In this document: one piece after another, positions 1 through 62,250 of the stretch
How positions within the stretch are numbered: the first letter of the stretch is position 1
Layout: every line of letters begins with the position of its first letter
Origin: Prototheca cutis
Taxonomy: Eukaryota; Chlorophyta; Trebouxiophyceae; Chlorellales; Chlorellaceae
Assembly (NCBI GenBank): GCA_002897115.2
Contig: BCIH01000002.1
Location: 1,300,083-1,362,332, forward strand
Reading direction: 5' to 3'
Length of the DNA: 62,250 nucleotides
Notes under the pieces: model-generated
Databases searched by the model: none
What the model saw: only the letters and a program-made list of their open reading frames with translations
Told to the model about the DNA's origin: nothing
Made by a program: the position numbers and the translations under genes

Positions 1-1
1 G

Positions 2-448
2 GCCTACGCGGCGGTCATCGCGCGCCTGCGCAAGTTCGCGAACGGCGCGACGCTGGTCGTCGGCGACTGCTCGCCGGGCCCGGCACGCTACCACGAGCCG
101 ATGCCACACGTGGGGCTACTGCGGGCGCTGGTCAAGGCGGGGTTCAGCGTCGTGCTCATCGACGAGTTCCGCACCTCCAAGCGCTGCCCGGCCTGCGAAC
201 ACGAGGACTGCACGGTGGAGACGTTCCTCCGCGTGCCCAACCCATGCCTGCACTGCAGGGAGCAGACGCCCGAGGTGGTGTGCCACGGGCTGCTGCGCTG
301 CACCAACGAGAAGTGCCGCCCCCCCAACGGCGAGCATCGTCTCTGGAACAGAGACTTGATGGCGTGTCTGAACATGAGGCACATCGTGGAGCACCTGCGG
401 AAGACTGGCGAGCGGCCGGACCGCTTCCAGCGCCCAGCGCCGCGGTAA
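2..448 (+). CDS. Fanzor (eukaryotic TnpB-like RNA-guided nuclease), C-terminal part, 5' truncated by window
   Basis: The frame is open from base 2 to the TAA at 446-448, giving 148 residues without an intron; the N-terminal part lies outside the window. The order of motifs is that of the RuvC/zinc-finger end of TnpB and Fanzor proteins. A strand with VVGDCS (residues 19-24) is followed by IDEFRTSKRCPAC (residues 53-65), whose Glu-55 fits the alternative catalytic glutamate described for Fanzors. Cysteine pairs follow at 62/65, 82/85 and 100/105 (zinc finger), then LWNRDLMACLNM, whose Asp-118 fits the last RuvC aspartate. All these residues are present, so this end is not visibly decayed. In this family the protein is guided by an RNA encoded at its 3' end. 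The terminal repeat at 615-763 supports a transposon context. A classical TnpB transposase name is the main alternative. Confidence 0.82.
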   Translation, partial: AYAAVIARLRKFANGATLVVGDCSPGPARYHEPMPHVGLLRALVKAGFSVVLIDEFRTSKRCPACEHEDCTVETFLRVPNPCLHCREQTPEVVCHGLLRCTNEKCRPPNGEHRLWNRDLMACLNMRHIVEHLRKTGERPDRFQRPAPR

Positions 449-614
449 AATCCATCCTGGGGGTTTATAGCCTTCCCAACTGGGGTGGGAACTCCTGGGG
501 CTCCTTCCCTTCCCCGGCAAGGGAAAGCAGCCCCGGGGGTCGAAACCCTGGGGGCTCCCTTCCCGGGCCAAGGAGCCCAGAGCTCGTTGCCCCGGGAAGG
601 GAACACAGTCCCGG
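449..614 (+). other. GC-rich structured stretch between Fanzor stop and terminal repeat; candidate guide-RNA region
   Basis: This segment has no convincing ORF but several hairpins. TTCCCTT at 505-511 pairs with AAGGGAA at 519-525. CCCTTCCCGGG at 557-567 is a perfect 11-bp inverted repeat with 591-601. A weaker stem lies between them, around 527-556. In Fanzor and TnpB loci the guide RNA scaffold is typically encoded at the 3' end of the ORF and the element's right end, so a structured non-coding stretch here fits that position. The RNA assignment is inference. Confidence 0.4.
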
Positions 615-763
615 AGGTGGTCCATCATGGGGATGGTCCACCTTCCTATTGCCATGCAAAGAGTGTGGAAATTTTCGGGCCATCCGTGATGCCCAGCAAC
701 CCCCGGGGTGATGTGACGCTGTTGCTGGCTGAGCTGGTTGCATTATTTNTGCCCTGCATGGTA
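615..763 (+). repeat. Right-end terminal repeat of Fanzor element (copy A)
   Basis: About 149 bp that recur as the reverse complement at 42553-42700 with roughly 85% identity by eye. Both copies begin with GGTGGTYCATCAT, share the block around GATGCCCAG...CCCCGGGGTGATGTG, and end in GCATTATTT...TGC..TGCATGGTA. The first 27 bases form an imperfect hairpin (GGTGGTCCATC against GATGGTCCACC). The outer 20 bases match the terminal inverted repeats of the 42551-42913 element, so 763 is probably the transposon boundary. Confidence 0.75.
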
Positions 764-1099
764 TTTTTGCCGAAACGGGGCGATGTCACCATAACAAAAC
801 AAAACTCAGCATGCGGCCCATGCCATGTACGGCATTGATAGCAGGCAGCTTCACTCTATAATACTGCGCATGTTCAGCATATGACAGCATCAGTATGCTG
901 CAAGGGCTCAGGATGCTCGCATGGCCGCCCAGCAAGGAGCTTTGCTGGTATAAGGGGTGCTGACTGGACACTTGCGTTGCTCCGGACGGTCGAGGGCCCC
1001 AGGCACTGCTACAGTCATCGACATAAAAGGGTTTGGACCCTCAGTACTTGCGTCACGTGTTGCAAGTCATCGAACGGGAGGGCGCCTGGTGTCACAGAA
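764..1099. other. Intergenic, element flank and upstream region of PPAT gene
   Basis: Less GC-rich than the neighbouring exons. I see no supported gene. It should contain the promoter and 5' leader of the downstream gene and the unresolved target-site flank of the Fanzor element. Confidence 0.4.
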
Positions 1100-1656
1100 A
1101 TGACGATCGGGGCCCTGCTGCCCGTGCGAGGGCAGGCCCCCGAGGATGCGGGGACTGCGCTGGCCAAGCTCGTGGATGGCAAGACCGCCCACGCGCTAGT
1201 CTACGTCCTAGGTAGGGTTTTGCCGAAGTTCGTTCACTGGATGTGATGCGGTGATGGATGCGCATGGCTCCGCTCACCGTTTTGTTGCTGGGCAGTTCGT
1301 AACTGCCTCAAGTCTGGAAGAATTTGGGGGCTGGCCATGCCAGGATGTGAGCCCAATGTATCCCGCCGACAACCGCACCATTCATCAGGGCCTATTGGCG
1401 AGGAACCGGTGACCTGCAGCACACTGGACTACCTCTATGGGTACTTTGCTGAACTGGGGTGGTGGCAGCCTCGGTTGCAAGTCCTGCATGCCCTTCCCGT
1501 GCTAGGCTGGGATCTAGGTAAGTGGGTGGGTAGAGTGCGGTGTGGTCTGTCGCATGCATGCATCGTATGTGTTTGCATGTATGCAGATCTCGCGGGGGCT
1601 TGCGCAGCTGAAGGCCTGCCAGGTGCATCAGCCAGCTGTCCTCGCCACGATGACAA

Positions 1657-1707
<51 letters not shown>

Positions 1708-2137
1708 CACACACACATTCGGCCACCCCCATGCATGCAGACCGGGTGGCGGCACAGGCAGAGCTGAAAGTCCTGCTCCCACTCTGGGGCCCCAGCACGA
1801 CCCCTGAGGACAAAGAGCTGTTAGAAAAGGTGAACACACGGCGGGCATCCCGTGGCCTTGCCGGGCTCCGGATCGCAGATCCGGGGTCAGTTCTGGGCAC
1901 GCCCCAGCAAGCGAGCGTGGATCTACCACCCGCGGGGTACCCCAGTATCCATGGCAGTACCTATGTCCTGCGGGAGGAAGGCGAAGAGCCCTGGGACCCT
2001 GCCATGCCTCTCGCTTTCAACAAGGTGGCCGTGGGCGGAACCTTTGACCGCCTGCATGCCGGACACATGTTCCTCCTGGCCGCCACCGCGGCTGTCGCCC
2101 GGCGAGAAATCTATGTCGGCGTCACATGTGTGCCGGA

Positions 2138-2206
<69 letters not shown>

Positions 2207-2757
2207 TGGGGGGGCCCTGAGGAAAGTTCACTGCATGCAGGGGATGAAAGACCTTTGACGTGATGACGGGGATGCTGGGTATGGGCCCTGGAATGCTACA
2301 AAGGCACAGGCCGTCCTTTCCACCTACTATTCCCATGAAACACAACCTATGCTGCACACCCAAAAGAGGAATTCAGCCAACTGAACAAGCAAGCTCTTCA
2401 ACTCCCTCCGAGGCTGCAGCGGACAAGTTGCTGCAGAACAAGGCGAGGAAGGAGTTGCTGCAGCCGTACGAGGCGCGGGCCGCGGCGGCGGTGGGCTACA
2501 TGCGCTCGGTCAACCCGGGGGCCTCGGTGACCGCCGGCGCGCTGCGTGATCCGGCCGAACCACCGGCGGCCACGACAGACCCCGGGTACGATGCCATCGT
2601 GGTCTCTGAAGAAACCGTGCCTGGCGCACTCAAGATCAATGCGGACCGCGCGGCCCTGGGGTTCAAGCCTCTGACTGTCGTGGTTATTGGCATCGTTCAC
2701 ACGGCGGGGTCATCGGCGGGGAAGCTCAGTTCCACCGACCTCCGCATGAGCGAGTGA
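1100..2757 (+). CDS. Phosphopantetheine adenylyltransferase (PPAT), multi-exon, long N-terminal extension
   Basis: PPAT transfers AMP from ATP to 4'-phosphopantetheine, the penultimate step of coenzyme A synthesis. The diagnostic stretch is in the exon ending at 2127: FNKVAVGGTFDRLHAGH, the nucleotidyltransferase HxGH-type motif, followed by EIYVGVT. The intron 2128-2419 splits a Ser codon, so the protein continues GVTSDKLLQNK, as in eukaryotic PPATs. The last exon, 2420-2757, carries the end of the domain and stops; there is no dephospho-CoA kinase domain as in animal CoA synthase. At least three upstream exons (about 1100-1211, an exon ending at 1517, and one from 1587) encode an extension I do not recognise. 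Its start and phases are uncertain. Introns hold a 49-C run and a (GT)n run. Confidence 0.82.
1658..1706 (+). repeat. Poly-C tract (49 C) in PPAT intron
   Basis: An uninterrupted C run upstream of the probable acceptor ATGCATGCAG ending at 1740, so it acts as an extreme polypyrimidine tract on the sense strand. Confidence 0.9.
2141..2205 (+). repeat. (GT)n microsatellite just inside PPAT intron donor
   Basis: About 32 GT units, starting 13 bases after the splice donor at 2128. Confidence 0.95.
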
Positions 2758-3409
2758 AGCTATTGTTTTGGGTGCATCGGGACGCGTTTGCGCCTGGATA
2801 ATACGCTGGACAGGGGCCTGCCCATGTGGTTTGCTGTGCTGGAACATGACCTGTCGCTACACATTTCTCTGTGCTATTTTATCTGCACATTTTGCCCCAC
2901 GGTATTTCCCCAGCACGCCTGTCTGGCATGCAGTCTGGCACACAGGGATGTTGTTGAGGGCAGTTGGATGCCAACGTTTTGGAAGTACAGACGAGGATCA
3001 TGAGGGTGTGGGGTGCAGGTCGTGCGAGCTGGAATATGCCACAAGATGGTGCAACAAACCGAACCATCCATCCGGTGTTGATGAAAGGAGGCCGGGTTGT
3101 GCGCTACCGGGCCCCCGGAATCGGGGAAAAGGACAGTCCACGGGCAATGAAAGTGCATTGCGCACGGTACAAATCTTTTTCATGCTGTGTTCTCTCGATG
3201 CACTGCATTGTTGGCGCGGATCCTTCCGTCCGTCAGCGCAGGGTGTTGATGCGGGCAGGCGGGGGGTTCGGATCGTTCCGAAATGACGTGATGCCTCGTC
3301 AAATCTGCACGCAGAGCCTTGCAGGGACAGAATAGTCGCGCAAACCGATCCAATCCTGCCAGTTTCCATTTACATTATTGTTTAATAGGGTTCATAGCAA
3401 CCATCCACC
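2758..3409. other. Intergenic region, no gene seen
   Basis: Between two same-strand genes. Several ORFs of 60-170 codons overlap each other on both strands without recognisable motifs. I treat this as the PPAT 3' region plus the promoter of the next gene. Confidence 0.45.
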
Positions 3410-4626
3410 ATGGCGCTCAGGGTTGGTATTCTGGGTGGGGCGAACATTGCCAAGAAAGTTAGCCGGGGCATCAACACCATCCCTGACAAGGTCCAAGGTG
3501 AGCCGGGTTGGGCGGAGATGGTCGTGGGAGGAACACCATGAATGGTGATCGGCCTGTGTTTAGGACGATCAATGCACTGGAATAATCGGGAGATCGATGA
3601 GGCCTCGAGCGCCCGACTACCGGCCCATGACCCTCAGTGATCGCCGTGGGGAGCCGGAGCGTGGACAAGGCCAAGGCCTTCATCGAGGCTACCAAGTTGA
3701 AGCATGCCCAGCCCGTGGAGGGCTACGACGCGGTGCTGGAGTACCCCGGCCTGCAGGCCGTGTACATCCCCCTGCCCACGCGACTGCACGTGGAGTGGGT
3801 GCGCAAGGCCGCTGCAAAGGGCCTGCACATCGTCCTTGAAAAGCCCATTGCCCTGGACGACGCCGACACCACAGCCATTGTGGAGGCCGTTGCCGCGGCG
3901 GGCGTGGTGCTCTTTGACGGGACCATGTGGATGCACCACCCGCGCACGGCGCTGATGCGCGCGGCGCTGACCGAGGTCGGCGGCGCCACCGACGTCTCGT
4001 CGCTGCTGACCTTCAAGGGCAGCGAGGATTTCTTCAAGAATGACGTGCGCGTCAGGGCCGAGGCCGATGCGCTGGGGTGCCTGGGCGACCTGGGGTGGTA
4101 CTGCACGCGCGCCATCCTGTGGGCCTTTGACTATGCGCCGCCGACGACCGTGGCCGCCAACCCCGGCACCGTGTTTAATGACGAGGGCGTGCCCATCCAC
4201 TTGGGTGCCACGCTGCTCTACGCCGACGGCCGCCGCGGACGTTTTGACACTGGATTCGACACGGTCTTCACAAACACGTTGCAAATCGCCTGCGCCAACG
4301 GGTCGGTCTACCTCCGGGACCTTGTCATCCCCAACCGCGAGACCGAGGCGAGCTTTGTCGTGACGACGAACAACGGCCTCGTCGAGCAGGACACGCGTGT
4401 CAGCACGGTCGAGGAAACACGGACGGTCGTCAACGACATCACCCAGGAGGCGGCGCTGTGGGTGCGGTTTGCCGAGGAAGTTGAGAAGAAGGCAAAGGAC
4501 GGCAGCGTCGACCGCCACTGGCTGCGTCTCGCGGCGCTGACGCAGCGCGTGCTCAATGCCATCCTGAAATCTGCCCAGAACAATGGCGCGCCCGTGGACC
4601 TCGAGTGGAACGAGGAGACGTACTGA
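3410..4626 (+). CDS. Gfo/Idh/MocA family NAD(P)-dependent oxidoreductase
   Basis: Two exons, 3410-3497 and 3638-4626, give 358 residues. The short first exon encodes the start of the Rossmann fold (RVGILGGANIAKK, a GxGxxA-like dinucleotide loop). The intron splits a Val codon, giving VQVIAVGSRSVDKA. The second exon has the family signature LHIVLEKPIALD (EKP motif with the catalytic-region lysine) and the C-terminal alpha/beta domain with GDLGWYCTRAILWAF. Length and layout match plant and algal cytosolic members such as the Arabidopsis At4g09670 type, whose substrate is unknown. I cannot infer the substrate from sequence. The ATG at 3410 lies in a CCACC-ATGG context, which supports the start. 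Confidence 0.9.
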
Positions 4627-5221
4627 TGACCATACTGTTGGTGGGTGACGGTATGGGAGGGCATGGGTCAGCCACAGATTGATGGGTTGCCCGTCCACCC
4701 AGTCAACATACCACCACCACGTCATGATCATGGCAGTGACTTTTGCTCCTCCCCTTTATTTCAAAGCATGTGCGAATGATATTCCATGAAATCAAGTGTG
4801 CTTGCTTCTTGCAATTAATAGAGTAGGCACTCCATAAGGCGCTTGCTTGCTGCCACCTGAGATTTTCGGCGCCGCTTCATTTTCTCTCACTAATCCATCG
4901 TTCCAAGCGTCCCTGTCCCCCCAGTGGATAGTACAGGCCGCTGCTTCAGTGTCCAAGCAGCCCACCCACTTTTGCATCCATCCACTGCCAAATTCTCCTG
5001 CCAAGCTTTCCCACTCTGCCCGCGCCTCAGCAGCAAACGCAACTGCCATCCTGTTGTCCTTCAATTTCTCCTGCCGAGTCTGGCACATCGAAGCTGCCTT
5101 TTATCCCGTTCCCCAGCCAGTGCGTGGCATTTTCCAACAATAATATCGAGGCCACTGGCCTGACCTTTAAATGTATCCAAGCAGGACANATGGGCACGGT
5201 TTGCAAGGGCAGGAGGGCCCG
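4627..5221. other. Convergent intergenic region with one unassigned minus-strand ORF
   Basis: Lies between the oxidoreductase and the 3' end of CAND1. On the minus strand 4792-5088 is an ATG-started 98-codon ORF of ordinary composition (it contains EARAEWESLAGEFGSGWMQK). It has no recognised domain and no visible partner exons. It may be a small gene or chance. Confidence 0.3.
4792..5088 (-). CDS. Hypothetical 98-residue ORF (low support)
   Basis: Opens with ATG at 5088 and stops at 4792, 134 bp beyond the CAND1 stop on the same strand. The residue mix (Trp, Glu, Gly, few low-complexity runs) looks more protein-like than the other shadows here. I recognise no family, signal peptide or membrane segment. 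It could be a separate small gene, an unannotated alternative 3' exon of CAND1, or non-coding. Confidence 0.25.
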   Translation of the reverse strand: MCQTRQEKLKDNRMAVAFAAEARAEWESLAGEFGSGWMQKWVGCLDTEAAACTIHWGDRDAWNDGLVRENEAAPKISGGSKQAPYGVPTLLIARSKHT

Positions 5222-8200
5222 TTACTGTGCGCTCGCGTACTTGGCCTGCATGCAGGGAACGGGAACGAAGGAGCTTGCGCTTGTGAACTTCACCATGCAC
5301 ACAAACAAGACTGAAAACAAACAATAAAACCCTTCAGTCCGTACCTCGAGGTCGGGGCTGTGCACCACGGTCTTCATGAAGCTTGACCAGGGCAGGACGC
5401 TGTTTGACCCCGGCAGCGCGTCCAATGCCGCCACTGCCCGGAAGCAGCTCCGCAGCATGTCGTCATTCCTGTCGATCTCTTGCTTGACTGCAGGGAGGGG
5501 CAAGCGTGGCGTGCTCAAGCATGGTCGTCAAAGCAGATGCGTTCAAAAAAAGGAGGCCGTGGGAGGGAGATGCCGACCCCCGGCTTCCAGAACTGTACAT
5601 CAGCCACCCACCTGCATCACTCTTGGGTTTGGTTGTCAGGGTTGCTGTCAGTGCCGGCACCAGAGGCTCCAGCTGCGCCACCACCTGGTTGTGGGGGAGG
5701 GGGCTGCTCTGTCGGAATGGGAAATGTCCCGCGTCGCTTCCTCCCTCGGGGCCCCGCCAAAACACGACACGGGGGACCGTGCCCATGCAACCCTCAAATG
5801 CGTCTTTGCCAACATAGAGACAGCACTACCCACTGCTGGCTGAACACCTGTGCTGGGGCTTGCGCTGCCAACCGCGTGAGCAGTAGATGGCAGGAAATCT
5901 TCACGTCGTATGCGTCCTGAGTGGGCCAGTTGTGATATTTTTCATTCGGCTGTGTTCGTCTGCGTCGTGCTTGATTCGTCGACCGATGAGAAAACACAGG
6001 GACAAACAATCATCAGTCCCATCCCGCGCCCTTCGCCCTAAGTACCAGCTCACCTTGAGCCCCAGGAGACAGGTGTCCAGCATGGTGGGCACGTCCACGG
6101 CACCGGGACAGCTGTCCAGCAGGACCACCACGCCATCAAACACCGCCTTGCGCAGCTCCAACCCATCATCCACCCGGTGTTTGAAGGGGCCCATGTTCAC
6201 CACCCTGTTTGTTTTGGTGTGGGGGGGGGGGGGGGGGGGCTAGAGCGTGGTTTGGGGTCCACGCGCCAGAGAACACGCGCACACACAATTGTTGGTCACA
6301 AAACGGCATGACTGGCAACATTCATTCAAACCCAGCACCATCATCAACCCACATACCTGACGAGGGCATCATCGGGTTGCGCCTGGCGGAGGAGCAAGGG
6401 CTGGATGCTTTTAACGTGAGGCTCCACCAGCACAGGGTCCACATGCGCGGCAGCCGGGAGCAGCAGGGCGGCAGCCAGCCGGACATCCAACTCGGAGTCG
6501 GCCAGGCACGCGAGTGCGCCCGGCATGAACGGCGCCAGCACTGCCGCGGCCCGGCCGGGTCCCAGCGCCACGGCCGCCCCCCGTGCAGCGCGCAGGGCCA
6601 GCGCCCGTGACCCCGGCGTCGGCAACATCAGCGCCTCTTCCAGCACCGACCCATCGCCGCACGTTGCTGCCAGCAGCCCAAGGCACTCTGTTCGAAAATT
6701 TTTTCAGTCGTACTTCTTATCGATTGCATGTTATGCGTGCAGGGAGCAGGTTGGATGGCTCTAAATCAAAGCAAACGAGGGGGGTAGATAGACCCCAGCT
6801 GAAAAACAGGGTCAAACAAACCCAAGTGATTGATACTTGCAAATGCACCCCCCAAAAAACAAGGAACACACATCACCTGCAAGAACTGCGGCGCTTTCGC
6901 CATCGGTAGCTGCCTGCTGCGAGGCGAGGAGAAGGTTTTTCACATCGCCCCGCTGCTGAGTCCCCAGCGCTGGCCCCGCTGAGCGCAGTACCTCCGCCAG
7001 CGCCCGGAACAGCTGGTACTGCAGTCGCGGCTTGGTAGCTTTGCTGCTGGCAGAACGTAGCGCTGCCAGCAGGCGCGGAAGGCCCTCGACCGGCGCCCCC
7101 GCCGTGGCGGCGCCCAGCGCTGCAGCCGCCACGGCCGCCAGCGCTTCGTCTTCCAAACTCCCCAGCAGCAGATCTTGCATCCCGGGGTCAAATACTCCCG
7201 ACGAATTTTCCCGAGCCAGTTCACCCAGGCAGCGGAGCGCAAACTTGCGGTGCTCCAGCGGGGCCGTCGAGTCCTCGACGATGCCAGCGAGTCCATTGGC
7301 AAATTCCCTTGCCGTACCAGCTTCGCACTCGGACAGCGCCGCCGCGTAGCACTGCGCTAGGGCTTGCCGCCCCGCATCCGTGGTCGGTGCCGCATCATTG
7401 CCTGCGCTCAGTGCTGTGGCCGTCACCTTCTCACACAGGTCGGCGGGGGTTCCTCCGGCCGGCGTCACTTTGCTGACCACCGCAAACAGACTCCGCAGCG
7501 GGGCCACAGTGGCCGGTTGCAGCATGGTGGACGTCGCCAGGACAAGGGCCCGGGGGATGACGGCAGCCACCGCCGCGGCGCCGGCTGCCTCTGGTGCGAC
7601 GGTCACGGCAGCGGAGACAAACTCCAGCGCCGACCCCGCCAGGGCAGGGTCCTCTGGTGACAAGCCCCTCCCGGCCTCATGCACGGCATCGGCCAGTGCT
7701 GGACCGGGCAGCGCGGCGCCTTGCTTCAGCACAACCGCACGCAGCGCGCCCAAAGCGGCCCCATGCACTGCCCGGCTCGATTGCCTCAGCAGCGGCGTTA
7801 CGGTTCCTGTGACTCGCTCCAGCACTGCACAGAAGGGGGGGTGTTCGTGGTGGTGGTAGGATAACCCACCTCCGCGCATCGAAACAACAATAACAACAGC
7901 AGNAGTCCTCCCCACCAAACAAGAGACTCTAACCCCATGCATGATCACAAGAACAATAACAATCCACCCACTGACCCGGGGAAAGGTCAAGAGGCTGGCG
8001 GCTGGAGGCGGCTTTGCCCAGCGCATGTAGTGCTGCAGTGGCGGTGCTCTCGCTGGCGGCCTTGTCCAGGATTTGGCCCAGGAGCTGCGGCACGACTCCG
8101 GTGGTTTGGGAATGTGCCGCCGCGGTGCTGCCATCGCCACTCAATGAGGGTGGGGACGCGCTGCTGCCGCTGCCGCCACCGTCGCCCGGCGAGACCTTGG

Positions 8201-11200
8201 CTCGCTTGCTGGTGCGTGCCCGCGGCATGGCCGCAAACTCCTGGGTCAAAACGCCGACGCCCTGCGCGTCGGTGCCCAGACTGTCGCCGGCACAGGCCAG
8301 CAGCGCCCCTGCCGCGCCCAGAGCCGCAACTTTGACCTCCTGAGCCGCACCGGTCGGCCGCAGTGCCGCCGCCGCCGCGGTGGCAGCATCCATCAGCGCG
8401 GTCGCCGCGGCCTTTGACGAGGGTGATGACGACGTTTTCTCGGTGATGGGGGCCGGGGTCTTTGCGCTGGCCCCAACGTGCAGTGCTGCAGCGGCCGCAA
8501 GGTGCGGGGCGGCAGCCTCCGACACGGCCAGCGCCGCTGCTGCGACGCGGTAGTACCTGTCAGCAGTAGCCAGGAGCACCGCAGGCCAGACGGGCAATAT
8601 TGCCAGGGCGACGTCCACCTGGCCAGGCGCTGCGTGGGCCAGCAGGACCGATAAGAAACCCAGTGCCGCCAGCTTCAGGCTGGCTGCCGTCGTGCTCGTG
8701 TCCTGCATGGATTGATTGCTCGATGGATGCATAGGCGCATGGATGCATGGGTGGATGGATTGCACCATGCTCAGGCCTGCCCTTGCTGAAAAGGAATGCA
8801 AGAAACAAGCCAGGCAGGCACAAACCCAACGCACCGCCAAGGCGGCTTGGATGCTGGGAACGACGGTGGGCGCACAGGACCCGGTCTGGGCCGGCACGAT
8901 CCGGGCCAGCTCCGCCAGCACCCCAAGCAGCTCAGCCTGGTGCATGTGTGGGATGATGCTCGAGGGCTTGGAGTTGGGCTGGGTCGAGGCGGGTCCCATC
9001 CACGCCTGCATCCACCACACAGTCTCCCCTTGTGATTCATCCAAACTGAACTCCAACCGCCCACCAACAACCTCACCCTGATCTTGGCGGTCTTGGGCCT
9101 CGTGTCCTTTATCTGCCGCACAGTCGCCCGGACGACAGCTGGTGCGTCGGTTTCCAGGGCCGCCAGCGCATCGCTCTTGCCCGCTGCCTCCACCTATGAC
9201 ATGGGTGGTGGTGGCTGAGATTTGCTGGTCTGAGCCCCCTTGGCAGAGGGGACACGGTGACTTGCCCGCAAGTCCCCCCTCCACACACACACACACACAC
9301 ACCTGCGTCAGGAGTGCCTGGTATGTTGTCAGAATGTCCGACTTCACCACAGCTTCCCGCTCGCCAAATCGCCGGACCAGAGGCCCAGCCAACTCGGAGT
9401 ACAGCTGTCCTCAAGCCAAGATTGGAGTCGTGGATTTTGAGACATGTGGGACGGGTGATGATGCGCCTATTTTCTTCAAGAGCATTGCCATTCACAAGAG
9501 CCAGGCCCACCCGCTCAGCGTCTCTGGCCCATCTCGTCAAAAACATACCCTGCAGACTGCCTGCCTACCTTGGCTGTGGGGAGCAGCTGATGGGTGATGC
9601 AGGAGGTCAGCAGCTTTGCCGCGGCGTTCCGTACTTTCCAGCTCACGTCGTCATCGTCGCTGTACTCCTCCTCCTCACTCAACCTGTGGGACTTGTGTCG
9701 TCGTGTCCAGTGGTGGGGAGAGGTCTCGGGCGAGCGGTTCCCATGCACGCACATGCCCGCCCTGCACGTCGGGTTTCCACCGACGCAGACTCACCCGTTC
9801 TCCAAGTCAGACTGGGATCCTTCCTCCATGGAGCCAGGCTCGTCCTCGGAGCCTGGCTCCATGGCCTCTGCCTCTGCCTCCTCCTCCTCGTCTACCTGGT
9901 AATTCGGGTCATACCTGCGTGCGTGCCAAGGCAGGACATGCAGTCAGAAACAGAAAGCACGGTGCAGATCCTCCCCGTCACCCAGGCCCAGTGCCAGCAT
10001 TGCCAGGCAATGGACCCGACCTGAGACTCTGCAGCGCTTGCCGGAGGACAGCTGGCACCGAGCCCTCAGCCTCCGACCTGCACACCTCCACCACCGCCGT
10101 AAGCGTCTGGACGGATTGGGTTTTCTTGGGGGGGCCGTCAAGCAGCGTGCATGCTCGTATTTCCCACAGAACAGATGGACCTTGGTGCTTTGCAGAGCCA
10201 CGACTTTCGGACACAAGCGCTCCTGCTCGTCGCTCGCTACCGCCCCCCATGGCAGGGCAAAAAGAACCCCGCTCCCAGCATACATGCAGGGCCTGCTCGA
10301 GCAGCTCTTCCTGGTCCTCGCCAGGTTTGCTCAACTGCTCCAGCGCAAAGTTCACCGTGGGCTGCACGTAGGGCTTGAACCTCCACCCAATCGATCGACT
10401 GCATGCGTGTGTGTTTGGAGGAGGGGGGGATTTTTATGAGAACAGAGGGATTTTTGGCTGTGTCGTCGTTGGTGACGGGGAGATGACTGCCCGGGGAGCC
10501 AAAGGTCGCACCCAAGTTCCCGGCGCTCTCACCCACAACCACAGGCAAGCCAGCCGTGCATACCAGATTGCCGCCAGGGCCTGCAGGTTGAGCGCAGCTG
10601 TGGCGGCACTCGTGCCCTTGGCCTTTGCGAGGCTGTCCACAAGACCATCCAGGCTGGCAGGCGGCAAAACTTGGGCGAGGTGGGCTGCAAAAGGTTTTTT
10701 TTGGTAGGAGGTGGCCTTCTGTTGTGAGATCAAATCAATCCTTCCATCCACGAGGACATGTCCCACAGCCCGGTTCAATATACCCCTCCTCTCCCCCCAA
10801 CCCCACGCTCATCCCAACCCACCCCCCAAGTCTACCTCAAGCAAACCACGCCCAGGCTTACCCAGGCACTGCACGCCACGCTTTCGGAGGTGCGACAGCG
10901 ACGCCAGGAGCTGCATCTTGAGTGCATCGGGCTCCGCAAGCTCCGAAGCAAATCGGGCAATCACGTCCAACAGAANGTCGACGGCCGCCGAGCTCGTGGG
11001 GGTGCCCTGTGCAGAGGGCATGCATGGGGGATTTTTTTGCATGCATGGATGAATGCCCTTTCAATGAAACTAACAAAAGCCGAGGTCAATCCTGATGTCT
11101 CCCTCCAGCAGTCCAATCACCACCACTACCACGAGTGCGTGCATGTTTACCTTGGCAGCCAGGGCCGGCACCAGTTTCGGTGCGAGCTGGCCCGTGAGCT

Positions 11201-12026
11201 CGGACCCCCGATCGGCGGGAACCTCCTGTACAATCGTCCGCAGGCCCAGAGCGGCATCGTCGCACGCCGGCTGCCGCCCCGCCAGGAGCTGGGAGCACAG
11301 ACGGTCCAGGATGAGTATCAGCGTGGCACCACTCGCAGGCCGCGCAATCAGGCCCAGGCTGCGAGGATGGACGCGTGCGGTTAATGGACAAGATGATACT
11401 GTAGTGTTCCTGGCCGGGTGAGCCGACTCCGGCACTCGATCTGGTGGTTCATAGTCTCCCACGTCCATGTACATGCGAGCGTGCCTACACACGCATGCAT
11501 AGCCAAATCCACATGAATCCACACAAATAAACCCACCCACCACTTAAGGGCAAGGGCCGAGACGTCTCCGGAAGAGTCCTCCAGCTGTTTCAGCACTGCC
11601 TCTGCCACCCGTTTCTCGATGGCCCGATCATCAAACCGAAACCGGTCCTTGGCCAACTCCGCTGCCAAGTCAGAAGCCGCCATGTACCTGTGCCGTGGGT
11701 TTGTGCAGTGCGAGCGTGTTTGCAAGGGAACTTTCAGAACCGAACTCCAGTGAGAAGGGCGGGAGGCCAGCTGGCGCATGCGCATAGGGCGGGCGAACCA
11801 TGCCCCTGGTGATGCCCAGNCCCATTCCCAACGAGCGCCCTGCACCTAAAGTCCTTGTCATGCGACACCATCTGCGGGTCATGGAATAGGTTGGGGCTGC
11901 CGAAATGAAACCTTCAATGCGCGGTCCTAACTGCACAGTGTCGCAAGTGATCCACCCAGCGGGGCCTCTGCGACCCACCGATCTCCTCACCTTCTCGAGA
12001 ATCAGGGAAAGGGTTATGCTCGACAT
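5222..12026 (-). CDS. CAND1: CAND1 / TIP120, cullin-associated NEDD8-dissociated protein (HEAT repeats)
   Basis: CAND1 binds unneddylated cullin-RBX1 and exchanges F-box receptors of SCF ubiquitin ligases. Starting at ATG 12026, exon 1 (11991-12026) encodes MSSITLSLILEK. Exon 2 (11846-11871) is only 26 bp (MVSHDKDFR). Exons 11541-11687, 11151-11358, 10862-11006 and 10564-10684 follow, joining in frame through the N-terminal HEAT repeats. Downstream blocks match the family in order: the acidic loop YDPNYQVDEEEEAEAEAM, then EEEEYSDDDDVSWKVRNAA, VRRFGEREAVVKSDI and NMGPFKHRVDDGLELRKA. DAYDVKISCHLLLTRL and AVKQEIDRNDDMLRS follow. The last exon is tiny: DLE joins AKYASAQ and TAA at 5222-5224. The product is roughly 1200 residues, the usual size. 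A Ser/Ala/Thr-rich insertion (around 8100-8460) interrupts the repeats. At least fifteen introns, two with simple repeats. One exon near 10470-10550 is uncertain. Confidence 0.93.
6221..6239 (+). repeat. Poly-G tract (poly-C on sense strand) in CAND1 intron
   Basis: Nineteen G on the plus strand. CAND1 is on the minus strand, so this is a C run shortly before the acceptor of the NMGPFKHRVDDG exon. Confidence 0.9.
9282..9302 (+). repeat. (CA)n microsatellite at CAND1 intron donor
   Basis: About ten CA units; on the CAND1 sense strand it reads (GT)n and begins at the splice donor after LLTQ, so the repeat itself supplies the GT of the donor. Confidence 0.9.
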
Positions 12027-12584
12027 TGTGCCCACTCCTTCGATCAATGGCCGTGTCGGCCAACCCCGTCCTGGGAAAACCTTGACCTCCTTCGACACAA
12101 CGGGCCGGGGAGATGGGCCGGCGACCCGGGCTGCAGACCCTCTTGTTCCCTTTCCTGGCAGCCAGTCAAAAATCTGCCTCAAACATTCATGTGAGATCAC
12201 ATGTATGACAACGCATCGGGCTGCCACCTGCTCAGCTACGACGTCCACGCGCGGTGCCATGATCTGTGCTGATCAGCAGGCGCACATGGGCTCCCGCATG
12301 GCGATGGGCGGACCGTGACGGGGGACGGTCCCTGATCAACATGGCCGCAGCCAGGCTGGCACAGACAGAACATGCAACCCTGCTGCTGCTCCATTTGACA
12401 AGAAATTCACCACAATGCGCGCGATGACCTTTACCACGGCAAGTCCAGCGGAGACGTATGGGTGCTTCTGGGTTCGTTGGTGCTGCAGGGCCCTCGATCT
12501 TCCTTCTGGCTTCTAGAGATCCCCATGGCTGTCCTGTAAATTGCCAATCACGTTAAACCCCACCGTGTCTTGCAGGCCACGGCC
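12027..12584. other. Divergent intergenic region between CAND1 and cyclophilin
   Basis: About 560 bp between two head-to-head starts. ORFs here read away from known exons and show no motif; it is a candidate bidirectional promoter. Confidence 0.4.
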
Positions 12585-14045
12585 ATGCGCCGCCTCAATG
12601 CGAGACCAGCTGTGCAGGTGGGCGTGCCCGGGTGGTGTGCATGCCTGGAATGCCGCCTTGAGCCAGACCTTACGGACTGAAAACCTTGCAGAGAGGGACG
12701 GCCGATCAAGAGTAATGAAATTGCAAATGCCCAACATCGCAGGCAGTGTCCCACGCCGGGCGTGTGTCCAAGGCTGCTGGGGCCGCCGCTCGGGCGCCAG
12801 CCTCCAGGGTGTGTGTGCTTCCCTGGGGGAACGTGTGTGCTGTGTGAGTCCCCCTTACCCCTGCTGGTGTCGTCACATGATGCCTATGACGAGATCGCGG
12901 CCCTGGCATCTGCACCTGCCTGTCCTTCCCACCACCCTCCCCAACACGCCTGTCGGCAGGCGTCTGCAGCCTGCGGCTTCTCTCTGACCCCCCGCTCGCT
13001 GCACAGCTCCCGGCACGTGCTAGTTGCCGCTGGCGGCGAGGCTGCGCAGGGTCCCGTGACAAAAAAGGTGTATTTTGACATCACCATCGGAGGCAAGCCC
13101 GAGGGCCGCATCACCATCGGGCTCTACGGCGACGACGTGCCCAAGACCGCCGAGAACTTCAGGGCGCTGGCCGCCGGCACGGGCACCATGACCTACAAGG
13201 GATCTCCCTTCCACAGGGTCATCCCAAACTTTATGATCCAGGTAGGGGGTGCCTTGCCTGGTGCTTGAGAATGCAGTTCGACAGGGTTGCATCGGTGGCT
13301 GATGTCTGTGACGGTGGTGATATCTGGAAGGACGGAGCCGTTTTCAGCGCTTGATGAGCTGCTGGGGGCTGCATCATGCACCGCGACCTGTACCCTAGCC
13401 CCGAACCCCCGCCCTTCTTGTCAACTTCTCCGCAGGGCGGCGACTTTACCAATGGCAATGGCACCGGTGGCAAGAGCATCTACGGCCGCACCTTCCCTGT
13501 GAGCGCCGCGGATGGTGGATGGTGGATTGTTACATGAGTGGATGGCTTGGTTTGATTTTGTCCTAGGGAATGGTCGTCATGCCGTCACCTTTCCCCTGGA
13601 TCTTTCCACCAAAGTGAAGCAATCAGCGCACTCATGGCCGGCATTCCAACGATGACCTCGTGCCAGGATGAGAACTTCAACTACAAGCACGACCGTCCTG
13701 GCCTGATGTCAATGGCCAACGCGGGGCCCAACACCAATGGCTCCCAGTTCTTCATCACCACCGTGCCCTGCCCCTGGCTGGACGGCCGCCACGTCGTGTT
13801 TGGCGAAGGTACGCCAGCATGCTTTGGTGTGCAATGGAAAAGTGCTGGTGTGCATGGAAGAGCCCTTGTCGACCGGGCCTGCTGCCCAACCCTGGCAACC
13901 AACCACAAGCCCTGTGCATTACATAATCCCCGGTGCTGCAGTGGTTGATGGGTTTGACGTGGTGAAGAAGATCGAGGGCACCCAGACGGGTTTCCACGAC
14001 AAGCCGGTGGACCCCGTTATCGTGGCGGAGTCGGGAGAACTCTGA
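12585..14045 (+). CDS. Peptidyl-prolyl cis-trans isomerase, cyclophilin type, probably plastid (CYP20-2-like)
   Basis: Cyclophilins isomerise X-Pro bonds. Exons read ...[18 protein letters not shown] and [11 protein letters not shown] (to 13241), [20 protein letters not shown] (13436-13498), DENFNYKH...[10 protein letters not shown]...[11 protein letters not shown] (13667-13808) and [13 protein letters not shown]...VAESGEL (13942-14045). The active-site Arg/Phe/Met/Gln pattern (FHRVIP, FMIQGGDF), NGSQFFI and the WLDG Trp are all present. [13 protein letters not shown] resembles thylakoid-lumen CYP20-2. The loop before YKGS is shorter than usual. The start is proposed: a 33-bp first exon at 12585 ([11 protein letters not shown]) would join the [13 protein letters not shown] exon in phase and give a plastid transit-like leader. 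A start within 12762-12978 is the alternative. TGTAA, the usual green-algal poly(A) signal, lies at 14080-14084. Confidence 0.88.
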
Positions 14046-14323
14046 GCGGGCATGTGCCCTGGTGCTGAGGTTACATGCATGTAAGGATGACGGACAGTGC
14101 ATGAAGCAACTTCCAGTTCTAGAGAGTAGGGATGGGGGACTTGGAAGCAGGAAAGACTATGAAAAGCCAGCAATGAATTGAACTGTTTGGCAGGTGGAAT
14201 CGCGGGAGAGGTGGGATCGTTTGTTCGTGCGTGTCATCTGCAAGGCAGCACCGACGGGTGCGTGCNCAGATCACCTGCTTACCCATCATCAAGGTGTCAA
14301 AGGAAGAAACAAAGAANTCACGA

Positions 14324-15947
14324 TCACGCCGAACAGTCGGTGCGCGCAGCACAAGTGCACTCGGACGAAAAGCCCTCGGGGGTGCAGCACGAGTCAAAGT
14401 CGACCGACGTGCCGTTCTTGCTGGCAAACCACTTCCAGACCGCCGTGGCTCCCTGGCCGGTGCCCTCGAACTTGCCAGTGGGATCCAGTTGCTGCGCGCA
14501 TGGGCGGGGAGGCAGGGGTTTGCTGAGGTGTGAGGTTGGTGGTGACAGTGCAGCGGCCGGGCATTTCTTCTGTGTTTCCAGTACGACCAGCCAACAGTCC
14601 CTTCATCAAACTCACGTGAGCAGCGCAGCCAAAGTGGCACCAGCTGTCGGGGTACTCCTTGGAGCCATCAAAGCAGGAGGCGTACTCGGGCCAGCCGCCC
14701 TTGCCCCAGTGCAGGCGGCCATTGCAGCTGGGACCCCTGTTGATTGGTGTGCGTTTGGGGTGGCAAGGCTTGGTGGTGGTGATCGTGAGTGGTGGGTTTT
14801 GAGGGGAAATGGTTTTGAAAAAGCCCAGACAGATGACTTGCTTTCAAACTTCACATGAGGTTCCCAGACAGCCTTACCTGAGGACTTTGAGGACCTTGTC
14901 GTAGTCCTTGTTGGGACTGCCCGACAGGCTGAGCCAGTCCTCGATGTTCAAGTACATGCGTGGACCGCCGTTGGTGGGACTGAGGTAGTATGGTTCTCCC
15001 GACACAAACCGGATGAGCGCAGGGTTACGGAAACCGTCACTGACGCGGTTAAACAGACCACTATAGACGGTGTCGGACAGGGCCTTCAGGCACGTGCCGG
15101 CCTGACCCAGTGGCACCGCCACTTCCATCTGGATGTAGGGAGCCAGCGTCGTCGTCACACTCGTCGTCATCTCCGTCACCGACATGTACGCCCTGAGGTT
15201 TGGGTGAGGAGTGAGTGGCAGTTTCATGTGTGAGGATTTGGGACTGGAATCAGGTGAGGGACCGGCCAACCGCACCGTCCATTGACCAGGCAGAACAAGA
15301 TGGTAATTTCCATCCAAATCCACCCAATAAATAGCATGGGCACCCACTTGCGCGTCTCGTAGGTGCCGGGGGTGACATAGGTCTGGGCACCCGCGGAGAA
15401 GACGAGGCCCCAGTAGGCAGCGTTGCTCGTCATGCCCCGGTTCTTGGCCAGTGGCGCCTTGGAAACCTGGTCAAACACGGTTTGACTGTCGGGACCACTG
15501 TAGGCCATCAGGTTTGGCGTCATGCTGAAGTTCAGGTTCTCAATCACCGACGAAGGTTCCTTGTACAGGTGCTGATAGTCCACGCGCCATACAATGTTGC
15601 GCTCCACCATCCACAGAGCCTGGATCGTTCAGTCATGGAGGATTGGGATTTGATGTTGGGGGGCGTGTGGACGCATGGTCTGGCCATTCAGCCAACTACA
15701 CCCGCCCAACCGCCCTATCTCACCTGTGTCTCGTCCACAGTGAAGAGGGCCGCTTGGATCGCAGTGGTGTCGCCGCTGGCCTTGGCAGCGTTGTAGGCAT
15801 CCTGAGTCTTCTGAATCTGGTCGGCAAACGTGCTGAGCTTTAGGTCCTGCACGGGGTGTTGTCGGCTCGGTGNCGGTTGCGGATGCATGCAAGAAGGGGG
15901 GTTGACGGCAGTTGAATGGCCTCAGTCCCCACTGCTGTTTCTCCCCC

Positions 15948-16002
<55 letters not shown>

Positions 16003-17401
16003 CACATGCCTGTTTGGTGCGGGTGACGGACATCTGGGGTACGATGCGGAGCTTGAGACTTGTGATCACGCCGAGGCGACCCGCGCTGACGCCAAAAGCC
16101 TTGAACAGGTGTGGGTCGGAGCCTGGGCTGAAGGTGGCCAGCGTACCGTTGGCCAGGACGGCCGTGAGCTCCATCACCGCAGAGGACAGGGAGCCCTGGC
16201 GCATGGACGAGCCGTGGGTGCCCGTAGCCACCGCACCGCCGATGGTCTGATCGATGAACCAGGAAAAGGCAGGCAGACTCCAGCCCTGAGGCTGCTTGCC
16301 GTACGTGTACCCGGCAAGGTAATCCAGCAGAACACGCTGTGGAATGCCCGCAGACACTGCAACAATGGCAGGAGGAGATGTAATTTTTTTGTTTGTTCTG
16401 GGTTTCTGGTTGCTGCTCACAGCGAGCTGGTGGATGCATGGCACAAGCAATGAGCCAGACAAATGGCTCGTCGCCATTTGCCCGACGGACAACCAACTAA
16501 GGAAACGACTCAGCGTACCAGTCACACTCCGCTCATCCTCGTCCACTTGGATGGGGAACGTGCTGGGAGGTGCCTTGCCGTTGAAGATGCTGGCATCGGG
16601 GGGCGCCAAGATACTGCGCCATCCGAGGGGAGAGGGCCAGTTTGTGTTTGGATGGGGCGACGCCGCGAGCAAGCTGCGTACCATCACAACATCGGGACTG
16701 TCCCATGCGCTCCCAAAAAATGATGTCTAAACAACGGAACCCCAAAATAATGGGTCCCTACTTGTCAAGCGTGGTCTGAATCTCCGTCATGACGATGTTC
16801 ACAGAGTCGGAGTCGTTGCCCGAGCAAAAGTTCTCGCGCCACCAGGAGCCACCCACGCCGTTTGCCTGCAACAAAAGTTGCCAGGCGTCGATTTCATCAA
16901 CACAAATATTCGCTTCATAATGACATATTGCAGGGAGCGCCACACGAGTACGCGCGTGATGCGGACGGGCCAACCCTGTACCGCCGCTGGACCGGCAACC
17001 CACCAGCCCGGCAAAGCCACCCACCTTGACGCGAGGGTGATTGGCCACAATGTCCTGCAGTTCCTGGATGTTCTTCGGCCTGCCAACCTTCACATCACCG
17101 TCGCAAGCAAAGTTCCCTGTGGACCGTGGCGTCGAGAGTCGTGTGAACAGGGTTGCTGAACTCCCACGCGGTCGTTCGGAAACAGCTGTTTCCTTCGGAT
17201 ATTGCGTGTCGCGCGCCACCCCACTAGCGCACCTTGAAAGTTGCTCAGAGCATAGGGCAAGCCACATCCAGTGTTTGCAGCCTCGCCGGCCATGCGGCAC
17301 TCATAGCTGCTGGGGCCCTGCGCGTCGGCAATGGGCACCTGAGCCAGCAGCAGCACAGCGAGGGTTGTCGCGGCGAAGGCCTTTCGATCCATGGCCCGCA
17401 T
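14324..17401 (-). CDS. Secreted FAD-dependent oxidase, L-gulonolactone oxidase / aldonolactone oxidase family
   Basis: The gene runs from ATG 17401 (or 17392) to TGA at 14324 in at least eight exons. The N terminus MDRKAFAATTLAVLLLAQ then VPIADAQ is a signal peptide. It is followed by a Cys-containing segment and a PCMH-type FAD-binding domain (GRPKNIQELQDIVANHPRVK, ANGVGGSWWRENFCSGND, FIDQTIGGAVATGTHGSS, GVITSLKLRIVPQ). The C-terminal part matches aldonolactone oxidases (NLNFSMTPNLM, YIQMEVAVPL, LHWGKGGWPEYASC) and ends in a Cys-rich tail (SCCTPEGFSSECTCAARTDC). Plant GulLO-like proteins have the same signal-peptide-plus-oxidase layout. The usual GxGHSW flavin-attachment His is Gly here (GVGGSW), so FAD is probably not covalently bound. 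The substrate is unproven. Confidence 0.85.
15949..15999 (+). repeat. (AC)n microsatellite in oxidase intron
   Basis: About 25 units. On the oxidase sense strand it is (GT)n within some ten bases of the donor at about 16009. Confidence 0.95.
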
Positions 17402-18452
17402 CTTGGACCAGGGAGCAGTACGATTCTTTGTGCAGCAATGCAATTAGTTCATAATGTTTGACACTGTCCATTTTACCAGGATGCACGCGGTTTTATGCTA
17501 GGTCCTGCTCGACGCCTAGTTCGCATGCAGTGAGGGCGACGTGCAGATCTCCCATGGCATGATCGACATGTGACAACTGTCTGGACGGGTCGAAATCCGT
17601 GGTCGATGTGCTGGCAGACATCAAGCTCAGTCGTCTTGGCTTATCTATGCGAATTGAAAGAGAACATTTGTCGCATGGCGATATGTTGTGACGAGAAATT
17701 CGGGCAGAGGATGCCGAGGGGACAACAAACGTCGCCCACCGCATGTGGACCACGTGATCGGACGAACGATCTCGCCCAAAGGCCACGGGGCCCGTTGCCC
17801 CGACACTTGGACGAAACCATCGCCCCGTGTCGCGTTGCTCGACGTGTCCACACTCTTTCATGTTACCAACTTGCTATGATTGGGAAAGTCATGGTGTCGG
17901 ATCACGCTGTTGGCAGGACGTGAACAGGGTACCTAAACCAACGGCGCAGGAGAGGTGGAGGTGGACGTGCAGTGCCGTGTAAGGGTTTACAAATAAAACA
18001 AGCCCGTGTTTGAATGGCATATTTACCCCCATACGTGCAGAATGGTATTATTAGGCTTTGTGGCAAAATTGCAGGACCCATTGCCGCCCACAGGCGCCCA
18101 GGTTCTGCATTTTCCAATCCTGCAAATGCTTCTGCAAAGCAATGAAACGAGTTCTTGAGGTTGTAACAGATCATGGAGAACGTATAGGCTTGCGTGATAG
18201 CATTTTGAAGGGATCGGCGGCTGGAGTGAGGTAACCCTGCCGTAGCAGGAGCCTTCCTACCATCCCCTTGCCTTGTTTTGTCCTCGCTCGCCAAGCGAGA
18301 ACATCCACCATCGGGTTGGTCCAGCTACAACATGAAAATCTGCGACGTGACGTATCTATGCCCCAAGTGCTTATGTGTATTNCATTTCATAGTCAATTGG
18401 ACTTCGTTCGAGTGGTTAATAGGGCTTGAAAGCGCCTCCGGGCCCAGGGCCA
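17402..18452. other. Divergent intergenic region with two unassigned minus-strand ORFs
   Basis: About 1.05 kb between the oxidase start and PRKRIP1. Minus-strand frames are open at 17493-17861 (ending MGDLHVALTACELGVEQDLA) and at 17902-18294 (containing SLQNAITQAYTFSMICYNLK). The second lacks an ATG at its head. They could be exons of one small gene, but I found no domain. Confidence 0.3.
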
Positions 18453-19245
18453 ATGGCTCTGCAGGCGTACAACGATGACCACTCCAAGGCGTTGGCGCTG
18501 CTACCGCAATTGACGCCGGAGGAGAAGGCGCAAAGAGAGAAAGAGGTGCGCAATTGACAAGACAGTATTTCTGGAACGTTTTTCCGAATTGTGGGAGTGT
18601 GCGCCCCGCCTGAAGGTTGTCACTAGGGGCCCTGCTGCCGGAACCCCGCAGGCAGCGGAACTCGACAAGAAACTGCGGTACATTGTGGAGAATGTCCCGG
18701 ATCGTGCCTACCACGTGATGGGAAGCAATGCTGGCGCCGGCAGCAGCGAGTTCCACACATACAGACATGTGCGTCCATGCGCGGATTGTGCCCTGTGGTG
18801 TGGGGGGCCGGGCAATGATGAGAGCAGGAGTGATGTGGTGTTGACATAGCAATTGTCCTGTTTTGGCCAGCGGGCACCTTGACCACATAATCATGCGCAT
18901 GCTGCTGCAGTCTCGCCGGCGCGAGCAGGAACGACAGGCCCGAATGGAAGCAGATTTCCAGGAGGCCCAGAAGCGCAAGGAGCTGGAGGTGCGGCGGTTT
19001 ATGTGATAGGTCCTATAACGTTGATCCTGTGCTGCACTGCTGAGGGGCCCAACAAAGTCCATCCCGACGCTGGCATGGCCGCAACCACCACGTAACCGCA
19101 GGAGAAAGTCACGAGCTTGGCGGAGGCGGACGAGCAGCGGACGGCGAAACGGAGAGAAAAGCGGCAGAAAAAGAAGGTAAGGGTGTGTTTTCTGGCTTGG
19201 AGGGCCCAGGATGGAGGGGGGATGCTCGATCCAGGTGTGGCACTC

Positions 19246-19308
<63 letters not shown>

Positions 19309-19473
19309 ACTCCCACACGCACACAGGCAAAGCTGATGGAGGCCAAGACTAGGAAGGCTGGGGGCGAGAGCCCAGGTGCTGTGCAAGAGGATCAGAGGTC
19401 AAATGATGCTACAAAGATGGCCGAACAGGCTGAGGTGTCTGCAGAGGAGCCAGAAACATTGGAACTGGACTGA
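18453..19473 (+). CDS. PRKRIP1: PRKRIP1 homologue (DUF1168 spliceosomal protein)
   Basis: Five exons (18453-18545, 18652-18768, 18911-18988, 19102-19176, 19327-19473) join in phase 0 to give 169 residues. The family signature is in exon 2: HVMGSNAGAGSSEFHTYRH, continuing into exon 3 as SRRREQERQARMEADFQ. A basic helix then follows (TAKRREKRQKKK), and the tail is acidic and Ser-rich. In animals PRKRIP1 is a long-helix component of the catalytic (C*) spliceosome and binds double-stranded RNA; that role is inferred by family. The length is close to the human protein. The fourth intron contains a (GA)n tract. Confidence 0.9.
19248..19304 (+). repeat. (GA)n microsatellite in PRKRIP1 intron
   Basis: About 28 GA units between the donor at 19177 and the acceptor ending at 19326. 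Confidence 0.95.
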
Positions 19474-19955
19474 AAATGGGCAGACGCTCCGTCGTTCAAG
19501 GATCTGTTTTGGTAGCTGCACCTACTCCTTGCTCGAAATCATTTCATTCATCCATCGTGTTGATTTTGAAAAAAGCAAACCTGCATGACAAAAGGATACT
19601 TTCTTCATCATCCAATGAGCAACGGGGGTTCTCAATCAAATAGTGTGGTGACGTCCNTGTGGGGGGNGTCGTTCTGGGCCGGGACCCACCACCCCTCCAC
19701 GTTCCCATCCACGACACCACCAGAGGATCCATCTGCTCGTATGTGCCATCGACCCCCATGACGCACATCGCAAATGGGAGTCTTATTTATTCAGCGCATT
19801 TTCTTGTGTATGACTCACGACATTGGAAAGGGGACACGACCATTTTGACGCGCAAGACTTGGCATGTTCGGGCGGCGCTCCGTCTAGGCCCCCGACATCG
19901 CCAGGTTCAGCTGTGGACGGTCCTGCTAACCGGCAGCAGCCCTGCCGAGCCAGCA
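19474..19955. other. Intergenic region between PRKRIP1 and CLP1
   Basis: Tandem gene spacing of about 480 bp with two N positions. No supported ORF; presumably PRKRIP1 3' end plus CLP1 promoter. Confidence 0.4.
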
Positions 19956-22248
19956 ATGTCTGCCCAGGATGGAGAAGCCGTGGAGCATGAGCTCAAGCCG
20001 GTGAGCGGATGGCGTGCTCTGTTTGGAGACCCAGTACTGACCCACTGATAGTGCCATGCAGCTGAGCCCAGTCTGCCTACTCGTTGCCAGAGGAACGAGC
20101 TACGATTGGAGGTCGGATGGGACAGCACTGTCACAATCACGGTACGGTCTGTGAAGAAGGTGCCTCCAGCCAGTATGGTTGCTTGAAACTCCTGGAGAAC
20201 AGGAGGCAGCATTTGGAGATGGGGGTGGGGGTGGCATGTACACCGACATAGGGCAGAATGGCAGTGTGCGCCTGCTGCATCGGTGGCCGTCCGTCACAAT
20301 CATCACCCTGTTCACACAACCTATATGCCATAATAATTGCAGCTGAAAAAGGGGGGGGCCGAAGTGTTTGGTACGGCCCTCGTCCTGGGCGAGAAGGTGA
20401 ATGTCTCTGGCCAGAAGCTGGCAGTCTTCACATGGGAGGGCTGTNCGCTCAGCGTCTCCGGCCAAGCCGAGATCATGTGCGTCATGGTGTTTGGTGCCTG
20501 GGGGAAGATTCTGTTCTTGTGGAGTACACTTCACTTGCATCCGCCTAGCTTTGCTGACGCTTGGCGTAGACCAAGGCAGTTGTGCACCATGACAATTCCG
20601 TGACCTCCTCGCAACCCCAACCCCACCCACAGGTACATCTCGGAGGAGACACTTATGCAGAGCTACGTCAACGTCCATGATGCCCTCGAGGCCAGGCGCA
20701 AGGCAGCCATGACGAACAGCCGGCCTGGGCCCAGAACCATGGTAGGGGAGGTTTTCTTCGGAGGAACCTCTGCGGGTGGCACTGTGCGCAGGCAAATAGC
20801 CATGTCCACCCTGTGGGCCTTTCCTTAACCTCTCTTCCCTCCCTAAACCCACGTAAACGTAAAAATACAGCTGGTGGGACCAGTGGATTCGGGGAAGAGC
20901 ACGCTGAGCAAGATTTTATTGAATTATGCTGTCCGGTGTGGGTGGTACCCCACTTTTGTCGACCTTGATATCGGTATGGATGTGGGGGTAGGCATGTTTT
21001 GGCTGCTATGGTTACGGACATATGATTGAAATGACGTAAACGCGGGCTCTGTATTGTTACAAATTATGCATAGGTCAGGGGAGCATAACGGTCCCTGGGT
21101 GCCTGGCGGCGACAGCCGTGGAGGCCCCCATCGACATCGAGGAGGGCCTGACCTCTGACGCGCCGTTGGTCTACTACCTGGGCAGCATGGCCGGCCAGGA
21201 CGTGCCTGCGCTCTACCGCCATGGGGTCGAATGCCTGGCTGCCATGCTGGCAAAGAGAGAAGAGGCCAGCGTCGCCCAAGGCCTCAAGGTGCGTCGGTTG
21301 GAGAGCGGTTCGAATTTTGGGAAGACCTCATCCCTCTCGGAGTCTCTGCCCCACCCAAGAGACACACAACAGCCTTCCTCCCTCCTGCCCTCTCTCATTC
21401 TATAGGTGGCTGCCTCGGGGCAGTTTATCAATACCATGGGTTGGATCGAGGGAGAGGGTTACGACCTGCTCAAGCATGCCATTGCAACACTCAAAGTGGA
21501 TACGGTGCTCGTCCTGGGCAGCGACCGGCTCCACTCCCAGCTGTCATCTGACTGCAAGGGTGAGTGAGGGAGGGAGGTGGAGCCTAGAGCTGGGGGGGAG
21601 TTGCAGGGATGCTTTCCAGGCAGCCTGCCGCAGGGTCAAGGATATCCCTTTCTTGTGCCATCTCCGACTACTGCAGGGCTGAATGTGGTCAAGCTGGCCA
21701 AGTCTGGCGGCGTGGTGTCCCGTTCCCGTGAACTCCGTGCCGAAGCTCGCAAGGTGCGCAGGCTCCTTGGGCCCTGCTTTCTTCTTCCTTCCCATGGGTG
21801 CATTGGCATGTCGACCGGGCTCTCAGCCCTCGGTTCTCCTTTCATTCACATCCCCCCCTTGTCACAGGCTCGGGTGGAGGAATACTTTTACGGTCCTCAG
21901 CGGACACTGAGCCCTGCTTCCCAGACGCTGATGCTGGATGATTTTGAGATTTATCGTGTCGGCGGCCGACCACTCGCGCCCAGCTCGGCCCTGCCCATCG
22001 GTGCCAGTTCCGTGGTAGACCCGCTCAAGCTGAGCCGGGTGACGTTGCCACAGGACCTGCCCTTCACGCTTCTGGCTGTGAGTCATGCGCCCAGCGCAGA
22101 TCTCCTGCTTTCGTCCCCAGTGGCAGGGTTTGTCTACGTCCAGGATGTGGACCTGGCAAAGGGCCAGGCCACCGTGCTTGCGCCGCGGCCGGGGCAGCTT
22201 CCGGCTAGTTTCCTGCTGGCAGGGACGTTTAAGCTCTACCTGGACTGA
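19956..22248 (+). CDS. CLP1: CLP1, polyribonucleotide 5'-hydroxyl kinase / pre-mRNA cleavage factor subunit
   Basis: CLP1 is a P-loop subunit of the mRNA 3'-end cleavage complex and, in animals, an RNA 5'-kinase in tRNA splicing. First exons: 19956-20000 ([15 protein letters not shown]), 20091-20141 ([17 protein letters not shown]), then from 20343 ([28 protein letters not shown]). The Walker A motif is GPVDSGKST followed by [23 protein letters not shown] (Walker B-like region). The C-terminal domain is marked by [38 protein letters not shown] and LPASFLLAG. All three CLP1 domains are present and the length is normal. The gene ends at 22248, with TGTAA at 22296-22300. One N falls in the exon at 20445. 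It converges on the next gene with about 200 bp between stops. Confidence 0.95.
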
Positions 22249-22454
22249 CCTCACACGATATTCGGGAGCATGACGCTACATGGGCCCACGCAGCATGTAA
22301 TGCACGTGCAACCGATGAAATGAATTCGATGTAGAGATGAAAGCAAGATGAATGCAAGACCAAGACAAGGGGCAGGGCATTATCATGACAAATCAGGAGA
22401 AGGGTGTTCAAGAAAGAAAGAGAACAGGAAACTCGACCCGTGAACGCTGCTTGC

Positions 22455-24895
22455 TTATGAATTTGTGCCCATGATGCGAATGTAGTCCACCGTCAACGTC
22501 GAGGGGAATGGTGTGGTGGAATCTGGGGATTTTGGCCAGTTTCCGCCAACCGCCAGATTGCTGTGGGATGGGGGAGAAGGGGGGATGCAGTTGGCTGATT
22601 GAGCGTTTTGGCCCAGATGCATCAGCCAGAACAGGCAAGCGTGAAGACGCATGTGTGTGTCAGCATCACACTTCACCACCACACGCGTTAAAGAAAAGCT
22701 AACTCACACAGTGATAAAGAATGGGATGTCAAAGGGAGCATCGGCTGGTGCTCCAGAAGCAGCGGTATACCAACCGCCGCTGACAACGCTTGCTGGCTGG
22801 AGTGTTTGAATGAGGTTTCCATCCACAAAAACTGTGTTGCGGGGTGTGTCAAGGGGATTAAGGTTGTGCTCGATGCCTGGTTGCTAGCAAGACACTGGTG
22901 GGGGGATGGCTTGATTGAACAAGCCGCGCGCCATCTGGGTGCAGAACGCATGCATGCCGCGAACCGTGGGCTCACGATGGCCCAGGGACACCAACAGCCC
23001 AGATGCATTCCATGTGGTGGGCGCAGTGGTTCGAGCTTCGTGCTAATGCATGCAAGCTCGCAAGACGCCCCCTCCCCTCTCCCCCCCCCCAAAAAAGGAA
23101 AGACAGCAGTCCGCCTGCTCACATGAAATGGCGTTGGCAGACCATTGAATGCCATAGGTGTNAAAGGCATCGCCGTATGTCGTGCCCGAGGCAGACTTGG
23201 TCACAAAGACGTTCTTCTGCGCGTCTGAGCCCGTGCCGCCATAGTGTAGACCCTGGTTGGCCCTGGTCATGTTGTTGATCATCTCAAAGATGTCGATCTG
23301 TTTTTGAGTGGTTTTGGGGGTGGGTGCGTTGCGAAGAGTAGGGAGAGAAAGGTGTTGGTCCTTGGGGAATGGCAATCGAGGGAGTGAGGTTGGGCTCTGG
23401 CAGGGCAACTGGCTGGTGAGGGCTGCTTTGGATTTATTATTTCCTGAATTGCCGACTGAGGCACCAACGGTTTCACCTAATGCATAGCGTGAGGGTCCAT
23501 CCTTATCACAGACACGAACAAACCCTAGGCCTGTCAAAAGCCTGCTATGCACCTCCCCCGAAGCCGGCCATGCCCCGTAGGTGAGCTCCACTGGAGACAG
23601 CCACAGCGCAGGCCACAGACCCGGGCCTATGGTTTAAGCGAGAAAAATGAATCAGACTCCGTTGCTGCGTCTGGTGATTGGCATTGCCGGCGGTCGCACG
23701 GGCAAGGCAACCCCTACTCCCCCTGTCCCTAAGGCAAGTACCAGTCATGCAATGCTCCCTCCCCCCCCGATAAGGAAACAAGGAAACAATATCCGCCATG
23801 CACCTGGGGTGGGAGCCTTGATCGATGCCTCAAACAGAATGGTGTCGTACGTACTTCCACTGGCATCTGCAGCGCCTGGGCAAAAGCCCACCAGGTTTTG
23901 GGTGATGATGCGGCCAGAAGTGTAAGAAAACCCGTTCATCTCCTGCTGCAGCGCCGTGATTGTCAGCTGGCCGTCGTTCACTGCCACGTTATCAGTGGAA
24001 TCAGTGTAATACTCCAGCTCACCATTGCCCCAACCCCTGGCGATAGCAGTGTAGTGAGAGGAGTAGCGCGTTTGTTTGTACTTTTGAGTGCATGCGTGCC
24101 GATCCCGCCGAGACACACAGGTACACCCCCCCGGGCACCACTCACCAGTCTCCGTTTCCAATTTGGTAAGACCAGTAATCGGTATTGAGACTGTCGCCTT
24201 CAAACTCGTCCCACCACAATGCCGTGTATCCTACAGGTGATTGGCGGTTGGAAAAGACAGCGGGTTAGGTTCTCAGGCATGGTTCTCATCTATTGAATGG
24301 ATGGTTCTGGTGGAAATGCAGCAAATCCTCTACCCACATACACCCACACCCCCTCAACCATGGACAGGGTTTCTTCAACTTTGTCACAATTATCGAAAGC
24401 AAACTCACCAGAGGGCACGTCAAAGGGCACATCGTCAGAGGGAGTGGGGAGCACCACGGGAGCGTTTCCGGGTGACGGGCTCACGGAGGGCGACGGGCTC
24501 GTCCCCGGGCTAGGACTGGGGCTCGTCCCAGGGCTGGGGCTGGGGCTCGTCTCGGGGCTGGGACTGGGGCTCGTCCCGGGGCTGGGGCTGGGGCTGGTCC
24601 CGGGGCTGGGACTGGGGCTGGTCCCGGGGCTGGGACTGGGGCTGGTCCCGGGGCTGGGACTGGGGCTGGGACTGCCATTTGTGTGTGCGTTGTCGCCCTT
24701 GGTCACTTGGGTCAGGGCGACGGATAGGCCCACCACTGCTCCAATCAGGGCCAGTACAGCCACAGACCAAAGGAAAATCTTTAATTTGACGCCCCAGGTG
24801 TACTGGCTCTGCTTGGCAGGGACTGTCCAGCCGGGCTCGATGTCAATCTTGGGAGGGCCCAGGGATGGAGGGCCCACCCCAGCAGGCGCCGGCAT
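22455..24895 (-). CDS. Membrane-anchored glycoside hydrolase family 16 (beta-glucanase type)
   Basis: Starts at ATG 24895 and stops at 22455. The product is laid out as a short cytosolic Pro-rich tail, one transmembrane helix (IFLWSVAVLALIGAVVGL), a Ser-Pro linker of about seven SPSPSPGT units, then a GH16 catalytic domain. Domain marks are LWWDEFEGDSLNTDYWSYQ, GWGNGELEYYTD, GLWPALWLSP and the active-site strand WPASGEIDIFEM, formed across a splice. This strand has the ExDxxE catalytic triad (nucleophile and acid/base Glu) intact. The protein ends with NLAVGGNWPK and TVDYIRIMG, normal for the family. Type II membrane topology would display the enzyme outside the cell or in the secretory pathway, where it may act on beta-1,3- or mixed-linkage glucan of the wall. 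Substrate is inferred. Confidence 0.92.
24497..24672 (-). repeat. Tandem 24-bp coding repeat (Ser-Pro linker of GH16 protein)
   Basis: Roughly seven imperfect 24-bp units encoding SPSPSPGT on the minus strand; one unit has Glu for Gly. It acts as a rigid extracellular spacer. Confidence 0.85.
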
Positions 24896-25406
24896 GGCTG
24901 ACGGTCTGCCGGCTCTCCCTTTTCCTTGAACTCAACGCGCGGCGACTCTATTCGGATATGGCGCGCAGGCAAAATGTGCTCTGAAATTCCCCAGCAGTGC
25001 GATCCGATATCAACACGGCGCCAGGAGGGAGAGATCTCAGCTCAGACCCCTCCCGACACAGCGCGGCCAGCATTGGACATCTGCTATTGCAACGTGCCTG
25101 TAAATATGTCCTTGCGTGAATCAAAATTCATGCATGGCAAACACTCTGCGATTCCTCGTGGGGAAGCGATCTGGTCCCAGTTCGTACGCGGGGCAGAGAA
25201 ACCCACGTGCGTGCTTTGCACTCAAATTCTATCGCCAGCATTGACCTCTCCGCAAAGCACTGCAGTTGGTCAGTGCCAATTATCAAAACTGCATACCATG
25301 TTCAGCATACAATACGGTGAGATTGCATCGTGACTAAAATTCTGGCGCGGCGCTGAGTGAACGCCCCGAGTGCAAGCAGGCGGTCTGCAGGGCGGGCGGT
25401 GCCGAA
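24896..25406. other. Divergent intergenic region between GH16 and SEC14 genes
   Basis: About 510 bp, less GC-rich than the exons. A 135-codon plus-strand ORF (24926-25333) lacks motifs and I treat it as chance. Likely shared promoter region. Confidence 0.4.
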
Positions 25407-27397
25407 ATGACGGGGTCCCTCGGAGCCTTTGCCACCGAGCTCACGCCGGAGCAGAAGGAGAAAGTGGAGCAGCTGAAGGCAGAGGTCAGGCCCTTCATAA
25501 AGGTGCGTCTGGCAGCGCGTCCCTCCTTACGTGAGGGGTTTGGTAACAGGCGGGGCCCGGGCGTCCGCCTTTCTGGGTTCCAGGCGCGGGGCGTGGGGAG
25601 GGTGGGGCCCGGGCGCAGTCAAGAATCCGCTGGGTTTGACAATCCCCTCGCATTCCTACTCCCCATGCAGACAGCGGCGGACCTCGCCTTTTGCAACCAG
25701 GGCACCTATGTGCGGTATCTGGCGGCCCGGCACTGGCACGTTCACAAGGCGGCGAAAATGCTGGAAGCTTCCCTGGCCTGGTATGTTTCCCTTTTTTGAG
25801 ATTTTGGGATTGGATGTGTACATGGTCAGGTGGAAAGGACGAGCATAGAGCTTGAGAGCAAGATTGTTGGTTTGCGGGATTCCTGGTGCCATGGATCAGG
25901 GCAAGCACCACTGGGGATGTGATCCATCCGCTTTCCTAAATCGTGCTTCCCCTGCTGCGATGGCTCACAGGCGGGCAGAGTTCAAGCCATACAACCTCCG
26001 CTGGGAGGAGCAGGTGAACAATGTTGACAAGGGCAAGCTGTACATCCTCCCCGGAACCGATGTTTCGGGACGCCCCGTGATCCTCATGCGGCCCAGGTGC
26101 GGTTGTTTGCTTGCTTACTGCTTGTGTGTTAATTGTTTATGTGTATGCTTAGGGACGGGGAAGGGAAGGGAATTTGTGGTGCAGAGAGCGGAAGGGGACT
26201 TGCACTTCCCGGGGCCCCTGCATGGAACTGGTCTTTCTACATCTCGTCCCCCCCTTCCCACGACTGGCAGGCTGGAGACTATTCATGANAACGACGCTCG
26301 GCTGCACTTTTTGGTCTACATTCTGGAGCGGGCAGCGCAGATGGGTGACGCCGCATGTGCGTTGGCCTGGGGTGCTTTGGGAATAAAGGAATGGGTGTTT
26401 TTGCTGGCAGCAATCGCCAGGTTGTGAAGAATCACAGTTTTGGAGGAGTGCCTATCCGCTCATTGTTTGTTTGGAGCTGGCTGTGGAATTTTTGCACATC
26501 ATCACCACCTGCAAGCAATGCGATGCGCCGCCATCACTGGAAACTGAACAGGCAAGCGACTCGAACAATTGCAGGCGACGGCAAGATGACGTGGCTCCTG
26601 GACCTCGAAGGCTACTCCCGGAAAAACTCGCCACCCGTCCGAATGGCGCTGCAGACTCTGCACATCCTTCAAAACCACTTTCCCGAACGCCTGGGCCTCG
26701 CCGTCTGCTACCAGACACCGCTGGTGTTTGAATGTGAATGGCCTTTGTGTTGGGTTGGGCTGTGCGCTGGCGGGATGCAACGGTTCTTCTAAGGGGAAGC
26801 TGGGTCGAGGTGGGGGTGATTTTAGGTGCCTGCAGGCTGTTGTGAGCAGCCAGGGCTCCTGGCCTCATGCTCCATTGGTAACATGGAAACCGTGCCCTTG
26901 AGTTCAGCGTCGTGCATGCATTCAACCTCTCATGTCTTGACCTTCCCCCACCCCTAACTTCCTGCCTCCCAGGGATGTGGCGGGCGGTCAAGGCCTTTGT
27001 GGATTCCACAACCAAGAAGAAACTGGTCTTCCTGCACGCCAGGGATCCACCAGGTAGGCGGCGCTGCTACTAGGGCGGTTGAGCGGTGGTTGGGCACAGC
27101 GACTGTCGAGGGAATGGGGCAGGGAGGAGGTTACGGCCTGGCACCGTGCCTTTGGGCTTGGTCTCAGATTGAAATAACGAAAACTGAGCATAACCGGCGA
27201 CTTGGCTCCGTCCATGTGCAGAGGTCCTGCGGCATTACTTTGATCCTAAGAACCTGGACGACTCCATGGGCGGCGAAATCCCCTTTGAGACGGTGTGGGA
27301 CAAGGACGAGTACGGCAAGCGCATGGGCGCGCTGGACGCCGATGTGGAGCGCGAGCTGGAGGCGGCAGAAGCCCGGCTGGCGGCGGGGGATTACTAA
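25407..27397 (+). CDS. SEC14-like CRAL-TRIO lipid transfer protein
   Basis: Sec14-type proteins exchange phosphatidylinositol or related lipids between membranes. Exon 1 (25407-25502) encodes MTGSLGAFATELTPEQKEKV. The next exons give the CRAL-TRIO N-terminal helix region (YVRYLAARHWHVHKAAKML, SLAWRAEFKPYNLRWEE) and the lipid-binding domain (GRPVILMRPR, GKMTWLLDLEGYSRKNSPP). It continues with TLHILQNHFPERLGLAVCYQ, PLVFEWMWRAVKAFVDSTTK and KKLVFLHA. The intron after PLVFE splits a Trp codon. The last exon adds a short acidic tail ending ...ELEAAEARLAAGDY. There is no GOLD or nodulin domain, so it is a compact Sec14. Exon joins were checked by phase at most junctions; a small exon near 26340-26400 could be missed. 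One N lies at 26289. Confidence 0.88.
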
Positions 27398-28200
27398 TCC
27401 TGCACATTGCAATGGTTTCCAGACCACCCTGGAGTAAGCACCGGGCTCTTGCTTTTGCTCACGTGACATCATTTTGGACACTGCGCACCGGAGAAATGCA
27501 GCCCCACTCACCAACACCATACTGAAAACGAACTGGAATTGACATTGCTGTGGTGTTGCACTGCACCTCGGTTGCCTCCAGTGGTTGGGCACTTCCAGAG
27601 CGCTCTTCGAGTGCACGGAAAGGCGCCCTTCTTTTGAAAGATCTCTTGGATGGTGTTGCGTGCAGAGCCGTTGGGAGGGGGGATCCATCCCTTCTGGATC
27701 ACCTCCCCCTCTGCCTGACCTCTGGAAGTCCAGCAGAGGGAATGTTCCCAAAGGGTCCACAGTACTGTTGTCTGTGCACGCAATCGGTTGTTGACAGGCA
27801 GGAGAACCCTTACAAAAAGACAAGGCAGTGCAAAGCTCAGGCAAAGGGATTGAGGATGGAAATGTCCGTGCCAGGGGTTGATACATGGAGGGCGCAGCAG
27901 CAATGCAGTCCAACAGGCACAATCGCCGCTGCTGTGCTGACCACGGCATGGGCCCTTCACCTCGACTGAGCCTGCTGCAGCTGTGCATCCGTCGCTGAAC
28001 GTTTGAGAGACGGGGGGGGAGACGTGAGGTGAGGGATGATTGCAGGCATACAAGGTGGATCAACGATGTCAGATATGCATCAATTCACTTTAAGAAAGCT
28101 GCGTGCATCAGACACCCCCCCCCGGGCTTCTTTCGTTGTGCCCCTCCACACACCCCTCTCCTCCCCCTGTACCTCACATCCCCACCACCACCACACATAC
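27398..28200. other. 3' region between two convergent genes; likely holds last exon of the secreted protein
   Basis: Two long minus-strand frames overlap here. The one ending at 27508 can be reached from an acceptor near 28005 in the phase needed by the upstream gene (first residues TDGCTAAAGSVEVKG). The other, ending at 27164, runs antisense through the SEC14 terminal exon. I cannot decide the true terminal exon. Confidence 0.35.
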
Positions 28201-29841
28201 TTGCGCCGCTGATCGTGACTGAAGATCCGCTGCTGCTGCTGGATTTGATCCCGGGCAGAACATTCGACAGCTTGTCGATGAGGTTTGAGAAAAAGTCGGA
28301 GATGGAGTAGTTGTTTAGATTTTGAATCTGGTAGCCAGATGTCAGGGCCCGGCCCGATGCGTCAGAGCCCTGGAACGCCGNCACGATGGTGGTACTGCAG
28401 TTGGTCGCCGCGCAGTTCAAACCGCGACAGGTGCAGTCGGCAAATGCAGCTGCATGGGGGGTTGGAGGAATGGCAGGGGGTGATGGCCNGCTTGTCCGTC
28501 AGGTGATGATCAGGGCAGCATGGTGGTGGTGGGGTTGGGGGAGAGGAACCCAGCGCATGCCAGTCAGACAACGGTTTTACGGTTGCAGCTAGTGGGCCCC
28601 ACATGGAAGCATTGCTTGTTTGTTCGTTCGTTAATGGGATGAAGTCCCCCCACAGCCACTCACCCAGCTGCCCCCCCCCCAAAAAGACCCGCACCTGCAC
28701 AGGACGACTGTGCAACTTGCTGGTACACGTCGTTCTGGTCGGTGCGGATACAGGTATCGCTCACCAGGCCGCCGCATGCCGTGCACTCGCCGAAATCGTA
28801 CCAGGAAAATCCGGCAAAACTGCCGCGGTCTGGGAATCGAGCAGTTGGAGTGGGAGGCAGTTCACAAATACAGAAAGTCTGTGGCAATACAGGCTTTCGA
28901 CAGTCTTCCCCCATCATTTCGCCATGGAAAAGGACAGCTGTGCATGGTGCGCCGGAAGCCCCAGCAGTGTGTGCCCCCAAGCCCCTTATCAAACCCCGCC
29001 ACCCCCAACTGGACTTGCTCACCAAAGCCGACGAGGAGTGAGGTCTGCTGCACGATGCCTGTGCCGCTGGTCTGTGCTGCGCTGTTGCTCCGGATGTAGC
29101 GTGGGTCAGACCGGTTTTGGCCCCGGAAAGCGATGACACTGAGCACCTCTGTCTTCTGCAGGCCCAGGATGGGATCCCACAGCACATCCTCCTCGGCTTT
29201 GGTTGTCCGCACTGCAGCCATCTTGTCCACTGTCACCTGGTAGGTGGTGAAGGTAACGCCTTGCGAGCTCTGCGTGCATGTTTGGGGAGGCCAAGAAGAT
29301 GATCTCAATGCGCAGTTTGGTAGGGCGANGAAATAGCCTGCAATCAGAGTGCCCTCGGAGAAAGACTCCGTAACAGCACCCAACGGGGCGCACAACCGAC
29401 ACAGACGTATCCACCTGACATACACCTCAGATAGGGACGGCTTACAAGATAGGACTGGTAGTTGGTCGTCACATTGCCCCAGGTAAAGGAGGTGAGGCAG
29501 GGGTTGAGGCCCGGGGCGCCCGTGCTGTTCACAGGTGGTCCCCAGTTCACCAGCGTGCCGGCAGGCCAGTAGGCGATACCGAAAACAAAGCCATCTCCCT
29601 GCCAGAAAATATGAGGTCATTCAGGAAAACTCCGCTCACACGGCGACCACCAGCGCGGCTGCGCTCAATGCGGACCAGCCAGCCGGAAGGCCCAAACCTC
29701 CCCAGGATGTGCAGGCCGTGCCCGCACCGTGTTCACGTTCGTCGGCATGGCTGCGCATGGATCGTATGTGCCATCGGATCTGGCCGCCGACAGAAGGCAG
29801 GCCACGAGCAGAACGCCCAAGGGTCGCCTGACCGGGGCCAT
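28201..29841 (-). CDS. Secreted Cys-rich protein of unknown function (3' end uncertain)
   Basis: Starts at ATG 29841 with a clear signal peptide (MAPVRRPLGVLLVACLL then SAARSDG). Later exons join in phase: GDGFVFGIAYWPAGTLVNWG, then TTNYQSYL joined to SSQGVTFTTYQVTVDK, TTKAEEDVLWDPILGLQK, and GFDRGSFAGFSWYDFGEC. Next come GGLVSDTCIRTDQNDVYQQV and FADCTCRGLNCAATNCST, then a Ser-rich stretch (GIKSSSSSGSSVTISG) up to 28201, where a GTATG donor predicts at least one more exon. There are many paired Cys and possible N-glycosylation sites (NCST). I do not recognise the family. It is probably an extracellular or cell-wall protein, possibly lineage-specific. Confidence 0.7.
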
Positions 29842-30156
29842 GACGGGAACCCGTGTCACGGCGAGGATTCTAGGACGACAGGCCAACTGCCTACATGCAA
29901 GGGACCCTCCCTCCAGCGCTGTGATCTGAATACGTCCAAATTGCGGAGCACATTCCCTCAGGAAGGCGATGGATCACCGCCAAGCACTCTGTGAGGCAAG
30001 GTCCAGGCTGTGCGGCATTCGTCACAGAGTTTCCCCCCGAAAAATTTAATTCCGGCCTCGCCTGTCACCACGCTGCCCCCTGCATACAAGCCCCTCGAGG
30101 ACGTGGTAGCGCATCAAAATCAGTCTCATTTATGCCCACAGCTGCCATCAGGCGCC
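29842..30156. other. Divergent intergenic region
   Basis: About 315 bp between the start codons of the secreted protein and the coiled-coil protein; no ORF of note. Candidate shared promoter. Confidence 0.4.
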
Positions 30157-32819
30157 ATGGAGCCCACGAGCACTGTGGCGGTGCAGGCGGGGCGCACCTC
30201 GCTGGGGCTCGACAGGGACATCGCCGAGCTTCACAGCCAGATCGAGGGCCTCACCGCCCAACTGGCTGTTGACGCCCAGATCAAGGCCGTTCTTGCATCC
30301 CGAAACGAGGAACTCAAGCAGCAATGGGCTGCGGAGCGCAAGCAGCTCTCCGCGATGCACGCGAATGTAGGTTGTTACTGCCTGGTTGCTGGTTGGTGGG
30401 GTGCTGGAAAACCCCTTGGCAGCAGCTGCAGCGATTCAGGTCCAACAAAGCATGCCCTGACTTGTGAATGTGTGTGCATGTGAACATTGCCATCGCTCAT
30501 GCCGGTTTTCCCACCATGCAACGCGCACCCCATCCTTGCAGGAGATGGCCGCTGCCCGGCGGGGTCTCGCACTGCGTGGTCTGAGCCTGAGCCGGTCCCG
30601 TGTGGAGGTGCACCGCTGGCGCCAGCGTAGCGCACTGCTCAAGGTCCGCCACTCCAGCGCGGAGGAGGACGCGGACCGCTACGACCGCACGGGCGCCTCG
30701 GCCGCGGTGCTGGCGGCGGTGGGCCTTGCAGCCGCGGAGCGGTCGACTCTGGCCGCCTGCGCCGCTTCCCGTCGTGCTGCGGGCCTGCGCACCGCGCTGC
30801 GGGCCTCCGAGCGTGCTGTCGCTGAGGCTCAGAGCTCTATTAAAAGGCTGGAAGGCGAAAAGATCCAGGCTCGTGAGGCGACCAGGGTCGCGGAGCGCGA
30901 CGCCGCGGTGGAACGTGATCGGCGCGCCCTAGCCGAGGAAGTGGCGGCTTCGGCTNGTGGCCGGGCAGAGGCTGCNGAGGCCACACTGCGGACGCGGGAG
31001 GAGCTTGATGCCCAGCGTGGGCAACTCGCGGGACTGGGTGCCAGCCTGGAGGCCGGCCTGGCTGCGAGGGGCGCCGCCGATCGCGAGCTGTTGCTGAGAG
31101 AGACCGAAGCCCGTGGAGCAGCAGAACGGCGTGCAGGAGCCGCCGAGGGGGAGAGTTCCTCCCTACGGGCTCGTGTGCGTGATTTGGAGGGCCAGCTGGA
31201 GCGGGAACGTACGAAGTCCGCATTGCTGGAGCGCTCCAAAGCCACTGAGCTTGACCGTGCAGCGGCGAAGATTGCTGAATTGGAAAGCACATTGTTGCAG
31301 GAACGGAGCCGAGCCCGGGCACCCAGCCCGGCGAGAGAGGTGTGCCCCGGGTATGCCTGAAATAGAATCGATTTTCTTAGAAATTGGGGTTGTCTGCTCA
31401 TGGCCGCATAATTCTTATGAGATGCACCAGGGCAAAGACACGACGACTGAATCCTGTTCCTCCCCCAGGTCACTAAGGCGATGGCTGTCGTCGGATCGCT
31501 GGTGGACTGCCTGGACGCCGGACTCTCCGAAGAGGAACAAGAGCCGGTGCTGGCTGCGAAGCCACGCCAGGCGCAGGCGTCGGTTCCGGGCCCCAACCAC
31601 GTCAAGGACACTGCCGATGCCTCAGGGGCTGTGGCGCCACGGCGACCCACCGCCAAGGATGTCGGCCCGCCGGCAAAGAAAAAGACTCAAGGGGGCGCCG
31701 GGTCCCGACCGGTGGCAGTGGTGCCAGAGGTCGACGAGCATGAAGATGTTGGAGTCTCCACTGCAAAGTCTGCCACAGGGATCGAGCCGGCCAAGAGCAA
31801 TGAGCCCGCGAGCGATCTGCCGTCTGCATCTGTGGCGGCTCTGGTGCCTAACGAGCCAGTTGCAAATGACAATGGCAATCCTGAAGTTGTAGAACCTGGC
31901 AATGTCGATCCTTCTCCAGTGCAGTCCCCCATCCGCCGGCCCCGGCCGCTCGGCCGCAGGGCTGCCGGGCAGACAAAGGCAAACCTGGCCGCCAGTGTCT
32001 GGGGCGAGGACGACACCCCCGGTCCCTTGCATCGCCAGGACGCTGGTCCCCGTGCGGCCGCCAAGCGCGGCCGGGGGGGCCCCAAGCGCCGCCAAGGTGG
32101 CAATATCCCTCCACCAGAAGCCGGCGATGCCGGCAAGGAGAATGCTGGCAGTGGGGCATCAGAGCCCATTGTGGCAGAGGCTGCGACCAGAGGAGTGGAA
32201 CCCGCGGCGGCCGCCAGCACCGACGGCACTGCCGCTGGCTCCCAAGCCATCGATGGGGATGCAGGGTCTGTTCTCAGGCCAAACTGGCCGGACAACTGTC
32301 CACTGGGCGCCCTCAACCCCAGGTGCGTTGTTGCTGTTGTTGAACTTGGCATGCTCGTGGTGTGGATGGATGCGTTTGGGGCATGCACGCATTGATTCCC
32401 AATCCCATCGCTTGTTACCTTTTTAGGGTGGTGGCTGCCGCGGCGCCACTGGCGTCCAAGCCGGTCAAGGCCGGTCGCCACCCGTCCCTAGAGCGCACGG
32501 CAGCACAGTGAGTGTCTGTGATCTCTTGTGTATGGGAGATTTGTGAAGATGTTCGGTTATGATTGCACCCAGTTCCCTGGCATGCATCTGGAAGCGTTTG
32601 ATGGTGCTGAGTGGGGCCCCCACCAAGACACATACACCCACACACGACGACCTTTACATGCAATGCCACCTTCACAGGCCTGCGCCGCTGGTGGCCCCAA
32701 GGCCGGCTGGCGGCACACTTGGCAAGCGGCCGTTGCTCAATGTGTCCGCAGGAGAGATTCTGGCCCCAAGTGCTCTGTTTGGAGCAAATTTCAAGGTTCC
32801 CCGCCTCGCCAAAAAATAA
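30157..32819 (+). CDS. Large coiled-coil protein with KEN box, unknown function
   Basis: Five exons join in phase: 30157-30366, 30542-31339, 31469-32322, 32427-32507 and 32678-32819. The first half is heptad-rich and strongly coiled-coil (IAELHSQIEGLTAQLAVDA, then long Arg/Glu/Ala/Leu stretches to about 31330). The second half is disordered, Pro/Ala/Gly-rich and basic (PPAKKKTQGG, KRGRGGPKRRQGG, likely nuclear localisation). A KEN tripeptide is encoded at 32135-32143 (DAGKENAGS), the degron form recognised by APC/C-Cdh1. The C terminus is conserved-looking: LLNVSAGEILAPSALFGANF then KVPRLAKK. These traits fit a cell-cycle-regulated nuclear or spindle protein, but I recognise no family and the role is inference. 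Two N positions lie in exon 2. Confidence 0.8.
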
Positions 32820-33336
32820 TCCCCGTGTTGATGGGTTGGTGTCGTCGGCAGGCCACAGTCTGTCACCGCAGCAAGGGCATGACAATGAGGTGATGTGCTG
32901 GTGTTCGCGGGAGTTTTGATGTGACATCCAGCAAGAACTCGCATAGAGAATGGATGACGGTGAAATGATGTTTCGCCAAAGATCTTGTCAGCAAGATTTC
33001 TGCTGGCACCCATGCAGACCAAGTGCTGGCTGTTACACCATCCATTCAAGCTTCATCAATGGTCATTCCTTTGTCAGGGGAACCATCCAGGTCCAGGTCN
33101 TCTCATGGCAGGACCCCTGTCCAGCGATGCAATCACACCGAGAAATTTGGCATGGGNACCGGTAGAACAGCATACTCGCTTCCGCTGATACTGGGCGGGA
33201 ACAAGTCATTCCAGGCTAGTACGGGCCAAGGGCGGTCCCCCGGCATTTCACAGATGATCCATCCAGAGAGCGCCGCACTCTGTCGTTCACGCTCATGCCG
33301 TGGCAATCCTCTTCCAGCTCCCTCCAGGTAGTACGC
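32820..33336. other. Convergent intergenic region, no gene seen
   Basis: About 520 bp between the stops of the coiled-coil gene and bL33m, with two N positions. No recognisable ORF. Confidence 0.4.
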
Positions 33337-33607
33337 TCATCGCAGCTTGGTTTCCGTGAACAGGACGTGCTTGTTGACCCGGGGATCGTGCTTCACAAAC
33401 TCCAGCTTCTTCGGCAGCTTGCGGGGGTTCTTGCGTGCCACGCTGCACGAGGGGGCCGGTGGGTCGAGGCAGAGAACGTCACACCAGGGCGCCCGACACG
33501 CCCAGCACAGATCGTGCATGTATGGACACCCTAACTTACTAAAAGTACCCCGTGCCGGCGGTGCTCAGGAGCTTTACGAGCAGGGTAGCGCCCTTCTTGG
33601 CGGCCAT
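33337..33607 (-). CDS. Ribosomal protein bL33, mitochondrial type
   Basis: Exon 1 (33540-33607) and exon 2 (33337-33442) give 57 residues. The junction splits a Tyr codon, producing [20 protein letters not shown] and then [19 protein letters not shown], the classic bL33 fold. The zinc-binding Cys residues of some bL33 forms are absent, as in mitochondrial and proteobacterial Cys-less types. There is no long presequence; the basic Lys-rich start may suffice for import, as in other bL33m proteins. It is a large-subunit component. The gene is easy to miss because each exon is short. Confidence 0.88.
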
Positions 33608-33915
33608 TCTGAGTCCTCACCCTGGGGCCACAATGAGCTTCCTTCTATACGCCACGTACAAAATTTATTTATTTAATCTCACTGATTTTCTGATAGCAGA
33701 ATGCAGGTGGTGGGGAGTATGATTGTAGGCTCTAGTACGCATGCGACATGGTAGCAGATAGCCGGCTGGTTGGGTCTTTCGGGGAGAGTGTTCGGCCAAC
33801 GATGTCCCCTCCCGACGATCCAGGCTGTGGAACACCAGCATAGCCATCCCAGGTTCATTACCAGTCATGAACCACAATGTCGTCTTAATGGTGAATCTAT
33901 AATCGTATTGGCGCC
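33608..33915. other. Divergent intergenic region between bL33m and CWC27
   Basis: 308 bp, relatively AT-rich. No ORF; probable shared promoter. Confidence 0.4.
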
Positions 33916-36739
33916 ATGTCGAATGTCTACAACCTCGAGCCCCCGACAAAGGGCAAGGTATGGGGGAGAGAGTGGTTGGGAGTGGGGCNCCGGCGACAGG
34001 GAGACTCAGCTCCTGGCCGGTCTGACCGTCCCTGACACCCCCGTGGGCGTTCCAGGTGGTGCTGCGGACCAGCATCGGAGACTTGGATGTGGAGTTGTGG
34101 GCCAAGGAAGCCCCTAAGGCCGTGCGGAACTTTGTCCAGCTGTGCCTGGAGGGCTACTATGACGGCACCATCTTCCACAGAGTCATCAAGGACTTTATGG
34201 CACAAAGTGCGACGGCAGTGTGTGCTGGGGAGATGTGTGTCTGCATGGAGCTGCTTGGTAGCTATCTACTCAGAGCACCGTCGTTATCATGAACACCCCC
34301 CCCCCCCCAACCCTCTTCTGTTCAACCTTGCAGCCGGTGACCCTACAGGCACGGGGACGGGGGGAGAGTCTATCTATGGACGTCCCTTCAAGGACGAGGT
34401 GCACAGCCGCCTGCGTTTCTCCCACCGCGGGCTCGTGGCCTGTGCCAATCAAAACCGCGCCGACAGCAACGGCTCCCAGTTTTTCATCACGCTGGATGCC
34501 ACGCCAGACCTGGACCGCAAGTACACCATCTTTGGTCGCGTCGTCGGTGCGCCTGGGCGATGCTTTCAGTGGTTTGGGGGGTTCGTGTGACTCGTGGTTT
34601 ATGGTCGTTCCTAGCGCTGGACACAGTTTGAAAAAAAACATTTCTCTCACCCTCATGCAGGGGACACGCTGTACAACCTTGCTAGGTTGAACGATCTGGA
34701 GGTGGGGCCGGATGACAGGCCCGAGGAGCCGGCGAAAATCCTTCGTGCTGACGTGCTGTGGAATCCATTTGAAGACATCGTGCCTCGGGTAGACAGGTGG
34801 GTGCGAATACTCAAGGGGTGACCCTACTTGGCTTTTGATTCTGTTTGTCACCCTGGGCCTCGCACGCACCCGTTCCTGCAGCACCATGAACACCTGGCAT
34901 CTGCTCATTCAGTCCCGCGCTCATGACAAAACGAAACAGGGAAGCACTGGCAGCACAGGCGGCGGCCGAGACCGCGGCCGAGGAAAGCAAGAAAAAGACA
35001 ACGCAGCGCAAGGCGGCCAAGAATTTCAGTCTCATGTCGTTTGGCGAGGAGGCCGAAGAGGAAGACGCGGGTGCTGCGGAAGCTGCGCAGAAACTGCGAC
35101 TGTCGTCGGCGCACGATGCGCTGGACGATGCCGCGCTTTCCAAGGAAGCAGCGCTGGAGGTCGATCTGCAGAGGTGTGTGATTTGGGAGAGTGTTCTGGA
35201 TGCTTGTTCTTGGTCGGGCATGCGGGGGGCAGTGGCGTGGATGTACTTTTACCGTTGGCGTGGAGTTTGTGTGAAATGGGACGTGCCGTGGCTGTGGAAG
35301 CATGGATGCGAGCAGAGCCTGCTGTTCGAAGAGAAAGATCTACCCTCTCGCCATTGATTGTTCCGCATTTCTTATCACACACTGCAGTGTGAGGGAGCGT
35401 CTTCGGGCAGCCAAGGAGGGAAAGGCTGGCGGCACGTCTGGGGCTGCCCCGATGTCTGATCTCGAGCGACGCATGAGAGAGCGCGTGGCGGCCCGGGCGG
35501 CTGCGCACGCTAGCGATGCGCAGAAGGCTGGCACGAGCGTGCATGCAGTTGGTCCAGGTCATGCCGTCGGGGATGAAGCCGGACAACCGGAGGCCAGCTC
35601 GCCCGATGCAGCAGACTGGCAACGACAGGCCAGTGCACGGCAGGCGAGTTCCAGCAGCGGCAACGACGGTTCGGGGAGCGAGGATGACAATCGGGGCAGC
35701 AGAGGCCGGAAGCACGCTCTGCCCGGAACGGGGCGGGGGACCCGATCGACGGCGGCTGTGGTGGTGCCCTCGAAGCAAGTCCGCGTAGCGGATGCAGATC
35801 TGTTGAGCCAGTGGGAGCAGCGGCGCAAGGTACGTGGGTGGGGTTGGGGGGCCCCGGGCCTCTGAAAACCACCTGGCTGATTACTGAAGATCCAGCTATC
35901 CATCAACAAGCCCACCACGCAAAATGTGAAAACAGGAGTACAAGGAGCGGAAGCGGCTCGGGGGCGACCGCCAGCGAGACACGATGGCAAAGCTCGGGAA
36001 ATTCGCTTCCAAGTTGAGGAGCGGAGTGTCGAGCCAGGGGCTAAAGGACAAGGGTGGCATCACTGCCACGGAGGCGTCCGCCAGCAAACGGGACGGCGCT
36101 GCAAAGGATGATGCCCAGGGTGCGCGGAGGGTCGCTGTTACTCCTGCTGGGTCAGCCGCCTGTGTGTGAACTCCTGGGGGGCCTGAGTCAGCATGCCCAT
36201 TCTCGGACCGACCAAGCTCCGACAGCAAACCTCCGGATTCTACCACCACCATGCCATCAGGGTACAGCGGCAAGGTCCGTGGGGACTTGGACCATGCAAG
36301 CTACATGCCGGCGGCTTGGCGCGTGGACTCGTATCTGGATGCGAGCGATGACGACGACGACAGTGAAAAGGACAGCGGCGGCGATGGACTGGCCAGTCTC
36401 CGCAACCACAGGTCTGCGCCCCTTGTCAGCAGCGTTGATTGATTGGCTATGGCTCATTACTGACTGGTGACTTGTTCTGTTGGTTCGCCTTGTCGCCCGC
36501 TGTCCCGCCGACATTTGATCCAGGATTCTGGTNTCGTTTCCCGCAACACCTCCCTTGCAAACACGCAAAACAGGCTGGCGTTTGCAAAGGACGCAAAGGA
36601 TGCGATGGCGCGCAGAGATTCGGTCGACGATTACGTCGTGCTCGACCCCCTGCTGGAGGCGGGGAAGGCCAAATTCAGCAAGCGCAAGCAGGCAGAGCGC
36701 AAGCGCGCCACGCAGTGGGCTGGCCGCGCCAACGACTAG
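33916..36739 (+). CDS. CWC27: CWC27, spliceosome-associated cyclophilin
   Basis: CWC27 is a cyclophilin-domain protein of the activated spliceosome. Exon 1 (33916-33957) is MSNVYNLEPPTKGK, nearly the family consensus start. The cyclophilin domain follows: [92 protein letters not shown]. The hallmark NPFEDIVPR and KNFSLMSFGEEAEEEDAG come next, then a long charged region (RMRERVAARAAAHA, WEQRRKEYKERKRLGG). The C terminus is VVLDPLLEAGKAKFSKRKQ, ending AND. The catalytic Trp position is replaced, as is common in CWC27, which is inactive as an isomerase in other species (established knowledge). A C run precedes one acceptor at about 34299-34308. Confidence 0.95.
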
Positions 36740-36861
36740 GCACATCGACCGTTTGACTGGGGTAGGAGGGAAGTGCAAGCAGAACAACAGCAGCATCGGA
36801 CGAGGACTGGTCTATTCACACCTCATCGTGTGCACCGGGAGCAAACACAAAAAATGAATCA

Positions 36862-38519
36862 TCACTGCTGCTCTGCCTGGACGGTCCATCCCCGGGGCCA
36901 CCAGGCCGGAACACGTGGCACCACGCTGATGGTTGGATATTCCTTGTAACACAGCGCCGGGCCCTTGCCCGCAGCGGCCGACAGTCCGACATCCTGCCGG
37001 ATCATGGCGATTCCCACCATGTCCTGAGCCGCCCGCAGCGTGCCCTTTGGCCTCCCTGTGACAGGCGCTGGGTTCCCAGTGGGCGTACCGGTATCCGTCC
37101 CTTTGGTCACCTCGGCAATCTCAACGCCCGCACTGGATTTCAACCTCGTCGTCTCCTCGTCTGCACCGCTGAGCGTGACGGGCATGATGCGCTTGCGGAT
37201 GACGCCTTTGTAATGCGTCCGTGCCACCAGCTCCTGTCCGACGTAGCAGCCTTTGTCAAACGCAATGCCGTTCAGGGCATCCAGATTGTACTCCAGAGGC
37301 ATCGCCTGACCTGCAATGGTTTTGTTGTGTGTGTGTGTGTGTGTGTTAGTGGGGAGAATGGTTGGAGGGTGGTTGGTGACTAATGGTTACTCGTTGGGTT
37401 GGTGGTGGTGCTGGGTGTCGCAGCTGGAAATGGGTGGGTTGTCAAGCTATCACATGACGGAGATGCACGACCACGGTTATCTCCCTTCCCACCCCCTTTC
37501 TTCCCAACATAAAACTAGATATCCCAGCCCTTACCACTGGGCATCTCGAGGTCGCCCTCGGGAACTCCCAGGCGGTACCGCATCGCCCTAAAGGCATTTG
37601 CGCCGTCCCCGTCGCGGTGTGCCCAGGGCCCCACCCGGCGCTGCCCCAGCTCCGGCAGCCGCGGATCAGACTGCCAGCCATCAGTGAGCTCGCCGCCCTT
37701 CCGAACCCACACGGCCACCTCGTCACTCACATCAGTGATGTCCAGCTTTGCACGGAGCCGGTACCTGCATCGGTCAGTGAATTGGCTGCGATGTTTGTCT
37801 GGACTGGGGGAGGGGAGGCGGACGGACAGGAGCATTCACATGCAGCTGCCCCTCCCCCCAAACGAAAAGAAACTCTACTCCAACGCGACGAACCGCGTGA
37901 GAAGCTTCTTAAGATCCTGGAGCCCGGTGTAGTCTACGTCCAAATACACAGCCGGTTCAAGGTCTTCATCACAGGGACAGGGGACGTGGGGGGTTGGGGG
38001 TGCAGGCACTCGGAGGATGTCCGCCAGGCAGCGGGGAGCTTGGCAGCAGACCCTCGCACAGTCCAAATCCATCAACACAGCATGTCTTGCATGATTCTCA
38101 GCCTAGACTATCAACCGACGCACCCCCCACGTTGCTGTTGGGCATTGCGTGGATGAACATGTCATGGAGAAGCCGGCCCTGAGCGTTCAGAAGACCCGCA
38201 TAGAGGATGTTGGTATTGCCGTTCTCCAGCTTCGAGATATCATTTGTGGTCAGATCCTGCGGTGTCAGGGATCAGGGCATTGCAGTCTGCTGGTGCCGGG
38301 AGGTCGCATGTTGCTGCAACCCACAGAATCTTGGTTCCTTTTCATGGGAAGCCAAGGCCCACGGCCACCCACCTGCAGGAAAGTCCACAAGGACTCGCCG
38401 GCCAGCCGCAGAACACCACGGGTGGCATTGAGACATGTTCCATCCCTTGAATCCCAGCTGTACAGCCTCCTGGAGGTGCTGCAGATTTGGGGCTCCAAGC
38501 GAGACAGGTGCCGGAGCAT
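36862..38519 (-). CDS. IBA57: IBA57, mitochondrial Fe-S assembly factor (YgfZ/GcvT-like)
   Basis: IBA57 works with ISCA1/2 in maturation of mitochondrial 4Fe-4S proteins. The start at 38519 gives [20 protein letters not shown], a basic Ser/Arg-rich mitochondrial presequence. It is followed by [20 protein letters not shown] (the folate-domain start), [30 protein letters not shown] and [16 protein letters not shown]. The signature [17 protein letters not shown], the invariant Cys loop of the YgfZ/IBA57 family, is in the last exon, which ends at TGA 36862. An in-frame upstream start at 38588 is possible. Exons are short and several introns retain ORF-like frames. The gene is divergent from pol lambda (412 bp). 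Confidence 0.88.
37327..37346 (+). repeat. (GT)n microsatellite in IBA57 intron
   Basis: Ten units; on the IBA57 sense strand (minus) it is (CA)n a few bases upstream of the acceptor. Confidence 0.9.
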
Positions 38520-38931
38520 TGGGGCCGTCCGTCCGCAAGCGCACGTCCTTGCCCACAGCTGATGAGCGCCAAGCCCTGCCCGGCACAACCTGTCTCACGC
38601 AGTTGCACTACGTTTAATAAAAACTGTTGCCCCAACCACGGGGATCTCGAGCACAGGATCTGTCTTCTACTGCATTTTTGGGTGGAATACATTGACATCG
38701 GATGGGGCGCCACCGCTGAGCGCACTTCACCCCCCAACACGTAATGAACAATTGGACGCGCCCAACAACTTCTTCATCCCTTCGCCTTGTTGGCTGCATG
38801 CACTGTATTTTCTACATCTCGTTTTATGATGCATTGTTACAAACTGGCGTTGGGGTGCATGCATGGCATGAACGCCCGAAGATGGAGCTCCCGATACTGA
38901 GGGCCTCGATGACGAGTTAAGGGTTTCGGCG
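38520..38931. other. Divergent intergenic region between IBA57 and POLL
   Basis: About 410 bp, AT-richer than exons. No supported ORF. Confidence 0.4.
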
Positions 38932-41109
38932 ATGGCAAAACACAAGATCTTTGAGGGATGCCGGGTCGCTTGCTGGCTCCCCCGTCATGCGGCTACGATG
39001 AAGACCAAGATTAAAGACCACGGCGGCGTGGTGCTGGAGAGAGCGGACAAAACCTGCACCCACGTCGTGGCGCCACCTGGCATGACACTGGCAGCTGCCG
39101 CCAAGCGATGGCGCACCGATGTCGGGCCCGGGTGCGTTGTGCCCGTCAGGATGCTGCCTGGGCTTTTGATATCAACGAATGCATGTCATCAGTGAAGATC
39201 CCCATATCCAATGGCATCCATTCTCTGGTGGGCAGGCGGGCTGAGGATGCAAGCAATGAAGAGGCCCTCCGACACGCCGTTTTGACCAGACCTGTCCACT
39301 TTGTGACGCCGACGTGGGTGGTCCAGAGCATCCTTGCCACTGATTTGGAGGACACGAACAAGCACAAGCCTGCATTTGCCACGGCAATTCTGGAAAGCAC
39401 GACTACCGCGTCCAGTCCGAGCGCGGCTGATACGTTGTCAGTGAAGCTGCAGGGGACCAGGACCACCACCGGCTCTGGAGAGAGAGCATTCCGACAGGAC
39501 GCTTCTCGACCTGACCAGAACCAGCAGGATTCAGGAGTTTGTTTGAAATCCATGGCTCAAGAACCGGACAAGCAACGAGGTGGGAAAGGAGGAGGGCAAC
39601 CTGGCTCCAGTGCGGAGTCACTTCCCGCTCAAGAAGGTGCGCAACGTGAAAAAGGGGGTGCTGTTGTTGTGAGGGAGATTTGAAGACGGTCTTCGTCAAT
39701 ATTGCATTGACTGCGAGTGCTCTGGGGCTGCGGGGTGTGTTATTGGATAGATCTTGCACTGACCCAGTGGAGCTTGCTCACCAAGCTGCCAGATGATCAC
39801 CCCAGATGCGCCGGCCGGGCATGGTGATGGCAGTAGAGCCACTTCCTCCTCCTCAGGACCGTCTCCTCCGAAGAAACCCAGGCCGGCTCCAGGGCCAGCA
39901 GAAATCGAGGAATCCCTGGCCGCAGACTGGAAACAGTGCCATGTCGTTTTAAAGGACGATTCGTTCGTCCCCGTTCCCGGCAGCGCCCCTCTTCCAGCGG
40001 CCACTGGTGGTGACACGGGGATCCCCTGGGGCTGGGCCGGTGTTTGGAACGAACCCTTTTCGGAGGAACAAGCACGGTAAGGGGGGGAGGGGAGGGGCGC
40101 ATGTATGCAGTGCCATGAAGGTATTTGCCCCTGGAGTGTGAGACTTGCTTGCTTGCTTGCGCAGTTTGCACCCTGCTCACCAAGCATTCCCTTCCATCGC
40201 CATGTGCAGCGAGACGAAGAAAAAACTGTGGACTGCCTGGCACCGCTTCGTCGTGCCAGGGGCCCGAGCTGACGGCCACGGAGAATCCGAGGAGGAGACC
40301 GACCAAGGGACGAAAGACTCTGAGACTGGGAATGCAGACAAGGTCAACACGGTCTGTTCGCACAAGGTCTGCGCCCGCAGACCATTCTGCATCCTGGACA
40401 AGCTCCGGGAGGTGAAGAGCCTCTACATACAAGGCAGAGACCAGTTCCGGATCAAGGTTTGTGCTGGGACGCAGGTTGTCGCGTCAGGCCCCCCACGCCT
40501 GGTCTTGGGTTTCTCTGTCGTCGGCCATTGCTCCCTCCAGGCCGCCAACTCCAAACACCCCTTCCCCCCTTCTTTCATTCACTCCCTGCTACAATTCAGG
40601 CGATGGACCGCGCGCTGGCACAGCTGGCTTCCTACCCGCACGCATTGGAAAGCGCGGCTGATGTTGACGCCGTGGGGCTCGGCGCCAAGAGTGCGGAGAA
40701 GGTCAAGGAGATTCTCGAGCAGGGGCAGTCCTCTCGTGTGGTGGCTGCAGCCGACGACGAACACCGCAAGGCGATGATGATCTGTGTGTGGGGTTTGGGG
40801 GGTTGCGGGGGAGGAGGACATTGGTCAGGGAGTCCTCGCGCAGTCGGTGTGCCCTGCCTGAGAATTCTCCCGCCATCTGTCCATGTATTAATTCATCCAT
40901 CCATTTTTAAACCCACACAGGTGATTGCGCTGTTCTCGTCGGTATGGGGCGCCAGCGTCCAGACGGCAGGCAAATGGTATGCTGGTGGCGCTCGGACTCT
41001 GGATGACGTGGCAGAGCGCTCAGACCTGACAGCACACCAAAAGGCAGGTCGCAGCGGGGTTTGAATTATTTCGGTGTGATTTGTAAGAAAGTTTTAGTCA
41101 TTTCTATTT

Positions 41110-41140
<31 letters not shown>

Positions 41141-41180
41141 TTTTTTTTTTTTTTTTGGGTGTTTTTTTTTTAGTTTTTTT

Positions 41181-41228
<48 letters not shown>

Positions 41229-42426
41229 TGGTGCTTCTTTTCTGCTGGATGTCCGAGTGGGGCCCACCACTCTCCCCACCCCACAAAACACATACATGCA
41301 GGTGGGCTTGAAGCACTTTGAAGCCATGGGACAACGGATTCCTCGGGCCGAGGTGGCAGCCGCCGAGTGCCTGCTCCGAGCCCGGTTTTTAGAGTTGGTT
41401 GCTAGAGTGGCCGGTCCACGTTTGGCGCCAGAGGATCTGGCCCAGACATATGCGTTTGTGACGGGCAGCTTTATCCGCGGCTCGCCCGACTCGGGGGACA
41501 TTGACTTTTTGGTTGTTCTCCCACCGGGGTCTGAAGAGAGCATGGACTGCGGTGTTATTCTGAGCCAGGTCTGCTTGATTATGGGTCGCTTGGGCGTCGG
41601 TTGATTTTTTTTGAAAGGGCAGGGGGGGGTTAGTCATCCATCCATCCATCCACCTAACCGATGTTGGGTTGTATGCAATGGGACTACAGCACCATCGGAC
41701 CAGATCGCGCGGCCTCATCACAAGAGAAACAGCAGCAGAAAACAATGTCTTTCACAAACAGCATTTGACATCATGTGCCCTGTACCATCTTTCCAAATCC
41801 ATGATTAGTTTCTGGAGGAGTTGCTGGATGAGGGGCTGATCACCGAGGATCTGCTGCACCGGACTCGCGACGGTCTGCTCCACCGGCCAAATATGGGCAA
41901 CGCCACCTTCATGGGCATGTCCTGCTTTCCAGGCAGTCCCTGCCTCCGGCGACTAGACATCAAGGTAGATCACGGATGTGGTTGGGCGGAAGGGGGGCCT
42001 GTTTTTTATGGAAACCTTGGGTGTTCATGGGCGCACACCCATGCACCCAGGTGGGGATCTGGAGATCCAACTCACTTCGCAAATCCCATCAATGAATGAC
42101 TTCCCCTGCTCATTTTCAAACTCATGAAAACAGATCTATGCGCGGGGCTGCCTGCCCTATGCCGTCAACTACTTTGCCAATTGCCAGTCATTTTGCCGGG
42201 CCACGCGGTACTGGGCGCTGTCCTGCGTTTCCAAAGGCGCCGTGCCGGCGCCCGAGGGCGCGGCAGAGGCCACGGGGTTTAAACTCTCGGATGCGGGGCT
42301 TCAGGCGCTGGCGCACAGGCAGCCGCTCCCCCTGTGGGTGACCTGCGCGAACGAGACTGAGCTCTTTGCGGCTCTGGGGCTGGCCTACGTGCCCCCCAGC
42401 ATGCGATATTTTACAAACTTTCGTTG
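38932..42426 (+). CDS. POLL: DNA polymerase lambda (family X) with N-terminal BRCT domain
   Basis: Family X polymerase for base-excision repair gap filling and end joining. The first exons carry a BRCT domain (FEGCRVACWLPRHAATMKTK, CTHVVAPPGM, FVTPTWVVQSILATD). A Ser/Pro-rich linker follows. Then the 8-kDa and helix-hairpin-helix region (AMDRALAQLASYPHALESAA, VIALFSSVWGASVQTAGKWY), fingers and palm. The catalytic motif is TGSFIRGSPDSGDIDFLVVL, with both metal-binding Asp; the third Asp is in RRLDIKIYARGCLPYAVNYF. The C terminus ELFAALGLAYVPPSMR matches the thumb end of pol lambda. Plants and green algae typically have only this family X member. One intron, about 41047-41299, contains a G/T homopolymer block. 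The exon joining BRCT halves near 39135-39230 is approximate. Confidence 0.92.
41110..41227 (+). repeat. Compound low-complexity block (GT)n-G17-T-rich-G37 in POLL intron
   Basis: A (GT) run, then 17 G, two T-rich segments and about 37 consecutive G, all within one intron. Runs of this length on the coding strand could form G-quadruplexes and are error-prone to sequence. Confidence 0.9.
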
Positions 42427-42550
42427 ACTGATGGACTATTCTTGGGTACATGGTTTGTTGGGATGGACAATGTGGATGTGTGACTTCTCCTCTGGTCCGA
42501 ACTACAAGGGCTCAAATGCAGCGCTATGGACATCTAGAATTGGACACGAT

Positions 42551-42913
42551 TGTACCATGCAAGGCAAAAATAATGCAACCAGCTCAGCCNGCAACAGCGN
42601 CACATCACCCCGGGGNTTNCTGGGCATCNCTGATGGCTGTGAATTGTCACCCCCCACAGGGCAAGAGGAAGGTGGACCACCTCGATGATGAACCACCGAG
42701 TTGCAACAAGTGTCGTGCCAGGCTCAATGTCCAGGACTTTCTAAAGCCTCCTTGCACGACCTGCCCTGCAATCAGAAGGAACCCAACCAATTCTCTGAGC
42801 CATGTGGCAAGGGAATGCGGTCCAACAGGCATTTTGTTTGGGAGACATGCCCTTGCTGTGCAGGTGGGAGTCGACGAATCTCGAGAAGATTTCATCATTT
42901 TGCCCTGCACGGT
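42551..42913 (-). mobile_element. Small TIR element (MITE-like), related to the Fanzor element right end
   Basis: 363 bp bounded by imperfect inverted repeats: left TACCATGCAAGGCAAAAATA (42553 onward) and right ATCATTTTGCCCTGCACGG (42894 onward). They match at about 18 of 22 positions. A 7-bp direct repeat ACACGAT flanks it at 42544-42550 and 42914-42920, as expected of target-site duplication. The first 148 bp (42553-42700) are the inverted copy of 615-763, the end of the Fanzor element. The remaining ~210 bp carry no transposase or Fanzor motif, so it is non-autonomous. Six of the ambiguous N bases in the window fall inside it. Inserted between POLL and GINS4. Confidence 0.75.
42553..42700 (-). 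repeat. Terminal repeat copy B (inverted relative to 615-763)
   Basis: Read on the minus strand it starts GGTGGTTCATCATCGAGG and ends TTGCCTTGCATGGTA, aligned along its length with copy A, including the hairpin near its inner edge. Confidence 0.78.
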
Positions 42914-43163
42914 ACACGATGATGTGGTGCAGAGAAATTGTGAAAGCTAAAGGGCGTCAGCATTTCGTTCCTTTGATGGCGATCCTGTTTGAATTTCGAA
43001 ATCACGGCTGCAACCTTTCACTTTCGACGGGAGCATGGCAACTGCCTTCCAATCTTCCCGGCGATCCAGGACGTGGTGCTGAACAGTGTTGACACGGCAG
43101 TACACATTCAAGCAGAGCAGGAGACATCTGTAGGCGTTGCCTGTGCATTCGACAGGCCAGGCC
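42914..43163. other. Intergenic, upstream of GINS4
   Basis: About 250 bp between the TIR element and the GINS4 start; the element therefore lies within the likely promoter-proximal region. Confidence 0.4.
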
Positions 43164-44221
43164 ATGGACTCGATCGGGGACCATGCCGAGCAGTCGACCT
43201 CCGGCCGCAGCGACCAGGAGCTCCTGAAGACGATGTACGTCAATGAGAAGGCNGCCCCTGAGATCCTGCCATTTCAAGAAGAACTCATTAGTCGCATCGA
43301 GGCACAAATAGACTACCAGGTGTGCGTGGGGGTGGAGGGGGGGCGTCGTGGGTACATGTGGGGTCTAGGATTGTTGGAGGGCGTGGGGAGCTCTTCAAAA
43401 CAGCCGTCCGTGCCGCATCACTGTGCCTCTGCAGGAGGAAGAGCTGGAATCCATGAGGGGCAAACAGGACATGGAGCTTCTACGAGCCATTTTCACCACA
43501 GAGCTTGCCCGGGTAAGGGAATTGTCAGGCATCCTCACGGTATGCGGGGAGGTCGTTGACCTTGAGGCGCCCCCAGGCACGTGTCAAACACCCCCACCCC
43601 CTCAATACACACAGGTGCGGTACCTGTTGCGGAGCTACTACCGTGTCAGACTCCACAAGATCGAGGCCAATGTCATGTACATCTTGGACAATGCCGAGGT
43701 CAAAGCACGGCTGTCCCCGCGCGAGGACGCACACGCACAGGATTTCTTCATGTTGCAAGCGGGGCACCTGCGAGATGCGGTGGCACAGGCCCTGCCAGAG
43801 AGCTTTTCTTCCCTCGTCAGACAAACTTCCGCCGATCCCGCAAAGGACATGCTCTCCCCGCCTGACCTCAACCGACACATCTTCTGCCGTGTACTCCGGG
43901 ACCTGGGGTCCGTCCAGCTCGACGATAAAGGGTACATTTGATTGCTGACTGTGTCATTGTTTAGGGGGGAAATCTGCAGGGGGGAGGGAGGGGCGGGGTA
44001 TTGGGCTTGGCTGTAGAATGCAGGCCTGTTTGCCAACCCTCATACCGGGGGGTGCCTGGGCCACCAACATGGCACACAGATGCCTGGCTCCAACCCCCCC
44101 CTTTTTTGACTGAACATCAAACTGCAGGAACGCGGCACAGTTTAACAAGGACGATGTTTTCGTTGTGCGATACGAGCCGCTGCGTGGCTGGCTGGAGGAG
44201 GGAGCGGTGGAGCTGCTCTGA
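43164..44221 (+). CDS. GINS4: SLD5 / GINS4, GINS complex subunit of the replicative CMG helicase
   Basis: Four exons (43164-43319, 43435-43512, 43615-43931, 44128-44221) join in phase to give 214 residues, close to the usual ~220. The A-domain helices read ELLKTMYVNEKAAPEILPFQ (one N at 43253), EEELESMRGKQDMELLRAIF and VRYLLRSYYRVRLHKIEANV. The B-domain at the C terminus reads DDVFVVRYEPLRGWLEEGAV and ends ELL. SLD5 is essential for DNA replication initiation and fork progression. Its neighbour upstream is the repair polymerase lambda, but the two are separate transcription units. Confidence 0.93.
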
Positions 44222-44450
44222 TGAACAAGGCAGGGGTCTTGCGGGCCATTGGTCCGATTGCTGGAGTTGATGACATGGCAGCCCTGCGGTTGATTTCTGT
44301 GACTGCCCGCGAGATTGGGCTTGCCATTTGGCAACCCCTCTGTCTGACTGATAGCAGGCATTCCCCAACATTCCATCTATGACTTATTTCGGGATACATG
44401 CACACAAAATCACGCACTGCATATGTTACACGGCAACATCAGTTGCCGTG
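44222..44450. other. Convergent intergenic region
   Basis: About 230 bp between the GINS4 and arogenate dehydrogenase stops; nothing seen. Confidence 0.4.
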
Positions 44451-44965
44451 CTACTGTGGCCGTGCAGGGCTCTCCGGCCCGGCACCATTCAGAGCCGGCA
44501 GCTTGGGAGTGAAAGGCAGCTTCCCATTGGCTTCTGCAGCAACCGACGGCTCGGCATCGCCGTGGAACAGCTCCTCCCGCAGCTTTTCATGCAGTCGCCG
44601 GAACAGCTCCCGCTTGACCGTGTCAAATGCATGCTCCAACCGCTCGAGCTCCTGAGTCGCGTTCTGCACCCCGTTACCATGTGTAATTTTTGAAGACTTG
44701 GCCAGGTGTTCTAGCAGCGATTGCAAGCAAGGGGGATCATCGTTTGCGTCCCCAGTGCTGCGCAGGGGACTGTACCTGATCCTCTGGTTCCCAGCTCAAG
44801 AAAAAAAAGGTTGCCAAAAGAACCACCCCTGTCTACCCACCGGGTTGTACATGAAGAGACCATAGTACAGATCAAAGGAATCGTGTGTTGTGTTTTGCAC
44901 AAGGTTGAGGAGGGACTGAAACCCGCGGGTATCAATCGGCGTCGGCTCAAGCTGTAGATAGGTAG

Positions 44966-45000
<35 letters not shown>

Positions 45001-45996
45001 TATTTTTTTGAGGTGGAGGGAGGAGGTTTGGTGTGCTGCGGCTCGCAGCGGGTGCTGTGCAGCCCTTGTCAGCCATGACCCTGGCTTTTCCCCCACATAT
45101 TTATAGTACAAGGTCCCCTGGACTCACCCACCCACAGCAAGCACCCGCACACCTGCATCTCCCCCAGCATCCTGCCCACGGTGTGGGTGATGAACTGCGT
45201 GGACGCTGCCTGCCGGTCGTGCTCTGCGCAGCCCATCTCCACCATGGTGCATCCCTCCCGCGCAAAGAACTGCGGGGAGTGCGGGGGTCCCGTCTTTTGT
45301 CTTTTCCGACCGTCCACCCCTGCAAAAACAACTTCTTTGCAAGGACAGACAAAATCCCACAATTTCCACGAAGAAACCCCTCAAAAAGCTAACAAGGCAT
45401 CGAGGCAGACAGGCGTACCCTGATCAAGTCTTGCATACGCTGCGCACGCTCCGGATCATCGGGCAGGAGGCGCACGATTTCGTACATGAAATTAAGCCCT
45501 GCCCAAGAGCCCGCACCCGAGTCGGGTCCAAACATGGGGTGCGTGCAGAGAATGTCGGCCTCGGGGGGCAGCATTCGCAGCATGGTTTGGCGGGGAAACT
45601 CCTTGACACTCAGGACGTCCACGAACAGCGTCGACCGCTTGAGGCGCTGGAGCGGGATGGACTCCAGCACCGCCTCTAACGATAGAATAGCCGTGGAGAT
45701 GATGACCACTTCAGGGTGGTCCTCGCAGAAATCNTCCAAATCGGTGAAGAAGCGGACGCCCATCATCTCCGCTTCAGCGGTGTAGTTGCGGCGAGAGGTC
45801 GCACACACCCGATGCCCGGCCTTGACCAGCCTTTCCGCCAGGAACTGTCCAAAGGTGCCAAATCCCAGGATGCCAATGTGCAGCACCCTGGGTTTGCTGC
45901 GGGTAGAGGACTCTGGAACAGAAGGGGAGGCCTCAGTGCTGCTGGGCGAGGCCTCGCCACCAGACGCATCTGCTGCCGCCCACACCCTCGCAGGGC
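44451..45996 (-). CDS. Arogenate dehydrogenase (TyrA family), plastid tyrosine synthesis; first exon not found
   Basis: The Rossmann fold is in the large 5' exon: VLHIGILGFGTFGQFLAERL, SRRNYTAEAEMMGVRFFTDL, PEVVIISTAILSLEAVLES, LFVDVLSVKEFPRQTML and CTHPMFGPDSG. This is typical of plant and algal arogenate dehydrogenases that make tyrosine. Later exons carry the helical dimerisation domain (FFAREGCTMVEMGCAEHDRQ, FITHTVGRMLGEMQ, DSFDLYYGLFMYNP) and a tail ending ESPARPQ. No ATG precedes the Rossmann fold in this exon; the frame is closed upstream by a stop. A 5' exon with the plastid transit peptide must therefore be spliced on, perhaps at the acceptor ending 45997. A candidate start at 46467 (MATYHQYATIAMQAHATRV) is unproven. 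One N at 45734. Confidence 0.88.
44968..44999 (+). repeat. (GT)n microsatellite in arogenate dehydrogenase intron
   Basis: Sixteen units; on the sense (minus) strand a (CA)n run ending shortly before the acceptor CTACAG. Confidence 0.9.
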
Positions 45997-46682
45997 CTGC
46001 AGTGAAGGATTGGACAAACAAAGCCTTGCTTGGTTTCAATGTTTATCCACGAACTTGGGTTGATTCCGCAGGCCATACTACCCACTAGCTCTGTACGCCC
46101 CATTCCCAACCAACCAGGCCTCCCCACAAAACGTGCCATTACCTCTGGGGCCCCTGGGCCCAAAGGGGCTCGCTCGAAACATGTGTCTATTAACAAGAGG
46201 TTTTAGCAAAGCTGTTGGAAGTGCAAAGCAAGCCTTGCATGGGACTGGGCCCTGCCTGGTACTCGGTGCTCCCGCAACCACTGGCCACCTCGACAAGCCT
46301 ACGACCGACATGGAGGAGCGAGCAAGTTCTGCATACCACACTCCCCCTGCAGTGCCTTGCAAACACATGTACAATGAAGAATACTGCTGTAAACACAGAC
46401 GCGCAGCAAGGACTCGTGTTGCGTGTGCCTGCATGGCGATCGTCGCATATTGGTGATATGTCGCCATGGAGGAAGGCGCGGGGCGCTCGCATGCACCTTG
46501 TGGATTGAAGCAGTGGTCGCGAGCCTGGGCACGCCGAGTGTTCGGAACTATATCGCGCTTCATACACATTGCAAGAGTACCTTAACAATTCCTTGCGACC
46601 GAGGTGCAAACACCGTCGTGCGCGGCTTATTTGGAGGGGAAAGTTGTTCGGAGCGGCAGAGCGGCTGAGGGAGCAGGTCGAG
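45997..46682. other. Divergent region: presumed 5' exon of arogenate dehydrogenase and RPB8 promoter
   Basis: About 690 bp. Minus-strand frames around 46190-46609 are open and could contain the missing transit-peptide exon, but splice sites are ambiguous. Confidence 0.35.
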
Positions 46683-47449
46683 ATGGCAGGTCGGAAAGCT
46701 CAGATCCTGAATGACATCTTCGAGGTGCTGGAGATGGACCCCGATGGCAAGAAGTTTGACAAAGGTGAGCAGCATGGATGGGTGTTGTTGTAATGGTGGT
46801 GGTGGGAGGGAGATTTTGGACGGGCTGGTGTGGTGGCCCTGGACAGGTCATGGGTGCTAGCTTGTTTGTGGTAGGATGCAGGTGCAGGGGCCTGGCTCAG
46901 AGGACAGCCTGTTTTTGCATGAGAGAGAGACATGGCAATGCCTGCGGTTGGTGTACTGAAGAGGCATTGACAATGGCTGCGATTGGCGCAGCTGAAGCCA
47001 AATGCCCGCGTGATGCCTGTTGCCCCATTTCTCAACTCCCCCCCGACCACCCAATCCCCACATCAGTGAGCCGGATCCGGGCGAAGAGTGATCTGTTTGA
47101 GATGGACATGCTACTTGATGTTAACACCGACATCTACCCTCTGGCCGTGGGCGACAAGCTTTCTTACTTGCTGGCCAGCACCCTGTCCCTGGACGGCACC
47201 CCGCACCCACCGACCTACGACGCCGTGCGGGCGGGTGCGCGGCGCACGCTGGCGGACGACTACGACTACGTCTGCCACGGCCGCGTGTTCAAGGTCAAAG
47301 ACGCCGCAGGCGGCGGTGCGGGCGTGCGCGCCCAAGTCTTTGCCTCGTTCGGCGGCCTGCTCATGCAGTTGACAGCCGAACCCGAGAGGGTCGCAGACTT
47401 GGACGTGGACGAAGACATCTTCCTCCTCATGAACAAGATCAAGGCTTGA
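46683..47449 (+). CDS. POLR2H: RNA polymerases I/II/III subunit RPABC3 (RPB8)
   Basis: Two exons, 46683-46764 and 47067-47449, give 154 residues (family about 145-150). Exon 1 reads MAGRKAQILNDIFEVLEMDP then DGKKFDK; the intron splits a Val codon giving KVSRIRAKSDLFEMDMLLDV. The OB-fold strands continue with NTDIYPLAVGDKLSYLLAST, YDYVCHGRVFKVKD and FASFGGLLMQLTAEPE. The end is EDIFLLMNKIKA, the conserved RPB8 C terminus. It is a shared subunit of the three nuclear RNA polymerases. Confidence 0.96.
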
Positions 47450-48127
47450 GTCGTGGGGGGATGTGGGTGGTTGCAGTCGCAGGGTGGAAATGTGCAACCT
47501 GGAGACGTCAAGGGTGGAGCCACGCACGGTTGCCTGTGATTCGTGTGGCCCCTTGCCCGCTGCCCCGCTCTCCACTCCACCACCTGTCCATCTGCTTGGT
47601 CTCGCATTATTTCATTTGTCATTTGCAAAAGGCAGATCACTTGGTAGCGGGCATTGTCAATCAATGAAAAGATTGTTAGCGGGCGTGGTTCAGGAAGAAG
47701 CCAGTGAACAGGAGGAATGAGGGTGCCTGTGCGGCTTGACCTGGTCTGCAGCAAGAGCAGCATCACTCACAGCGTGCGTGCATGTATGCAAAAGAGCATC
47801 ACAACAGTGTCAGCTGCAAGGCATTTCCCATGGCAAGTGGTATTGTTGCGCAAGTGCATCTGCAAGCACGTCGTTGAGCTGTCTGCAAGTGTCAAGAAAG
47901 CTTGTTGGCCTGGAGACCATTCTCCCCGTTTTGGGCGACGCAGCATCCAGGCAAACCAAGCGAGCGCGTGAGGGGCCCTGATCTCGGGCACTCTCCGAAG
48001 AACGAATGTCAAGGAAGCGGAGAGGTTTCTGGGTTCGGGGAATGGATCCCTCGTCGACTGGATGAACGGTGGCAAGGAATGTGCGCCATTGTTCATTGTC
48101 ACATCCCTGCCGCAACAAACAGCATCC
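47450..48127. other. Convergent intergenic region, no gene seen
   Basis: About 680 bp between RPB8 and the transporter stop. Short overlapping ORFs on both strands without motifs. Confidence 0.4.
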
Positions 48128-49952
48128 TCAGTGCAGCAGCAGTGGCTGCTCCAAGTCTGTAAACACCGGCTCGGAACCAACCCGTCGCGCACGGGCCTGG
48201 CGCCGGCGGTTCCAGGCGGTCCACAGCGCGCACAGCGTGGTGGCGACTGCCATTCCCATGCCCGCAGCGGCAAATGTGGCTCCTGGTCCTAGGTGGTGGT
48301 ACGCCACCCCCCCCGCCAGTCCGCCCAGCCCTGTGCCGACACCTGTCCAGAGCCCTTGGAACAGGGCCTGTGTCGTGCTTTCCAGCCCCGGAGGGGCGAT
48401 CTTGCTGCTGTTCATGGCACAGGCTGACCAGCCCAGGGCAAAAGTGATGCCGTGCAGCGTCTCCACGGCCAGCACCCAGGCAACGCCCATCACCGGCAGC
48501 AGCGGGAACAGCATCAGCCGCAGCGCCAGGCACCCGCACGCCACAAACAGCAGCGCCGTCATGGTGCACCGAGCCGCGATGCCACCGAAGAAGAAGAAGA
48601 CAGGCAGCTCTGGCAGTGCATTGGCCATCAGCACCCCACCCATCAGCGCCTCACTCCCACCTGCAATGCAAGTCATCGTCAGTATTGCGCCTTTTGCGAG
48701 CAGCAGCAGGTGAGATTGGCATTGTCATCTTGTCTTTGATACAGAGCTGGGCCTTCTCCAGTGTCCCCAACACAGACCCGCACACATGCGGCGCCACCGC
48801 CAAACACCTGCAACAACGAAAGCCTTGCCCTTACCCAGAGATTTTATGTACATGAAGAGGTAGGCACCGATGATGCCATGCCCGACGCCCATCAGCGTTG
48901 TCAGGGCAAAGAAGATGACGACTTCGGGGTCACGGAAGAGCAGCGTCATGCTGGGCGGCGGCGGTGGTGGCTGGGGGGTCGACGTAATCACTGCACTCCC
49001 TGGTCCTGACTCAAGCGGGGTGGGTTTGACAAGGGCGTCGTCTGACCCTTGGCTCGCCGGGACATGCGCCGCCCCATCAGTGGTGTCGGCACTCGTCGGC
49101 ACTTCAGCAGTGCCATCTGCTTGAACAAGCCCTGCGGTCTGGGCAGCCCGTGCAGCCCGCGCCGCCCGGGCAGCCTCTCGGCGCCTGGCACGCTCCGTGC
49201 GAGCCAGTCTTCGCAGCTTGCTCTCCAGCATATTCACAATGTATGACCCGGTGCCTCCGGGTGTGCCCTCGCCCTCCACACGGATCGCTTCGGCCCAAAC
49301 CGCCGGCGTGATGGCCGCCTGGGCAGCCGCCAGCGAGCCCGGCAGCGACGCGGTCGGGAGCGGCTGCTTCGATCCAAGCATTCCCGCACCCCGCTGGCCG
49401 TCTCCACGCCTCATCCGTTCCTTGCGGTATTCGATGTATCTCTGCAAAGGTGTGATGCCCAGGCCAGATGGCGTGACAGCCGGGCTCTGCTCGGCGGCGG
49501 TGGCTTCATCTTCTGTCTGTGACCCGGCAAACATTGCCCGCAGGCGGCCATACGCTGCCGACCGAATGCCCGGACCCGGGGTGGGCGGCTCGGACTCGGA
49601 AGCCCCACCACTCGTTGTACGGATTGGATGCTGTCGTGGTGTCATGCCAACCGCCGCCTCTGGCACACCGAGCAGCTGGGAAGCTGCCGCAGCCGGTCGG
49701 GGTTCACTCACACTGCCCTGGNGTGACCCCAAGGGCCCCAGCTGCTCGGCATCGCTCGTCACTCGGCTCAGTGCAAACAAGGGCGACGGCAACGCCACGT
49801 CATCGTCATCCGGGTTCCAGACAAACATGCTGTGCCCGGCCCCGCGCGAGCCGGGACTGCGGGCCGTGCTGACATCAGCGTCGCTGATTTCATCCCCGGC
49901 CGAGCTGCCGGCGCTCCCTTCGTCGTCACCCTCTGATCCCTCGGACAAAGGA

Positions 49953-50007
<55 letters not shown>

Positions 50008-52204
50008 GGGGGGAAGAGGGGGAGGGATTGCAGCAACACCTTGGCTGAAGTGGTGTTTGTCTGTCAACAAAAAGTGCATCTTTGAGTGGCAGTCATTCGA
50101 TGACACCCCGCATCCACAGACATCATCATCCTTGACGGTCCACATACGTGCACACGGGTCTTCCCCCAAACACACACATTCCCTCTGTTCCACCACCGCC
50201 CTCCCTCCACCGTAAACGAAACCATCGTCACGTGAAGCACCTGCATGCGGGCGGCATCTCGCCCCGCTTTGCGCAGGTTGCCCAGCGAGATCGGTCGTGG
50301 AAGGCTTGTGGGGCGGGGCATGAAGCTGGACGCCGGCACGCTTTGACTCATGCCTGCCTCCCCCGTCGATGGTGCACTGGAGAGCGAGGGCAGCGCCGCA
50401 AACGAGGGGACCTCTTGGATTGGTGGCAGTGTCGGCTCCCGCTGGGCTGGCGGCAGGGTCTCCACAGTGGTCAGAGGTGCCGTGGTGGCCTCTGGGTATG
50501 AACAAAGGGACAGCAAGACAGTGGCGACCTAGTTTTGTACGTGTGTGCTTGAGCTTCCTACTGTGGAACAAGACGCCTACCCCTACCAACCACAGAATTC
50601 ACCCACCTCGGACGAGTTCGGGGGGTGCGAGGTGCCTCTCCATGTAGGGCCCCGAGATTTCCGAGAAACCATACATCCCCGGTGCCGGGGCCACCAGTCC
50701 TGCCTCTGTGATGGCCTCAATGTATCGAACGATGGCCAGCGCCGAGGCTAAAGCTGAAGGCCGTGGCGCTTCGACCTCCTCTGTCTTGGCTGACAGAGGG
50801 GCTACGGCAAAGCCCAGCTCAGCCGGGGCCCCAGGTAGTGCCGGCGCCGCAGCTGCCGCAGCTGCCACCGCCTCCAAATTTCGGTCCATTGCAGGCATAC
50901 CCTGGCGCAAAAGGCGGCGGCGCAGCAACAGTGGCTTGAGTGCATTCGTGTGTTGGTCTTAGGGTTATTGGTGATAGACCGTTCTGTCCCGCATGCTGCG
51001 GCTCACCCATGCGTAGGTGCTGCTGGCTGTACCCAATGCTCAATGACTGGCAATCCACGTGAAAAAATGACCCCCCCAAATCCTGCACCTTGAGGGCCTT
51101 GAGAGGCAGCTTCAGCGCAGCTGGCAGCGCTGACAGGGCCAGTGCGGTATAAGCCGCGATGCCCACTCGCACGCCCCACCGCCCGTTGACCGTGCCGGCC
51201 ACGGGGGCCATGAGCGCCCACGCCAGGCTCGCCAGAGACCGAATACGCCCATAGTCCCCAGGCTGCACGAATGTTTTGGAGTGCATGCTTGCTGCTGTGT
51301 TTCTTGCTAAAAGTGAGATCATATGCCTTCCAAATGCCCTGCCCTGCCCATATGATGCTGCAAGCCATGTCTGTTGAGACTGACCAGTCCAGTATCTCAA
51401 GGCAGCCTGGGGGGGGGNNNNNATCTAACCCAATCCAACTCACCGTGCTGGCGGCAGCCATGACACAGGCATCGCTGATGATCTGGGGTGGTGCCCAGAC
51501 GATGGAGGCCACCAGGGTCAAAGCCAGCTGGCTCCCGAACGTGGACACCAGCGCCATCGCGCCCTGCGACAACGTGGCCAGCATGTAGCAGAGCGCGAGC
51601 ACGAGGGCATGCCGCTGCCAGCTGTCGGCCAGCCCCGCAATGATGCTGCCTGCGAATGGAAAGGGTTTGGGTCTAAATGCTGTGTCCAACGGATTCCTTC
51701 CCACGTGTACGACCCTGCACGTGGTTCAGCTGTGCAATACCAGAGACCTGCTGTAGTGAGACTGACATTCCACTCTCCCTCTCCCTAAGAAAAACAAAGC
51801 AAAACAAAACAAAAATTCTCACCGGCTGGCGCGGAGATCCATGGTCTGACCGCTGCCAGCAGCCCAATCTGAGCAGTGGTCAGTTGCAGTGTCTCGGAAT
51901 AGAATATGTTCAGGAAGGGCAAGATGAATGTCGGTGCCCCACCACTCACTCCATACCAGATCTGAGAAACAGTGACAGAACCGGTGAGAGAGCACGTAAG
52001 GAGAGCAAGTGAGAAAGGGGTGTGATTAGCAGCACACCTCGAAAGACTGTCGGCCCACCCTAGTCGGCCCAACCAAAAAGGGTTGCCAAGGGCCCCCCAT
52101 GCACAAGCGCGACTCCACCCAGGCGAACGCCATCGCTTATTACAGATCCCAAGGAGACAGCATTTCATCCCGACCTGGGCCGCGATGAACTCTGCGACGA
52201 GCAT
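48128..52204 (-). CDS. MFSD6-like major facilitator transporter with long central loop
   Basis: Start ATG 52204 (MLVAEFIAAQ) splices to IWYGVSGGAPTFILPFLNIF, the first membrane helix. Then follow QIGLLAAVRPWISAPAGSII, LALCYMLATLSQGAMALVST, and SLASLAWALMAPVAGTVNGR. Residues encoded roughly between 48985 and 50930 form a very long, acidic and Ser/Gly/Ala-rich loop between the two six-helix halves (it includes GSEGDDEGSAGSSAGDE). The second half resumes with VVIFFALTTLMGVGHGIIGA and ends with FALGWSACAMNSSKIAPPGL, GLWTGVGTGLGGLAGGVAYH and a dileucine-type tail EQPLLLH. The pattern fits the MFS_1_like/MFSD6 group; the substrate is unknown. An assembly gap of five N lies in an intron (51419-51422 region). 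Confidence 0.82.
49957..50006 (+). repeat. (GT)n microsatellite in transporter intron
   Basis: About 25 units; (CA)n on the sense strand, running directly into the acceptor ACACAG. Confidence 0.95.
51418..51422. other. Short N gap
   Basis: Run of N following a G homopolymer; lies in a transporter intron, so no coding loss is apparent. Confidence 0.85.
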
Positions 52205-52670
52205 CTTGCTCCAGGGCCGAGCTCGCAACGGTGCTCGACGACTCGGTTAACCTGCTGTCGGGAAGGTGACCCAAGCACACATTCTGCGTGGGCCACGAGA
52301 CTCCAGGTCGTTAGCCGACATCGCAAAATAAAATCGATTCGATTCTTAACCGTTGAATAGTGTTTTTACAATTGCATCCAGCTGGCGATGTCGCGCAATA
52401 CAGTGGTGCCGCTTAAGAGTGAAGAGGAGCCCTTTTGCATGTGGCCTAGGCGCCAAGGACTTCGACAGGCGAAATGGGCCTCCAACGGTGGGAAGTGAAT
52501 GACCCTTCCTGGGTGTTCAGCCATCAGACCCGACCAGCAACCACGACGTTACTCATCGGGGGGGGGAAAATCAGCATAGATTGAAAACGTGAGAATTAAG
52601 CTCTCTTCTCTGGGGAAAAGCGCCGTGTAAGGCTGAACGAGTAGACTCTCGAACGTACGGGGTGGGAGCC
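52205..52670. other. Divergent intergenic region between transporter and bTHXm
   Basis: About 465 bp with AT-rich parts near 52330-52400; no supported ORF. Candidate shared promoter. Confidence 0.4.
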
Positions 52671-53406
52671 ATGATGCGCCGCGCGGCAATCAGCTTGCTG
52701 TCCAGGCTGGAGAGCGGCGCGGGCCGCCCAGGCATGCAGGCCTGTGTCTCGGTGTCGGAATCGTGCGCAGACTGCACCTGCTCCAGCTCAGGCCGGGCGC
52801 CAGCCATGGCCTCGACCATCCACACCTCTGCCTTGGCAATGGGCAAGAGGGACCCCAGCACCAAAAAGGGAAAGGTGAGGCCCAATCACTTTTTCGGGCG
52901 TTGTGGAACTAATGTGTGCTGGTTTGGAGCTGGCCTGTGCCAGTGGGAATCTGAGAGTGACACGATGTGAAGTGGTGCACCTGACACCTCCCCGGACCCT
53001 GTTCCTGCTGCAGATCTTCAAGGGCTCATTTGGCAAGGTGCGAATTGGTTCTTTCCATTGATCAGGGCAAACTCTTTTGTGTTGCATTTCGAGGAAAAGG
53101 CCGAGAAACTGGGTGTTTCTTTTGTGGGAGCCCTCCATGGGGGCGTTGTCCAGGGACTGCAGGCAACATTGCTGGGCAGCTTCCAGGGCGTGGCTCCGAA
53201 CAAGAGGGGCATATGCTCTTCACAATCTCTGACGCCGTACACCTGTTTGTCAATGACGTTCCTCTGCTGTGCCTTCATTTCTCGCACAGATCCGGCCGTG
53301 GAAGAAAGAGCTGCACCCCTACGGCCCCTCTGCCAGGACCATCCCACTTCCCATCCCTGAGCCCCCAAGGCACGTAGCGAGTGGAGCAGCAACCTCTGCC
53401 CAATAG
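52671..53406 (+). CDS. Mitochondrial small-subunit ribosomal protein bTHXm (S31 type)
   Basis: Three exons, 52671-52874, 53014-53037 (only 24 bp) and 53290-53406, join in phase 0 to give 114 residues. The core formed across both junctions, KRDPSTKKGKIFKGSFGKIR followed by PWKKE, matches the short basic Thx/S31 signature (G-D-x-x-T-x-x-G-K-x-F-x-x-S-x-G-x-x-R-P). The first exon supplies an Arg/Ser-rich leader (MMRRAAISLLSRLESG) suited to mitochondrial import. The C-terminal extension after the core is Pro-rich and unusual. A plastid location is the alternative. The tiny middle exon makes the gene easy to miss. Confidence 0.75.
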
Positions 53407-53677
53407 GATGACACAATTTTCTGCGNCCATTGCCCAAACCTATGCGCCTGTCCCCAGTGTCATGGCCTGTGCTGTGCACTGCCTTCAACAAGAAACGACT
53501 CGTGTGTTTCTGACCAGCTCAGGGTACCGCTAGGGGTATCGCCGCTTGGTTCCGACAGCGTGCCGGAATGCAGCCTTGACAGGTGTGTCAAGCAATGCAT
53601 GCCAGCTTGGGTGCCACACACTCTCCATCGCGAATGGCTGCATCATCACAGACCCAATCTGCCATCGAGGTGATCAC
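53407..53677. other. Convergent intergenic region
   Basis: About 270 bp; no gene seen; one N at 53426. Confidence 0.4.
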
Positions 53678-53997
53678 TCACTTGCCGCCTGCCTGGGCCT
53701 CCAGTGCAGCAACCCGTGCCTCCAGGGCAGCTGTTGTGTTCTTGATCTGTGGCAATTTGGCAGAAATATGGGGCTTCCTGTCAGCATGCCGTCCGATTGG
53801 GTGGGGTGCGGGGTTGCGATCACGGGGGACTCCAAGCATGGTCCAGGACATGGTACCTCACCCCACATAGATACCTGGGTCGTCAGGACCGTCCTGTGCT
53901 CCTCCAGGTCATGCCGCAGCTGCACAATGCCGAAGGCCGCAGCAATGGCGACACCTGCCAGGAAGGACGAAACCCTGGCGCGAGTGAGGGCCGACAT
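53678..53997 (-). CDS. Small membrane-anchored coiled-coil protein (63 residues), unknown
   Basis: Exon 1 (53875-53997) encodes MSALTRARVSSFLAGVAIAA and AFGIVQLRHDLEEHRTVLTT, an Arg-containing start with one hydrophobic helix. Exon 2 (53678-53746) encodes IKNTTAALEARVAALEAQAG, then GK and TGA. The product is one membrane helix followed by a heptad-like helix (L/V/L spacing). The stop codon overlaps a good donor (AAGTGAGT), so a longer splice form is possible. Such short proteins often sit in mitochondrial or plastid membranes, but I recognise no family. Confidence 0.6.
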
Positions 53998-54438
53998 GAG
54001 CACGAAGCTGGCCGATGAGGGGGTCGGGGAGCTGGGTGCCCTGGTCTCGTCCACCCCCCGCGGAGTCAGCAAGGGTCCTCGCACAACAACGAAACAATTG
54101 ATCGAATTTTGTTAAGAGAATTGCGATTGGTCTTGGGGCAGGCGGGCTGGCGATGTCATGCTCCCGAGAAGGCTCGCATCGTCGGACGTGCAGCCAGCCA
54201 TGAGCGTGCTAGCCAAGCTTCATCTACCAGATCACACCGACATCATGCGCGATCCCTGCATCCCTGAGGCTCTCAGTCTTTGGGCGTTGAGAGTTCTCTC
54301 CACGTCAGAAAATATTTGTATGATAGGCGAGTCTGTTTTGGACGAACTCTGTCTGCGTGCTGGCCAACGTCGAAGGGAGAGGTGTGGTCCCGATTGAGAG
54401 CCTGTGGCACAAGGGCTCGGGCGCCTGCCCGCCCATGC
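53998..54438. other. Divergent intergenic region
   Basis: About 440 bp between the small membrane protein and TFIIIC subunit 5; no supported ORF. Confidence 0.4.
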
Positions 54439-56987
54439 ATGGCAGGCATGGGGCAGGCCCCAGCCGGGCACGGCCCACAGCATGACTCTAGTTTGACCAT
54501 TGTGGTGCCTGAGACCATCACGCCCTGCGTGGCCGTTGAGTTTCCTGGCCTTGTCCGCAGCGCTGACAAGGCGCTGGACACGTTTGGTGGCGTCGAGGGG
54601 CTCCATGCCCAACTCCAGGTCCGTTGGTGGGGTTGGAGGTGCTGTCTTACCGGCAGTGAAAAGCGCTGGTGGTGCTGGTAGTGGTGTGTGTTGGTTGGGG
54701 AGGGGGCCCCCCGCCAGGATACAGAGTGGATGAGCAGTGCGCAACGGCATGCCTCCCAGCTTACCTGCCCTTCCCCACTTTTAACCATTCATGACCCAAC
54801 ACAATCGATTGTTGCAGGAGCACCCAGAGTACCTGCAGCTGCGGCTTCGGCCGGAGGACCCTTGCAGCCACCCGCTGATCAGCGAACTGTCCAAGACCAA
54901 CGCCCTGGCAGTCAGGATCGTGAGGAAGAAAGGGGAAACGATGCAGACCATCGTCATCGGTACCATGGGTGCCATGCACAGGTTAGCATCGCGTGTCGAG
55001 GAGCTTTGCTTTGGATGGTTGGATCCGATTCTGCGCATGCAGCACGGTGCACCGATGATGCAATGGAAGTGGGGAAGGAGTGTGCCATGCAGCACCAAGG
55101 TTGGCCGATGGGGTACCATGAGCATCCCACATGGCACGGGCCAACAGCCCACTCCCTGCCAAACACACACACATGCTGCAGGTTCCCACACCCGGCAGAC
55201 ATGCAGTATCGCAGCAAGCCGGCAGAGGGGGCAGGGCTGGGCGACGGGGCAGACGACTCCCCAGCCCTGGGTCCGCCCGGGTTTGACCCTGAACGCCTGC
55301 ACACCCTGCCCCCCGTGTTTCTGAGGGGCCCCGAGCAAGACCTCCTAGACGCCACGCTTTCCACCCTGCAAGGTCTGTTGGTGGGCGCAGCGTGGAGCCT
55401 CGGTGTGCCTTGTCTGGCGTCGTCGCTATGGGCCGTGTTGAAAAACTAATGCTGAGCGGCAGTGTTACCCACCATCGACTGCACATATCCCTTGCAGGCA
55501 GACCGGGCAAGCGACGGGCGACGTTGCTTGTGTCCCAAAGGTTTGCAGATGCAGGCGTCCCGCAACCCGCCATGCAGCGCGACTTGGGTGAGGCGGTGAT
55601 TGGGGGGNGGGGGNTGGGCGGGACAGCTGTCCATCTGTCGGGGATGTCTGCTCTGCACTGCAACGCCCCGACGATGGAACCATTAACCACTCAAAACATA
55701 CTGTAAGCACTTCCAAAACCTTTGATCACGCCGCTGCAGTGCCGCTTTCGCTGAGGCCGCTGTTGACGAGGCTCAACATGGCGCTGGAGGGGAGACCGGT
55801 CTGGGTAGCGCCCCAGCTGGCGTCCGAGGTGTGTGGGAGTGTTCGGATGTTCCACGACCACACTTTGCTGGCCTGCTCCCTACGCCGTCAGCCTCCTTTT
55901 ATGAATGCGCTCTCTACACGAACAAACACTTTCCCGTTTGTTCCAGGTGGATGAGTTCCCCGCAGCAGATGTGGCAGCGCTGACGCCGCTGCTCTGCTAC
56001 AAGTTTAAGAATGGTGAAGCACATGCATGTGGCGCGGGTTAACCGGCATCACCAGGGTCCCCGCTCGGCCTTGGCTGCCGATTGGGGATGCGGCACCTCA
56101 GCATCCATGCTCCCCCAACCCTCGCTCTTCCCTATCACACCCGGTATCCCTCCTGACTGATCCGCAGGACCATGGAAGGGGGCGTGGGTGAGGCGGGGGT
56201 ATGACCCACGGACAGATCCCCGAGCATTGGCACTCCAGACGGTCTCCTACGAGATCCCTCAGGACTGGTACGCTCAATAGAAAGTCGGAACAAAGAGGGC
56301 ACATCGTGTTGGCAACACCAGATCCGTGACAATGGGCAGAAGGGTGGTGATGCAAGCAGTCTACGGGAACCCCCCACGACCATTGTTCACTATCCCCTCG
56401 GCACAGGTGGGAGGTGGTCATTGCTGGTCGAACCAGCGGTGAAGCTGCGGCAACAGCTGTGCCAGACTCCTCGGCATCCCCGGTTGCTGGTCAAGGTGAC
56501 AGGGCAGCCGGAGCCGAAACCGTGCAGCCCCACGTCCGGCTGCCTCCGATGGCAGATTGGCGCGAAATCTGCGCCTTCAAGGGCCTTCCCAGCCAAAGGG
56601 TCACGGTGTTCCAGCTCTGTGACTTGCGGGATGCCGGGATTGAAGCCATCCTGGCAGATNNTTCCTGTCACGCACAGGTGGGAGAGGGGATCCTGTTGGC
56701 TAGCTTGGGGTGGGTGTTAGAGTACCGGCTCAATGTTTGAGCTCTGGGCCCAGGATCCACCTACGTGCAACAAAGATGTCCTTTCCTCAGCGTGCATTTG
56801 ATTTAATCAGAATCATGCACTGCTTGAGACCGCTCAGAGGCACCTTCCACATCTGGAACCCATGCAGCAAGTGAGCGAGGCGGCGGGGTGGCTTGCCACG
56901 TCGGCATTGACCACGGTGAAGCAACGAGTGGACAGCAGATTTCAGGAACTGCTGCCGAGGGGCGAGAGCGATGTCATGGTTGCCTGA
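54439..56987 (+). CDS. GTF3C5: TFIIIC subunit 5 (GTF3C5 / Tau95-like)
   Basis: TFIIIC binds the A and B boxes of tRNA genes and recruits TFIIIB. Probable start 54439 (MAGMGQAPAG). Exons read SSLTIVVPETITPCVAVEFP, ADKALDTFGGVEGLHAQLQ, LRLRPEDPCSHPLISELSKT and FPHPADMQYRSKP. They continue with LPPVFLRGPEQDLLDATLST and GRPGKRRATLLVSQRFADAG. The DNA-binding middle region follows: VDEFPAADVAALTPLLCYKF joined to NGPWKGAWVRRGYDPRTDPR and YEIPQDW, whose GPWxxxWxxxGYDPR core is the best family mark. Then VTVFQLCDLRDAGIEAILAD and a last exon ALLETAQRHLPHLEPMQQ to TGA 56987. The junction around 56407-56540 is ambiguous (two frames look coding). Two N at 56660-56661. Confidence 0.85.
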
Positions 56988-57913
56988 CCCATATTTCCCT
57001 TCTGATCATGAGACAGGTTCTGGTCGAGGCTTCAGAGACCTTGCATGGAATCCACACAGTCTTGGAAGCCGACTGTTCCCTCTGTTCCTGGCAACTGTTC
57101 CCTCTTCCTGGCAGCCCGCTCATCCGTTGGCTGGGCCCCCTGTTCAAAGCTGAGATCGTGGCCCGCACTTCTTGGCGGTCTTGCCATCGCCGCTCAGCTG
57201 CCATTCAACAAGCGTGATCGATGCTGGAGATTTGGTTGATGGAATTCATCGGATGCGCGGTGTCATTTTGGTCGCGTCATGGGCGAGTCAGGGTCATGGC
57301 GGTGGTCAGGAGCGACAGATTCAGACTGTCCCACGCATTTCTCGCAGGTGCAAGGATCCATGGAGCGCCACAGTGTCATTAATGGTTCTACCATGGCAAT
57401 TCCCAATGAAAACAGAGACATCCAAGCTGTTCTCGACAGACATGGCAATCCCAGCTCCATTTCCCGCCAAAAATGTGAACAGACTCCTCGCGAAGGATGA
57501 GGTTGCTTGGAGATGGGGCTGCTTGGCCTGCCGGGATGGCATGCGAGCGGTCGGCTCGGGCTGGGACGTCGGGTGCTAGGCCACCAAAGGAGCAGGACAG
57601 CGACTTGGAGCCCTGCAAACATTTCCATCTCNTCGTGACCAGGGCGCTGCACGCCCGAGCTGTTTCGTCACCGCTGCGCGCAGTGCCGGGCAGCCACAGC
57701 GCTGCCCAGAGCCACGTCCCTGGCACTGCATTGAACCCGATAGTGCTTGTTGAAGTTGTCTACGTGTAGATTTGTGGCCTCGGTCAGGGCCTGGGGACTG
57801 CAGTTCCGGCCAACGGACCTCCTGTCCAGCTGCGCAGGCCTCCTGTTTCGTGTGCGACCTCCTCCTCGCCCCTCCCGCCAGCCATGCTGGGCACACCCGG
57901 CCCAGCGGACGAT
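56988..57913. other. Intergenic region, about 0.9 kb, no assigned gene
   Basis: ORFs on both strands (for example plus 57172-57579, minus 57321-57542) lack motifs and splice partners. It may include the 5' leader of the bromodomain gene. Confidence 0.4.
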
Positions 57914-60250
57914 ATGGCGCGGAAACGCCAGTTGCGGGAGGATCTGACGCTCGTGCGCTCTCAAAAGGCAGAGGTGAGGAGCTTGGGCCGTGGTGGAGGG
58001 GCGTGGCCCCCGCCTGGTCTCAGAATAGTTGGCTGGGGTTCTCTCTGTGTGAGGTCATACTGGTGTGACTGTGCACGTTATGGTTGCAGGGAAGTATGCA
58101 TGGCATGGATTGCTGCATGATGACGTTTTGGGAAGGTCGTAAGCCGTGCAAGGAGTGCTCGCGCCGGCACATGAGGGCTGTGCAATGGGTTGGACTTCAG
58201 GATGTGAAACTATCATGCAGGCGGTTTGCCCGGTGTGGTGCCAACCATTCAACCCCCCAGCCAACAATGGCATCATCCCCCGGATTGGCTTTTCTTCAGG
58301 TGCTGCGTAAGATCCAGGCTCTTGCCAAAAAGGCGCGGACGGCGGCCCCCCCCCCCGCGGCCCCCGGCCCGAGCATCGAGGCGCGGCGTGCGGCGCTTGC
58401 GGAGGAGCAACGTCGGCGCATGGATTCCCTGTGGTCTTCCTGCGCCAAGATCGNCTCGGGCCTGCTGGGCAACCAGCGGACTCGGCAGTACTTTGGCGCG
58501 CCGGTCGATGCGGCCTATGCCCCCGGGTACTACACCGTGATCAAGTCGCCCATGGACCTTGGCACCATTCGCACCAAACTGGACCATCGGCAGTACACCG
58601 ACGTTGCGGCGTTCCGCGACGACGTGCGCCTGGTCTTTGCAAACTGCCGGCAGTTTAATCCGCCGGGCAACTTTGTGCGTGGCATCGGCGACCAGGCCAG
58701 CGAGAAGTTTGAGAAGAAATGGGTCGCCAGCGGACTGGAAGCTGCGGCGGATGCCGAGGCGCGTCGTGCGACCCAGGAACGCGCTGTTTTGGATGCCGAG
58801 GCCTCTGCGCTCCCGGACGCCGTCCGGGCCGCGGGAGAGGAGCTGGCAGAACTCGCAAAAAAGGCCGAAGCCGCTGCGGCGACGGCTGCAGCGGCTGCAG
58901 CGGGCGGGGCGGCCGGGCCCCCCGCTGCGCCGGGGCCCCACCGCGACATGACCTTTGAGGAGAAGCGGCGGCTGAGTCATGCGCTGGGCGGGCTTCCGGG
59001 CGAGCGTTTGGAGCGTGTCCTGGCCATCATTGCTGAAGGGCCCTCGCGTCCCACTACCAACGTGGGCGCCGATGACCAAGAGTACGAGCTGGACATTGAT
59101 GCTCTGGACCGCACGACACTGTGGCGGCTCCAGGATTTCGTCGATGCCGTCGCCGCGGAGATTGCGCTCAAGGCACCCCCCGTTCCTGCTACTGATGGCG
59201 GTGCGGGAGTTGCGGAGGGTGCGGAGGGCGCTGCAAACGTGGGTACAAACGCGAACGCAAACGCTGCAAACACCGCCGCCGCCGCTCCTGGCAATGGCAA
59301 CGACGTCAACACTGCACCGTCGGTGACGGAACCCAATGGGCGCGAAGACCACCAGGGCAGCCCACGGTCTTCGGCATCCTCAGGGTCGGGTGCCGGGTCG
59401 CGAGGCGACGGGCAGATGGGCGGCGGGGAAGCCGCGCCGCGGCCCCCCCGCGCCGCGGGCGACCTCACCACCTTTGTCTCGGCGACGGGGCCGGGCCCGG
59501 GGACGACCATCTTGCGCCCCTCGGGCGCCAAGAAGGAGGTCCAGCTGCAAAACACCGGTGCGTGGGCGAGCCTCAGCACCGGCGCAGGGGCCGCTGGTGC
59601 TGGTGGTGATGCCGCAGTACTGCCGACGACTGGGACGCAGTCCCAGCCGGGCGGTGGTGCGGGCGACGGTGCCACGGCGCAGCCAGCCACGGGAGACGAA
59701 CAGGACGACGATGAGGACGCACTGTGGGCCGAGTTCCAGGGCCGGGCTGAGCGCGCCGAAACCGCAGCCAAATCAGAAGCCGAGGCCAAGGTGCTTTTTT
59801 TGTGAGGGGAGTTTGTTTTCAGCAGTAGGGAGGACGGTGTTGGTGTGGTCCAAGGTGGTAGGTGCCACGCGGGGCGATCTGCATGTTGTCCGGCAGGCCG
59901 GCGCGGGCTCGGTACGCTCACACTGCACGTCCCACGCAACAGGAAGAGCAGGCTGCAACACCTGGCGCCGCGCAGCAGGCCCCTTCCCAAGGAACCACAG
60001 GCCCTGATCTGGCGGCCTTGGGGCTTGCACCCCGTCAGGTATGTCCATTTTGCGGGTTTTGAGGGTCGTGGCTGAGGGCAAGAGAGGCGAGTCGCATGCC
60101 CCCAAGACTTGGAGCAATCCCAGGAAACTAGCAGCTCTCCCCTCTAGTGGACGCTGTCTGTTGTGTACGGGGTGCTCGCGATCACTCCCCTACTGCACCA
60201 TGGCGCTGCAGGACGACAGCGACGGTGCTGAAGACATGGAGGAGCTGTGA
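57914..60250 (+). CDS. BET-type bromodomain protein (GTE family: bromodomain + NET domain)
   Basis: Exon 1 begins MARKRQLREDLTLVRSQKAE (57914; an in-frame ATG at 57884 is possible). Exon 2 (58300-59790) carries a single bromodomain: QRTRQYFGAPVDAAYAPGYY, VIKSPMDLGTIRTKLDHRQY, and FANCRQFNPPG with the acetyl-lysine-binding Asn. A coiled Ala/Glu-rich stretch follows, then an extra-terminal NET domain (MTFEEKRRLSHALGGLPGER, YELDIDALDRTTLWRLQDFV). The remainder is long, Ala/Gly/Pro-rich and disordered. Later short exons end EQAATPGAAQQAPSQG...LAPRQ and DDSDGAEDMEEL at TGA 60250. One bromodomain plus NET is the plant and algal GTE layout; these proteins read acetylated histones. One N at 58454. 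Confidence 0.93.
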
Positions 60251-61199
60251 GAGTGCCGCTGCATGCCTGCCGAGTTCCGGCCCTGATGCCCTGCACGTCT
60301 TGTGTGCCCATCGTTCATGTACACATGTGACACACCGACATTGCATGACACGGGGAGGGAATGTCTGGCAAAGGCATCGAGGCTGTGGTGGGAAGGAGGG
60401 CCGGGGATGTGCAACGGGCGGGGGTGCTCCCGGGGCCCTGGGCGCCAGGGAAGACGGGGAGCTGCAGATCCCACGCCCATCAGACCGGATCATTGCCAAA
60501 CAGTACAACACATGGATACATTGGTGGAGATGGGGGGGATTTTATGTGGGTACTTGGCGATGTTTGCAAGCGAACATCAAGAAGCGTTCAAATTGCTGCC
60601 GAAACGCCTGCTCGGATGAGCAGTACCGCATGCGGATGTGCAGTACCTCGAGCACCCCAATTCAACCTGGGTGCGAGCAGGACAAAGACGCCCCAGAGCG
60701 CAACCGCCGACTACAATGTTGGCTTTAGTAACGTTGCGGGCGACTTATTTCGTTTTTAGGTGCGTCTAGTGCCCTTCAGACACCTCATTGTGAGAAGGTC
60801 GGTGCAGGATGCAGGCAGATGCTGGGGTGCTGGAGTTGGTGGCGACCCGCGGCTCGCGCAGCGGATGCCTCTGTGATAGTTCATTGGTGTTATTACATGC
60901 TTATCGTGTGTTTCTGGTGGACGAGCTTGTGCTCTATAGCCTTTGGGCACTGCGATTTCGAGCCAGAGATTGGCAGATGTCGCGAGCCTGCCTGACCCCA
61001 CGCGCACCACCTTCCACGCTTCCTTTCCGGATATATTTCATGTATGGCACACTGTCACACTGGGAAAACGGCGTGGAGGCCATTCGACGTGCTCTCGACA
61101 ACTCCTCTTCCCTGCAGATCCCGCCCTGACTGCAGCTTGCCCAGCCATCCTCTTTCATCAAGAGCGCCCCCTATTTCATTGAAGCGCTCGAAGAGCGCG
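60251..61199. other. Intergenic region, about 0.95 kb, no assigned gene
   Basis: The longest ORF (plus 60809-61129, 106 codons) has no motif. Likely 3' region of the bromodomain gene and promoter of the terminal gene. Confidence 0.4.
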
Positions 61200-62250
61200 A
61201 TGGCCGCGCCGATGAGGGCGGTAAGTCCCTAGAAGCTTTGGTTTCAGCTGGTGGCTGGTGGTGGCTGCCACAGATCCCAGTGCCATTGCCTGTGGCCCTT
61301 CCTGGCCAGACAAGGAGGCACCCCCCAGCCCCCACCTTTCTTCCCTTTCCCTGCAGCTGGTTCTGGTGCTGGTGTTGGCATGCAGTGGACTCACCTCGGC
61401 GTCCAGCCTGCGGGCTGAGCGCCACCTAGGCTCGCACTGCGCGGCGGAGCGTCGGTGCTTGGGCAGTGCCTGCTCCGCCGCCTTTGCATCTCAAGATCTT
61501 CCATACACGGCCGTCTACACGACCACGGTCAACGCATCCACCACAACCTTCTCCATTCTGGCTTGCTCCAGCGCCTGCACCGCCGGTTCCGAGGGCTGCG
61601 CGCCGCTGCAGGCACTGACGCTACGCGTTGGCGACGCTCTCCTCGCAGACCCGAGCTCGGTGGTGGCCACGCCCTCGGCTACGGCTGTCCCGGGTTGCAG
61701 CGATGCAGGCACGGGCCTGCGGTGGACGGGGAGTGCGCTGGGGAGCCTCGCAAGTACCTCCCCCGCACAGGTGTGTGTATGAGATTGGGTGGGATTCGTT
61801 TGAAAATGTGTGGGCTAGGACAAGGGGACTGCTGTCAGGCATTACTGGCTGGGGTGCCAATGTTTGAGACCGGCGTGGGCTGATGCATGCTTTAGAAAAC
61901 ATCATCCTCACTCACAACACATACGCACCCTTTCACCGCCTGCAGAACCAGACGTGCTCCACGTTCCAGTTGAGCCTTGGTAATACAGAGGAGGGCGTGC
62001 CCCTCACTCTCGAGGACCTGTGCCCCAGCAATCTAACAATCGTCACTGACAGCGGCACCATCCTCTACAGCGCAGCAGCATCACCGGACACCTGCCTGGT
62101 AAACCTCGCAACGTCCAGCGGCGACACCGGTTTCATCCTCCTGACAGACGGAGGCGTACAGCCATCCCCGAGCCCGTCGCCATCGCCCAGTCCATCACCG
62201 TATGGCCCGAGCCCGAGCCCGAGCCCGCGCGTGCCTCCCAGCAGCGTGCC
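61200..62250 (+). CDS. Secreted Cys-rich, Ser/Pro-rich protein, 3' truncated by window
   Basis: Exon 1 (61200-61220, MAAPMRA) splices in phase to LVLVLVLACSGLTSASSLRA, together a signal peptide. The ectodomain has many Cys (HCAAERRCLGSAC, ACSSACTAGSEGC) and possible N-glycosylation (NAST, NQTC). The exon starting near 61946 begins NQTCSTFQLSLGN and runs into a (Ser-Pro)n stretch with YGPSPSPSPSP at the window edge. It is probably an extracellular hydroxyproline-rich glycoprotein of the wall type; the family is not recognised and the C terminus is missing. Confidence 0.75.

Follow-up and report, generated by a model that had tools for sequence, protein, structure and literature searches.

The window, by which we mean the whole stretch of 62,250 nucleotides of Prototheca cutis DNA analysed here (G000:C2:1300083-1362332; GC content 59.6%, from a genome assembly of 19.9 Mb), opens inside a coding sequence which a sequence-only reading had taken for the catalytic end of a Fanzor RNA-guided nuclease. 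Sequence comparison bears this out and narrows the assignment to Fanzor1. The frame runs without a stop over 148 codons and contains both of the catalytic motifs that had been claimed for it, IDEFRTS with its Glu and LWNRDLMACLNM with its Asp. Its features are as follows.

2..448, + strand: Fanzor1 C-terminal 148 codons and stop, with RuvC-II, zinc ribbon and RuvC-III (ORF reading, phmmer)
164..166, + strand: RuvC-II catalytic Glu codon (LIDEFRTS), aligned to the Glu of DEFRTS / DEYKTS in the PpFz1 and SpuFz1 chains
185..196, + strand: zinc ribbon, conserved Cys pair 1 (CPAC; alignment)
245..256, + strand: extra Cys pair CLHC replacing RPYR, in this copy alone (comparison of copies)
299..316, + strand: zinc ribbon, conserved Cys pair 2 (CTNEKC; alignment)
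353..355, + strand: RuvC-III catalytic Asp codon (LWNRD; motif LWNRDLMACLNM), aligned to Fanzor1 chains

A phmmer search of PDB chains matched the window piece to Fanzor1 of Parasitella parasitica (PpFz1) with E = 1e-31 over residues 10-145 and to that of Spizellomyces punctatus (SpuFz1) with E = 2.5e-12. A weak match to GtFz1 (E = 0.38) was also seen, and the remaining PDB matches listed, at E ≥ 0.17, are unrelated proteins. Profile searches of Pfam, PHROGs and NCBIfam returned solely TnpB/Cas12f/transposase models, weak or below cut-off, and thus families of the TnpB/Fanzor type, as had been anticipated, rather than an unrelated zinc-finger family. Three cysteine pairs had been described. 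Two of them, CPAC and CTNEKC, are indeed conserved, aligning with SpuFz1 and PpFz1 as a four-cysteine ribbon between RuvC-II and RuvC-III, but the middle one, PCLHC, is private to the window copy: RPYR or a close variant occupies its position in each of the 17 other long copies compared (L002-L018, some letters being N). Part of the altered tract recurs in one of the deleted copies described below (L046), so that a gene-conversion patch is possible. For SpuFz1 the active-site residues are given as D383, N385, E541 and D606 in the excerpted text of PMC10432273.

An assembly gap of 8472 N lies directly upstream of the window, and the 5' two thirds of the window copy fall inside it. The claimed lack of stops and frameshifts holds across the visible 148 codons, but nothing is readable beyond them. 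An open frame of 2987 aa at this copy is an artefact, because it runs through the gap, and giant open frames of up to 4907 aa were likewise rejected as fusion proteins, since they run through N in the copies read. Extension towards the 5' end, which had been suggested as a check, therefore meets only N in the window copy but succeeds in its siblings. The RuvC-I motif FIDPGRGDLMY is readable in seven of the eight lineage-A copies that reach that far, the Asp codon of the eighth being N; the order RuvC-I Asp, RuvC-II Glu, RuvC-III Asp is complete in siblings, while the window copy shows the Glu and the RuvC-III Asp. Sibling frames are of about 700 codons. That on contig C7, a 701-codon ORF from an ATG, gives E = 1.4e-56 with PpFz1 and E = 1.3e-29 with SpuFz1 in the PDB, with no Fanzor2 or TnpB chain among the matches listed at E up to 1. 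Placement with Fanzor1 rather than with Fanzor2 or TnpB is thus indicated by the PDB chain matches listed. Several copies have an upstream frame, suggestive of 5' exons with splicing predicted from sequence; an upstream piece of 102 codons matched nothing in the PDB at E up to 10, and a 241-codon upstream frame matched no Pfam family.

The window piece has at least 151 matches in its own genome (150 of 303 candidates were scored) and, among the matches listed, more than 100 begin past residue 60 and are C-terminal pieces. Many long copies adjoin runs of N or contain scattered single N, so assembly collapse of near-identical copies is likely and copy numbers are to be read as lower bounds. A domesticated single gene is rejected for the window family, whose copies are dispersed, and is entertained for the second lineage alone (lineage B, below). 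Protein database searches gave one match for the window piece (16 candidates) and, with 8000 candidates scored, two for the sibling ORF, numbers too small for a tree. A viral or phage home found no support: viral contigs yielded no confirmed relatives and phage records none. The sole database match of the window piece, P0002 (145 aa; ENA, 715-nt contig), has N-terminal Fanzor residues fused straight to C-terminal ones; it is a copy with an internal deletion that has been annotated as if it were a protein. P0003 (647 aa; ENA, 3017-nt contig) is 75% identical to the sibling ORF and, reading WGRN and not WNRD at RuvC-III, may have lost the catalytic Asp position.

Downstream of the stop codon the window copy continues into the end of a transposon.

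449..763, + strand: transposon 3' untranslated end (copy similarity stops at 763)
616..763, + strand: right-end block, predicted scaffold with 5' hairpin and stem (kept by 28 ghosts of three deletion classes)
751..763, + strand: right terminal repeat GCCCTGCATGGTA, its last two bases a probable TA target duplication (alignment of ends)
764..779, + strand: predicted guide, the first ~16 bases of host flank past the TA (by analogy with SpuFz1)

The transposon end proposed from the sequence alone is confirmed by aligned 3' flanks of 19 right-end sequences from 18 loci, whose similarity is lost abruptly after GCCCTGCAYGGTA, at window position 763. The terminal inverted repeat (TIR) reads CCRTGCAGGGC. 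A right-end pattern with up to three mismatches occurs at 284 places genome-wide and its reversed control at none, a count in which fold-backs (see below) enter twice and some variant left ends are possibly included, typical left ends differing by 4. The usual left end, type I, bears the inverted repeat TACCRTGCAGGGCAAAAATGATG; its pattern is found at 311 places genome-wide, right ends matching it too. A second left type, type II (TACAGTRACGGCAGAAAATGATGAAACC), gives 99 matches with up to three mismatches and none in the control. The inner part is common to both types. The first ~14 bases of type II are not inverted copies of the right end, so that the two ends of an element match as inverted repeats for type I and fail to do so for the 99 type-II matches. 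Type-II left ends lie on four ghosts of which both ends were read (L043, L053, L055 and L072), all with standard right ends, and also near Fanzor copies L011, L026, L030 and L032. Such pairing with standard right ends indicates that the left terminus has been exchanged and the right kept. Loci L118-L137 are also among the 99 places of the type-II terminus (TACAGTRACGGCAG...).

TA is found mostly at both ends, with no longer duplication visible by eye beside paired ends, and a TA target-site duplication is probable. The element on C7 measures 3431 bp and has a degenerate left terminus; window positions 1-761 correspond to its positions 2670-3429 with 95.0% identity. No transposase ORF was recognised in it by eye. 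In weak searches that ignored introns, PF13358 (DDE_3) had no matches in the genome, with three of 14 control genomes positive, and PF01359 (Transposase_1) had none either, its controls being equally empty. The 5' region of the C7 element also carries a diverged internal duplication (~316-430 and 596-704, about 73-77% identical).

Most right ends that we classified belong to deleted elements. Forty-one loci were assigned, 40 fetched and one in the window, and 32 of them are ghosts or fold-backs, a proportion that overstates the ghost share because the sample consists mainly of exact right ends on contigs C1-C5, minus the long copies already in hand. The first ghost class (12/41 loci) joins ~205 bp of left end to 146 bp of right end; the second (13/41) joins ~170 bp of left end to 3' Fanzor codons and the right end; a third shared deletion accounts for three loci and fold-backs with two right ends for four, the other nine being incomplete, truncated at the limits of the stretch fetched, or of other kinds. 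Deletion junctions are common to ghosts, which implies amplification of a few founders. The fold-backs (L050, L069, L058 and L041) are mini-elements of 106-249 bp that lack a left end and carry a right-type end on either side, and in three of the four one flank reads CA, equivalent to TG before TA on that side. The ghost in the window has the following parts.

42553..42914, - strand: MITE-like ghost of 362 bp, left ~205 bp and right ~146 bp, without Fanzor codons (comparison with the family)
42553..42697, - strand: its right-end block, the predicted scaffold (alignment)
42537..42552, - strand: its predicted guide in the host flank (by analogy with SpuFz1 guide RNAs)
42913..42916, - strand: TG and TA at its left end, fitting the predicted target-adjacent motif (TAM) T(G/C)TA (flank reading)

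The right-end block (window 616-763) is conserved, with a mean column identity of 90% across 51 aligned copies. Run on 52 copies, RNAalifold predicts a 5' hairpin followed by a long stem, one strand of which is the TIR with its TA and the other an internal TIR-like repeat. In this consensus fold 96.3% of cells pair, against 32-59% in slid versions, but no pairs are changed on both sides and a shuffled control pairs equally well. Single folds of six right ends were mixed (z = -1.87, -4.38, -3.87, +0.24, -1.01 and -1.42), and in window 300-1000 no known RNA family scored as high as its gathering threshold, the best E being 0.027. RNA structure in the block is plausible from these sequences; the internal TIR-like repeat could equally be a transposase site. 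The excerpted accounts of Fanzor1 guide RNAs place the TIR and target-site duplication within the scaffold (Yoon et al., PMC10711439) and have the guide RNAs of SpuFz1 extending 14-15 nt into the flank (PMC10432273).

Host flanks were compared at 91 left ends and at 56 true right ends, the latter mostly exact-match, with the eight ends of the four fold-back loci set apart. The 56 right flanks give 56 distinct 16-base predicted guides. TG precedes TA at 39/62 type-I left ends and at 9/29 of type II (p = 0.007), where TC does so in a further 10/29. Taking TG and TC together, a post hoc grouping picked once the data had been seen, the two types agree (43/62 and 19/29, p = 0.81; 62/91 in all), the background in the window being 178 of 1082 TA sites. 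On the other side the mirror motif, with CA or GA following the element, is present at only 18/56, and the difference from the 62/91 on the left is significant (Fisher p = 3.5e-5). With TG alone the comparison is 48/91 against 14/56 for CA (p = 0.001). A count with the types mixed had given 40/65 against 14/56 (p = 6e-5); recounting by left-end type made the case for TG alone weaker and prompted the T(G/C)TA grouping. By analogy with the SpuFz1 elements, our analysis predicts the TAM as T(G/C)TA. CA after the right end (14/56) is itself above background (p = 0.002), and the share of TG differs with left-end type, so that the flank preference is partly dependent on the left end, which would not be expected from a TAM alone and speaks for some transposase influence.

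The terminal bases of the element are also asymmetric. Since the right flanks come mostly from exact-match right ends, fixity was judged from genome-wide exact counts: the right terminus reads GGTA in 85 of 87 cases, HGTA in two (one C, one A) and TGTA in none, whereas the type-I left terminus reads TACC 23 times and TACD 16 times (Fisher p = 5e-8). Subfamily inheritance could inflate this asymmetry, for the left-end variants may be inherited subfamily states and the copies therefore non-independent. A right-end G retained through scaffold pairing, or because it keeps the occupied site from reading TGTA, would give such an asymmetry.

The homing model known from work on bacterial TnpB offers a framework for these observations and, to our knowledge, the role of Fanzor proteins for their transposons is still open. 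We consider it probable that the window opens with the right end of a DNA transposon of ~3.4 kb with a Fanzor1 gene and no recognised transposase, with a predicted right-end guide RNA and homing. The last ~146 bp, TIR and TA included, would be transcribed as a guide-RNA scaffold, and the next ~15 bases of host flank would serve as guide. The nuclease with this right-end RNA would then recognise T(G/C)TA followed by that flank, which is the insertion site in its empty state, and cut it once the element had been excised or where it was absent from the homologue, after which repair would copy the element back from the homologue. The occupied site would stay uncut because the right end reads GGTA. 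Full and ghost copies alike would be moved in trans by a putative TA-choosing transposase.

The strongest competitor, which we hold to be a substantial though lesser possibility, accepts the Fanzor1 transposon but dispenses with guide RNA: the right end and left-flank motif would reflect transposase binding and target choice, and the ghosts would be ordinary MITEs. Both ends are kept in the first and second ghost classes (25 ghosts), base-pair covariation is absent, the TG share varies by left-end type (p = 0.007) and CA is somewhat enriched on the right (14/56, p = 0.002), all of which sit comfortably with such an account. It fits poorly, however, with a flank motif that is one-sided (p = 3.5e-5) and with a terminal base that is near-fixed on the right and variable on the left (p = 5e-8). 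The equivalent region in Spizellomyces, moreover, is a sequenced guide RNA according to the excerpted text of PMC10432273.

It is also conceivable, but unlikely, that the family is a relic whose Fanzor copies are inactive, the window copy being a decaying end. The window copy is altered at an Arg-Pro which, displaced here by PCLHC, is present in the solved PpFz1 and SpuFz1 chains; copy L018 is frameshifted near its 3' end, many copies have internal deletions and much sequence lies inside assembly gaps. Against decay, 13 among the matches listed, the window piece included, show 89-100% identity across 146 or more of the 148 residues, and siblings have open frames with RuvC I-III. The pooled dN/dS of 14 ORF pieces is a moderate 0.48 (91 pairs: median 0.51, range 0.09-1.85), and the Fanzor fragments of ghosts give 0.68 (18 pieces, 153 pairs). 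That the fragment encodes an unrelated zinc-finger or other protein, as might be argued from a match to the Pfam Cas12f1/TnpB zinc domain of 21.8 bits, short of the curated cut-off of 26.3 as it also is in three longer relatives including the sibling ORF, is refuted by the strong Fanzor1 matches across almost the whole piece and can be dismissed.

Within the homing interpretation a more speculative extension may be entertained, namely that the ghosts form a genome-wide reservoir of trans-acting guides. It is a tentative idea, which we would not ourselves expect to hold, that a few Fanzor1 genes serve up to ~280 right ends and that homing maintains the family, its deletion derivatives and both left-end types. 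Equally doubtful for now is the corollary that each right end names the empty version of one insertion site, and we offer with the same reserve the suggestion that a single base separates self from non-self, T(G/C)TA being cut and GGTA spared. A guide reservoir would explain why the right terminus is fixed while the left termini, of two unrelated types, have drifted.

Ghosts of Fanzor elements have been published before, in S. punctatus, and the window family adds a further member. In the excerpted text of PMC10432273, 134 ORF-less 'ghost Spu-1' elements with guide-RNA regions are described beside 42 Fz loci. As far as that excerpt goes, the SpuFz1 elements resemble the window family in being single-ORF Fanzor1 elements with inverted repeats and ORF-less ghosts. 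In both, the dinucleotide left of the left repeat is conserved, CA in SpuFz1, whose TAM is CATA, and mostly TG here; the SpuFz1 guide RNA comprises the right-end block and 14-15 nt of flank, and the like is predicted for the window family (PMC10432273). The window family differs, on the same partial description, in its repeats, its predicted TAM and its two left-end types, and its ghosts derive from at least three deletions, some retaining 3' Fanzor codons. By sequence the closest solved structure is P. parasitica Fanzor1 (PDB 9cf0), with the same catalytic motifs and zinc ribbon. It differs from the sibling ORF, in which a long Gly/Arg-rich insert precedes RuvC-I and no match to the opening part of the fungal protein was detected.

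A literature search for Prototheca and Fanzor produced nothing beyond a preprint on Auxenochlorella UTEX 250 (PMC12633428), according to the excerpted text of which a Fanzor is encoded by the most abundant repeat, an element described as uncharacterized and there given no ends, ghosts, TAM or guide. From that description it is likened to the window family as a high-copy Fanzor in a small green-algal genome, and the two are possibly the same or sister families. The portion of PMC3627910 consulted reports Fanzor1 in mariner-type elements that bear TA duplications, of which some encode Fanzor alone. It also reports Fanzor families of high copy number, in Chlamydomonas and in the red alga Cyanidioschyzon. 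The window family shares with the mariner-type elements the Fanzor1 gene and, probably, the TA duplications; unlike them it has no mariner-type transposase that our weak searches could find, and its second left-end type forms no inverted repeat of the right end.

The family provides many copies on which homing can be tested: the target motif is one-sided, and of the two termini solely the one on the predicted guide-RNA side is constrained. If the interpretation is true, many of the insertions in a eukaryotic genome have been shaped by RNA-guided homing, and a nuclease whose predicted target motif is four bases long is in hand; if homing fails, what is left is an ordinary high-copy Fanzor1 family.

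A second Fanzor1 lineage, lineage B, is present at G000:C4:1442731-1454400 (L019, L034, L020 and L035), with 69-70% identity to the window piece. The locus has three copies, of which two have frames open for 680 and 698 codons, and includes an inverted duplication 99.7% identical over 1107 bp. The type-I repeat of the window family was not found at C4:1442731-1454400 and, to judge from sequence, this could be a resident, non-mobile Fanzor cluster. Back in the window, interrupted frames (NKVAVGGTFDRLHAGH) occupy positions 1081-2760, starting ~300 bp downstream of the transposon end, and resemble what we take to be phosphopantetheine adenylyltransferase; the sequence between them includes poly-C at ~1660-1706 and a GT run at ~2141-2204.
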